DNA from: a bacterium
GTDB taxonomy: Bacteria > Armatimonadota > UBA5829
Direction of reading: 5' to 3'
Length of the DNA stretch: 48,741 bases
Assembly: GCA_021373255.1 (NCBI GenBank)
Contig: JAJFTD010000157.1
Span: 1 to 48,741 of the forward strand
The notes beneath the pieces are model-generated. The model did not search any database, had not been told where the DNA came from, and saw only the letters and a program-made list of their open reading frames with translations. The first letter of the stretch is position 1. Every line of letters begins with the position of its first letter. Below, piece by piece: positions 1-48,741 of the stretch. The translations under genes were made by a program, and so were the position numbers.

Positions 1-888
1 GAGAGGAAACAGGCCCATGGCAATCTGGCCTGTAAAAAATGGGTCCTGTTCTCTACTGCCCAAACCTGCCATAAATGTATTGAGCTTCTTTATATCGTAT
101 TTTTTATAATAGCTCAGCATCCACTCCAGAGCCTTTACCACATTGGGATCATTAGCCGTTATTTTTTGTGTCTTCGGATCATAGAAACTTCCATTGAACA
201 CCCAACCCCAGGTAAACAACGCATTCGCACCAAATGATGCAGGGATAATTCCAATCCGAATGATCTTGCCGTTCTCGATCTTTGTAATGGCTTCGTTATA
301 TTTATTCAGCTCTGCAATGGTTTTTGGCGGCCTATTCGGGTCAAGGCCTGCATCGCGGAAAACTTTCTTATTCCAGGCGAATACATAATTGGGATCCGCG
401 CAATAAGTAAGGGCCCATGTGTGGCCTTTGTAATAATTCTGATTCCAGCAGGGCGCATAATAGTCTCCGGGCTTGATACCGTCCTGCTTGATCTGATTAT
501 CCAGCGATTGGATCGCACCCTGTTCGGCCCAAGCTGATGTCTGGGTGCCGTCGACAAAAACCGCATCGGGCGCTTTATGCGCAGCTACTGACGTGAAGAA
601 CTTCTGATTGCTGGCTATGTCGTTGGGAGTGAATAATGGCTTAACTTTGATGTTAGGGTGAGTCCTATTAAACTCATCAATGGTGCCAACCATCCGCTCA
701 TACTGCGATCCTCCCCAGGGATGCCAGACAGTAATGACTGTAACTTTGCCACGCCCGGCAGTGTTGCCGTTTTTTGACGCACATCCACCGCAAAAAAGCA
801 GCATCGCAGCCGCAAGAAAAGCGATCACTATTTTCAATGGGCAATTTCCGCGTTGTATTGCAAATAACTTCACTACTCGTATCTCCAT
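1..888 (-). CDS. ABC sugar-transporter substrate-binding lipoprotein, partial (C-terminus beyond window)
   Basis: Extracellular solute-binding protein of the family-1 type, expected to bind a sugar outside the membrane and hand it to an ABC permease. The 296 codons in the window carry a basic N-terminus, a hydrophobic segment (about residues 19-32) and a lipoprotein-type cleavage site ending in GGC, giving a lipidated Cys36. After it comes the usual start of the fold (VTVITVWHPWGG) and then EFNRTHPNIKV, typical of sugar-binding family members. I chose ATG at 888, with GAGG four bases upstream; a GTG at 873 in the same frame is also possible. The gene is the last visible member of a minus-strand train and starts 31 bases after a URO-D gene. 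The permease genes would be expected to the left, outside the window. Family assignment is firm; the sugar is unknown. Confidence 0.88.
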   Translation of the reverse strand, partial: MEIRVVKLFAIQRGNCPLKIVIAFLAAAMLLFCGGCASKNGNTAGRGKVTVITVWHPWGGSQYERMVGTIDEFNRTHPNIKVKPLFTPNDIASNQKFFTSVAAHKAPDAVFVDGTQTSAWAEQGAIQSLDNQIKQDGIKPGDYYAPCWNQNYYKGHTWALTYCADPNYVFAWNKKVFRDAGLDPNRPPKTIAELNKYNEAITKIENGKIIRIGIIPASFGANALFTWGWVFNGSFYDPKTQKITANDPNVVKALEWMLSYYKKYDIKKLNTFMAGLGSREQDPFFTGQIAMGLFPL

Positions 889-919
889 TCGACCTCAAAG
901 CAAGTGCATTCCAAACTCA

Positions 920-1996
920 TCAGGCTAATCCGCCTCCCATTTCCCTAAGCAGATCAAGGTAACTTATGTATGTATCCAACGACACATCAGGATGAACGCT
1001 GTGATCGAAGCCGGGGATGTATCCTCCTGTCGGACCTACGGCTTGGACTTTACGGCGGACTTCACTTTCCATTGCCTCGCCACCAAGTGCGATAACCTGC
1101 TTACTTAGGCCACCGATCATTTGCAGCCTTGGGTATTCGTCGCGCAGTGCCACCACGTCGCACCCAGCATTACATTCCAGAGGCCATACACCTGTAACTC
1201 CAGCCTCGATAAAGAGTGGAACCAATTGCCTTATGTCGCCGTCGGAGTCGACAAGAATGTGTTTGACTCCGCGGTCTTTCAAAAAGCCTATCAACCGTTT
1301 ATAGCGTGGGACCATCATCTCTCTTACTAATCTTGGAGATATCATGGGACCCGTTTTGTAAGCCATGTCTTCACCCAACTGAATGAAATCCACATCCACC
1401 TCATTCAGAGCGCGGTCCCACAGGCGCATCATGAACTCCGTGTGGAAATCCATCATCTCTTCCACCCACTCCGGTTCGTCCATAAACGCCATCATTAGGT
1501 CATTGAAGTGCATAAAGTCTCGCCCAAAGGCCAGTAACCCTCTGCATACAAATCCCAATACATAGTCCCTGCTCTTGTATGATTCAACCAGACTAGCCCA
1601 ATTCTGCGGGTATCTCTCGGGGCTGTCCGGGTCAAGCCGTTCTTTGAGCTCAAGGAAATCTTTTCGACTCTTTATCGGGAAATCGATGAAATGGGGCATT
1701 GCCGAGCCATACTTGAAGACTTTCTTGGTGCAGCCCGTCTCATCTCGGATGGTCTGCGTAAGATCATCCTCCTCAATCACCATTGGCTCAAACGCCGGTA
1801 TAAAGTTAAAGTCGATTGGTGCAAAGGCTATTCTGTCAAGCCCAAAATAATCCACCAAATCCATATCGCGAGGCAACCCCTCACCATACCACCTGTCCAG
1901 CGTCTCCGGCCAATAGCCGAAGTCCCAAAGCGGTAATCGATCTGGTTTATCGAAATTCATGACGCAGTTAAAGCGCTCACGACAGTTCATATGCAT
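920..1996 (-). CDS. URO-D (uroporphyrinogen decarboxylase) family protein, not HemE
   Basis: A 358-residue protein of the URO-D / corrinoid-methyltransferase-like TIM-barrel family. It opens with the typical NCRERFNCVMNFDKPDRLPLWDFG and has the late-barrel segment VDSDGDIRQLVPLFIEAGVT followed by a GGLSK strand. The HemE substrate motif (RQAGR) is missing, so porphyrinogen decarboxylation is unlikely. The relatives MtaA and CmuA move methyl groups to or from cobalamin or coenzyme M; here the usual Zn-ligand position after the beta strand reads DSDG rather than HxC, so even that activity is uncertain. The start has AGAGG five bases before the ATG. It lies 24 bases after another URO-D gene and just before the sugar-binding lipoprotein, so it is probably co-expressed with the glycosidases. 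The substrate is unknown. Confidence 0.85.
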   Translation of the reverse strand: MHMNCRERFNCVMNFDKPDRLPLWDFGYWPETLDRWYGEGLPRDMDLVDYFGLDRIAFAPIDFNFIPAFEPMVIEEDDLTQTIRDETGCTKKVFKYGSAMPHFIDFPIKSRKDFLELKERLDPDSPERYPQNWASLVESYKSRDYVLGFVCRGLLAFGRDFMHFNDLMMAFMDEPEWVEEMMDFHTEFMMRLWDRALNEVDVDFIQLGEDMAYKTGPMISPRLVREMMVPRYKRLIGFLKDRGVKHILVDSDGDIRQLVPLFIEAGVTGVWPLECNAGCDVVALRDEYPRLQMIGGLSKQVIALGGEAMESEVRRKVQAVGPTGGYIPGFDHSVHPDVSLDTYISYLDLLREMGGGLA

Positions 1997-2020
1997 TCAA
2001 TCCTCTCACACCAACTGCAG

Positions 2021-3004
2021 CTAATAGCAACAATTCCTGATGGCGTTTACCATACAATCCAGATTCTGCAAAGGGCAATGACTTGGTATGTCATGCGTGG
2101 AAAATATAAGCCGCCCGCTGTGTCCCAGAGCGCGGAACTGGCTTCTCACATGCTCCTCGACATCCTTCACGCTTCCGTTCGGGATAATATTACAGTTATC
2201 CAACCCTCCGTAAAGCATCAGCTTGCCATTAGTCCGTTTGACGAACTCCGCCGGGTCGTTGTAGCGCGGTTCAACCGGGTTTATTCCGTCGAAACCGTAT
2301 TCTATGAATAGGTCCAATATATTCAGCACATAACCATCGGTGTGGTAGAACACTTTCTTGCCTGCCGTGTGGGCTATTTCTATGACTTCCTTCAGATATT
2401 CGAACAGAAACTCACAAAGATGTGTGGGAGATACAAGTGCGCCATCACGACCACAAATATCGCCTGCCAGATAGAGCACATCGATGTCCATCTCGCATAC
2501 GCGCCTGGCTGTTTCAATCAGGAGCGGTTTTACACGGCCAAGTATCTGATGAATCACATCTGCATTATCATAAAGATCCATGTATAGGTTCTCCGCAAGA
2601 CGAAGCGGCTGCAGGATGTCCAGCGGAGCTATCATCATTGCGAATATCGCCTTGTCCGGGTTTTTCTCGCGTTTAGCAGCGACATCCGCATACAGAGCAG
2701 GATCAGTAGGATCAGGCAGGGGCAAGTCAAGAGCCTCGGATATATCCTCTACCAACGGCTCAGTCTGCCACACGGTCTTGCCATCATTTATGGTCTTCAT
2801 CTCCATGCTCGACCAGAACGGCAGGGTAGCAAACGCCTCGATAACATCGACCCCATAATGAGTCAATCTAAAATCGTGTCCCCATTGTTTATCGTAATCT
2901 GCCATAGCATCCCGATCCATCCAGAAGTTGAATGGTACGAGATCTGGGGTCTTTCCATCTAAAACCATTCGCACTCTCTCGCGCGAGGTCAGCCTTATGC
3001 TCAT
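2021..3004 (-). CDS. URO-D (uroporphyrinogen decarboxylase) family protein, second copy in the operon
   Basis: URO-D-family TIM barrel of 327 residues from the chosen start. The N-terminus (RLTSRERVRMVLDGKTPDLVPFNFW) is the family hallmark; the late motif is YHTDGYVLNILDLFIEYGFDGINPVEP, followed by LMLYGGLDN. HemE's RQAGR is absent. An upstream TTG at 3040 would add 12 residues, but the ATG at 3004 has GGACGAACA in front of it and begins just before the conserved RLTSRER block, so I prefer it. It follows the 1686-residue glycosidase gene by about 47 bases and precedes the next URO-D gene by 24, as in an operon. It is clearly diverged from its neighbour, so the two are not recent duplicates and may form a pair with different roles. 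The catalytic function is unknown. Confidence 0.84.
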   Translation of the reverse strand: MSIRLTSRERVRMVLDGKTPDLVPFNFWMDRDAMADYDKQWGHDFRLTHYGVDVIEAFATLPFWSSMEMKTINDGKTVWQTEPLVEDISEALDLPLPDPTDPALYADVAAKREKNPDKAIFAMMIAPLDILQPLRLAENLYMDLYDNADVIHQILGRVKPLLIETARRVCEMDIDVLYLAGDICGRDGALVSPTHLCEFLFEYLKEVIEIAHTAGKKVFYHTDGYVLNILDLFIEYGFDGINPVEPRYNDPAEFVKRTNGKLMLYGGLDNCNIIPNGSVKDVEEHVRSQFRALGHSGRLIFSTHDIPSHCPLQNLDCMVNAIRNCCY

Positions 3005-3051
3005 TGTTCGTCCATTATCTCCAACACTATTTATATTCAAATTGGTACTGG

Positions 3052-6000
3052 TTAGTATCTGGTCACAGTGTCAACAGATATCACCTGCATGTATCTTTCT
3101 TTATTTTCACTGGTGCCAACAATGCCGGTCAGAGTGATTCGGTCACCTTCAAAAAGCCCGGTTGTGCCGATAACAAGAATGCCGGAAGACCTGTCCGGCT
3201 CCTCAATGTAGATGCTGCCGTCAGCGAAAGAATTAGATGCGACAGTAACCATCTTAGAAGAGGTCAGACTGACAACCTGATCATCAGCCATCGACTTGAT
3301 ATCGGAAATCCAATTAACACTATTAACCGAGAGGTTCATCGCATAATTCTGAACGGTTATCCCGCCACTCGCCACCCTCACGGGCTTCTGCTGAGATTGA
3401 ATACCTGCTTTGCTGACCCTAACTGAATAGTCACCGGCAGGTAAGACAAATGAGTAGACACCTTTGGCATTAGTCACAGTAGTAAACGAGCTGCCTAATG
3501 CCTCGACTGTTGCTCCGGCGACTCTCGGACTTCTAGAAGCATTTAGAGTAACTACGCCTGTGAGAGTAGTTACTTGAGAACCCTCCAGCGCGCCCCGGTC
3601 GGGAGCACTGCCCACGTAAGGCAGCCCAACATTCAATCCAGTGTCAATTCCAGGACTGCCAGCCTGCAATCGATAGTCACCATCTACCGGGTTCACAAAC
3701 AGAGGATCGACCTCTAGGTTCTTTGATCCCTGGCCACCAGCGTAACCGCCATAGTTGTAGGTGAATGTGCCGAACACGATGTTGTTCGAGTGCAGGAAGA
3801 AAACATTGTCGGAGTAGATGCCGCCTGTTGCCGTGCCAGAGTAGATGATATTGTTTCTAAACTCCACCGGGACATTGCCGGTGATGCTCAGGAACGCCCA
3901 GTCGGTAGCGCCGATTATGTCGTTGTTATAGAACTTGTCGCCACCAGTCGACGCCTCGTCCTGAATCCCCCGAACCGAGGATGCCTGCCGAGGGTCGATC
4001 ACGTTATTGTGGATACTGTTCTTGCTTGAGTTTTTAACGAGCATGCATGCGGCATTATGCGAGGGGTACATGCCTGATAAAGTGCAGTTCTTGATCTCAT
4101 TGCCCGTTGTCTTGTTCTCAAGCAACAAAACAGGAGCGCCTCCAATAATCTTAAAGCCGTCCAGAACGATGTATTTAGCCGCGCCATTGATATCCACAGC
4201 AGCTCCAGCGTTCGCGCCACGGTCGATGGTAACGTTGCCCTGTGCTGTGTATGTGATAGGGCTTGTTGAAATACCGCCGCAATTACGGAGAGACACACCG
4301 GCTTGTGTTTCGAAAGAGACGTCATAGGTTCCGGGCAGCACGATCACTTTATCACCCGGTGATAGCAAGCTGCATTTATCACCGTTGTCGATTGTCGCCC
4401 ACGCATGATCCTGGCTAAGGCCGGTATTCGCGTCACTGCCGGTCGGGCTTACATAATATGTCTTCGGTGTCGTGCTGCGAAGAACAAGATCCACGACAAT
4501 TCTGTCATCACTGACAGCGACAACACTCCTGCCTGCATTGTAGTGTCCCTGGCTGCTGGCTGTAAGAGTGTATGAACCAGCGCTCGCAGTGAGAGCATAC
4601 TCGCCATTGGCATCGGTGGTGGCTTGCGCAACCGACGTATTGAGGCTATTAAGGAGCTGCACAGTGGCATTAGCCAAAGGCAGATTGTTGTCGGCATCAG
4701 ATATTTTGCCATTTACGAAGCCTATGCTCGTGACAGGAGACCCTGTGCTCTCGAAAGCGCCACGGTCGGGCGCACTGCCCTGGTAGGACAACCCAACGGG
4801 CACGCCGCTGTCAATCGCAGAGCTTCCGATCTGCAGGTGATAGTCTCCGGCTTCGGCATTCGCAAACAGAGGAGCAATCTGTAGATTATCAGACCCCTGG
4901 CCCTCAGAATAACCGCCGTAGGGATACGTGAAGCTGCCGTATACAATATTGTTCGAATGCACAAACTGAGTGTTGTCGGAGTAGATACCGCCAAACGCTG
5001 TACCCGAAGATATGATGTTATTCCTGAACTCTACCGGCACATTGCCGCTTATGCTCAGGAACGCCCAGTCATTTGTGCCGATTATGGTGTTGTTATAGAA
5101 CTTGTCACCGCCGCTTGATGCCTCGCATTGAATACCGCGAGTCGGCGATGCCTGCTTTGAGTCGATCAAATTGTTGTGAATGCTGTTGCTGCCCGAATGT
5201 CTGATGAGCATGCAGGCGACATTAGGCGAGGGGTACATGCCTGATAAGGTGCAGTTCTTGATCTCGTTGCCAGTCGTATTGTTCTCAAGCAATACAATCG
5301 GAGCGCCTCCGGTTATCTTGAAGCCATCGAGGACAATGCACTTAGCCACGCCACTGATGTATACTGCTGCTCCGTTATAGGCCCCACGCGCGATGGTTAC
5401 ATCACCCTGAGCCACGTATTTGATGGGCTTTGCAGAAGTGCCGCTGCAGTTGCTGAGAGTCACACCGCCGGTGGAAACGTTATATGTTCCCGGCAGCACA
5501 ATTACCTTGTCACCAGGTTGTAGCAGATTCTTTTTATCGCCGTTGTCTATACTTGCCCACGCCTGAGTTATGCTAAGACCCGTGTTCGAGTCATTACCCG
5601 CCGGGCTGACATAGTATGTATTACATAACGCAATAATATCCGGGTTTATCGTAACCTCACCTGACGGTGGAATCGGCAAATCAAGTGTTCTTCCGGGCCA
5701 TTCGATGGTAACGTGAGTCTTGTAGGAAGTAATCTTTAACTTATGTCCACGAAATACCAGGCCATCTACACCGGCATACGTAAGCTCTGACGGCAGGTTG
5801 GGACGAATGTGCAAGCCTCCTGCATCCGCTCGAACACCTACGATACCATAGAGAAACGCGCACGAAGTTAATCCACTCTCAGGAAACTCTGCCCACACCC
5901 CCACAGATCCGACAGCAGTATGATTGTTGATCTCCCCACAATAAAACGGGTTGCCTCCCACCAGGTGGTCGGGCATATCGTATCGAGCAAGTATCTGTTT

Positions 6001-8112
6001 GAACCGCCCCCAGGCGTTATCGGCTCCTAAATAGCGGGCGCGAGACATTAATTCATAATATGCCGTCCACAAAATAGCGCCGCCATCCTCGCACCATTTA
6101 TCATATTCAAATTGATTTGCCTGGTCTGAGCAGTGGATTGTGTTGGACCGGGGAGCGAAAATCCAGCGTGAAAACGTATCTGCCAAACCGGACGGAGTCA
6201 CTGCGTTCTCCATCCAACTGTAAATCTGCTGTACTTGCTGCTGACTAGCCAGTCCATACGTCGCGGCAATGGTATTGACGTAAGTCATTCCCCAATCGTG
6301 TATCGCGCCGGTGGAGTCTACCCAGCTTATGTAGCGCCCCTTTGCGCTGTCCCAGAATGTTTGATTGAATTTTTGTATTGCCGTCACTGCAAGCTGCTCG
6401 AGCTGCGCAGCCCGCGCTTCATTGCCTGCCGCACGCTCAAGTTCGGCCGAGGCATGCAGAGTTGGAGCGAAGAATGCATTGATATATGCGTCACGATAAC
6501 CGCTGGGAATGCAGTCGAAATAGCCGCTGGCCCATGTAGTACCTGCGGGCACAGTAACACCCGTGTGCTGTGGACTATTAATGGTAAGCACCCCGGCCTG
6601 GCCATTCATGGAATTCAACAGATAATCTGTTGCCTTGCGCACGGTGCTGATATTTGCATCCAGGAACGTTTTGTCACCTGTCCAGGAGTAAACATCCCAG
6701 CACGCCAGCAGCCAGGGCGCATTGGAATCGTAGTGCCGGGTGTCGTATGCCAGTGCATCGGTGCCGTCCCAGCCACGTGATTCAGGCCTGCTCCATATAT
6801 AACCATCGGGGTCGACTCGGGCTGTGAAATACTGCAAGACCCCCAGGAACGAGTCGTGAATAGGGCCATCGACCCAGGACAGCTTCTGCGCATCGAACTC
6901 ATACGTAGACGGGCAGGAAGTGTGGCTGGTCAAAAACGTCAGCATAAAGCGGTTTAGGACGTCATTAGTCTGGCTGTCGGATGTGAAGAACTTTGGGAAA
7001 TAATGCGGCAGCACGTCAGTAGTTGGCAGCAGTTCGATTTTTGCGTCCGAATTAAGCAGAATCTGCATTCGATCCGGTTCCATGTATGCTTCAAACCATT
7101 GACGGTTGGGGTAAATCTTCAGATCGTATCCACCGGTCCCACGCAAACGCGCCCAATTGCATGCAGGCTGCAAGAAAATATCTGATTGGTTACGCTTGAA
7201 TGCCTCAACAGGCAGCCAGTAACCGCTATCAGTCGTAAGATAGCGGAAAGGAGTTACCGCCGGGTCTGTAGTATCGTATCCATCTTTCTGCCACGAGTAG
7301 TTAAGTGCTATTACGGGATTGAACCCACTTATCGCCTGCTCGCGAACAGTTAACTTGAACTGCAGGTCACGCCCAAGAGGTAATACCTGCCAATCGAGGA
7401 CTCCCACGTCAGCCAGGGTATAACCGAAGCCCCAATCCTTATTCGCATTCACCTGCCCTGAAGTGAATGCCGTGCCACCGGGATACGTGTCCGTGTTGCA
7501 ACCCCACCAATAGCAGTCCCCGACTTTATTTCCGATTTCGAGATAATATGTGCCCGGCGGGACTGGGTTTGCCAGTTCAAGATGCACTGCAGCCTGAACG
7601 GGCAGTGGCTGGATGAGGCGCGAGGCGACAATATCTCCACTGGGCCCGTCCTTGCGCAGGGTCATAGTCACTGAAGAGTTCTCAACTCCGGCGTTAGTGA
7701 GTGACGCCCAGACATCGTAAAGCCAACCGCCACCATCAGGCACAGTGAAGCTCTGACCTAGAGAACCACCATACGGCAGGTTTTCACCATGATCGAATGG
7801 TCCACCATAGCCGCCCGTAGCCGCACCTCGGATTATGTAATGGCTCCCACTGACCTGAATCCTGTCGGACTGCACAACCGCGGTACCGTTTGGAGCGGTC
7901 CCAACAGGGCCAATGCCCACAGGGTCCATGTTGTAGTTCGCTTCACCTGTCGGATCAAAGCGAACAGAGACCTGCTGGTTGTTGTCGACAGTCAGTTGGA
8001 AGTAGGAGTTTTCGACTACTCCAGGCGGGTTCTCTTGCCCGGAAACCATCGCCGCGCAACCCGCGATCATCAGGAGCACTAACCCAATTCTTATAGTCGG
8101 TGCGGTTATCAT
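3052..8112 (-). CDS. Lipoprotein: six-hairpin glycosidase fused to two beta-helix modules and a C-terminal beta domain
   Basis: A 1686-residue surface protein. It starts with a lipoprotein signal (hydrophobic run ending IAGC, lipidated Cys19). Residues about 30-300 form a beta-rich N-terminal region. About 340-815 look like an (alpha/alpha)6 six-hairpin glycosidase: repeated W-rich helices, GWDGTDAL, CWDVYSWTGDKTFLD, WCEDGGAILWTAYYELMSR, and a trailing GLHIRPNLPSEL strand as in GH65/GH78/GH94-like enzymes. Two parallel beta-helix modules follow (about 829-1215 and 1216-1515), each opening TYYVSPxGxDxNTGLS and each followed by a carboxypeptidase-regulatory-like Ig domain. The end (about 1600-1686) has an OB-like domain (FADGSIYIEEPDRSSGI). 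The ATG lies three bases after the arabinofuranosidase stop, with GGAG inside that gene, so translation is probably coupled. The paralog at 20040-22571 lacks everything after the glycosidase. Sugar specificity cannot be read from sequence. Confidence 0.86.
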   Translation of the reverse strand: MITAPTIRIGLVLLMIAGCAAMVSGQENPPGVVENSYFQLTVDNNQQVSVRFDPTGEANYNMDPVGIGPVGTAPNGTAVVQSDRIQVSGSHYIIRGAATGGYGGPFDHGENLPYGGSLGQSFTVPDGGGWLYDVWASLTNAGVENSSVTMTLRKDGPSGDIVASRLIQPLPVQAAVHLELANPVPPGTYYLEIGNKVGDCYWWGCNTDTYPGGTAFTSGQVNANKDWGFGYTLADVGVLDWQVLPLGRDLQFKLTVREQAISGFNPVIALNYSWQKDGYDTTDPAVTPFRYLTTDSGYWLPVEAFKRNQSDIFLQPACNWARLRGTGGYDLKIYPNRQWFEAYMEPDRMQILLNSDAKIELLPTTDVLPHYFPKFFTSDSQTNDVLNRFMLTFLTSHTSCPSTYEFDAQKLSWVDGPIHDSFLGVLQYFTARVDPDGYIWSRPESRGWDGTDALAYDTRHYDSNAPWLLACWDVYSWTGDKTFLDANISTVRKATDYLLNSMNGQAGVLTINSPQHTGVTVPAGTTWASGYFDCIPSGYRDAYINAFFAPTLHASAELERAAGNEARAAQLEQLAVTAIQKFNQTFWDSAKGRYISWVDSTGAIHDWGMTYVNTIAATYGLASQQQVQQIYSWMENAVTPSGLADTFSRWIFAPRSNTIHCSDQANQFEYDKWCEDGGAILWTAYYELMSRARYLGADNAWGRFKQILARYDMPDHLVGGNPFYCGEINNHTAVGSVGVWAEFPESGLTSCAFLYGIVGVRADAGGLHIRPNLPSELTYAGVDGLVFRGHKLKITSYKTHVTIEWPGRTLDLPIPPSGEVTINPDIIALCNTYYVSPAGNDSNTGLSITQAWASIDNGDKKNLLQPGDKVIVLPGTYNVSTGGVTLSNCSGTSAKPIKYVAQGDVTIARGAYNGAAVYISGVAKCIVLDGFKITGGAPIVLLENNTTGNEIKNCTLSGMYPSPNVACMLIRHSGSNSIHNNLIDSKQASPTRGIQCEASSGGDKFYNNTIIGTNDWAFLSISGNVPVEFRNNIISSGTAFGGIYSDNTQFVHSNNIVYGSFTYPYGGYSEGQGSDNLQIAPLFANAEAGDYHLQIGSSAIDSGVPVGLSYQGSAPDRGAFESTGSPVTSIGFVNGKISDADNNLPLANATVQLLNSLNTSVAQATTDANGEYALTASAGSYTLTASSQGHYNAGRSVVAVSDDRIVVDLVLRSTTPKTYYVSPTGSDANTGLSQDHAWATIDNGDKCSLLSPGDKVIVLPGTYDVSFETQAGVSLRNCGGISTSPITYTAQGNVTIDRGANAGAAVDINGAAKYIVLDGFKIIGGAPVLLLENKTTGNEIKNCTLSGMYPSHNAACMLVKNSSKNSIHNNVIDPRQASSVRGIQDEASTGGDKFYNNDIIGATDWAFLSITGNVPVEFRNNIIYSGTATGGIYSDNVFFLHSNNIVFGTFTYNYGGYAGGQGSKNLEVDPLFVNPVDGDYRLQAGSPGIDTGLNVGLPYVGSAPDRGALEGSQVTTLTGVVTLNASRSPRVAGATVEALGSSFTTVTNAKGVYSFVLPAGDYSVRVSKAGIQSQQKPVRVASGGITVQNYAMNLSVNSVNWISDIKSMADDQVVSLTSSKMVTVASNSFADGSIYIEEPDRSSGILVIGTTGLFEGDRITLTGIVGTSENKERYMQVISVDTVTRY

Positions 8113-8115
8113 CTA

Positions 8116-10101
8116 TTAGTTCACTCCGGCCCTGACAATAGCCAAGCCATGTTTGGGCACTGTAACCGTAAAGGTGTTGTCCTGGCTTAGGACTGCAACA
8201 CTTTGGGTTTCGATAAAGTCAGATTCAGGCGCGAATCCATTGGAGGATAAAGTAGTGACTTGGACTTCGCCGCTATTTTTGGTCAGTCCACGAACTTCAA
8301 CCTTAGTGGCAATGTCCTTTGTTGCACTCCTGTTGACGAACGTTATCGCCAACTGTGTCTTATCCTGGTTCAACGACGCCAATGAATCGATGTCGGCATC
8401 CGGGGAAATGTCATCAATAGCTAAAAGCTGAGCATTCTGATGGACCTTGTACGCGGCGAACACCTTACCCAGCGCCGTCAACTTCGCCGAATATGGATCG
8501 ACCTGGATCGCTCCTTCATTAACCGGTTCGTAAAACGCACCAACGCGAAGATCTAAGCCCTTGCTTTCTCTGCAAAACATATTCAGCATCGACGCGGCAT
8601 AGATCGCATCAGCGACACCTGTATGTAATTCACGAGACAAAAATGGGCGCACGAAGCATTCGTGCCACATATTCCACTCGTCAAAAGATAATCCGATTTT
8701 CTGCCCTTTGGGAGTGTTTGCCTTGATCAGATCGTTCGCATCTTTCAACGTCTTGAGCGTGATAACCGACGGTGTTTTTGCAAGAGATTCGAATTGCGCA
8801 TTACCATCGTCACCCTCGAAGCGAGTGATCTCCGGGACATATTGGTGAACCGATAACAATTCCATATCCGCTTCTGTGTTAGCGATTACGGTTTTGTCCC
8901 AATCTGCTGCAGGCAGGTGAGACCCGCAGCTCATCAAGACGATTGATGGATCAACCGCTTTCATAGCTTTAGCGTAGACATTAGCCCGCTTGATGTATGT
9001 TGCGGCATCACAGTGGCTTCGCAACATCCAGTAACCCCAGATCTCGTTACCAACAGCCCAGTACTTTACATTGAAAGGCTCTTCATAACCGTTCTCGGCG
9101 CGCACTCGTCCCCACTTGGTGTCCTTCGATCCATTGCAGTATTCGACCCAAGCCGCGGCGTCCTCGGGAGGCAGCGCCATGTTGATGGCGATGCATGGTT
9201 CGCTCCCCAGATAGCGGCAGAGCTCCATAAACTCATTTGTGCCTATCTCGTGGAAATCGTATCCGTCGCTGAAAGGAAGCGTTTCCGGCCAGTCCGTCCT
9301 TACCGGGGGGCGTTGATCAACAGGCAGGAGGCCGTCTTTCCACTGGTATTCGCCCGAGAAATTACCACCGGGCCAACGCAGAAGCGGCACAGATATCTCC
9401 TTGAGTAAGTCCACAACATCCCGCCGCATGCCATAGAAGTTGTCTGAGGGCATTATAGAGCAACTATCCACCCATAATGTGCCAATACCAACAAAGCTGA
9501 TCTCCACAACTACCACAGGGTCATCTACCGGAACATGGAATGAATCCGTGACCTTTACCCATTCGCCAGCCGACAGTTTCTGATCTCTGGCATAGTTAAC
9601 TTGTCCGCGAACACTTATTTGGCACGTCATTTCACGATCAGCGCGAAGGCGGATATTGATTAGATAATCTTTTCCACCCCTCAGGCAAAAACACTTCTGG
9701 GCGATCCCACACCTCGCGCCATCTTTTTGACAACGTATGGACTGGGATTGAGGCTTTGAGTAGTAGATCTGCCGGTCTGGAATAAACTCGGCATCGTTTA
9801 TCCCTACGGGAAACCAGGGATAGACGACTCCTGCACGGCTTGGCTCTCCGGCGAACTTCGGGTTGTCAACGGCTTCTGCTATCAAGCCTTGCCAGGTAGC
9901 TCGTCTTGCGTGCTCAAGGTTATGACCGAATAATAGCGGAGAAATCCGCCCATCATTGCGTTTCAAATCAATGCGAACCATCTCTTGTGCAGACTCCTTA
10001 GTCTCGGTCGGTTGGTGATCTTTTACCGTTGAGGAAAATCCGATACCCTCTAATGCCATTACGGCGACTAACAGGGCTCCTGCGAACAATTTCAATCTCA
10101 T
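8116..10101 (-). CDS. Alpha-L-arabinofuranosidase, GH51 type, secreted
   Basis: Retaining arabinofuranosidase that removes terminal arabinofuranose from arabinan, arabinoxylan or arabinogalactan. From ATG 10101 the protein has 661 residues: a signal peptide (MRLKLFAGALLVAVMALEGI), a long carbohydrate-binding-like region (about 90-200), then the catalytic barrel with GISPLLFGHNLEHARR and LLRWPGGNFSGEYQWKDG. The acid/base Glu is in YWAVGNEIWG (Glu353) and the nucleophile in LSFDEWNMW (Glu475); the 122-residue spacing fits GH51. The C-terminal beta domain ends VPKHGLAIVRA. An upstream in-frame start at 10227 would place 42 non-signal-like residues ahead of the signal peptide, so I reject it; GAGAG precedes ATG 10101. 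Most GH51 enzymes are cytoplasmic, so export is unusual. The next gene begins three bases after the stop. Confidence 0.92.
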   Translation of the reverse strand: MRLKLFAGALLVAVMALEGIGFSSTVKDHQPTETKESAQEMVRIDLKRNDGRISPLLFGHNLEHARRATWQGLIAEAVDNPKFAGEPSRAGVVYPWFPVGINDAEFIPDRQIYYSKPQSQSIRCQKDGARCGIAQKCFCLRGGKDYLINIRLRADREMTCQISVRGQVNYARDQKLSAGEWVKVTDSFHVPVDDPVVVVEISFVGIGTLWVDSCSIMPSDNFYGMRRDVVDLLKEISVPLLRWPGGNFSGEYQWKDGLLPVDQRPPVRTDWPETLPFSDGYDFHEIGTNEFMELCRYLGSEPCIAINMALPPEDAAAWVEYCNGSKDTKWGRVRAENGYEEPFNVKYWAVGNEIWGYWMLRSHCDAATYIKRANVYAKAMKAVDPSIVLMSCGSHLPAADWDKTVIANTEADMELLSVHQYVPEITRFEGDDGNAQFESLAKTPSVITLKTLKDANDLIKANTPKGQKIGLSFDEWNMWHECFVRPFLSRELHTGVADAIYAASMLNMFCRESKGLDLRVGAFYEPVNEGAIQVDPYSAKLTALGKVFAAYKVHQNAQLLAIDDISPDADIDSLASLNQDKTQLAITFVNRSATKDIATKVEVRGLTKNSGEVQVTTLSSNGFAPESDFIETQSVAVLSQDNTFTVTVPKHGLAIVRAGVN

Positions 10102-10138
10102 TTTACTCTCATATCTGGAGCTAACACTGGTGAATACT

Positions 10139-10173
10139 GAACTGACAGAGGCAAGGCTCGCCTCTGTCAGTTC
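10139..10173. terminator. Perfect 14-bp intergenic hairpin between the beta-helix gene and the arabinofuranosidase gene
   Basis: GAACTGACAGAGGC (10139-10152) pairs perfectly with GCCTCTGTCAGTTC (10160-10173) around a seven-base loop. It lies in the 149-base gap after the beta-helix gene and before the arabinofuranosidase gene. No T-run follows on the minus strand, so it may act as an mRNA 3'-end stabiliser or partial terminator that lets the two genes be expressed at different levels rather than as a full Rho-independent terminator. Confidence 0.6.
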
Positions 10174-10250
10174 GTCTGCATCATTCACTACTGCCGAATA
10201 ATGCAGTCTTGTAATCGCCGCTGGCATTGCAGTAGCGCGTTTCGACTTTA

Positions 10251-13200
10251 TCAGTATCCGGCAATGTCGGAGCCACTGCGAATACGAATAACAGGCACTC
10301 CACTACCATCCGTCGCAATTCCTACAACACCGGTCACGATGATCCTGTTGTTGAACTGCGGCAAGTCGGTAAGGGGAGTTGTGAGAGAGTCAAGTATTAC
10401 TCTGACACCGACATTATTGGTGCCATCGTTGACGTTGCTTCCGTCATCGACGTAGCAGTAACTGCTGCCTGATACTGAGGTTACTTTGCCCCAGATCTTC
10501 ACAAGCAGTCCGGTAACTAGAGCTTCCTGCTCGCTCTTGTTGACTGTTCCCAGCGGACCTAAGGAGGCAATACCTGAGTTAACACTATCGATAGATGTCA
10601 CCTGCAGGTATTTCTCACCATACTCGTTGGCATCCACTATGCCACTCAGGGTAACGCGGTCACCCTCAAGAAGTCCTGCCGCGCCAAGAACCATTATACC
10701 GGAGGAACGCTGAGGATCTTCTATGTAGATGCTTCCATCAGCGAATGCGCCGGACGGAACGGTAACCGCCATGGCGGATGTCAGTCTTACATGCTGGCCC
10801 TTGGTTGCCGACTTGATATCAGATATCTTGCTAACATCGATAGCCGTCGGATCAATCTCAAACGCGCCCAGATCAGGTGCATTTCCTAGGTATATCAGCC
10901 CAACATTCACTCCTGCGTCGATCGCAGTGCTTCCGGTCTGCAGACGATAATCTCCACCCGCAGCATTAACGAATTGAGGATCAGCACTTGAGATGTTCGA
11001 CCCCTGGCCTTCCGCATAGCCACCACAAGGATATGTGAAATTGCCATACAATATGTTGTTCGAATGCACGAACTGAGCGTTTGCTGAGTAAATGCCGCCG
11101 GTTGCTGTACCAGAGTAGATGATGTTGTTCTTAAACTCTACTGATACATCCCCGTTTCTCGTCATGAATCCCCAATCGTTGGCTCCAACGATGGTATTGT
11201 TGTAGAACTTGTCACCACCAATAGACGACTCGGAGTTAACGCCACCAGTCGCATTATTTGGCTGTGCGGGGATAACCACGTTATGGTGGAAAATGTTGTT
11301 GCTTCCACTTGTGACGTATACGCAAGAACGATTGTTCTCAGGAATCATCCCGGAGAACTGGCAGTTCTTGATCTCATCACCAGTTGTGCCGTCGACCCAC
11401 ATAACCGGACGACCGCCGGTTACCTTGAATCCATCAAAGACTATATGCGAAGAACAGATGTGCATTGCGGAGTAAGTATAGTTGTTCACACCTGCAGTGA
11501 TGGTTACGACACCTTGGGCCACATACTTGATGGGGGCTTCGGAGGTTCCAGAGCATCTACCTATGAATGCGCCTCCGTTGGAAACATCGTAAGTTCCCGC
11601 CAATACGATCACCGTATCGCCAGGGCCCAGTAGGTCGTTTTTGTCTCCGTTGTCAATAGCCGCCCAAGCCTGAGACTTGCTCAGACCGGTATTCGAGTTG
11701 TTGCCGGTCAGGCTAACATAATAAGTCTTGGGAGCCACAACAGTGAGAGCAAGGTTTACTTCGATGCTGTTATCAACAGTAATAGTCGCGCTGCTGCTTG
11801 CTTCGGAGTATCCCTTAAGGCTTGCCTTCACGGTCCAGGATCCAGCAGTCCATGCAATCTTGTAGAAACCGTTTTTATCGGTTATGGTCTGTGCGAGCAC
11901 TGTGTTCTGGCTATCGGTCAGCTTCACAGTAGCGCCTGCCAGAGTAATACCGTTATTGATTACTCTGCCAACCACATAACCAACGCCGTTAACAGGTGTG
12001 CCTGTGCTCTCGAGAGCGCCGCGATCGGGAGCACTTCCATTGTAAGATAGCCCGACGAATACACCGCTGTCGATAGCAGGGCTTGTTGCCTGTAGATGGT
12101 AGTCACCATTCGCAGCATCCACAAACAGAGGATCAACCTGTAGATTATCGGACCCCTGGCCGCCTGCATAACCGCCATAGGTATCACCGAATGTACCATA
12201 TACTATGTTGTTTGAGTGCACGAACAGAGCGTTATCAGAATAGATACCGCCTGTAGCCGTGCCGGAGTAGATGATGTTATTTTTAAACTCTGTTATTACG
12301 TTGCCGTTCCTGCTAAGGAATGCCCAGCCGTTGGCGCCAGCGATGGTGTTGTTGTAGAACTTATCGCCACCTGCTGATGCTTCAGAGCTGACACCCCAGG
12401 TCACATTATAAGGCTGCGCGGGGGTAATAACATTATTGTGGAAGATGTTATTGCTTCCACTTGTGACGTATACACAAGCACGATTATCTTCAGCAGTCAT
12501 CCCGGAGAACTGGCAGTTCTTGATCTCGTCGCTTGTTGTACCGTCGAGCCATACAGTCGGGCGGCCGCCGGTTACCTTGAACCCGTCAAAGACTATATAC
12601 GAAGCGGTGATGTGCAATGCGGGGAACGGGTAATCTGTGCCGTGTGCAATGGTTACGACACCCTGGGCCACATATTTGATGGGCCTTGCCGGAGTGCCGG
12701 AGCACTTGCTGATGAATACACCAGCCGGGTCTCCCAGTGAAACATCGTAAGTTCCCTGCAGCACAATTACCTTATCGCCTGGGTTCAGTTTGTTGTTTAT
12801 ATCGCCATAATCGATAGTTGCCCAAGCGTGATTTTCGTCGATACCAGTATTATCGTCACTGCCATTGGGACTTACAAAGTATGTTTGCGACGGCACGGGA
12901 GTGAACTCGAAGTTGATCTCTGTGCGCGTATTAGCAGTAATTCCCGCAGTATCGCTGTCATCCGAATATCCCTTAAGACTTGCCGTCACAGTCCATGTGC
13001 CGGTTTTCCATGCAATGCTGTAATAACCATTCCTGTCAGTTGTGGCCTGCGCGACCACTGTGTTCTGGCTATCAAGCAGCTTTACAACGACACCCGCCAA
13101 GATAAGATCAGTGCCGGCTTCAGTTACTCTGCCGACAACGGCACCTGTGTTTGTGACTGGAGATCCTGTGCTCTCGAAAGCGCCACGATCAGGGGCACTA

Positions 13201-14108
13201 CCCTGGTAAGGCAGTCCGACGAATAAGCCACTGTTAATAGCAGGGCTTCCTGTCTGTAAACTGTAGTTGCCAGCCGCAGCATTCACAAATTGAGGATCGG
13301 CTTCCAGGTTGCCTGTCCCCTGGCCACCAGCATAGCCGCCATAAGCATAAGTGAAGCTACCGTACACGATGTTATTCGAGTGCGTGAAGAGAGTATTATC
13401 GGAGTAGATGCCACCCGTAACGCCGGTGTAGATGATATTGTTATTAAACTCTACCGGTGCATTTCCGGATGTGCTGAGGAATCCCCAATCAGCAGCGCCG
13501 ATGATAGTGTTGTTACAAATCTTGTCGCCACCGTTTGAGACGGTATCATATATTCCACTGTTACTGTGTCCAGAGGCCGCCGACATATTGACGACATTAT
13601 TGTGCACCATAGTGTTAGTGGACTGCGTTATCAAAATCCCACACCCAGCGCTGAACTGGTCGGAACACAGGCAATTCTTTACCTCGTTACCTGCCGTTCC
13701 ACTAACCTCGATCTGGTTATTGCCGCCCTTGACATAGAATCCATCAAACACGATATAGCTTGCTTCGATTGAGACACCCACCTCATCAAGCTGGCCACGA
13801 TCTAATACAACCGTACCCTGAGCTTGGTAGGTAATTGGGTGGAGGATAGTACCTGCACACTTACTCAGCACCACCGTATCGATATTGTAGGTGCCGGGAA
13901 GCACAGTCACGGTATCGCCGGGCTGCAAGATTTGAGATCTATCGCCTTTGTCGATTGTCGCCCAGGCTTGACCCGTGCTGAGACCAGAATTGTTATCCGA
14001 ACCGGTTGTGCTAACATAGTAAGGTGTAGCCACGCATGCGGCTTGCGCCATCATAACCAACACCAGTCCGGTTACCGCCAGTATTAACCAGCTACGAGCG
14101 TTCTTCAT
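10251..14108 (-). CDS. Secreted protein with three tandem beta-helix modules and C-terminal OB-like domains
   Basis: About 1285 residues with a signal peptide (WLILAVTGLVLVMMAQAA). Three modules of about 380 residues each open with YYVSxTGxDxNxGLS...AWAxIDxGD...LxPGDxVxVLxGTY, run through a right-handed parallel beta-helix rich in NNxI, HSNNIVYG and YGGYAxGQGS, close with SxAIDSGxxVGLxYxGSAPDRGA, and the first two are followed by a carboxypeptidase-regulatory-like Ig domain with a TDxNGxY strand. The last about 190 residues form a two-part OB-like tail (FADGSIYIEDPQRSSGI; then SYCYVDDGSNVNDGT). Beta-helix folds of this kind are found in polysaccharide lyases and cell-surface binding proteins; I see no certain catalytic residues. 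ATG 14108 (AGGAG upstream, signal peptide directly after) is preferred over 14153. It heads the minus-strand train and its modules resemble those fused to the glycosidase at 3052-8112. Confidence 0.82.
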   Translation of the reverse strand: MKNARSWLILAVTGLVLVMMAQAACVATPYYVSTTGSDNNSGLSTGQAWATIDKGDRSQILQPGDTVTVLPGTYNIDTVVLSKCAGTILHPITYQAQGTVVLDRGQLDEVGVSIEASYIVFDGFYVKGGNNQIEVSGTAGNEVKNCLCSDQFSAGCGILITQSTNTMVHNNVVNMSAASGHSNSGIYDTVSNGGDKICNNTIIGAADWGFLSTSGNAPVEFNNNIIYTGVTGGIYSDNTLFTHSNNIVYGSFTYAYGGYAGGQGTGNLEADPQFVNAAAGNYSLQTGSPAINSGLFVGLPYQGSAPDRGAFESTGSPVTNTGAVVGRVTEAGTDLILAGVVVKLLDSQNTVVAQATTDRNGYYSIAWKTGTWTVTASLKGYSDDSDTAGITANTRTEINFEFTPVPSQTYFVSPNGSDDNTGIDENHAWATIDYGDINNKLNPGDKVIVLQGTYDVSLGDPAGVFISKCSGTPARPIKYVAQGVVTIAHGTDYPFPALHITASYIVFDGFKVTGGRPTVWLDGTTSDEIKNCQFSGMTAEDNRACVYVTSGSNNIFHNNVITPAQPYNVTWGVSSEASAGGDKFYNNTIAGANGWAFLSRNGNVITEFKNNIIYSGTATGGIYSDNALFVHSNNIVYGTFGDTYGGYAGGQGSDNLQVDPLFVDAANGDYHLQATSPAIDSGVFVGLSYNGSAPDRGALESTGTPVNGVGYVVGRVINNGITLAGATVKLTDSQNTVLAQTITDKNGFYKIAWTAGSWTVKASLKGYSEASSSATITVDNSIEVNLALTVVAPKTYYVSLTGNNSNTGLSKSQAWAAIDNGDKNDLLGPGDTVIVLAGTYDVSNGGAFIGRCSGTSEAPIKYVAQGVVTITAGVNNYTYSAMHICSSHIVFDGFKVTGGRPVMWVDGTTGDEIKNCQFSGMIPENNRSCVYVTSGSNNIFHHNVVIPAQPNNATGGVNSESSIGGDKFYNNTIVGANDWGFMTRNGDVSVEFKNNIIYSGTATGGIYSANAQFVHSNNILYGNFTYPCGGYAEGQGSNISSADPQFVNAAGGDYRLQTGSTAIDAGVNVGLIYLGNAPDLGAFEIDPTAIDVSKISDIKSATKGQHVRLTSAMAVTVPSGAFADGSIYIEDPQRSSGIMVLGAAGLLEGDRVTLSGIVDANEYGEKYLQVTSIDSVNSGIASLGPLGTVNKSEQEALVTGLLVKIWGKVTSVSGSSYCYVDDGSNVNDGTNNVGVRVILDSLTTPLTDLPQFNNRIIVTGVVGIATDGSGVPVIRIRSGSDIAGY

Positions 14109-14148
14109 CCTTTTTGCTCTCCTTTCGTTTCCTTTGGAATACCGAGTG

Positions 14149-14182
14149 ATCATATAAAAACCGTGCGTACTAGCACAGTCAA
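14149..14182 (-). promoter_or_regulatory. Weak candidate promoter for the large glycosidase operon
   Basis: On the minus strand TTGACT (14182-14177) lies upstream of TATGAT (14154-14149) or TATATG (14156-14151). The spacing is 20-22 bases, longer than ideal, so the -10 choice is uncertain. It lies about 41 bases upstream of the start of the beta-helix gene. Confidence 0.35.
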
Positions 14183-14492
14183 ACTAAGCCATAACCAGAC
14201 ACCCCCTCATACAAGTCAAAAGGCTTTAGTCACTGATCAGCCCCTGTTTATATCGAACAATCACAAGCCAACATCGATACGGCTAGTGTACAGTGACGTT
14301 CTCTACTGACATAACCATCCAAACATTACCGCATCGATTCGGCATTTTTAAGAAAAAAAGCCACAGCTAACGCCATTTAATATGGCTTCTTGCCGACGTT
14401 ATCAGCTATACAGTGCAGTATGTGCCACAAATAGATGTTTGTCAACAGCCATTTTTTATGTCTGCTGAAAAGTTTGTAAATCGATTCGGTTG

Positions 14493-14521
14493 TTGACAAG
14501 AAGCCATTTGTGTGGTATTCA
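14493..14521 (+). promoter_or_regulatory. Candidate promoter of the LacI-type regulator gene
   Basis: A perfect -35 box TTGACA (14493-14498) is followed after 17 bases by TATTCA (14516-14521). The predicted transcript starts near 14528, about 25 bases before the ATG, and carries GGGAG as ribosome site. An ATCGATTCGG copy abuts the -35 box, which suggests autoregulation. Confidence 0.55.
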
Positions 14522-14552
14522 TACAATACCGTTTCGGGAGTGACCAAAACCA

Positions 14553-15557
14553 ATGACGACAATTTATGATGTTGCTGCTCGTGCCGGGGTCTCACCGTCC
14601 TCAGTATCAGCAGTAATTAATGGCAAAACCAAGCAAGTGAGCGCAGCAACCCGGCGCAGGGTACTTGAATCCATTGAAGCACTCGGATACAGGCCCAATC
14701 GTGTTGCAAGGCAATTGATAACCGGCCGGTTCGACACCATAGCTGTGTGCCACGAGCGAGGTGTGCGGAAAATATTTTCCATCGAACACGAATTTATTGC
14801 CGGCATTGGGGATTCTGCTGGGGACGACGGATTTTCTGTCCTGATAACCCCAGCCGTTCCAAATGTTGATTTCAGTCACGAAATAGGAAGCCTCTCATCA
14901 CGTGGTGTAGACGGCGCGGTGATTATAGGCCCTATACCACTGAAGAAACAGGTGACTTCCCTGATAGAAGACTGCGGCGTGCCCGTGGTCTGCATGGATA
15001 GCTACCCGGCATTCTCTAAGACAAGTACTGTTGACAGAGATAATGTGGCAAGCATGAAACCCGAAATACAAAACCTGATATCACAGGGACACTCCAGAAT
15101 CATCTACGTGGGCCCTCCACCTGTGTATCAGTGCTTCGCGGACAGAATGCAGGCATTCTGCGAGGTTATGCAGGATAATGATCTTCCGGTCGATGAAAAC
15201 GCCGTGCGGATAGTCGATTGCGAACGGGCGAGCAGTCTCTTTATGGAAATCCTCAGCAGAGATGTTCGACCGACTGCGATTGTCTGCGCTGATGTTCCTC
15301 ATGGGATTGCAGCTTGGGAATCAGCCAAGAGCATGGGGATGAGAATCCCGGAAGACATATCGCTCCTGGCTGGCGAAGCGCTCCCACTTAACCACCCCAG
15401 CTCAAGAGAAGTGAAGCAGATCACAACACCGCGGTATGAGATAGGAAAGACTGCGGTTGATGTGCTTAAGAAAATCATAGCCGGTGAGCTGACACCTCCG
15501 GTTACGATACGATTGGCTTCAGAAACAATATTGCCGTTCCCTTCACCCACAATATAG
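14553..15557 (+). CDS. LacI-family transcriptional regulator
   Basis: A 334-residue DNA-binding repressor. Residues 3-55 are a canonical LacI helix-turn-helix and hinge (TIYDVAARAGVSPSSVSAVI then RRVLESIEALGYRPNRVAR). The rest is the periplasmic-binding-protein-like sugar sensor, with GVDGAVIIGPI, a GHSRIIYVGPP strand and the closing TTPRYEIGKTAVDVL. Length fits the family. It is transcribed divergently from the beta-helix/arabinofuranosidase operon and is followed by a second regulator, so it probably senses a released sugar or oligosaccharide and controls one or both operons. The ligand cannot be deduced. In the hinge region the usual LacI Leu56 context is replaced by QLITGRFDT, still consistent with minor-groove binding. 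Confidence 0.93.
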   Translation: MTTIYDVAARAGVSPSSVSAVINGKTKQVSAATRRRVLESIEALGYRPNRVARQLITGRFDTIAVCHERGVRKIFSIEHEFIAGIGDSAGDDGFSVLITPAVPNVDFSHEIGSLSSRGVDGAVIIGPIPLKKQVTSLIEDCGVPVVCMDSYPAFSKTSTVDRDNVASMKPEIQNLISQGHSRIIYVGPPPVYQCFADRMQAFCEVMQDNDLPVDENAVRIVDCERASSLFMEILSRDVRPTAIVCADVPHGIAAWESAKSMGMRIPEDISLLAGEALPLNHPSSREVKQITTPRYEIGKTAVDVLKKIIAGELTPPVTIRLASETILPFPSPTI

Positions 15558-15584
15558 ACGCTCCAGAAAGAAGAGAAATAGCCC

Positions 15585-15613
15585 TTGACAGACTGGCATG
15601 CGTGTGGTAAATT
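15585..15613 (+). promoter_or_regulatory. Candidate promoter of the GntR/LacI hybrid regulator operon
   Basis: TTGACA (15585-15590), 17 bases, then TAAATT (15608-15613). The predicted start of transcription falls inside the inverted repeat at 15620-15644, so a protein bound there would block initiation. The promoter serves the regulator and probably the prepilin-like and alpha-galactosidase genes behind it. Confidence 0.6.
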
Positions 15614-15619
15614 GCATTT

Positions 15620-15644
15620 GGTTTACCCAGTATATTGGTAAGCC
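15620..15644. promoter_or_regulatory. Inverted-repeat operator candidate for the GntR/LacI hybrid regulator
   Basis: GGTTTACC (15620-15627) and GGTAAGCC (15637-15644) form an inverted repeat with one mismatch and a nine-base centre, overlapping the predicted transcription start. The right half, TATTGGTAAGCCC, matches 11 of 13 bases with TATTGGTTAGACC at 26282-26294, just downstream of the GH2 operon promoter. This suggests one regulator acting at both sites. Confidence 0.5.
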
Positions 15645-15670
15645 CAATTATTCCTTAGGAAACGTTTATA

Positions 15671-16825
15671 ATGGCTAATTCGTTACCTGATACCATTGCC
15701 AGAGATATCCTTACGGAGTATGTGCAGAACGGGGATCTGAAACCCGGCGACTCGCTGCCGCCTGTACGGGAACTGCAGAAGAAATATGCAACCTCGCGCA
15801 GCACAGTCCTGCATGCACTCAGCATCCTTGAAACACAGGGGATATTGGAAAAACGCAGGGGCAGTGGTTGCTATTTGACCGAGCAGGGGCTTGATATTGG
15901 TAGAACCAGTCCTAATATGATCGGCTTCATTGGATACTTCACAGGTGCTGAGATTACCAATCGCATCTACGAAGGAGTCGAGTCGATCTGCAGGAGACGC
16001 GGCTATCACGTGATCTTTGGCATGTCTAATAGTGACTATCAAACGGAGCAGGAACAAGTAGATCGCACGATACAAGCCGGATGCCAGGCAATCGTGCTTT
16101 TCCCTGCCAGCCGTTCCAAAGAACAGTTGCGCAACGACTACCTCAAGACAAAGCATACCAATTTCCCAATAGTGCTTGTTGACCTGGCACATCCTGAGCA
16201 AAAACGATCCCAAGTAGTCTTCGACAACTACCACGCCGGTTATGAGATGACGAAGTTGCTGATCCGCGATGGACATAGCAACATCGCATTTATGATGATG
16301 GATTTAGGCGACGGATGGACCAATAAATCAACGTATGATCGTTACAAGGGGTACCGGGACGCATTAGCGGAAGAAGGTTTACCCCATCAACCTCACCATC
16401 TGTGGTTATTGAAGGATAATCCTTACATAGAACCGCAGGCCCAGTGCGTGATGCCATTCCTGCTGAATTGGTCTAAGCAGCCGGACAAGCCGACAGCTTT
16501 GATCGCACTGGAAGATTGTGCTGCAATGGATACCATTAACATTGCTCGCCAGATAGGGATTCAAGTGCCGGATGAGTTGACTGTTGTGGGGTTCGACAAC
16601 TGTTCGTACGCCGCATCATTTAGCCCGGCATTCACTACAACTGATCCGGATTTCGTAAGGGCTGGGGAGATGGCCGCCGATTTGGCTATCTCGCACATCA
16701 AGGGCAAGCAAAAGACCCCGATTGTATACACGCTGCCTGTACCGATAAAGGAACGCAAAGAAATCGCAATGGAATACGAGCGTTTACTGTCGCAAGGCAA
16801 AGTATCCAGTCCAGTTAGAAATTGA
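15671..16825 (+). CDS. GntR-type HTH fused to LacI-type sugar sensor (AraR-like regulator)
   Basis: A 384-residue regulator. Residues 5-72 form a GntR winged helix (IARDILTEYVQNGDLKPGDS, PPVRELQKKYATSRSTVLHA, ILEKRRGSGCYL). Residues about 80-370 are a LacI/GalR periplasmic-binding-like sensor (IGFIGYFTGAEITNRIYEGV, VVFDNYHAGYEMTKLLI, ALIALEDCAAMDTINIA, VVGFDNCSYA). This architecture is that of AraR, the L-arabinose-responsive repressor of Bacillus, so a pentose or oligosaccharide ligand is plausible next to an arabinofuranosidase; that is inference. AGGA lies ten bases before the ATG. It is followed after 28 bases by the prepilin-like gene. The inverted repeat in front of it points to autoregulation. 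Confidence 0.92.
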   Translation: MANSLPDTIARDILTEYVQNGDLKPGDSLPPVRELQKKYATSRSTVLHALSILETQGILEKRRGSGCYLTEQGLDIGRTSPNMIGFIGYFTGAEITNRIYEGVESICRRRGYHVIFGMSNSDYQTEQEQVDRTIQAGCQAIVLFPASRSKEQLRNDYLKTKHTNFPIVLVDLAHPEQKRSQVVFDNYHAGYEMTKLLIRDGHSNIAFMMMDLGDGWTNKSTYDRYKGYRDALAEEGLPHQPHHLWLLKDNPYIEPQAQCVMPFLLNWSKQPDKPTALIALEDCAAMDTINIARQIGIQVPDELTVVGFDNCSYAASFSPAFTTTDPDFVRAGEMAADLAISHIKGKQKTPIVYTLPVPIKERKEIAMEYERLLSQGKVSSPVRN

Positions 16826-16853
16826 AGTAAGAGAGAGTTGGGAGGTAGTTTCA

Positions 16854-17627
16854 ATGAATGCGCATCGATCTAATCATGGGTTCACCCTGATCGAGCTGCT
16901 AGTAGTAATCGCAATCATAGCAATACTGGCTGCAATTCTGTTCCCTATTTTTAATAGCGCAAAACAGACAGCTATAAGAACGCAATGCTTGTCCAACTGC
17001 CGGCAGATCGGCATGGGGCTTATTCTTTACTCAGAAAATTCAAATGATAATTTTCCACCATCATATAATCTCAAATACCCGATGAAAAGCGCCTGGGGCA
17101 AAAAATACCAGATGTGGATGGACGCTGTCTTTCCTTATGTCAAAAATTATGGGGCATTCGCGTGTCCCGCGCGCCCCAAAGAGCCGGTGCCGGTTGGATG
17201 GTCCGATAACGGCGGCAATGGGATATTTACGAAGCCGATCGGTTATAGTATGAATGGGTATATGCAGCCTGGAGCTACTGCTATTGGTGAAGTCCGCAGA
17301 GTATCGTCTTTTAAGAACACATCGCGTAAAATCGTTATCTTGGAGATGATGTATGGGGTGCCTGACTCAGCGTTTTGGTATTTGCGGTGGTATCTGCCGG
17401 TTGTTGCGCAGAAGCACGGCGGGGTTTCAAATTACATATTTGCTGATGGCCATGCCAAAGCGTTGAAACCATCACAGACTATTGTACCAAAATTGATGTG
17501 GAATCCTGCTGATTCGTATCCAATGTGCCTCGATCCAGATTCTCATGAAACTGCGGCAAATGAAAAACAGGCGCAGGATTGGTTGATGAATGTATGGAAG
17601 GAACATTTCCCGAATGGCGGTTACTAG
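16854..17627 (+). CDS. Prepilin-like protein with H-X9-DG motif (DUF1559 type)
   Basis: A 257-residue protein with a type IV prepilin / type II pseudopilin leader: a short basic leader ending in G, then [20 protein letters not shown], cleaved and methylated at Phe by prepilin peptidase in this family. The body is the globular DUF1559-like domain with conserved C-x3-C (CLSNCRQIGMGLILYS) and a terminal HGGVSNYIFADGHAK, an exact H-X9-DG motif. Such proteins occur in very large numbers in Planctomycetes, Lentisphaerae and Armatimonadota; their role is unproven. GGGAGG lies about seven bases before the ATG. Its place between a sugar regulator and an alpha-galactosidase, 15 bases before the latter, hints at a surface part of the same polysaccharide system. 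Confidence 0.9.
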   Translation: MNAHRSNHGFTLIELLVVIAIIAILAAILFPIFNSAKQTAIRTQCLSNCRQIGMGLILYSENSNDNFPPSYNLKYPMKSAWGKKYQMWMDAVFPYVKNYGAFACPARPKEPVPVGWSDNGGNGIFTKPIGYSMNGYMQPGATAIGEVRRVSSFKNTSRKIVILEMMYGVPDSAFWYLRWYLPVVAQKHGGVSNYIFADGHAKALKPSQTIVPKLMWNPADSYPMCLDPDSHETAANEKQAQDWLMNVWKEHFPNGGY

Positions 17628-17642
17628 CGGGACGAGGATAAA

Positions 17643-19760
17643 TTGCACTTAATCAAGATTTCTGAGAACGGAATTAACCTGGTCATTGAGATTGCCGACT
17701 CAGGGAGCGTTAGTCTCCTTCACTTTTCGGCATTGCCTTTCCAAGAAGAATTGATTGATGAAAGGCACAAGAGTTTTTGCAGACTATTAGAGTTGCAGGT
17801 TACCGGCGAGAACCAAGGCGGTAACCACGGTGCAAAACATGCCAGTACTCAACCGGGCGGATGCCTGGTCTATACTGAGCACAAAGACTATCGAAACAGC
17901 CTGGGACGGAAGCTGGAACTTGTGCAACAATGCGAAGAGCTGAGGGTAACAAGCCACTTCCAGTTCTATGATAACATTCAGATAGCCCGATGTTGGACAG
18001 ATGTAACTAATATAGGTAACTCTCCGCTGGGCATGGAATACCTGACATCGTTTTCTCTTGGATGCCTGGCAAAAGAAGGTTTGTTGGGATGGCAGGATAA
18101 GTGCGCATTACACGTGCCTCACAGCACCTGGTTTGGTGAGATCAGGTGGGCTCAATCGAGCCTGCCTGAGCTTGGCATGTATCCCGTTACACCCACAACA
18201 TTCCCCCTCACACCCGGAACAGTGAAAAGGCTTTCGTATTGTGTCAATGGAACATGGTCGTGCAACGACTTCCTCCCGATGGGGGCTTTCGAGAACACCG
18301 AAGCCCATACCACGCTGTTCTGGCAGATCGATCATGATGGCTCTTGGCAATGGGAAATCGGTGGCTGTGCAGACGATTTGTATCTCAAAGTAAGCGGCCC
18401 GAATGAAAACGAGAACCATTGGTGGAAGAGCCTGGCTCCTGGCGAGAGCTTCGTGTCGGTGCCCGTGGCGGTTGGATCGATTGTGGGAGAAATCACCGAG
18501 GCTGCGTGTGAGCTGGTGAAATACCGCCGGGCTATCCGCCGTGCGAATAAAGACAATGAAAATCTGCCGGTTATCTTCAACGACTACATGAATTGCCTCT
18601 GGGCTGATCCGACTACTGAGAAAGAAATCCCTCTGGTTGATGCTGCCGCTGAGGTAGGATGCGAGTACTATTGCATTGATGCCGGATGGCATGGAGGCAT
18701 AAATAAGTCGTGGTCAGAGGAATTAGGCGAATGGCTGCCGTCATCTGAGCGCTTCCCCAATGGGATCGGTGAGATTCTTGATTACATCAGAAGCAAGAGA
18801 ATGACTCCCGGCCTTTGGCTGGAATTGGAAGTAATGGGCCCCAATTGTCCTTTGGCTAGCAAGGTTCCTGACGATTGGTTCTTTGTGCGTCACGGCAAGC
18901 GCATAATAGACAATGGCCGCTATCAACTGGACTATCGCAATCCCGAGGTCCGCGCTCACGCGGACTCTGTAGTCGACCGTCTCGTAAATGAATACGGCGT
19001 CGGCTATATCAAGATGGATTACAATATGAACGCCGGTATAGGCACTGAGATAGATGCCGACAGCTTCGGCGATGGATTGCTTGGGCACAATAGAGCTTAT
19101 ATAGACTGGCTGGACAAAGTATTCAAACGCCACCCTGACCTTGTAATAGAAAATTGCGCCAGTGGCGGCCTGCGAATGAATTACGCTCTGCTGAGCAGGC
19201 TCAGCATCCAGTCAAGCAGCGATCAGACCGACTACCGTAAGTATGCTGCGATTGCCGCAGCCTCCCCGACCGCATGCACTCCCGAGCAGTGCGCAGTATG
19301 GTCTTACCCGCTCAAAGATGGGAATGCCGAAGAAGCTGCGTTCAACATGGTCAACGCGATGCTGCAGCGAATCCACCTGAGCGGGCAGCTTTCCCAGATC
19401 AGCCCCGAGAACAAGGCTCTAGTCAGCGAAGGCTTGGCTTATTATAAGAGCATTCGCGGTGATCTTAAGCACGCGTTTCCCTTCTGGCCGCTCGGTCTAC
19501 CATTGATGGAACACGGGTGGATCAGCCTCGCACAGCAGTGTGGTAATCGTACACATCTCGCAGTATGGCGAACCAACAGCGCCGAAGAGACATGCGTGTT
19601 GCCAATGGAGAGATTTAAGGGGAAATCAGTTAAAGTCACTCTCGGATACCCATGCAGTGCCGAATGTTCGTGGCAATGGAACACCGAGGCGGGAATCCTA
19701 AGTGTTCAACTGCCGAAACAATATTCGGCAAGGGTATTCAAGCTGGAGTGTGCGGATTAA
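17643..19760 (+). CDS. Alpha-galactosidase, GH36 type
   Basis: A 705-residue retaining alpha-galactosidase that releases terminal alpha-galactose from oligosaccharides or galactomannan side chains. The N-terminal beta-supersandwich (about 1-300) is followed by the barrel: VIFNDYMNCLWADP, YYCIDAGWHG, TPGLWLELEVMGPN, then YIKMDYN with nucleophile Asp459, ENCASGGLRMNYALLSR, and SSSDQTDYR with acid/base Asp527. The 68-residue spacing fits long GH36 enzymes. A C-terminal beta domain closes the protein. There is no signal peptide, so it should act in the cytoplasm on imported oligosaccharides. The start is TTG with GAGG five bases upstream; no ATG lies close to the conserved N-terminus. It is the last gene of the plus-strand regulator operon. 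Confidence 0.93.
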   Translation: MHLIKISENGINLVIEIADSGSVSLLHFSALPFQEELIDERHKSFCRLLELQVTGENQGGNHGAKHASTQPGGCLVYTEHKDYRNSLGRKLELVQQCEELRVTSHFQFYDNIQIARCWTDVTNIGNSPLGMEYLTSFSLGCLAKEGLLGWQDKCALHVPHSTWFGEIRWAQSSLPELGMYPVTPTTFPLTPGTVKRLSYCVNGTWSCNDFLPMGAFENTEAHTTLFWQIDHDGSWQWEIGGCADDLYLKVSGPNENENHWWKSLAPGESFVSVPVAVGSIVGEITEAACELVKYRRAIRRANKDNENLPVIFNDYMNCLWADPTTEKEIPLVDAAAEVGCEYYCIDAGWHGGINKSWSEELGEWLPSSERFPNGIGEILDYIRSKRMTPGLWLELEVMGPNCPLASKVPDDWFFVRHGKRIIDNGRYQLDYRNPEVRAHADSVVDRLVNEYGVGYIKMDYNMNAGIGTEIDADSFGDGLLGHNRAYIDWLDKVFKRHPDLVIENCASGGLRMNYALLSRLSIQSSSDQTDYRKYAAIAAASPTACTPEQCAVWSYPLKDGNAEEAAFNMVNAMLQRIHLSGQLSQISPENKALVSEGLAYYKSIRGDLKHAFPFWPLGLPLMEHGWISLAQQCGNRTHLAVWRTNSAEETCVLPMERFKGKSVKVTLGYPCSAECSWQWNTEAGILSVQLPKQYSARVFKLECAD

Positions 19761-19817
19761 CCGCGTTATTCATAATCCGGGCCGGGATTAGGATTAACAT
19801 ATAATCCCACACTAGAT

Positions 19818-19862
19818 GGCCTGCTATTCCGATTCGTCGCGTGCGTATCAGAATAGCAGGCC
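19818..19862. terminator. Bidirectional terminator hairpin between converging alpha-galactosidase and six-hairpin glycosidase genes
   Basis: GGCCTGCTATTC (19818-19829) pairs perfectly with GAATAGCAGGCC (19851-19862) over 12 bp around a 21-base loop that can itself add a few pairs. TTATTTGTATT follows on the plus strand, as for a Rho-independent terminator of the alpha-galactosidase operon. Confidence 0.65.
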
Positions 19863-19883
19863 TTATTTGTATTCTCTCGATTG

Positions 19884-20010
19884 GAGGCGATCTCCGAATC
19901 GCCTCGCCAAAGCCAATGCCGGATCTCCGAATCCGGCTTCTTCGGCACAGGTTATGGGGTTCGGAAACCCCATTCTTGGCCTTGAGGTGGCGATTCGGAG
20001 ATCGCCACCT
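19884..20010. repeat. Cluster of four short hairpins with conserved loops and differing stems
   Basis: Four consecutive perfect stem-loops: GAGGCGAT-CTCCGA-ATCGCCTC (19884-19905); GCCGGAT-CTCCGA-ATCCGGC (19918-19937); ATGGGGTT-CGGA-AACCCCAT (19954-19973); AGGTGGCGAT-TCGGAG-ATCGCCACCT (19985-20010). Loops one and two are identical, loop four is their reverse complement and loop three is a shortened TCGGA form, while the stem sequences differ and both arms always change together. They fill most of the gap between two converging operons. They resemble repetitive extragenic palindromes but conserve the loop rather than the stem. No gene fits here. Confidence 0.75.
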
Positions 20011-20039
20011 ATCAGGGTAATTGCACAACTGCATAGTAT

Positions 20040-22571
20040 CTAGTGATGCTTGAGGGTATCTGCCGTCAATGTGACTTCCCCACCGGGTGGAACTGGCAGA
20101 TCAAGTTGCTTGCCTGACCATTCTACTTTTACGTGAGTCGGGAATGAAGTGATCTTCAACTTGTGCCCGCGATACATCAGGCCATCTACACCTGCGTATT
20201 TGATCTCGGACGGCAGACTGGGATGAATATGCAAACCCTCTGCATCCGCCCGAGCGCCTACGATGCCATAGAGAAATGCACAGGGAACCAGGCCGCTCTC
20301 AGGAAACTCTCCCCAAACTCCAACAGCTCCGGGGCCATATGTGCCATCACCGCGGTTGTCTATCTCTCCCTTATATAGCGGGTTACCTCCCACGAGGTGA
20401 TCAGGCATATCATATCGATTGAGTATCTGTTTGAAGCGCGCCCAGGCATTGTCGGGCCCAAAGTAGCGAGCTCGAGACATTAGCTCATAATATGCTGTCC
20501 ACAAGATGGCGCCACCGTCTTCGCACCATTCATCGTATTTGTAATTGTTGGCCTGATCTGAGCAGTGACTTGTGTTGGATCGGGGTGCAAAGACCCAGCG
20601 AGTGAACGTATCCGGCACGCCCGAGGCAGTCGGTTCAGTTTCCATCCAATCATACATTCGGTTAGCTTGCTGCTGATCCGCCAGCCCGTATGTCGCGGCA
20701 ATGGTATTGACGTAAGTCATTCCCCAGTCGTGTTTTGCACCAGTCGAATCTATCCAGCTTATATAGCGTCCTTTATCATCGTCCCAGAATGTTTTGTTAA
20801 ATTGCTCTTTTGCAACAACGGCGATTTTCTCCAACTCGGCAGCCCGCGCTTCATTACCGGCTGCGCGTTCGAGCCCCGCCGAGGCGCGTAGAGCCGGAGC
20901 ATAGAACGCATTGATATACGCAACACGGTAACCGGCGGGGATGCAGTCGAAGTAGCAGCTTGACCATGAGGTGCCTTTGGGCACACAAACACCCGTGTGT
21001 TGAGGACTGTTGATAGTAAGTATCCCACTCCGACCATCCATTGAATTCAACAGAAAATCAGTCGCCTTACGCACGGTAGGAGAAACGCTATCAAGAAACG
21101 CCTTATCGCCCGTCCACGAGTAAATGTCCCAACAAGCCAGCAGCCAATTGACATTGGGATCAAAATGCCGGTGGTCGATTGTCAGGGAGTCGGTGCCATC
21201 CCATCCACGGGAATTTGGCCTGCTCCAAATGTATCCATCCTCATCAACTCGATTAGTGAAGAACTTTACAACGTTCTCAAATGAGTCGTGGATAGGCCCA
21301 CCAACCCAAGCCAGCTTCAATGCATCGAACTCATAAGTCGATGGACAAGACGTGTGCCTGAACATAAAGGTCAGCATAAAGCGGTTCAATACATCGTTGG
21401 TTTTAGCATCTGATGTAAAGAACCTTGGGAAATAATCGGGAAGAACATCGCTGGTCGGGAGCACCTCGATACGAGAATCCTGGCCAAGCAGAATGTTCAT
21501 TTGGTCTGATTTCATATTGGCATCAAACAGCTTACGATTGTGTTCGATCTTCAAGTCGTATCCCCTGGTTCCACGCAGCCGCGCCCAGTTGCAATCCGGT
21601 CGCAAAACCCAATACGACTCCATTCGCTTGAATGCCTCAACAGGCATCCAATAGCCGCTATCAGTCGTCAAATACTTGAAAGGAGTAAAAGCCGGATTGG
21701 AAGTATCGAACCCTTCCAGCCGCCACGGCAGACTGATAGCCAACGCGGGAGTAAACCCTTTTACTGCTTGTTCGCGAACAGTGAAACTGAAACGCAGATC
21801 ACGGTTTGCAAGACGCACGTCCCAGTCGATGACCCCAACATCAGCAAGACTATAACCAAAAACGAAGTCCTTATCCGCACGGGCCTGTCCTGAAATAAAC
21901 CCCGTGCCGCCAGGATACGCATCCTTGTTACAGCCCCACCAATATGCGCAACCGCGCCTGTCCTTTATTTCAAGGTAAAACACACCGGGAGGAACCGGCT
22001 TCGACAAAGTGAGATGCATCGATGCTTCATTAGCCAGCGGACGCACATCACGAGAGGCGATAACCTGCCCGGTAGGGCCATTTTTACGCAGGACCATGGT
22101 CACCGAAGAGTTCTTGACTCCACTGCACGTGAGAAACGCCGAGACATCGCAGAGCCATCCGCCGCCCTCAGGCACAGTAAATTGCTGTCCAAGTGATCCA
22201 CCAAACGGCAGCTCTTCCCCGTGATCGAATACACCGTCGTATCCGCCTCTCGCTGCCCCCGGAAACACGTAGCGACTTCCTTTAACCCGAATCATTCCCG
22301 GTTCAATGACCGCAGTGCCATTCGCCGTAACTCCAACCGGACCGATTTTGACAGGATTTAGCTTGTATTTGGCTTTGCCGGTCGGGTCAAAAGCGGCAAG
22401 GACTTGTTTGTTACTATCAACAGTCAGCCTGAAGTATGGGTTTTCGACGCGTTTAGGCTGATTTATCTGTTTAGCAGCTAAAGCTGCTACGGATTGCTGC
22501 CCACAACCCGCGAGTATCAGTAATGCCAGGCAAACTCTGCTGCAGCGAGTTATTGTAGATGCGATTACCAT
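20040..22571 (-). CDS. Six-hairpin glycosidase lipoprotein, stand-alone paralog
   Basis: An 843-residue paralog of the first 830 residues of the protein at 3052-8112. A lipoprotein signal ends LAGC (lipidated Cys23), so it is anchored in a membrane. The beta-rich N-terminal region (FRLTVDSNKQVLAAFDPTGK; FGGSLGQQFTVPEGGGW) leads into an (alpha/alpha)6-type catalytic region (SRGWDGTDSL, CWDIYSWTGDKAFLD, WCEDGGAILWTAYYELMSR, DMPDHLVGGNPLY) and ends in a GLHIHPSLPSEI strand. The exact GH family and substrate cannot be fixed from sequence; GH78-, GH65- and GH94-like enzymes share the fold. The ATG is three bases after the GH2 stop, with AAAGGAG inside the GH2 gene, so the two are translationally coupled. 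The same arrangement and spacing occur in the other operon. Confidence 0.86.
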   Translation of the reverse strand: MVIASTITRCSRVCLALLILAGCGQQSVAALAAKQINQPKRVENPYFRLTVDSNKQVLAAFDPTGKAKYKLNPVKIGPVGVTANGTAVIEPGMIRVKGSRYVFPGAARGGYDGVFDHGEELPFGGSLGQQFTVPEGGGWLCDVSAFLTCSGVKNSSVTMVLRKNGPTGQVIASRDVRPLANEASMHLTLSKPVPPGVFYLEIKDRRGCAYWWGCNKDAYPGGTGFISGQARADKDFVFGYSLADVGVIDWDVRLANRDLRFSFTVREQAVKGFTPALAISLPWRLEGFDTSNPAFTPFKYLTTDSGYWMPVEAFKRMESYWVLRPDCNWARLRGTRGYDLKIEHNRKLFDANMKSDQMNILLGQDSRIEVLPTSDVLPDYFPRFFTSDAKTNDVLNRFMLTFMFRHTSCPSTYEFDALKLAWVGGPIHDSFENVVKFFTNRVDEDGYIWSRPNSRGWDGTDSLTIDHRHFDPNVNWLLACWDIYSWTGDKAFLDSVSPTVRKATDFLLNSMDGRSGILTINSPQHTGVCVPKGTSWSSCYFDCIPAGYRVAYINAFYAPALRASAGLERAAGNEARAAELEKIAVVAKEQFNKTFWDDDKGRYISWIDSTGAKHDWGMTYVNTIAATYGLADQQQANRMYDWMETEPTASGVPDTFTRWVFAPRSNTSHCSDQANNYKYDEWCEDGGAILWTAYYELMSRARYFGPDNAWARFKQILNRYDMPDHLVGGNPLYKGEIDNRGDGTYGPGAVGVWGEFPESGLVPCAFLYGIVGARADAEGLHIHPSLPSEIKYAGVDGLMYRGHKLKITSFPTHVKVEWSGKQLDLPVPPGGEVTLTADTLKHH

Positions 22572-22574
22572 TCG

Positions 22575-25500
22575 TCAATACTCCTTTTGGCGGCATCTGT
22601 TTGACGAACTGGTATAAAGTGACCACTCCGACAACGATGGGATAAGCCTAATCGTAAACATCCCCGACACATGATCTCCAGCTTTGAGCTCAGTTACCGG
22701 TTGGGACGTCAATATATGAAAATACACACTATCCGAAGCAAGGCACGCGCGAACATCGGTGGTGCCATCAGAGATTGTCTGTAATCCTGAACCATCGGAT
22801 GCAATAAGCGATGCCTCGTGGATGTTGCTTTTTGTAGATCGGAAGTCTCTGGTGCCAAGCCCATCATCGTCAAGGCACCACGGCCACAACGGGCGCTCAT
22901 TCCATGGCAGAGGATCAGCCCCCCACCCTTGTCCCCGGCGCGCCGCAGCCCGACCTTGCGCTCGGCCGATATGATCCTCAGGATACACGTCCCACTCAGT
23001 TTCTCGTTGCCAAAGGATTTCCTGGCATCTCGAATCCAAAAGGAAGCGCAGGCCCAATTCACCAATCTTGAAGGTATCTCCCGAATACTCGTAATCGAAG
23101 CTCACAGTGCCCTGCCCTGTCCGGTCGAAGCGCATCTCAACGTGCCCTTCGTAGTTCTCAAAGTGATCTCTGAGCACTATTGATAGCGCATCTCCCTGTT
23201 CCTCCGGCGTCACCGATTCTACAACACGCGTACCGGCAACCGGGAATTCGGCATAAGTCGGGGAATCCGGGTGGAAGATACACTTTTCTTCTTTTCGAGT
23301 GATATGCAGCGTGGGGAATGACAACAACCTCATCAAGCCATCACTGCCATGCTGATTAATCACTCCATTCGTCCGGTCCAGCATCATATGCAGGTTTTGG
23401 TCCGATACTTCAATATACTGCCCAAACTCTCTCCACCTCGGACACCCCGTTAATGTGCTGGGCAGCTTCATAGGCGGCTGATCGCCAAGAGTTACTCCAT
23501 GTGCCGTAATTAGATTGCCCGCGGCGCCAAAGAACCGCAGGACAAGAAGTGATCCTTCTGGTACATCACTTGGAATCGGTATTTGTATATCTCCCTGTTG
23601 CCGCGGTGGTAGTTCCATCTTGCATTCCGCTCTACTGGAACCGACTTCCCATAATACCTTCAGCTCGCTCAAATTGGTGAACGAGTAGCGGTTCTCCACC
23701 GGCACCCGAACAACACCTTGACCAGGTGTATAGTCCAAACGACGCACGGGAATCCAGACAGGAGAATGAATGAGTTTCGCGTCCCACCAGTGGCTCTTCT
23801 TCCGTCTCCACGCATCCACAAAGCCCCAAGCGCCCATTCCCTTTACTTTGCCCTGAGGTTCCACTACCCCCCACGGGCCAAACCCCTTAACTCGACCGTC
23901 TTCGAAGTAGAACTGGTCATCTATACCGGCCCAAATCGCTCCGCCAACAATGCGATCCGAAGCGTATACGTGATTCCATCGCGAGTCTGGGCTGTTTTGA
24001 CCCTGCGACCATTCCAACCAGTGACTAGGATCAATACGATCGCTCTCTTCATAAGCATAAGCCATCGGCATATAGCATTCATCAAGCAAGATCGGTCTTG
24101 GGTCGTCCTTAACACATTCAAATTCTTCTTCAGGGGGCTCAACATAGTGCAGCACTGCCATATCGCATGCGCCTCCGTCTTTCGCCCACTCGTTGTTGAA
24201 CACGGTCAGGCGCGTCGGGTTGTGCTCACGGCAATAACGGAGGACTTCGATAAAGTTGAGCGGAAGTTGATTCTCGCCGCACGGAACCACTCCCGATTCA
24301 TTCCCTATCGACCAGGTTATGAGCGAGGGATGATCACGGTGATAATTGATCATAGCCGCAACTGGTGCAAGGAAATGCTTGGTCCGCGAAGGATCGCTCT
24401 CACCTCGCCCCTCTCGCGCCCAGCAGAATGGAGCATCCATCGTTACATAAATTCCGATCCGATCACACGCATCAAGAAACTCGCGCGTGGGAGGATAGTG
24501 CACAACGCGGAGATAGTTGAAGTTTGCCTCTTTGAAAAGACGAACATCCTCTTCGGCATGACATACAGTAGCGGCACGGCCTGCCAATGCATCTACCTCA
24601 TGATGACAAGTGCCTGCCAGCTTCACACGCACACCATTGACCCAAAGCTGCGAGTCACGCACCTCAATTTTTCTAAAACCCACCGTCTGCTGAACGTGCT
24701 CCAGCAAAGTATCGCCTTGGTACAGCGCCGCATGGAGTTGGTAAAGATAGGGTTTCTCAGCATTCCATTTCAACGGGTCTGCGATCTCAAACTGCCTGCA
24801 CAGATTTGTCTCACCTGGCTCAATGGCATCTAGAGAAAATTGATCATTTGTTAGTGCAACCTGCTCGCCTGTCGGCGTCTCCAAGGAGATTCGTACAGAT
24901 AACCCTGAGGCTGAGCATCCCGTGGCATTATCAACGCCGAGGTCTACAGACAAAATCCCATTACAATAATCCGCATCGAGAGTAGCTTCATGATGCAGAC
25001 GAGAGATATGGACCGGCGGCAATGCAAACAGAGACACCGAACGATCTATCCCACCCAGATTATGATAAGCATACACGGACATGTATGAAAGCATCTCTGA
25101 TATAGTGTCAACTTTCATAGAGAGGGCAAGATAGTTTATCTGTCCCGGACGCACAGCTTCGGTGACATCAAATTCTACAGGGGTGAATAGATTTTCGCTA
25201 TATCCAAGATGGCGCCCATTTAGCCAATAATCAGTGCCACCGTGAACGGCATCGAATCGAAGAAACAGCCGCATGCCTGCCCACGACTCGGGGACTTCAA
25301 AATTGGTTACTACAGCAACCGGCATCTCTTGCGGAATGTTAAATCCTTGCTGGAGGAACTGGCCCGGCACCACAAAATCCGACCAGTTGCCATCATCGGC
25401 ATACTCTGCATAAAAGTCAGATGTGGGCCATGTGTTGAGCTTCCAAACGCCATCCAGATTAATCACCGGCGACTGTGCACCGGCAACTTCCGTAGCAATA

Positions 25501-26240
25501 GGCACGAATCTCGGTGCAGTAAAGGAGAGTTCCGACAGTGGAACCGTTGCCCTCACCTCTTTAGCCCCCGATTTCGCAAGCACTTCCAGGTCTCCCTGAG
25601 AATCCGTTCGGACTAATTCTGACATATCAAGCCGAAATGTTCCGTCAGGCCCGGTGATAGTGGCAGCACAGGTTTCGCAGCCAGCCGGGTCGCGAACAAG
25701 TATCTCCACATTGGGTATTCCGTCGCAGGCAACATCGGTTACCGAACCTGCTATTACTCCGGTTGCACTTGGAATGGCGTGCAATTGAAATACATCTGGA
25801 GATGGCAGCGGGGCCCATAATTCTACCATCGATACCACTGCATTCGGCCCATCATTTCTGATGAAGTGCAGCTTCAACCGGCCATCCTCGAACGCGTCCG
25901 CAGGTATCTCAAACAACAGCCTTTCCGATTTCCCCATGGGCAAGGAATGGGCTTCGTGCAAGACCACAGAACCCGCTGTGAGGCTCTGAACACGTTGGAG
26001 TACATTTTCCGTAGCGTAGGTCACCGCCAGAACATAGGGGATCTGGGGATCCAGGTCATCATAAGCCATTTCGATATCGGGAGTTCCACCGATGATGGTC
26101 CGCGCTCGCTCATCAGCATCAACCATGTGTGTGCCGATCGTGTGGCATGCTCCATTGAGCACATGCGGTTGATGGGTTGATAATCCACATTCATCACAGA
26201 CCTGCAGGTTATAGCCGTCAGGTAGTTCGCTCAACTGCAT
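22575..26240 (-). CDS. GH2 beta-galactosidase-like enzyme with extra N-terminal domains
   Basis: A 1221-residue glycoside hydrolase family 2 enzyme. Residues about 1-150 are an uncharacterised cysteine-containing region (VCDECGLSTHQPH) and a beta-sandwich; about 155-245 a carboxypeptidase-regulatory-like domain (GSVTDVACDGIPNVEILVRD). GH2 proper starts near 258 (INLDGVWKLNTWP) with the sugar-binding jelly roll, an Ig-like domain, and the barrel: acid/base Glu648 in SIGNES and nucleophile Glu721 in LLDECY, 73 residues apart as in LacZ-type enzymes (76 in LacZ). A large C-terminal domain follows. Beta-galactosidase is the likeliest activity, but GH2 also covers glucuronidases and mannosidases. 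No signal peptide is visible, which is odd beside a coupled lipoprotein. A GGAAAGGA tract lies rather far (about 13 bases) before the ATG. Confidence 0.87.
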   Translation of the reverse strand: MQLSELPDGYNLQVCDECGLSTHQPHVLNGACHTIGTHMVDADERARTIIGGTPDIEMAYDDLDPQIPYVLAVTYATENVLQRVQSLTAGSVVLHEAHSLPMGKSERLLFEIPADAFEDGRLKLHFIRNDGPNAVVSMVELWAPLPSPDVFQLHAIPSATGVIAGSVTDVACDGIPNVEILVRDPAGCETCAATITGPDGTFRLDMSELVRTDSQGDLEVLAKSGAKEVRATVPLSELSFTAPRFVPIATEVAGAQSPVINLDGVWKLNTWPTSDFYAEYADDGNWSDFVVPGQFLQQGFNIPQEMPVAVVTNFEVPESWAGMRLFLRFDAVHGGTDYWLNGRHLGYSENLFTPVEFDVTEAVRPGQINYLALSMKVDTISEMLSYMSVYAYHNLGGIDRSVSLFALPPVHISRLHHEATLDADYCNGILSVDLGVDNATGCSASGLSVRISLETPTGEQVALTNDQFSLDAIEPGETNLCRQFEIADPLKWNAEKPYLYQLHAALYQGDTLLEHVQQTVGFRKIEVRDSQLWVNGVRVKLAGTCHHEVDALAGRAATVCHAEEDVRLFKEANFNYLRVVHYPPTREFLDACDRIGIYVTMDAPFCWAREGRGESDPSRTKHFLAPVAAMINYHRDHPSLITWSIGNESGVVPCGENQLPLNFIEVLRYCREHNPTRLTVFNNEWAKDGGACDMAVLHYVEPPEEEFECVKDDPRPILLDECYMPMAYAYEESDRIDPSHWLEWSQGQNSPDSRWNHVYASDRIVGGAIWAGIDDQFYFEDGRVKGFGPWGVVEPQGKVKGMGAWGFVDAWRRKKSHWWDAKLIHSPVWIPVRRLDYTPGQGVVRVPVENRYSFTNLSELKVLWEVGSSRAECKMELPPRQQGDIQIPIPSDVPEGSLLVLRFFGAAGNLITAHGVTLGDQPPMKLPSTLTGCPRWREFGQYIEVSDQNLHMMLDRTNGVINQHGSDGLMRLLSFPTLHITRKEEKCIFHPDSPTYAEFPVAGTRVVESVTPEEQGDALSIVLRDHFENYEGHVEMRFDRTGQGTVSFDYEYSGDTFKIGELGLRFLLDSRCQEILWQRETEWDVYPEDHIGRAQGRAAARRGQGWGADPLPWNERPLWPWCLDDDGLGTRDFRSTKSNIHEASLIASDGSGLQTISDGTTDVRACLASDSVYFHILTSQPVTELKAGDHVSGMFTIRLIPSLSEWSLYTSSSNRCRQKEY

Positions 26241-26281
26241 CTGAAAAATCTGTCCTTTCCTTGCAAGTGATCCGACCTCTT

Positions 26282-26329
26282 TATTGGTTAGACCGCTTGT
26301 AATCTAGCATGAGCTTATCGGCTTGTCAA
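26282..26329 (-). promoter_or_regulatory. Promoter and operator candidate of the GH2 operon
   Basis: On the minus strand TTGACA (26329-26324) and TAGATT (26306-26301) are 17 bases apart, predicting a start near 26294. TATTGGTTAGACC (plus strand, 26282-26294) lies exactly at that start and matches the right half of the inverted repeat in front of the GntR/LacI hybrid gene at 11 of 13 positions, suggesting control by that regulator. Confidence 0.6.
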
Positions 26330-26365
26330 GGTCTTTTTGTCAATGTATGCTGCTGCTCAGAAAAA

Positions 26366-26397
26366 CATAAAAACCCCGCCGATTATTCGGGCGGGGT
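26366..26397 (-). terminator. Rho-independent terminator after the ligA-VanZ-DUF1844 genes
   Basis: ACCCCGCC (26373-26380) pairs with GGCGGGGT (26390-26397) around a nine-base loop. Read on the minus strand, the stem is followed by TTTTTATGTTTTT, a strong Rho-independent terminator just below the DUF1844 gene. Confidence 0.85.
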
Positions 26398-26441
26398 CTA
26401 GTGGCTGGAAGATTGTTAAAGTGTATAAAACTAGCCTAAAC

Positions 26442-26846
26442 TCAAGCGTTTTGCTTGACGAAATTGAGCTGCAGATCGCTTATCATAGCACGCAGAGCTA
26501 GACGATCACGCTCTTCGATGTGCGGGTGGAGCTTGTCCACTAGAAAGACAATGGTGTCTATGGCAATCTTGGCCTGAGTTAGATCCTTAACCATTTCCTT
26601 CTGACCCGGCGCAAGGCGTATACCCATAAGCTGCCACGCCTGCTCTGAGAGCATCTGGATCATAAACTCCATCATGGCATAGACATTGGGCGGTGGAAAG
26701 CCGGTTTGGTCCTCAGCCTGTTCTTCGGTTGTCGCCTGCTTAGTCTTGGGTTCCTCAGGTTGCTCTTCCCTAAGCGTGCCATCAGAGTTCACACGCCTCT
26801 TATCCTTTACCTCATACGTTTTTTCTTCCTGTGGTTCTTCTGCCAA
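26442..26846 (-). CDS. DUF1844-domain protein
   Basis: A small acidic protein of about 134 residues. The first about 55 residues are charged and low in complexity (EEPQEEKTYEVKDKRRV, then QPEEPKTKQATTEEQAEDQ); the C-terminal half is the DUF1844 helical domain (MMEFMIQMLSEQAWQLMGI, then KDLTQAKIAIDTIVFLVDKL). The function of the family is unknown. I chose TTG at 26846, eight bases after GGGAGG; a longer reading from 26906 would run back into the VanZ-like gene and add residues unlike the family. Start and upstream stop are one base apart, so the genes are co-translated. Confidence 0.8.
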   Translation of the reverse strand: MAEEPQEEKTYEVKDKRRVNSDGTLREEQPEEPKTKQATTEEQAEDQTGFPPPNVYAMMEFMIQMLSEQAWQLMGIRLAPGQKEMVKDLTQAKIAIDTIVFLVDKLHPHIEERDRLALRAMISDLQLNFVKQNA

Positions 26847-26847
26847 A

Positions 26848-29305
<2,458 letters not shown>

Positions 29306-29354
29306 TCACCGCTTAATGTGATTATACCCCAGCTACCTGATTGGGGCATATCAC

Positions 29355-29383
29355 ATGTTAATCAGGCAGCCAGGGTATGTCAA
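29355..29383 (-). promoter_or_regulatory. Promoter of ligA
   Basis: TTGACA (29383-29378), 17 bases, TAACAT (29360-29355) on the minus strand; predicted start near 29348, giving a leader of about 49 bases. An 18-base imperfect inverted repeat (29325-29342 with 29360-29377) overlaps the promoter, so it would not form intact in the RNA; it could be an operator. Confidence 0.6.
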
Positions 29384-29410
29384 CGTGAACAGATTAATAG
29401 ACTCAGGGCA

Positions 29411-30448
29411 TTACCCGCCCTTGAGCAGTCTTCTGAGCTTATATGCGTCCTTCTGACGTCCGGTGATCTCATCTGGGGTCATCAGCCTGTTACGTCTCGC
29501 ATCAAACCGGGACACTTCCAGGATTTCGTCCAATAGGTGGCTCTTGGGTGTGCCGGCAAAGAACTGGTTGCGGCGTTGATAGTCTCTCCAGCCAAGTCTA
29601 CCCTTGACATAAAGCATAGATGCAAGCATCTGCGCCAGATCGCCCCGGGACTTGGACTGAAGCTCTTCTCTGGTAAATATGTGATCGGACAAGTATTCGT
29701 ATTCCAGATTATACGGCGCCTCGTCTCCAAACGCTTCGGCAAGGAGTGTCGCGGCGCGCCAGTTCAGAATGGTTTTGCGGCTGTTTGCGGTGTAGAAGAG
29801 CTTGATTTCGGCGTCGTATATCTCCGCCTCAACACCTTCAAAAGTGATTATGGAGTACTTCCTCAACGTCCTATATAGCCTGGGATGTCCGGGCTTGGCG
29901 TCAGCATTCTCGATGCCTGCGATATCCGAAGGCTCCACGCTGCGGACCCTGGCGTAGTTGTTATTTATATGTTCGATTTCCTTGCGCAAGTCTCCCCGCA
30001 CGCGAATATAGTCTCCGGCAAATACCGGCATATCAGCGCCATCATTCATCGTTCTTCTTTCAAGATCTTCTCTGCGTACAAGATCCTGAAGAGTAGAGCT
30101 GAGCAGTTTAGCCCTATCAGGGTTTGCCAGCGCCTTTGCGATCATCTCCGCAAGAGCGCCGTCTTCGGCTCTTCGTTCAGCCGCCACCCGAGGGTTCTTC
30201 TTCCAATACCTGCCAGCGGCGGTGGCGTACTTGATTTGATCCTCTTCCACACGGCTGATCTCCTGGTTTCTTACATTGCGAACGGTGTAGACCCAGTGAG
30301 GCTCAGGCATGGGGATCATATCAACAGCGAGGACTTCGCCGACGGTACGTTCGTGACCGTTGTGTCCGTAGCTTTGTCTTGGAAGCCTAGGTTCGGTGTG
30401 TCTGTAGACGACGAGCCTTCCTATGCTGTACCTATAATCATCAAGCAT
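29411..30448 (-). CDS. Protein of unknown function, 345 residues
   Basis: I do not recognise this family. The N-terminal 70 residues look like a small beta-barrel (YSIGRLVVYRHTEPRLPRQS, then EVLAVDMIPMPEPHWVYTV), followed by a charged helical stretch (about 85-150, with LVRREDLERR), a second beta-rich part (GDYIRVRGDLRKEIEHINNN; SIITFEGVEAEIYDAEIKLF) and a helical C-terminus ending KDAYKLRRLLKGG. There is no signal peptide or membrane segment. GAGAGGG lies eight bases before the ATG and a strong promoter lies upstream, so the gene is surely expressed. It stands alone on the minus strand, before ligA, with its own promoter. Rich in Arg and Asp/Glu; nucleic-acid binding is possible but unproven. 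Confidence 0.75.
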   Translation of the reverse strand: MLDDYRYSIGRLVVYRHTEPRLPRQSYGHNGHERTVGEVLAVDMIPMPEPHWVYTVRNVRNQEISRVEEDQIKYATAAGRYWKKNPRVAAERRAEDGALAEMIAKALANPDRAKLLSSTLQDLVRREDLERRTMNDGADMPVFAGDYIRVRGDLRKEIEHINNNYARVRSVEPSDIAGIENADAKPGHPRLYRTLRKYSIITFEGVEAEIYDAEIKLFYTANSRKTILNWRAATLLAEAFGDEAPYNLEYEYLSDHIFTREELQSKSRGDLAQMLASMLYVKGRLGWRDYQRRNQFFAGTPKSHLLDEILEVSRFDARRNRLMTPDEITGRQKDAYKLRRLLKGG

Positions 30449-30471
30449 GTTCGTGGCCCTCTCTACAATCT

Positions 30472-30499
30472 ATTATACTCAGACAATCCTCCGCGTCAA
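30472..30499 (-). promoter_or_regulatory. Strong promoter of the unknown 345-residue gene
   Basis: TTGACG (30499-30494), 16 bases, TATAAT (30477-30472) on the minus strand, 23 bases before the ATG. Confidence 0.7.
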
Positions 30500-30527
30500 C
30501 CAGGATTACATAAAAACAGGTATAGGC

Positions 30528-30709
30528 TGATGAACAACTTCAGATATGTAGTGACGCCATATTTCATTGCGGGAATTCCGGGTTACGAAAACTGCCACGG
30601 TGAGCTTGTTGATATTGATTATCAGATATCGTATACTAGCCATGCATGCTGCAGCAATCAGGCATTCATGCGCTATTTTAGTGCCCATAGAGGTGACATA
30701 AGTGAATAA
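30528..30709 (+). CDS. Possible 60-residue protein coupled to the M48 peptidase gene
   Basis: An uninterrupted reading frame of about 60 residues from ATG 30528, starting MNNFRYVVTPYFIAGIPGYE and ending at TAA 30707-30709, where it overlaps the GTG start of the peptidase by eight bases. The overlap would allow coupled translation. The ribosome site is weak and the composition (two adjacent Cys, several Tyr and His) is not like any family I know. It could equally be a non-coding leader; the interval contains no other gene. Confidence 0.3.
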
Positions 30710-31859
30710 TGCGAATGCCAAAGTAAATATCCCTGATCCACCCAGGTTTCTCACGTTTCTTGCATTGCTTTTCGTGCCGGGAGTCTATGTGGTGCTGCTG
30801 GGATCCGCTGCTGTAGTGCTCGCTGTGGGTGGAGGGCTTATATACCTGATCATTCGCCTGCTGATCGATATGCATCGTGCGCAACCGCGACTTATGATTC
30901 TTGCTGGACTGCTCGGAGTAGGTGTTGTGTCGGGTCTGGTGGCGGTAGCAAGGGGCATTATCGCAGCGTTATGGAAAGAGCCGAACCTCCAACCCGGGAT
31001 ATTCCTGGACCGGGCTAAAGAGCACAATTTGGGGCACTTCATAGCACACATCTGCTCAGCCACTGGCGCAGATATACCGGATGCTGTCCTCTTGCATATG
31101 GAGCCTACATTCTTCGTCACGCAGACCAAGATGGTGGCATTCAATGGGGCCGCCAAAGGCAGGATTCTTGCACTTGGGCTCCCACTGCTTGGCGGGCTTA
31201 CGAAATGTGAAATCAGGGCCATACTCGCACACGAATTTGCCCACTTTACTGGGGGAGACACGCTCTACAGTAGCGTAATATATCCTGTCTATGCGGGTGC
31301 GTGGACAAGTTGTATATCTATGGCTGAATCAATGGATAATACCGAATCGTTTACGCAGAAACTGCCAATGATGCTTCCACTGTTTGCACTGAAGGTATAC
31401 TTGATGGTGTTCGACCTCCTCAACATGCGTCTGTCCCGACTACGTGAAACCAGAGCCGACGCCATTGCTATCGCCACATGCGGAAGCAGGAGTTTTCAAC
31501 TCGGATTAATGAAAACAGCTGGTATGGGGGGAGCGTTCTACGATAAATCAGCCTTGGAGATTGCTCGTAAAACGCACTCGGACCCCGCGTCCGCGAGTAT
31601 ATACACAGCATTCCGTACGGCGCTGCCAAAGTTAAATGATATAGCAAACGCACATTATCGCCACTGCTTAACTGAATCTGAGAACAAGTGGGACTCGCAT
31701 CCTGCATTAAAAAGCAGGCTCGAGTCTGCAGGAAACAGTCCTGAAAAATACAATGACAACGAACTCGCGATATCCTTGCTGGAAAACCTGGATGAATATG
31801 AAAATGCCCTTGGTAAAATCTATGCGGATGTGGATGCAGCCGCTACACGCGTGTGCTAG
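30702..31859 (+). CDS. M48-family membrane metallopeptidase
   Basis: A 385-residue zinc peptidase. Two hydrophobic segments lie near the N-terminus (about 15-53 and 63-90), then the cytoplasmic or periplasmic catalytic domain with zinc motif HEFAH (His177, Glu178, His181) inside ILAHEFAHFTGGDTLY. A third zinc ligand is likely the Glu in the RETRADAIA helix, as in HtpX and Ste24 relatives. The family degrades misfolded membrane proteins or processes lipidated substrates. GAGGTG precedes the GTG start. The C-terminal part (about 260-385) is helical and less conserved. It is transcribed convergently with the rhomboid protease gene, only 40 bases separating their ends. Confidence 0.88.
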   Translation: MNNANAKVNIPDPPRFLTFLALLFVPGVYVVLLGSAAVVLAVGGGLIYLIIRLLIDMHRAQPRLMILAGLLGVGVVSGLVAVARGIIAALWKEPNLQPGIFLDRAKEHNLGHFIAHICSATGADIPDAVLLHMEPTFFVTQTKMVAFNGAAKGRILALGLPLLGGLTKCEIRAILAHEFAHFTGGDTLYSSVIYPVYAGAWTSCISMAESMDNTESFTQKLPMMLPLFALKVYLMVFDLLNMRLSRLRETRADAIAIATCGSRSFQLGLMKTAGMGGAFYDKSALEIARKTHSDPASASIYTAFRTALPKLNDIANAHYRHCLTESENKWDSHPALKSRLESAGNSPEKYNDNELAISLLENLDEYENALGKIYADVDAAATRVC

Positions 31860-31899
31860 TGCACATCTCTGAGATGCGTCAGGAGATATCATACAAACC

Positions 31900-33084
31900 T
31901 TAACCCGAAATCTGCTTGAGCAGCGCTTTCCCTGAGCTGACCATATAGCCATTCGGGAAGCGACGGAGCATCTCATTCAGGCACCTCTGTGCTTTGGCAC
32001 CATCGTGGAAGGTGTTCCAACAGCACTGTGCCGACCGGTAGAGAGCAGTTTCGCAGTCGCCGGAGTTGGGATATCGATTAATTACCATCAAATAGATATT
32101 AAGCGCCTGCTGGCTGTCGTTTGAACGCTCTAGCAAACCAGCTAGTCTCAGGAGATGGGCTGGTTGGTAGATATTAGGGTTACCACGGAGGTTAACGAGC
32201 CAGTTCGCGACTAAATCGGGAGCTTTATCAATCATCTCGTGCCCCGCCCGGTTCATTGCCTCTTCGACCACATTCAAACGGCTCAATCCGATAGCAGGCC
32301 CTATCATGGCTTTAATGATATCTGGATTGCCCGGATCTTCTTCATCCATTGTCTCAAGTGCGTGAAGCGGCATCATTGAAAGGTCACCCATGTCGGCTTG
32401 TATCGCTTTGGCTTCAGACATAGCTCCACTGTCGCGTTTGGTCCTCAGTGCCATGCAGCATAATGCTCCGGCGACCGCACCGCCAACATGCGCGAAATTG
32501 GCGACTCCGCCACCAACACCGGTTGAACCAGTCAGCAGCCCTTCTCCAAGGTCCATAAGAAAATATAAGCCAATTATCCAAATCGCTTGTACTTCCCACA
32601 CTCCCCACCGAGGCACAAAAAGCCAATAGAAATAGGCTACACACACTGTGCTCCATGAGAAGATATACCAATAAGCACCCACAACGCCCATAATCGCCCC
32701 GGATGCACCCAAGCCTAGTTGCCCGTGCCCGAATGTTGCTACATCTAGCACCCCCTGCAGAACATGGCCCGAGATTCCAGTCAGGAAATAAACGGCGAGG
32801 TACTTGGGAATGCCTAATCTGCCCTCAACGGGTGGCCCGAACACCCACAGAAACAGCATATTTCCGATGAGGTGAAGTGGATCGGCATGCAGGAACATAG
32901 ACGAGATCATACAGAACACAGACGACTTGCCGAACTGATAACCGTAACCCTTGAGTATGCCTTCGTTGACAAAGAGAAATGAGTCAGTGGTAATTAAGTA
33001 AACGACGACATTAGCAACTATTAAGCTCAGGGTAGCAATGGGAAATTGCTTGGGCGGATTCTTGACCCTATATGGAAGAAGCAC
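31900..33084 (-). CDS. Rhomboid-family intramembrane serine protease with TPR-like C-terminus
   Basis: A 394-residue protein. Residues 1-225 form six transmembrane helices with the rhomboid signature: HLIGNMLFLWVFGPPVE, the nucleophile Ser128 in GLGASGAIMG, and His199 in NFAHVGGAVAG, the Ser-His dyad of the family. It cleaves single-span membrane proteins inside the bilayer. Residues about 230-394 are soluble and helical, with TPR-like repeats (NDSQQALNIYLMVINRYPNS; RSAQCCWNTFHDGAKAQRCL), which may recruit substrates. The GTG start has GAGG eight bases upstream. An extended region after helix four (FVPRWGVWEVQAIW) is typical of the rhomboid group that also contains Asp/Trp-rich loops. Confidence 0.9.
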   Translation of the reverse strand: MLLPYRVKNPPKQFPIATLSLIVANVVVYLITTDSFLFVNEGILKGYGYQFGKSSVFCMISSMFLHADPLHLIGNMLFLWVFGPPVEGRLGIPKYLAVYFLTGISGHVLQGVLDVATFGHGQLGLGASGAIMGVVGAYWYIFSWSTVCVAYFYWLFVPRWGVWEVQAIWIIGLYFLMDLGEGLLTGSTGVGGGVANFAHVGGAVAGALCCMALRTKRDSGAMSEAKAIQADMGDLSMMPLHALETMDEEDPGNPDIIKAMIGPAIGLSRLNVVEEAMNRAGHEMIDKAPDLVANWLVNLRGNPNIYQPAHLLRLAGLLERSNDSQQALNIYLMVINRYPNSGDCETALYRSAQCCWNTFHDGAKAQRCLNEMLRRFPNGYMVSSGKALLKQISG

Positions 33085-33184
33085 AGCTCACACCTCTGAC
33101 CAGGTTGAATATAGCAGGCTAACTGCTACATTTTACCATATTGCAGTGCCAGATTGTGACAGCGTGAGATAATATAATAAACTC

Positions 33185-34114
33185 TCAGTTCTCGATGAGA
33201 TCGACGCCCATCTCTCGCAGGACACTCTTATACTTCTCCATATCATCAGGAGCATCAATATCAGGAATAGGATACTCCATCCCCAGCGATTGGTATTTGC
33301 CAGCTCCAATGCGGTGATAGGCCATCAGTTCCAGCTTTGGATCACCTGGTAGAGACTGGACAAACTCACCCAGCGCTCGAATATCATCTGGAGAATCGTT
33401 CAACCCCGGCACCAATGGCGTGCGGAATATGATCTTGGCTCCCGCACCAGACAGGAACCGGGCGTTATCGAGTATGAGCCCATTGCTTGCGCCACACAAT
33501 TTCCTGTGCTTTTCGGAATCGATCACCTTGAGGTCGTGTAAAAACAGGTCTACCAGTCCTAACGCAGATTCGAGTTTCTCCCTCGCTACAAAACCGCACG
33601 TCTCTACAGCCGTATGCAAGCCATCTTGTTTAAATGCTCGAAGCAGCGCCATGGAGAAGTCGAACTGATAAAATGGCTCACCACCAGAAAGTGTAGCTCC
33701 ACCGCCGGAGGTTTGGTAAAACGGTGTATCTCGCTTGACTACATCCACAACTTCGGCAACAGAAGCGATCCTACCGATTGCCTGCAGTGCTTGAGCAGGA
33801 CATCCCTCCGCACACTTCGCGCATACTGTGCATTTCGTGCGGTCTATGCGCTCATCACCAGGCAAGATAGCGTCATTGGAGCAAACATCAGCACACCGTC
33901 CACAACCTATGCACTTGTTGGAGTAAAATGCGACCTGCTTCCCACCTGACCTCGATTCCGGGTTATGGCACCAGAGGCAGCGCAGGGGACATCCCTTGAG
34001 GAAAACTGTGGTCCTGATACCGGGGCCATCGTGGATCGAAAAACGTTGTATATCAAAAATCACGCCGCTGGTTATTCCCGGTGCGTCTGCAACGACTTCA
34101 TTCTTTACTTCCAT
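33185..34114 (-). CDS. Glycyl-radical-enzyme activase (radical SAM, PflA-like)
   Basis: A 309-residue radical-SAM enzyme that would use S-adenosylmethionine to abstract a hydrogen from a Gly of a partner enzyme. The SAM cluster is Cys42-x3-Cys46-x2-Cys49 in [14 protein letters not shown]. An inserted ferredoxin-like domain has two 4Fe-4S sets (Cys68/71/74/78 and Cys95/98/101/105), the hallmark of activases for glycerol dehydratase-, hydroxyproline dehydratase- or choline lyase-type enzymes rather than PflA itself. [14 protein letters not shown] is the SAM-binding GGE motif. No glycyl-radical enzyme lies in the window. The gene begins 13 bases after a URO-D gene and shares its promoter, so the two should work together. 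The cell should live, at least at times, without oxygen. Confidence 0.92.
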
Positions 34115-34127
34115 AAGATCTCTTACC

Positions 34128-35132
34128 TTACTGACTCTTCAGAACTTCAATCATTGCAGCCATATTCTCGGCCGGGACATCGCTGGGGATTTCATGGGAA
34201 GGCGAAGCGATATATCCACCACCCTTGCCGAGAGCATCGAGCAGCCTTTTGGTTTCGCGGCGGACTTCATCGGGAGTGCCGTGAGGAAGCAGGTGTTGCA
34301 CGCTGATCCCACCATAAAACGATAGCTTGCCGTGGTAGCTGTTCTTGGTCTCCACTACATCCAGAACTTCCGGCTGGAAGGGGTTGAACACATTAAGGCC
34401 GATCTCCACGAGGTCGGGCAGGATCGCCTTGATATCACCGCAAGAGTGTATAGCAACGAACTTGCCGCCCTGCTTCACCCGTTCATACATCTTTGCAACA
34501 CGCGGCTTGATGAACTCGCGCCACAGCACAGGCCCCATAATGAGACCCGACTGCTGCCCCCAATCGTCACCAAAGAGTATGCAGTCGACATCATGCTTGA
34601 GAATATCATCGATGTGCCAGAGGTTATGCTCCACAATACGGTCCAATAATTCGTGTACAAACTCCGGTGACTCGATCATGTCAACCAGAATATTGTCCAT
34701 TCCCCTGAGCGACCACGCCCTCTCGAACAGCGAAAATCCGATGGTGATAACCCTGAACCTGTCGGGGTAATGTTGGATAAACTCGTCGTATTTGCCCGAT
34801 GCGCCGGTTTGGCGTGGGTCCGGGAAGCTATAGCCATCGAACTTAGGCTCCGGCAATACTCGGTTCTCTACCACACCGATGTCTTTATCAACCGTGCGGT
34901 TCCAAATTACTCCCCATTGGTCTCGAAGATGGCCTGGCGCTATTTCGGTCCAGATTCCGGCACGTCGCAATGAAAGTATCGCGAGATGATTCCCTATACT
35001 CGGCTCGAAATCCGCATTGCCATAGAACTCTCCCAGTTTGGCTCGCGCAGTAGATGTGAAGTTAACCTGATACGGGACAATATCGGTATCCTGAAACTGC
35101 AGCGCGCGGTATACGCGTTCTCTGGGTGTCAA
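34128..35132 (-). CDS. URO-D-family protein paired with the radical activase
   Basis: About 334 residues, opening [20 protein letters not shown], with FAIHSCGD-like metal-site segment ([20 protein letters not shown]) followed by NVFNPFQPE and [10 protein letters not shown]. This is the only URO-D copy here that keeps His-x-Cys in that position, the zinc-ligand pair of corrinoid methyltransferases such as MtaA; the other Cys ligand is not obvious. HemE's RQAGR is absent. I chose TTG 35132 because AAAGGAG sits eight bases upstream of it; the GTG at 35150 lies upstream of that site and has no ribosome site of its own. It is the first gene of a two-gene operon with the activase. Methyl transfer is a reasonable guess, not a demonstrated function. 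Confidence 0.85.
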
Positions 35133-35168
35133 AATGGAGGCTCCTTTCACGGGTGGACTGCTGCCTAC

Positions 35169-35197
35169 AGTATAGCTCAGTAATGCTGATGAGTAAA
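35169..35197 (-). promoter_or_regulatory. Promoter of the URO-D / radical-activase operon
   Basis: TTTACT (35197-35192), 17 bases, TATACT (35174-35169) on the minus strand, 36 bases before the chosen TTG start. Confidence 0.55.
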
Positions 35198-35280
35198 TGC
35201 ATCTACTGAAAGCCTCCCATACGTTTCATTGCTAATGGGTAACTAATGCTGAAAACACTCCCAATTGGAGGTATGCATTA

Positions 35281-35754
35281 ATGGCTGACAAAGAGTGGAT
35301 AGCCAAACAAATGTCCAAAGCGATATCCGCAGAGGAATCATTACTGGAAACCGAAAAGCACCATCGCGAGCAAATGCAAACCGGTGAAGTAGCAGCTGTA
35401 TACGATCGGTTGATCAAAGATGATGAGAAGCACTTGAACACCTTGAAACAGATCGGCGAGAAATACGGCACTAAAGGTGGAGGAGTCATGGAAGCCGCGG
35501 GGGATGTGCTCGCGGGGGTAAAGTCTACAGCAGAAACCGTTGCAACTTCGGACCCGTTCCAGGCAGTAGGCCAGGATTTGATGATGAAGAGCAACGCCCT
35601 TAACTACGACATTGCATGGACCAGGATATTTCGCGAAGTCGGTGATAGCGAGAGCGCAACACTGATCGATGAAGCAACCGCTGAAGATGAAGAACACGAA
35701 AGAATCATGAGGGACACCCTTACAGGCATCGGTATCGTCGAAGCTGTGGGTTGA
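35281..35754 (+). CDS. Ferritin-like helical protein, first of a tandem pair
   Basis: A 157-residue, highly charged, all-helical protein. It has the layout of a small ferritin-like four-helix bundle: helix 1 AEESLLETEKHHREQ, helix 2 YDRLIKDDEKHLNTL, a long third segment (FQAVGQDLMMKSNALNYDI) and helix 4 DEATAEDEEHERIM. Each of helices 2 and 4 carries a DxxH, a variant of the ExxH iron ligands of rubrerythrins and DUF892/DUF2383 proteins. Whether it binds a diiron centre is unknown. GGAGG lies nine bases before the ATG. The next gene is a diverged duplicate 22 bases downstream. No export signal. Function could be stress protection or scaffold; the assignment is by pattern only. Confidence 0.7.
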   Translation: MADKEWIAKQMSKAISAEESLLETEKHHREQMQTGEVAAVYDRLIKDDEKHLNTLKQIGEKYGTKGGGVMEAAGDVLAGVKSTAETVATSDPFQAVGQDLMMKSNALNYDIAWTRIFREVGDSESATLIDEATAEDEEHERIMRDTLTGIGIVEAVG

Positions 35755-35776
35755 TACTCTGACGGAGGAACATGAT

Positions 35777-36274
35777 ATGGTAAATGTAGATAAAGAGTGG
35801 GTGAAGAAACAACTGGATAAGGCAATCTCGGCTGAACAATCGATCATAGAATCGGAGAAAGACCACCGAGACAAGCTGGCAGGACACCGTGATCTATCCG
35901 TAATGTATGATCGCATTATACAAGACGACGAGAAGCACCTAGATGAACTAAAGGGAGTCGGCAGGAGATATGGTATCGAGAGCAGTAAAATGGAAGGCGC
36001 CGGCAGAATTGCGGGACGGCTAAAGGGCATGGCTGAGGGAATGGTAGCAACTGATTCATTCCAGGACATAGGTGATGACCTCGCAATGAAAGCAACCGCC
36101 GTCAACAACGACATTGTGTGGAAGAACATTTTCAGCAACATCGGTGATCTCGACAGCGCAAACGCAATGGACAGAGCAGCAGCCGAAGATGAGCAGCATG
36201 AGATGATGATCAGAAACACCCTCACCAGCGTCGGCGTCATGGAGGCACACGGTGAGATGCTTGAGGAAGAATAG
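35777..36274 (+). CDS. Ferritin-like helical protein, second of a tandem pair
   Basis: A 165-residue paralog of the preceding protein: nearly the same start (VDKEWVKKQLDKAISAEQSI), helix 2 YDRIIQDDEKHLDELK, and helix 4 RAAAEDEQHEMMIRNTLTSV. The DxxH pairs of helices 2 and 4 are kept while the middle is rather different, which fits an old duplication under selection at the putative metal site. GGAGG is ten bases before the ATG. The two proteins may form a heteromer. A hairpin terminator follows. Confidence 0.7.
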   Translation: MVNVDKEWVKKQLDKAISAEQSIIESEKDHRDKLAGHRDLSVMYDRIIQDDEKHLDELKGVGRRYGIESSKMEGAGRIAGRLKGMAEGMVATDSFQDIGDDLAMKATAVNNDIVWKNIFSNIGDLDSANAMDRAAAEDEQHEMMIRNTLTSVGVMEAHGEMLEEE

Positions 36275-36291
36275 CATTGGAATATCTCTTG

Positions 36292-36324
36292 GAGTGGGCG
36301 ATGCAAAGTGCGCACCGTCCACTC
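36292..36324 (+). terminator. Terminator hairpin after the ferritin-like pair
   Basis: GAGTGG (36292-36297) pairs with CCACTC (36319-36324), continued inward by a G-T pair, CG/CG and TGC/GCA with one mismatch. The stem is followed by TGCCTCATTATTT on the plus strand. Confidence 0.55.
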
Positions 36325-36337
36325 TGCCTCATTATTT

Positions 36338-37021
36338 ATGAGTTACCAATCACCGCAAGCTAAGCTCGAGTTTGATATAGACACCGTCATGAACCGCATC
36401 CGGGAGGCTATAAAGCCGTTCCCGAAGGCGGTGCTGTTCGAGCTTGCGGAGGAAGGATTCAACTCGGTATTTGAGCAGTTAGTCGCGTGTATCATCTCTA
36501 TCCGAACTTATGATGAAGTCACCGGCCCTGTTGCTCGAAACCTCTTCGCTACAGCACGCACACCTGCAGAAATGATTCACCTCGATGCGAACCAAATCGA
36601 CCGATTGATCGAAAGAAGCACATTCCACGAGTCCAAAGCCGATCAGATTCTTCAGATAGCAAGAATAACCGAATCCATATACGGTGGAAAGTTGCCGTGC
36701 GATGTAGAAGTGCTGATGTCGTTTCATGGAGTCGGGGTAAAGTGTGCTAATCTCGTATTAGGAATAGCCTGCGGACAGCCTCGAATCTCTGTAGATGTGC
36801 ATGTCCATCGCGTCACTAATCGCTGGGGATACGTTAGCACCGCCAGCCCCGAGCAGACCACCCTCGCTCTGGAAGCCAAATTACCAAAGGATTATTGGAT
36901 AGAGATCAACCGTCTACTGGTCCCCTTCGGCAAGAATATCTGCACCGGACGTCTTCCTGCGTGTTCAACCTGTCCTGTGCTGGTCTGGTGTCGACAAGTT
37001 GGGGTGAGAGCTCACAGGTAG
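36338..37021 (+). CDS. nth: Endonuclease III-like DNA glycosylase (HhH-GPD)
   Basis: A base-excision-repair glycosylase/lyase of about 227 residues that removes oxidised pyrimidines. The helix-hairpin-helix SFHGVGVKCANLVLG carries the catalytic Lys135 and SVDVHVHRVTNRWG the catalytic Asp153, 18 residues apart as in E. coli Nth. The C-terminal iron-sulfur loop is C-x6-C-x2-C-x5-C (CTGRLPACSTCPVLVWC). The first part is a little unusual, with FNSVFEQLVACIISIRT in place of the typical PFxLLIAxILSxQT, and the MutY-type Glu is absent. A GTG at 36308 would add ten residues and lies inside the hairpin of the upstream terminator; ATG 36338 is preferred, though it lacks a clear ribosome site. Confidence 0.9.
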   Translation: MSYQSPQAKLEFDIDTVMNRIREAIKPFPKAVLFELAEEGFNSVFEQLVACIISIRTYDEVTGPVARNLFATARTPAEMIHLDANQIDRLIERSTFHESKADQILQIARITESIYGGKLPCDVEVLMSFHGVGVKCANLVLGIACGQPRISVDVHVHRVTNRWGYVSTASPEQTTLALEAKLPKDYWIEINRLLVPFGKNICTGRLPACSTCPVLVWCRQVGVRAHR

Positions 37022-37030
37022 GGTAAGAAG

Positions 37031-37903
37031 TCACATATTAGTTTGGGATTTTATATAGCCAGTAGGGCTCTGCCGCGTGAAGCGCTTGAATACCGTGGCG
37101 AAGTATTGAGAGGACGAAAATCCCAGCGCGAATGCGACGTCAGTCACTGTCATTCCACTGTCTCGAAGTAGATCCTTCGCGCGGTCGACACGGCGGCGAA
37201 GCATATACTCGGCTGGGGGGAAGCCGGTCACTTGTTTGAACTTCACTTTGAAGCGTGATGTGGAAAGGTTGACCATCTTAGCCAACGCGCTTACCGGCGT
37301 AGTTTCATCCAGATGTTCTTCTATATAGTCAACGATCCGCCGGATGTCCGGCGGTAGAACGGAAGGCGAATATGACGATGCGCACTTGATTACTTCAAGG
37401 AGCAGCTCTACAACTCTACTGGTAATAGCAACTGCGCGCACCGGCTCGGGAGCCTGAAGCCACGCAAGGATCGCATCATCGAATATCTGACGGCAGCGGC
37501 GTGTGCCTCGAAAAAACTGCTTGGGTAAAGCACGTAGTTGATCGACCAGCGGCGCCGCATACTCTGGCGAGAGGGTTAGGAATTGCTCACCAGCCTCCGG
37601 CAGCTTGACTTGCAGCCAGTAGAGAATCCCCTTTTCTTGTGGATAGCCGCCCGTGTGATGCTCCTCACCCGGCATACTGATGAAAATGTCGTTGCCGCGA
37701 AGCACATACCTCTCCCCGGCTTGCTCGTATGTCTGCATGCCCCTGGCCAGATACACAATCTCCATCATCTCGTGCTTGTGCGGAGCGAGACCCACCATAG
37801 CATGCGAATATTGATAGCGCCCAAGTAACAGCTTGCCATAAAACCCGATATCCTCGAACTCCAGAAACAGGCGTGTTTGAGATAGTATGGGATGAGTATG
37901 CAT
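37031..37903 (-). CDS. AraC-family transcriptional regulator with cupin sensor
   Basis: A 290-residue regulator. Residues about 20-110 form a cupin (PHKHEMMEIVYLARGMQTYE; GNDIFISMPGEEHHTGGYP), a typical sugar-sensing N-terminus. The C-terminal 100 residues have two helix-turn-helix motifs (TPVSALAKMVNLSTSRFKVK; TVTDVAFALGFSSSQYFATV) ending in RQSPTGY. It is divergent from a URO-D-family gene, whose expression it probably controls, as 94 bases separate the two starts. No Shine-Dalgarno site precedes the ATG, and a predicted -10 box lies only seven bases upstream, so the mRNA may be leaderless. Confidence 0.92.
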   Translation of the reverse strand: MHTHPILSQTRLFLEFEDIGFYGKLLLGRYQYSHAMVGLAPHKHEMMEIVYLARGMQTYEQAGERYVLRGNDIFISMPGEEHHTGGYPQEKGILYWLQVKLPEAGEQFLTLSPEYAAPLVDQLRALPKQFFRGTRRCRQIFDDAILAWLQAPEPVRAVAITSRVVELLLEVIKCASSYSPSVLPPDIRRIVDYIEEHLDETTPVSALAKMVNLSTSRFKVKFKQVTGFPPAEYMLRRRVDRAKDLLRDSGMTVTDVAFALGFSSSQYFATVFKRFTRQSPTGYIKSQTNM

Positions 37904-37910
37904 GTATAAT

Positions 37911-37939
37911 ATTGTACTGCAGACCTAACACGAAAGCAA
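37911..37939 (-). promoter_or_regulatory. Candidate leaderless promoter of the AraC-family gene
   Basis: TTGCTT (37939-37934), 17 bases, TACAAT (37916-37911) on the minus strand; only seven bases separate the -10 box from the ATG at 37903, so transcription would begin at or next to the start codon. Confidence 0.5.
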
Positions 37940-37997
37940 TACGCATCATTACAGGCTAAACTAAAGCCGAGTGAGGATCAAACCATAGGAGGCTGTA

Positions 37998-38969
37998 ATG
38001 TCCAGTGATCATGTCAACCGCCTGAAAGCAATGAGGTGGCAAAAACCTGAGTATATCCCGACCAGTGTCGGTATCTTACCTGCCGCATGGGCTAAGTATC
38101 GTGCTGAGCTTAATGAGATAGTAAAACGACACCCCATCATATTCGGAGATCAGTCCGGCCAGCGCGACTACGATGCAGTCGCGGGAACCTATGTTGAGGG
38201 CACCCATGTAGATGCCTGGGGATGTGTGTGGCACAATGTGCACACTGGCCGCGAAGCAATCGTGAAGGAGCACCCGGTTCCCACCCGTGAGGATGTTCAC
38301 AAGCTCAAAGCACCCGAGCAGGATGCAGGCTTTCCTCATGGATTTATGTACCTGCGCCTGGCTGACCTGCGCGGTTTCGAGGAAGTGATGATCGACTTTG
38401 GCGAAGAAGCACCTGAACTGCAAATGCTCATCGACATTGTCTGTGAATATAATGTTCGCCAGGCAAATATCTTGTCCGCCACGCTCAAGCAGGGTGATGA
38501 CACCCAGATCGTCGGCTTCGGCGATGACCTGGGCACCCAGCACGCGCTCCCGATCAGCCCATTGAAATGGCGCAAGTATCTCAAGCCCTGCTACGCGAAG
38601 ATATATGCGCCCATCAAAGCCAAAAGCGCCGCCATATATATGCACACAGACGGCCACATTCTGGAGATCATCCCGGACTTGGTGGATGTTGGTGTAAATA
38701 TCGTAAATCCGCAGATAAGAGCCAACGGCTTGGATAACCTGGTTGAGGTTTGCAAAGGCAAGGTATGCGTTGATCTTGACCTGGATCGCCAGATGTTCCC
38801 ATTCTGCACTCCATCCGACATCGACGAGCACGTTCATGAAGCCGTAGACAAACTCGGTTCACCCAAAGGTGGCCTGTGGCTCAAGGCTGAAATCAGCGAT
38901 GATATTCCATTGGAAAACATCGAAGCCATATTCTGTGCGCTGGAGAAGTATCGGTTGTATTATAGTTAG
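37998..38969 (+). CDS. URO-D-family protein under AraC-type control
   Basis: A 323-residue protein of the URO-D superfamily, the fourth in the window and the most divergent. It keeps the barrel's closing strands (YMHTDGHILEIIPDLVDVGV, NIVNPQIRANGLDNLVEV, CVDLDLDRQMFPFCTPSDI) and an SPLKWRKYLKPCYAKIY helix, but the N-terminus lacks the RERV...P start of the others, and HemE's RQAGR is missing. A perfect AGGAGG lies five bases before the ATG. It is transcribed alone and divergently from the AraC regulator and followed by a strong hairpin. Substrate unknown; sugar-linked regulation by the cupin regulator suggests a catabolic role. Confidence 0.82.
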   Translation: MSSDHVNRLKAMRWQKPEYIPTSVGILPAAWAKYRAELNEIVKRHPIIFGDQSGQRDYDAVAGTYVEGTHVDAWGCVWHNVHTGREAIVKEHPVPTREDVHKLKAPEQDAGFPHGFMYLRLADLRGFEEVMIDFGEEAPELQMLIDIVCEYNVRQANILSATLKQGDDTQIVGFGDDLGTQHALPISPLKWRKYLKPCYAKIYAPIKAKSAAIYMHTDGHILEIIPDLVDVGVNIVNPQIRANGLDNLVEVCKGKVCVDLDLDRQMFPFCTPSDIDEHVHEAVDKLGSPKGGLWLKAEISDDIPLENIEAIFCALEKYRLYYS

Positions 38970-38978
38970 CAACCTCAA

Positions 38979-39007
38979 GTGGACCCGAAGATCCATTCCG
39001 GGTCCAC
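38979..39007 (+). terminator. Hairpin after the URO-D-family gene
   Basis: GTGGACCCG (38979-38987) pairs perfectly with CGGGTCCAC (38999-39007) around an 11-base loop, nine bases after the stop. There is no T-run, so termination may be factor-assisted. Confidence 0.5.
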
Positions 39008-39059
39008 GTATCAACCCTGTATTCTACCTCATAGCCTCTATTCAAATAGAGTTTTCAGT

Positions 39060-39088
39060 TTGCCTCAGCAGTAAGTCGCTGGTATAAT
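39060..39088 (+). promoter_or_regulatory. Promoter of the GCS2-ligase / decarboxylase / GT2 operon
   Basis: TTGCCT (39060-39065), 17 bases, TATAAT (39083-39088), with TGG before the -10 box giving an extended TGnTATAAT. Only nine bases separate the -10 box from the ATG at 39098, predicting a leader of two or three bases. Confidence 0.7.
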
Positions 39089-39097
39089 TGAACCGCG

Positions 39098-40084
39098 ATG
39101 CCTACTTTTGGAATTGAAGAAGAAGTCTTTATAACGGAGCCGGAAAGGCCCACGTTTGATTCGTTTTATTACCTTGCGCGGCTTTTGGTTAAGAACCCCA
39201 GGTTCTACTACACCCACTCCGCTCACAACTTCGCTCGGGGGAGTGACCTTAAGCAGGGCTGGGTGAGCGGAGTCGAGATCAGCACAGGGGTGCACAGCGA
39301 CATCGACTCGCTGGCCGATGACCTGGAGAAGCGCCGGGCTGAGTTGGCGTCTGTGACCAGTGGGCTGATTGTGCCAATGGGCCACCTCCTCAACTATGAT
39401 ACTCCAACCAATACCTGTGGAATACACATCCACATCGGCGGTATCGAGGACAAGAAACGGGTTTACTCAAACCTTATCCACTTCCTACCCGTGCTGCCGA
39501 TGTTCACTGCAAGCTCACCTATGGCCGTAGAGGAATACTTTGGGCAATCTTACAGGATGCTTAAGTGCTTCGCCACGGGGCCGATTGGACCGGATTGGAC
39601 TGAACGGTTCCAGGATGTGATCCTGTCCAAGCGGCTGGGGACCATCGAACTGCGGGCATGTGACACGTGTTGGGATATGAATCGCATCCGCCACCTGTTG
39701 CGGGCAGTGAATGCAATAGCTGAACTGAACGAAACGCTGGACCCCTGCGTCGATATGTATAACGGTTTGAGGGATGAGATATGCAAGCGCGGGATTATCG
39801 ACGAAACCGCTCATCTAGTAGACGAACTCAGATCGTTGGTGGATTTCCCCGAGGAGATGCTTTCCCATACAGCTTCGGATCAGATCAAGGAAACTTATGA
39901 CAAATACGGCCTGCTGGGCGCTTACAGCGCAATGGACAGCGGTTACCGCAGGGGCGATTTTACACCTAGGTTGGTAGAAAAGCATCAGCGAACAAACGTA
40001 GTAAAGGGAGCGTTGGGGTTTGTAGCGTATTTCGTACCTCGGCTGCCATACTACGCCTGGAAAGGCATAAAAGAACAAGCATGA
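39098..40084 (+). CDS. Glutamate-cysteine ligase family 2 (GCS2/YbdK-like) protein
   Basis: A 328-residue ATP-grasp-unlike carboxylate-amine ligase of the GCS2 type. It starts FGIEEEVFI, the metal and ATP-binding Glu triad of the family, followed by VSGVEISTGVH, NTCGIHIHIGG with its metal-binding His residues, and GTIELRACDTCWDMNRIRHL with the conserved Glu and Arg. Relatives make gamma-glutamylcysteine weakly or unknown amide bonds, so the product is uncertain. It is a little shorter than YbdK (about 370). There is no ribosome site and the promoter lies next to the ATG, so the mRNA is probably leaderless. It overlaps the next gene by four bases (ATGA), so the two are coupled. Confidence 0.85.
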   Translation: MPTFGIEEEVFITEPERPTFDSFYYLARLLVKNPRFYYTHSAHNFARGSDLKQGWVSGVEISTGVHSDIDSLADDLEKRRAELASVTSGLIVPMGHLLNYDTPTNTCGIHIHIGGIEDKKRVYSNLIHFLPVLPMFTASSPMAVEEYFGQSYRMLKCFATGPIGPDWTERFQDVILSKRLGTIELRACDTCWDMNRIRHLLRAVNAIAELNETLDPCVDMYNGLRDEICKRGIIDETAHLVDELRSLVDFPEEMLSHTASDQIKETYDKYGLLGAYSAMDSGYRRGDFTPRLVEKHQRTNVVKGALGFVAYFVPRLPYYAWKGIKEQA

Positions 40085-40809
40085 TTGTTGTTTATGTACT
40101 CATTGCAGTAGCTGCGCTGTGGATCGGCGGATTGGCGTTTCTTCGGAAGGTCTGGTTCTATCGTGACCCCGTGCGGGAGCCGGAGCAGCGAGATGGAGTA
40201 ATTGTCGCCCCAGCGGATGGCAGAGTAGTCTACATTAAACGCGTGGAAAACGGCCATATCTATGCTGAGAAACTTGGCGAGAAGATTCCGCTGCCGGAGA
40301 TCACCGGCTGCGAGTCACTTCAAAAAGACGGTTGGGCCATCGGCATCTATATGTCACCTCTCGATGTCCACTTCAACTATTGCCCATTGCCCGGAACCGT
40401 GGAGCGAATTCACCGCGTGAGCGCCAGGGTTAATCTTCCCATGCTCGACGTTTGGGAGTATATTAAGGTTGTATGGTTGAGGAAGATGGTGGACATGTTC
40501 GCCCGCCGTTATCACCTGGAAAATGAACGCAACACCATATTCCTCGATTGCAACGGGCTCAAGTTGGCAGCGGTGTTGATAGCGGACAAGTTTGTTGCGA
40601 AGATCCGGTGCTATGTGGAAGAGGGCCAAAAGCTGGACTACTCCCAGAAGCTGGGTTTCATAGAGCGTGGAAGCCAGGTGGACTTGGTGATCTTTTCCGA
40701 TGATGTGGAGTTTGAGGTGGAGATTAACCAGCAGGTCTACGGCGGCAAGACTGTCATCGCCAGGTTGGTGGGTGCGCTCAAAGATGATAATATGATCGCC
40801 GCGGGATAA
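40081..40809 (+). CDS. Phosphatidylserine decarboxylase-like membrane protein
   Basis: A 242-residue protein of the phosphatidylserine decarboxylase family. It has one N-terminal transmembrane helix (about 2-22), then FYRDPVREPEQRDGVIVAPADGRVVYI, typical of Psd, the IGIYMSPLDVHFNYCPLPGTV core, and near the end GFIERGSQVDLVIF, equivalent to the Gly-Ser self-cleavage site that makes the pyruvoyl cofactor. The Ser after Gly is kept. A hydrophilic middle (VVWLRKMVDMFARRYHLENERN) is longer than in many Psd proteins. The overlap with the GCS2-type gene and the GT2 gene downstream suggests a shared role at the membrane, maybe in a modified lipid. True Psd versus a related decarboxylase cannot be decided here. 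Confidence 0.85.
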   Translation: MIVVYVLIAVAALWIGGLAFLRKVWFYRDPVREPEQRDGVIVAPADGRVVYIKRVENGHIYAEKLGEKIPLPEITGCESLQKDGWAIGIYMSPLDVHFNYCPLPGTVERIHRVSARVNLPMLDVWEYIKVVWLRKMVDMFARRYHLENERNTIFLDCNGLKLAAVLIADKFVAKIRCYVEEGQKLDYSQKLGFIERGSQVDLVIFSDDVEFEVEINQQVYGGKTVIARLVGALKDDNMIAAG

Positions 40810-40827
40810 GCGAGGGAGGTCGGCGTT

Positions 40828-41262
40828 TTGAAACAGACAGGCTGTCTTGTTATGGTTCTTATACTGGTGTTGGCGGTTGTGGCCTATGACCAGTATCGTA
40901 TTGAGCAGCTCCGAGACGAAGTTCGTGCGATTTCGGGTAAGGTGCATGTGCAGGACCAGGGCAAGTCGAAGGCTGCGGCGAATGGAAATTCCGACCTGGT
41001 AACGGTGCTTGCTGAAGCTGAGCGGCATGCAAAGAACGCTAAAAAGTTAATAGCCAATAAAAAGACGGCTCAGGCGCAGACTGAGATTGATGCGGCATTG
41101 AAACGGCTTCGGTCGGCAAACGTAGTTTCACGCGACATAGTAGGCGATGTAGCCGATACGCTGGGCAGCGCCCGGGACAACGCCATGAGGGTCTTCCAGA
41201 AGACTTGGAATGATATATCCGAAGAGGCCAGACCGGCCAAACAAGATATAGATAAGAGGTAA
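40828..41262 (+). CDS. Membrane-anchored coiled-coil-like protein of unknown function
   Basis: A 144-residue protein: a transmembrane helix near the N-terminus (LVMVLILVLAVVAYDQY), then a long helical, charged region (LAEAERHAKNAKKLIANKKTAQAQTEIDAALKRL...RDNAMRVFQK) that probably forms a coiled coil. I know no family for it. The start is TTG, eight bases after GGGAGG, 18 bases after the decarboxylase stop. A six-bp hairpin (CCGGAG-GACG-CTCCGG, 41265-41280) follows before the GT2 gene. It may scaffold the neighbouring membrane enzymes. Confidence 0.7.
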   Translation: MKQTGCLVMVLILVLAVVAYDQYRIEQLRDEVRAISGKVHVQDQGKSKAAANGNSDLVTVLAEAERHAKNAKKLIANKKTAQAQTEIDAALKRLRSANVVSRDIVGDVADTLGSARDNAMRVFQKTWNDISEEARPAKQDIDKR

Positions 41263-41295
41263 CGCCGGAGGACGCTCCGGTTAGGGATAACAGCA

Positions 41296-41943
41296 ATGAA
41301 AGTAGCCGCGATAGTGCCGGCATATAATGAAAGAGACAGGATATCGACCGTCCTCGTCGCTATTAAAGATGCTCAGATCGTGGATGAGATTGTCGTCGTC
41401 TGTGACGGTTCCACTGACGGCACCTATGAGCTTGTTTCCAATGATCCCGAACTTAACGTGGTGAAACTTGACCCCAACAGGGGCAAGGGCGGAGCGATGC
41501 GCGCGGGAGCCGAGCATACCGATGCCGATGTGATTTTATTCCTTGATGCAGACCTGATCGGCATGGATGGTGATAAGGTGGACGCGATATTGAAGCCCGT
41601 AGCCGAAGGCGACGCGGACATGTCCATTGGAATCTTCAAAGACGGCCGCGGCGCCACCGATCTCGCGCAGTTCCTGACTCCATACATATCCGGCCAGCGC
41701 GCAATGCGGCGAGATGTGTTCCTTGAAATCCCCAACCTGGATGGCGTCCGCTCCGGCGTTGAAACTGCTATCACAAAATACTTCCGCGCTCACCGTATGA
41801 AAGTCAGCCGGGTAGCGTTGTCGGGCTGCACGCACTGCATGAAAGAAGAGAAGCTGGGAATCGCACGAGGCTTCGCCGCCCGCGTGCGAATGTACCTCGA
41901 TATCGGCAAAATTTTACTGGATGGACATGAGTTCAGGAAATAA
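41296..41943 (+). CDS. Glycosyltransferase family 2
   Basis: A 215-residue inverting GT2 enzyme that transfers a sugar from a nucleotide-sugar. It starts VAAIVPAYNERDRISTVLVA, has VVVCDGSTDGTYELV, the KLDPNRGKGGAMRAGAEHT loop and the metal-binding DADLIG (a DxD-like site), then GQRAMRRDVFLEI, as in the polyprenyl-phosphate sugar transferase branch. It has no transmembrane segment. AGGGA lies about nine bases before the ATG. It is the last gene of the operon with the decarboxylase-like protein; acceptor and sugar are unknown. The operon ends at a bidirectional terminator. Confidence 0.88.
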   Translation: MKVAAIVPAYNERDRISTVLVAIKDAQIVDEIVVVCDGSTDGTYELVSNDPELNVVKLDPNRGKGGAMRAGAEHTDADVILFLDADLIGMDGDKVDAILKPVAEGDADMSIGIFKDGRGATDLAQFLTPYISGQRAMRRDVFLEIPNLDGVRSGVETAITKYFRAHRMKVSRVALSGCTHCMKEEKLGIARGFAARVRMYLDIGKILLDGHEFRK

Positions 41944-42025
41944 ACTGTCACATTCGGCGCTATTCTCTTCCCAGTCTTCGCAAGAGCCTGTCAAGCGGCT
42001 ATGATCATAAACTCAAATTACAGAA

Positions 42026-42054
42026 AATGGCCCGGGGCAGTGCCCCAGGCCATT
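42026..42054. terminator. Bidirectional terminator between the GT2 gene and the prepilin-like gene
   Basis: AATGGCC (42026-42032) with GGCCATT (42048-42054) and GGGG/CCCC inside, one C-A mismatch. On the minus strand it is followed by TTCTGTAATTTG, better than on the plus strand. Confidence 0.65.
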
Positions 42055-42120
42055 GTTATATTCGCTCCAGCAAAGATTTATATGGAGATTTAGACTTGGT
42101 AAAGCATATTGTTTGGGTTA

Positions 42121-42927
42121 TCAGTCAAGGTCATGTGAGCTAGGCTTGAATGGTATGCCCCAAGCCACTCCACCATAAGTATGCCTGAGGTCATGCGGAT
42201 CAATCATTTTTACTCCCTCTGTGCTCTCTATATGGAGAGCACTATCGGCAGTCTTTGTCGCAGTATGCCCATCGGCAAAGAGCAAGTCCCATTTGGTGCT
42301 GCCGATCCAGCCATAGCCCGGATAGCTTCTTTCCACCCTGGCATCTTTCCTTGCATCGTGGAACGGTATAGTTTCGTGGATCAAGAACAACTTGGAAGGT
42401 TTAGCTATTCCGCTGATAGAGATTGGCTTGGCATTTAACCCCAGGAATGGTCTGTAGTGATATGATGTAAATCGCTGCGAAATTGCATAACCGGCACTCA
42501 CACTGCCTCTGGCAACGAGTTTGACATCCTTATCGCCGGGGCACGCGAAGACGGCTCCATTCTTAACGTATGGAGTAAGCTGTGCGCGGTAGCTATTCTT
42601 CATTATCCAATCCAGCGTTGCTTGATTCCAGGGATATGTATGACCCGTATAAGTTTCCCAGGAAAAAACCGCTTTTGGGCTATCCCACGAAGGATCATAC
42701 GGAGGAATGTGCGGGAGTGCGCCATCCCAACTGTCTGCATACATATTGAATGCCAGGCCGATCTGCTTCATGTTACTTGCGCACTGAGTTCGCTGTGCGG
42801 AGACTTTCGCCGTGAGAAACACCGGGAAGAGAATAGCCGCCAGAATGGCTATGATAGCAATAACCACAAGCAGTTCAATTAGCGTAAAACCACTGCTCCG
42901 CTTATAAAGACTTGATCTAGCAAACAT
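42121..42927 (-). CDS. Prepilin-like protein, DUF1559-type, second copy
   Basis: About 268 residues, with the leader [20 protein letters not shown], a prepilin-peptidase site. The body follows the same scheme as the copy at 16854-17627 ([33 protein letters not shown]), and ends with [13 protein letters not shown]. The DG is present, but the His ten residues upstream of the canonical H-X9-DG motif is missing. I chose ATG 42927 because GAGGTGG lies just before it; the GTG at 42936 is part of that site. The role is unknown. It stands alone between terminators. Confidence 0.87.
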
Positions 42928-42998
42928 TGGAACCACCTCTTTTGATAATGATTCTTTTAACTCTTACGACAAACACCCTTATGACTGTCTGCCATTGC

Positions 42999-43025
42999 TT
43001 TATAGCATTAACTTCCCAGTTGCAA
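42999..43025 (-). promoter_or_regulatory. Weak candidate promoter of the second prepilin-like gene
   Basis: TTGCAA (43025-43020), 15 bases, TATAAA (43004-42999) on the minus strand, about 72 bases before the ATG. The spacer is short. The remaining 42928-43146 stretch is AT-rich with no gene I can see; an eight-T run lies around 43110. Confidence 0.35.
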
Positions 43026-43146
43026 CAGCAGTGTGCATGTAGTCATGTCCACTGCAGTATACTACATAATATCGGATTTGTGGCAAGATTCCCTATACTA
43101 AAATAAATTTTTTTTCGTGCACTCCAAGCTGCACACTCAAAACAGA

Positions 43147-43174
43147 AATGGGGTAGGCTCACGCCCACCCCATT
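43147..43174 (-). terminator. Terminator after the cysteine desulfurase gene
   Basis: AATGGGGT (43147-43154) pairs with ACCCCATT (43167-43174) with GGC/GCC inside and a four-base loop. On the minus strand TTCTGTTTTGAG follows, a Rho-independent pattern. Confidence 0.75.
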
Positions 43175-43189
43175 ATTATATACTTCGGC

Positions 43190-44374
43190 CTATTCCCGCT
43201 CGCATTCCGCACCGGTCATGTAGATCGGTGACATCTCTCGCAAGCGCTGGACTATCCCCGGCAGGGTGTCTAAAACCTTGGCTATCTGAGCCTCAGTGTT
43301 TTCTTTGCCCAATGTCATACGCAGAGAGCCGTGCGCCTGTTCGTGCTTCATGCCCAAGGCCATCAGCACGTGCGACGGATCAAGCGAGCCGGATGTGCAC
43401 GCAGAACCCGACGATACGCAAATGCCGTTCATGTCCATCAGCAGGATCATAGACTCGCCCTCTACGCCTGTGAATGAGAAGTTGGTGTTGTTCGGTATCC
43501 GCTTCACGCGGTCGCCGTTGAGCTTAACATCCTTTATGCGTGATTCTATACCCTCAATAAGCATACCCCTGAGTTTGAGAGTATGTTCGGACTCCTCAGG
43601 CATACGCACCTTCGCCAATTCGGCAGCCTTGCCCAAGCCAACTATGCCCGGCACATTATGCGTGCCCGCGCGCTTGTTGTTCTCTTGTCCACCACCGCGC
43701 ATGAACCTTTCCACGCGAGCGCCCTTGCGGATATACATTGCACCGATACCCTTGGGGCCATAGAGCTTGTGCGCAGAAATAGCCAGGGAATCGATGTTCA
43801 TTGCGTCCACATCAACAGGTATATGCCCAATGGTCTGCACGGTATCTGAGTGGAAGTGAATGCCTTTCTCTCTGCACAGCTTCCCAATCTCTTCGACCGG
43901 CTCAATCGTGCCGATCTCATTGTTCGCATGCATTATGGTAACAAGTATGGTCTGGTCGGTGATCGCCGATTTGAGTTCATCAACGTCCACAAACCCGTTC
44001 TCATCCACTCCGAGATATGTAACCGAGTAACCCTGTTTCTCCAGGGCATGACAAGACTCAAGTACCGCGTGATGCTCAATCTTGCTCGTGATGATATGCT
44101 TGCCTTTGTTGGCTTTTGCCGATGCCACTCCAAAGATGGCCCAGTTGTCACTTTCGGTGCCACCCGATGTAAAGTAGACCTCTTCAGGTTTAGCACCAAT
44201 AAGCGCGGCCACGTTTTCACGGGCCACTTCCACAGCCTCTCTCGCTTCGCGTCCGATAGAATAAAGGGTCGATGCGCTGCCGAATTTGTCCTTAAGGAAC
44301 GGCAGCATGGCTTCGAGGACTCCATCGTCCACGGGGGTAGTGGCTGCGTTGTCCAGGTATATAATATCGCCCAT
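43190..44374 (-). CDS. Cysteine desulfurase, NifS/IscS type
   Basis: A 394-residue PLP enzyme that takes sulfur from cysteine for Fe-S cluster or thiolation pathways. It starts IYLDNAATTPVDDGVLEAML; the cofactor-binding Lys203 is in SAHKLYGPKG and the persulfide Cys326 in SSGSACTSGS, both near the E. coli IscS positions (206 and 328). YFTSGGTESDN and THNVPGIVGLGKAAEL are also family motifs. GGAGGAGG lies five bases before ATG 44374; the longer reading to 44422 has no ribosome site. No IscU, SufE or thiI-type partner is adjacent, so its sulfur acceptor is not shown here. The gene has its own terminator. Confidence 0.94.
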   Translation of the reverse strand: MGDIIYLDNAATTPVDDGVLEAMLPFLKDKFGSASTLYSIGREAREAVEVARENVAALIGAKPEEVYFTSGGTESDNWAIFGVASAKANKGKHIITSKIEHHAVLESCHALEKQGYSVTYLGVDENGFVDVDELKSAITDQTILVTIMHANNEIGTIEPVEEIGKLCREKGIHFHSDTVQTIGHIPVDVDAMNIDSLAISAHKLYGPKGIGAMYIRKGARVERFMRGGGQENNKRAGTHNVPGIVGLGKAAELAKVRMPEESEHTLKLRGMLIEGIESRIKDVKLNGDRVKRIPNNTNFSFTGVEGESMILLMDMNGICVSSGSACTSGSLDPSHVLMALGMKHEQAHGSLRMTLGKENTEAQIAKVLDTLPGIVQRLREMSPIYMTGAECERE

Positions 44375-44551
44375 AATAACCTCCTCCGTGGGCCTCATTA
44401 ATTCTATTTTGCGCCTCACCACTATTCATTGTCAAGGAAACATTCGGACTCACTTCGCGTGAGCTCGCCATAACTGCAACCATTCACGGGTACATTTACC
44501 CTAATCTGTATAATCGTGGGTCAACAATCGACCCAAGGGGGGATCAGGCTT

Positions 44552-44830
44552 ATGGTACCGGAAGTAAAAAAATGCACAGTGACTCAGTGTTTCTTTAACC
44601 GAGATAGCGAATGTTTTGCCAGGGGGATTTTGGTTGGCAGTGACGAGCCGGTATGCGAAACGTTCGCGGAATCCAGCCAGCACACCAGGCACATCGGCCA
44701 GGCTGAAGTGGGCGCATGCCACGTAACGAAGTGTGAGTACAATCAGAGTATGAGCTGCCATGCGTGCGGGGATATAGAAGTAAAGTTCCAGAACAACCAG
44801 GCGTGGTGCGATACATACGAGCCCAGGTAG
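44552..44830 (+). CDS. DUF1540-type cysteine-rich small protein
   Basis: A 92-residue protein of two DUF1540-like modules: VKKCTVTQCFFNRDSECFARGI and ACHVTKCEYNQSMSCHACGD, each with the C-x4-C-x6-C pattern that ends at a lone Cys (VCETF; WCDTY). The family is unknown in function but looks like a small metal-binding protein. ATG 44552 has a GGGGGG about nine bases upstream; an upstream ATG at 44516 lacks a site. TATAAT at 44509-44514 could be its -10 box, with a poor -35. It converges on the SIS-domain gene. Confidence 0.8.
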   Translation: MVPEVKKCTVTQCFFNRDSECFARGILVGSDEPVCETFAESSQHTRHIGQAEVGACHVTKCEYNQSMSCHACGDIEVKFQNNQAWCDTYEPR

Positions 44831-44852
44831 CGGCAAAACAAAAGTGATCAAG

Positions 44853-44884
44853 CATCGGCCGCCAGTCCGCTCCGGCGGCCGATG
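44853..44884. terminator. Bidirectional terminator between the DUF1540 and SIS-domain genes
   Basis: CATCGGCCGCC (44853-44863) and GGCGGCCGATG (44874-44884) pair perfectly over 11 bp. On the minus strand CTTGATCACTTTTGTTTTG follows. Confidence 0.7.
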
Positions 44885-44886
44885 GC

Positions 44887-46677
44887 TCACATACTGCGGA
44901 GCATGGCTTCTGCTTCTTCGTTACCTACCCCATGCCTGGCACGCATCACCGCCATTCCGACTACAGGCGGGTAGGCTTTATCAGACTTCATACGCGGCTC
45001 CACATATTCGACCACCTCAAAGAGCAGTTGGCACGCGTCCTCATAAGCAAGGCCGGTGAGGCGGGATATGTAGCGAGTGGCACGGTCGATTAGTTTGAGG
45101 TTGGACGCAACCACATAGATCATGTAATTGCCCATAACCCGGCCAAGCCTGACCATGATGCAGGTCGAAAGGGCGTTCATGAGCATCTTGATGCCGATCC
45201 TCGCGATGCCATTCAGGAGATATGCAGTCTTAGGGATCGACAGGTGGACAGATTGAATACCGGAAGACAACGCGATTGGTGATTCCTCAGTTCCGACAGT
45301 TATCAATCCGGCAGCGGCCCCCGCATCACGCGCAGCGGCAAGATAAGAAGACACCTCGGCAGCCTCACGTGTGTATGCGACACCTATAGCGCCATCTCTG
45401 GAACTCAACGGCCTGTAATCCAACCCATCGAGCCCGATCTTGAACCTGTGTATTTCCCCGAGGGAGATGCGTTTGATCACTTCGTAGCGGCTCCGAGCAT
45501 CGTCATCGCCAACCATTGTGCGAACCTGACATTCGTCCCACTCTACCGGCTTGGGCTTACGCTTCAACAGCCGTTCCCAGGCCTGCTCCGTGCTCGGATA
45601 TGGCAAGAATAAAAACGCCCAGGACTGCGCCGCGCCGGGGTCATCGAACTTACTGAAAGGCGGAATGCAGAATGTAGGCGAACGCTCGGTGGTATCCGTG
45701 AGGACATCTACCCCGAGGTCATCGGCAAAGTAGTTGATCAAGCCGCCACGCCTGTAAATCGACTCCTCCATCTCCACCAGCCCAGCCAGTCGATCAAGGA
45801 GAGCTTTAGAGCGAAGGCTTTGGTGCATCCGCTCCAGATCTTTGAGGAACTTGTTCGGAATGCTGGAAATTTCCGCGTCACTTTCGGAGTTGGTGGAATT
45901 GAGAACTTTTCGCAGGGCCATTTCCATAATCGTGATAAGCACACAGAACTGTATGCTGGTGGCCTGCATTCGCGTCGAGCCGGTGATGGCCATTGGGCCT
46001 GTTGTAAGATTGATCTTCTCTATGCGAGGCTCATCGATGACTTCGCGGGAACGCGTCACGCGCTCGCAAAGGATGTCATCGGGGTTGTTGTAGACAAAGT
46101 AGACTTTAGCGCCATTTTCCAACGCTTTCCAGGCGGTGCCGATCACCCACGATGTTTCTCCACCCTCGGTGATCGCGAAAACTACATCGCCGGGCCCGAC
46201 TCCGGCATCCTCAATCTGCCTTTTGCCAAACTCGGTAATGTCCTCGAAACCCTCCACGGATTTGATCAGGGCAAAGTCACCACCCGCCATCAGGCTTACT
46301 GTGCGATTTTCCATTTCAAGAGAAGGCGAACCTGAACGCTGCCAGAAGTCCCGCCAGATGGAATCCAACAGTATGCTGAGCCTACCTGTGGCTCCACAGC
46401 CTGTAAAGAAGACTCTGCCACCCGCGAGGATGCACTCGGCCACCCTCCGAGAAATATCATTCGACCTTTCGCTCTGGACCCACTCCCGGTACGTCTCCAC
46501 CACATCACCATCGACCTGAAAAAGCAGGTCCAGTGCCGCAGAAGTGTCACGCGCGGCGACATCGCTGAGGTCAGAAGTGAGGGGGTGGGAAGATTCGGTG
46601 ACGAGGTCTCCCAACCGGAACTGATCACATATCCGGAGGAAGTTTTCCGCACGCTTGCGTGCAGTTTCGGCTTTCAT
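44887..46677 (-). CDS. MurQ/GKRP-like double SIS-domain protein
   Basis: A 596-residue protein related to N-acetylmuramic acid 6-phosphate etherase (MurQ) and glucokinase regulatory protein, both sugar-phosphate binders. The first SIS domain (about 60-290) has FFTGCGATGRLSILLDS, AITEGGETSWVIGTA and TTGPMAITGSTRMQATS. The second (about 330-590) has SKFDDPGAAQSWAF and YTREAAEVSSYLAAARDAGA, and ends with the MurQ tail MNALSTCIMVRLGRVMGNYMIYVVASNLKLIDRATRYI. In MurQ that tail follows the STRM helix directly; here about 200 residues lie between. GKRP also has two SIS domains. The gene is 8 bases after cdsA, with AGGA before the ATG. Whether it cleaves MurNAc-6-P ethers is not shown by sequence. 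Confidence 0.82.
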   Translation of the reverse strand: MKAETARKRAENFLRICDQFRLGDLVTESSHPLTSDLSDVAARDTSAALDLLFQVDGDVVETYREWVQSERSNDISRRVAECILAGGRVFFTGCGATGRLSILLDSIWRDFWQRSGSPSLEMENRTVSLMAGGDFALIKSVEGFEDITEFGKRQIEDAGVGPGDVVFAITEGGETSWVIGTAWKALENGAKVYFVYNNPDDILCERVTRSREVIDEPRIEKINLTTGPMAITGSTRMQATSIQFCVLITIMEMALRKVLNSTNSESDAEISSIPNKFLKDLERMHQSLRSKALLDRLAGLVEMEESIYRRGGLINYFADDLGVDVLTDTTERSPTFCIPPFSKFDDPGAAQSWAFLFLPYPSTEQAWERLLKRKPKPVEWDECQVRTMVGDDDARSRYEVIKRISLGEIHRFKIGLDGLDYRPLSSRDGAIGVAYTREAAEVSSYLAAARDAGAAAGLITVGTEESPIALSSGIQSVHLSIPKTAYLLNGIARIGIKMLMNALSTCIMVRLGRVMGNYMIYVVASNLKLIDRATRYISRLTGLAYEDACQLLFEVVEYVEPRMKSDKAYPPVVGMAVMRARHGVGNEEAEAMLRSM

Positions 46678-46685
46678 GTTACTTC

Positions 46686-47531
46686 CTACTTAATCCAGTG
46701 CCCAAGAAACAGGACAACATAGTAATACATAGCAGGCCCGGTGAAGAGGAGGCTGTCAAACCGGTCCAGTATCCCGCCGTGTCCGGGGATTACATTTCCA
46801 AAATCTTTTATTCCTATTTCACGCTTGATGGCCGACTCGGACAAGTCGCCGAGCTGGCATAGTCCGCCGAAGATCACACCCAGCGCGAGTGCGTGATACC
46901 AAGGCAGGTGAATTATCCACCATCCCACAATCATCGAGAGAACAACCGCACCAACAAATCCACCAACAGCGCCTTCGATTGTTTTATGCGGACTTAGATG
47001 TGGCGCCATCGGTGTTTTGCCGCAGAACCTGCCCACGAAGTAAGCTCCGGTGTCGCATGCCCAGGTGCCCAGGAATGTGAACATAACCAGCCACGCCCCG
47101 GCCTCGGCCTTGTAGCCATTTACCACAATAGTGCCGTCGATGCCTCGCAGGACCACCAGGTGCATAATCAGCCATCCCACGTATATCGCACCAAACAACA
47201 CCGCGCCCACGTTCACCAGTGGAGCACGCTTCCGCCTGACGATCTCGACACAGAAAGAGATCACCAGCAGCGTAGTGAGGACTGCGGGGAATATCGCGCC
47301 GATGGTATGCGGGCCGTAGGTTCGCGCGGAGACAACAAACATCGCCACCGCCACAAGGCCCACCGGCTCCACCGGATCAGCTTTTAACTTCCGAACGCCG
47401 CTGTAGAACTCATGCGCGCCCAATATGGATATGAGCCCGATGGCTACCGCAAAAGGCAGCCCCCCAGGATAGAATACCAACACTACCGCAAGCGGAATAC
47501 CCACCAGCGCCGAGAGGATTCTAGTTATCAC
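46686..47531 (-). CDS. cdsA: Phosphatidate cytidylyltransferase CdsA
   Basis: A 281-residue polytopic membrane enzyme that makes CDP-diacylglycerol from phosphatidic acid and CTP, the entry to phospholipid synthesis. The C-terminal signature GDLSESAIKREIGIKDFGNV followed by PGHGGILDRFDS is complete, and SPHKTIEGAVGGF precedes it. About eight hydrophobic segments. The start is GTG with GGGGAG about eleven bases upstream. A strong extended promoter lies ahead. It is followed after eight bases by the SIS-domain gene, an unusual partner. Confidence 0.95.
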   Translation of the reverse strand: MITRILSALVGIPLAVVLVFYPGGLPFAVAIGLISILGAHEFYSGVRKLKADPVEPVGLVAVAMFVVSARTYGPHTIGAIFPAVLTTLLVISFCVEIVRRKRAPLVNVGAVLFGAIYVGWLIMHLVVLRGIDGTIVVNGYKAEAGAWLVMFTFLGTWACDTGAYFVGRFCGKTPMAPHLSPHKTIEGAVGGFVGAVVLSMIVGWWIIHLPWYHALALGVIFGGLCQLGDLSESAIKREIGIKDFGNVIPGHGGILDRFDSLLFTGPAMYYYVVLFLGHWIK

Positions 47532-47576
47532 GTTATCTTATACTCCCCTGGCCAAAGCACTTGTTCCTGTGATGGC

Positions 47577-47605
47577 ATTATAGCATTCGAGCGATCATAG
47601 GGCAA
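47577..47605 (-). promoter_or_regulatory. Promoter of the cdsA operon
   Basis: TTGCCC (47605-47600), 17 bases, TATAAT (47582-47577), with TGC before the -10 box (extended TGnTATAAT), on the minus strand. The start codon is 46 bases beyond it. Confidence 0.65.
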
Positions 47606-47693
47606 TACAATCACAGATGCACGTTCAAAGGATTTCCACACAGCTCCGAATAAGTTGGACTGGTAAGATTCTTCATCCTACCAGGAGGATACA

Positions 47694-48014
47694 ATGGCTC
47701 AAACTCAGTTCGAAAACGTGACGGTTATCCCGAAAGCGAATGTCTACTTCGACGGTAAAGTCGTCAGCCATGCCATTTTGTTCAGCGATGGCAGCAAGAA
47801 AACATTCGGCTTAATATACCCGGGGTCCTATAACTTCGGCACAGGCGCGCCTGAGAAAATGGAGATCATCGCAGGTTCATGCAAGGTCAAGATTGCCGGT
47901 AAAAATGATTGGAAGACCTACGAAGCGGGAACGTTCTTCGATGTGCCGGGAAACTCGTCCTATGACATTACAGTGGATGAGGGCATTACCGAATATATCT
48001 GTTCTTACGGATAG
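47694..48014 (+). CDS. ppnP: Pyrimidine/purine nucleoside phosphorylase PpnP (YaiE-like)
   Basis: A 106-residue single-domain cupin of the PpnP family, which phosphorolyses nucleosides to base and ribose 1-phosphate. The core is YFDGKVVSHAILFSDGSKKT, PGSYNFGTGAPEKMEIIAG and TYEAGTFFDVPGNSSYDI, closely following the E. coli YaiE pattern (YEAGSVFNVPGHS). It is slightly longer than E. coli PpnP at the N-terminus. A near-ideal AGGAGG lies before the ATG. It converges on the acetoacetate-decarboxylase-family gene, four bases apart. Confidence 0.92.
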   Translation: MAQTQFENVTVIPKANVYFDGKVVSHAILFSDGSKKTFGLIYPGSYNFGTGAPEKMEIIAGSCKVKIAGKNDWKTYEAGTFFDVPGNSSYDITVDEGITEYICSYG

Positions 48015-48018
48015 TATT

Positions 48019-48666
48019 TCATTGCAATCGACCCACCGCCTGCAGGTCTACACCCAATACGGCGGTGGCGTCTTTTCCGCAGAGCGTGATTGCCGGATGG
48101 TCCAGGCCGAGATGATAGATAGGACTCTCCGGCGGTATATCGACTTTTGCCCTGGTGATGCCGGGGCGAAGTGCAAATTCACCCCTGAAGCGCATTACTT
48201 CGCCGTCTCTAACAGCAATTATACCCCCCGATGCTCCCCGACGCCATACATAATATTGTCTGCCATATGTAATCGTGCATATCGGCCTACCCTGGCTGGT
48301 AACAGAAACCTTGTTCACATTCCCTGACTCGATGTTGAACTCACCCATATCTTTAGGCAGGCCCATGCACTCACGCGCGGCAGCCACGGAGTCAGGGTTA
48401 TCTACATACATATTGGAAACCCACATCCCATATTGCCGGCCATACCGCACCAGTGCGGAGAATACGCCAAGCTCATGGTATTCAAGATCAGAGCCTGGAC
48501 CGTAAGTGGCGAAGTATATGCCGCCAACAGTGCGACCGGATATCACCGGGACAATGCGAATGCCACTGGGCACTGTGCCCCGCACACGCTCAACATCCAC
48601 CAGCTGCAAAGTCTGGAGCATTACCCCCTGTATTTGCAGCTTCCATGGAAACGGCGGATATGCCAT
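48019..48666 (-). CDS. Acetoacetate-decarboxylase-family protein
   Basis: A 215-residue member of the ADC superfamily. It has EYHELGVFSALVRYG and MYVDNPDSVAAARECMGLPK, the latter carrying Lys105, which would align with the Schiff-base Lys of acetoacetate decarboxylase. In that enzyme the next residue is a second Lys that lowers the first one's pKa; here it is Asp106, so classical acetoacetate decarboxylase activity is doubtful and a related lyase/hydrolase or a lipid-linked role is as likely. AGGGG lies ten bases before the ATG. It may be in an operon with the partial gene just upstream. Confidence 0.8.
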   Translation of the reverse strand: MAYPPFPWKLQIQGVMLQTLQLVDVERVRGTVPSGIRIVPVISGRTVGGIYFATYGPGSDLEYHELGVFSALVRYGRQYGMWVSNMYVDNPDSVAAARECMGLPKDMGEFNIESGNVNKVSVTSQGRPICTITYGRQYYVWRRGASGGIIAVRDGEVMRFRGEFALRPGITRAKVDIPPESPIYHLGLDHPAITLCGKDATAVLGVDLQAVGRLQ

Positions 48667-48698
48667 TACGCGGTTACCCCTGGAGCAAGGATACCCCT

Positions 48699-48741
48699 TT
48701 ACTCCAACATATCAACGTAGAGCCCAGGCGTGCTATCGGGA
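48699..48741 (-). CDS. C-terminal end of an upstream gene (partial)
   Basis: In the minus-strand frame the last bases of the window read PDSTPGLYVDMLE followed by TAA at 48701-48699, 33 bases before the ADC-family start. This looks like the tail of a protein-coding gene in the same direction; too short to identify. Confidence 0.4.
   Translation of the reverse strand, partial: PDSTPGLYVDMLE

Follow-up and report, generated by a model that had tools for sequence, protein, structure and literature searches.

Most of what is known of REP elements and their domesticated transposases comes from the GTAG-tagged systems of Proteobacteria. The REP, BIME and REPIN repeats that accompany TnpAREP (RAYT) enzymes, as in Escherichia coli and Pseudomonas, are short extragenic palindromes, present in many copies, arranged in inverted pairs and found around RAYT genes. 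Loop recognition has a precedent in these enzymes: group 3 TnpAREP cannot do without unique loop bases, nor the E. coli enzyme without a bulge (PMC8266576). RAYTs of subclass 2.6 (group 5), mostly from Bacteroidetes, are flanked by 'atypical secondary structures'; the part of that article's text on which we draw neither describes these structures nor mentions Armatimonadetes (PMC6006769). Here we describe a hairpin cluster from an Armatimonadota genome that is probably a non-autonomous mobile element of the REP/BIME type, without the GTAG tag and recognized through its apical loop. Our literature search found no paper describing its CTCCGA hairpin motif.

The cluster lies between two converging genes in the window, the stretch of 48,741 nucleotides analysed here. 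An earlier note had reported four hairpins at 19884–20010 with a shared CTCCGA-type loop and stems that vary with compensation. All four are present there, although that span is slightly short of the repeated unit, which occupies 137 bp (19878–20014, no strand assigned), begins with CGAT (left consensus TGAT), ends with ATCA and consists of an inverted pair of two-hairpin modules. These boundaries are given by covariance model matches at 19878–19907 (+ strand) and 19985–20014 (− strand), and are shared by the copies on contigs C105, C26 and C61. The outer left hairpin, H1 (19884–19905, +), has an 8-bp stem, GAGGCGAT-CTCCGA-ATCGCCTC, and the inner left hairpin, H2 (19918–19937, +), a partial model match, has a 7-bp stem, GCCGGAT-CTCCGA-ATCCGGC. 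Beyond a central linker between the inverted modules (19938–19953), the inner right hairpin, H3 (19954–19973, −), pairs 8 bp around CGGA and reads ATGGGGT-TTCCGA-ACCCCAT on the − strand, whereas other copies have CTCCGA at this position. The outer right hairpin, H4 (19985–20010, −; 52.2 bits), has a 10-bp stem, AGGTGGCGAT-CTCCGA-ATCGCCACCT on the − strand, its loop appearing on the + strand as the complement, TCGGAG. The four stems (GAGGCGAT, GCCGGAT, ATGGGGT and AGGTGGCGAT) differ from one another, with the arms matched in each. Like the palindromes of REP/BIME elements, which fold as single strands, they are perfect over 7–10 bp, and the DNA fold z-score is −7.2.

In the ORF list, the left neighbour of the element is a 705-aa frame (17643–19760, +), presumably an alpha-galactosidase-type glycosidase judging by eye, that ends 118 bp before it; the convergent right neighbour is an 843-aa frame (20040–22571, −) with its stop codon 26 bp after it. 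The − strand frames at 5635–8094 and 20043–22568, the latter being this 843-aa neighbour, are paralogues with 69% identity, and neither has an ortholog among the other members of the genus. Separately from the element, a 12-bp inverted repeat with a 21-nt loop (GGCCTGCTATTC...GAATAGCAGGCC), followed by TTATTTGTATT, lies at 19818–19862 and is a possible terminator of the + strand gene.

The combination of a fixed loop and a free stem holds well beyond this locus. Among contexts chosen on the 8-mer TCTCCGAA alone, the next four positions are paired in 83 of 106, compared with 0 of 14 for scrambled 8-mers. In an alignment of 31 distinct outer hairpins, 95% of the stem cells are paired and the loop columns are nearly invariant, a conservation that is partly by construction because the rows were picked by the loop motif; independent evidence comes from the stems, every variant of which encloses the same loop. 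Seven of the 11 stem pairs in this alignment show changes on both sides. Double changes number 46, where shuffles give 14.5 ± 4.1, and the covariation score, with G-U pairs allowed, is 0.405, compared with 0.174 ± 0.019 for shuffles and no more than 0.123 for slid controls. The related idea that ordinary REPs conserve the stem was put too strongly, because compensated stem variation is also known from published REP families (PMC3733652). We favour reading the apex as a TCC triloop with a closing C-G pair and, after it, an unpaired 3' A (C-TCC-G-A), since related RAYTs of the genus are accompanied by GGGATC-TCC-GATCCC, a TCC triloop without the extra A, and those of Verrucomicrobiota by GGCGGA-CTCCGA-TCCGCC.

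Chance can be set aside with near certainty as the origin of such a cluster. The real window carries CTCCGA or TCGGAG three times and TCGGAA once on stems of at least 7 bp, and none of 60 dinucleotide-preserving shuffles of the window placed one 6-nt loop (or its complement) twice on such stems. A local accident was to be concluded if the genome held no other copies and relatives had none, and the searches clearly gave the opposite result: the element is multi-copy both in its own genome and in relatives. The sequence GATCTCCGAATC occurs 19 times in the 4.19-Mb own genome and its backwards control not at all, and BLAST with the window element recovers near full-length copies on C105, C26 and C61 at 95–96% identity, along with several partial ones. 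The flanks of these three copies are unrelated and similarity ends at the element ends. Exact matches in Nocardia, Sphingomonas, Corallococcus and similar genomes are without the surrounding repeat anatomy and are probably chance occurrences in coding DNA.

The repeated unit has a modular structure. A module of about 59 nt comprises an outer hairpin with the foot TGAT and an inner hairpin, and the full element is two such modules inverted, the inverted-pair arrangement of REP/BIME repeats. Modules also occur alone (L034, L035, L227 and L234), as do outer hairpins (L228 and L208), giving recurring units of 135, 59 and 31 bp with sharp ends. The suggestion of a mobile family that inserts into or copies hairpin loops is borne out as to mobility, the moving unit being of one of these three lengths. 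In two chimeric copies in genome G004 (L204 and L207), a single CTCCGA loop connects the 5' arm of H1 with the 3' arm of H2, which is what a deletion from one loop to the other would leave. At L031 on C61 of the own genome (approximately 1628–1846), the H1 loop is interrupted by another repeat, about 220 bp long (TAATGTTGTCG...CGACAACTAT), with GATCTCCGAAT repeated on both sides; on contigs C80, C5 and C175 this inserted repeat adjoins the motif at contig ends, and its GCTTCGG...CCGAAGC core resembles the hairpins around RAYTs L183 and L190.

Sister species keep the 135–136-bp design with different stems. Genome G015 shares an identical stretch of 450 bases with the public Armatimonadetes MAG NC_groundwater_630, which puts the window in Armatimonadota. 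The outer-hairpin covariance model finds 13 matches in the own genome; 0, 20, 23 and 52 in genus members G001, G002, G003 and G004, respectively; 18 in G011; and 13–45 in three genomes of the same order, in which outer hairpins are patchily scattered and several relatives have none. Such patchiness is more easily reconciled with a mobile element than with a host function. It bears directly on the proposal that a host protein binds the loop or the cruciform and that copies are kept for chromosome organization, a proposal with a parallel in published REPs that bind IHF, DNA polymerase I and gyrase (PMC6006769) but one that accommodates poorly a range from 0 to 52 copies within one genus, and which we consider very unlikely.

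Copies in the own genome are intergenic, apart from an isolated 12-mer in L001 and an uncertain overlap with a long ORF at C61, and thus are repeated and extragenic in the manner of REP/BIME elements. They often lie just beyond a stop codon, as do the window copy and a module on C120 (11 bp). Such positions, together with the G-U pairs allowed in the covariation, would suit hairpins acting in the transcripts of converging genes as terminators, stabilizers or protein-binding loops, with copies spreading because they are useful at gene ends. We regard this RNA-level explanation as unlikely, given that both hairpin orientations occur, that the hairpins flank RAYT genes, that Rfam yields no match up to an E value of 1 in window positions 19000–21000 and that no T-tract terminator was found beyond chance in our scan. 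That scan, for a G+C stem followed by a T run, returned one weak match against 0.3 ± 0.6 in shuffles. The orthologs of the C120 neighbour gene are also without the module; at 58–60% protein identity, these loci have diverged too far for an empty site to be defined to the base. Nor did the search for an empty site succeed at the window locus, where the gene next to the element is without orthologs elsewhere in the genus.

In G004, two copies (L211 and L220) lie within a 223-bp unit in which the 135-bp element is enclosed by both terminal inverted repeats GGGC(G/T)AACGCACGA, and several further copies have one such terminal repeat; another mover may therefore have carried some copies. As a general account, in which all copies spread as cargo of another mobile element such as this unit, we consider this improbable: the window copy and those at C26, L203 and L227 lack these repeats, yet the 135-, 59- and 31-bp units are sharp-ended.

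In G003, which belongs to the same genus, a 179-aa gene (L172:1200–1739) sits exactly between H1–H2 and the inverted H3–H4, in the place of the central linker of the window copy, so that copies flank a RAYT gene as REP/BIME elements do. The tyrosine-type REP transposase for which the earlier note advised a search exists in this sister species, and the idea of selection on structure or a mobile family is sustained by the covariation, by the dispersal of units into unrelated flanks and by this RAYT between the same modules. The L172 protein scores 104.3 bits against NF047646 (REP_Tyr_transpos; cut-off, 80) and only 19.9 bits against the IS200/IS605 transposase model NF033573 (cut-off, 55). It carries the motifs PTHVHAII (HUH) and YIHDNP (tyrosine), and the only relative found with a solved structure is TnpArep 4er8 (E = 9.5e-7). 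A 37-bp direct repeat with 89% identity (L172:1072–1108 and 1810–1845) surrounds the RAYT-bearing element.

In a search of 291 Armatimonadota genomes, this is the only RAYT found with CTCCGA hairpins on its flanks, with none found in the own genome, and G011 has no Y1 transposase match despite its 18 hairpins; the window copy may be a relic or may have been moved in trans. Of the Pfam Y1_Tnp matches in the own genome, those inspected have other hairpin families around them or are broken, and none of these has CTCCGA loops. Four RAYTs there (L194, L197, L201 and L183, on contigs C124, C174, C82 and C118) each have a hairpin family of their own: GGGATC-TCC-GATCCC, GTGGATC-TGC-GATCCA, GTTTCGGGAAACCC... 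and GCTTCGG..., respectively.

Related arrangements recur around other RAYTs. Other close RAYTs of the genus stand between inverted sets of an outer and an inner hairpin whose loops are related, and some have other hairpin families. In Verrucomicrobiota, RAYTs near L127 are bracketed by CTCCGA hairpins with the foot CAAGGAG, and more distant ones have TCC, TCT, TTCC or CTCC loops around the gene; in one Chitinophagaceae genome, four Bacteroidota RAYTs are likewise accompanied by inverted modules of two hairpins, whose loops are TCC/TCT or related. By a scripted count, 20 of 41 RAYT loci, gathered with two related queries and hence non-independent, have a TCC/TCT hairpin ahead of the gene and the inverse of it behind, compared with 4 of 2,000 control positions. 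The hairpin loops track the RAYT phylogeny. In the RAYT tree, the Verrucomicrobiota CTCCGA group forms one clade (SH-aLRT, 98) far from L172, so that the hexamer common to them must be of great age or a product of convergence. The Verrucomicrobiota MAG JB025 contains many copies of a longer repeat, CAAGGAGCGGCGATCTCCGAATCGCCGA(A)CCCCACCAGCCC..., seen at the loci L069, L088 and L134.

On this basis, we propose a mechanism for the element. In single-stranded DNA, such as that of the lagging strand, each module would fold into hairpins with the apex C-TCC-G-A; a RAYT, as a HUH enzyme of the single-strand type, would bind this apex, cut near the foot and move or copy the unit into extragenic DNA. 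If the protein reads the apex, the loop would stay fixed while the stem drifts with compensation. Loop binding, cleavage and mobilization, and the role of this RAYT type as the mover of the window copy, are inferred, by analogy with described RAYTs (PMC8266576). More tentatively, and with somewhat less than even confidence, we suggest that one class of non-GTAG RAYTs reads C-TCC-G-A as a loop code. This code would have been retained, or have arisen anew, in two or more deeply split RAYT lineages, those of Armatimonadota and of Verrucomicrobiota, and the TCC/TCT loops of Bacteroidota would be related to it; these REPs would be addressed by their loop, and their stems could change freely. A REP family that is addressed by its loop and brackets its transposase, and that extends over three phyla, could supply a sequence rule for the 'atypical' structures of other RAYT groups, and the element family offers ready substrates with which to test the choice of DNA by these enzymes.

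Compared with known systems, the element shares with REP, BIME and REPIN repeats their extragenic, multi-copy palindromes, but differs in its foot, its unit and its abundance. The 5' GTAG/GTGG tetranucleotide is absent from the copies compared, the outer foot being TGAT in most copies here and GGAG in Verrucomicrobiota; the apex is fixed and the stems are free in a unit that is a two-hairpin module; and the copy number is 13–52, where more than 100 is usual. Short conserved loops on compensated stems are also features of the GTAG- and CGTC-tagged REP superfamilies (PMC3733652), but their tag is absent here. Class 3 HuH proteins, with their CnGA-footed structures, likewise have non-GTAG repeated hairpins around a HuH gene, but differ in foot and in tyrosine motif, Y----Q in place of YIHDNP (PMC6006769). 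A further likeness is to RAYT subclass 2.6 (group 5), to which L172 is assigned by resemblance only, having a similar length and a YIH-NP motif, and to which the Chitinophagaceae RAYTs with their two-hairpin modules and TCC/TCT loops also correspond; the element is probably related to the 'atypical' structures of that subclass (PMC6006769). The element behaves as a REP/BIME repeat does. By its tag, it stands outside the GTAG superfamily; its anatomy and its association with RAYTs make it a REP variant of the non-GTAG kind.
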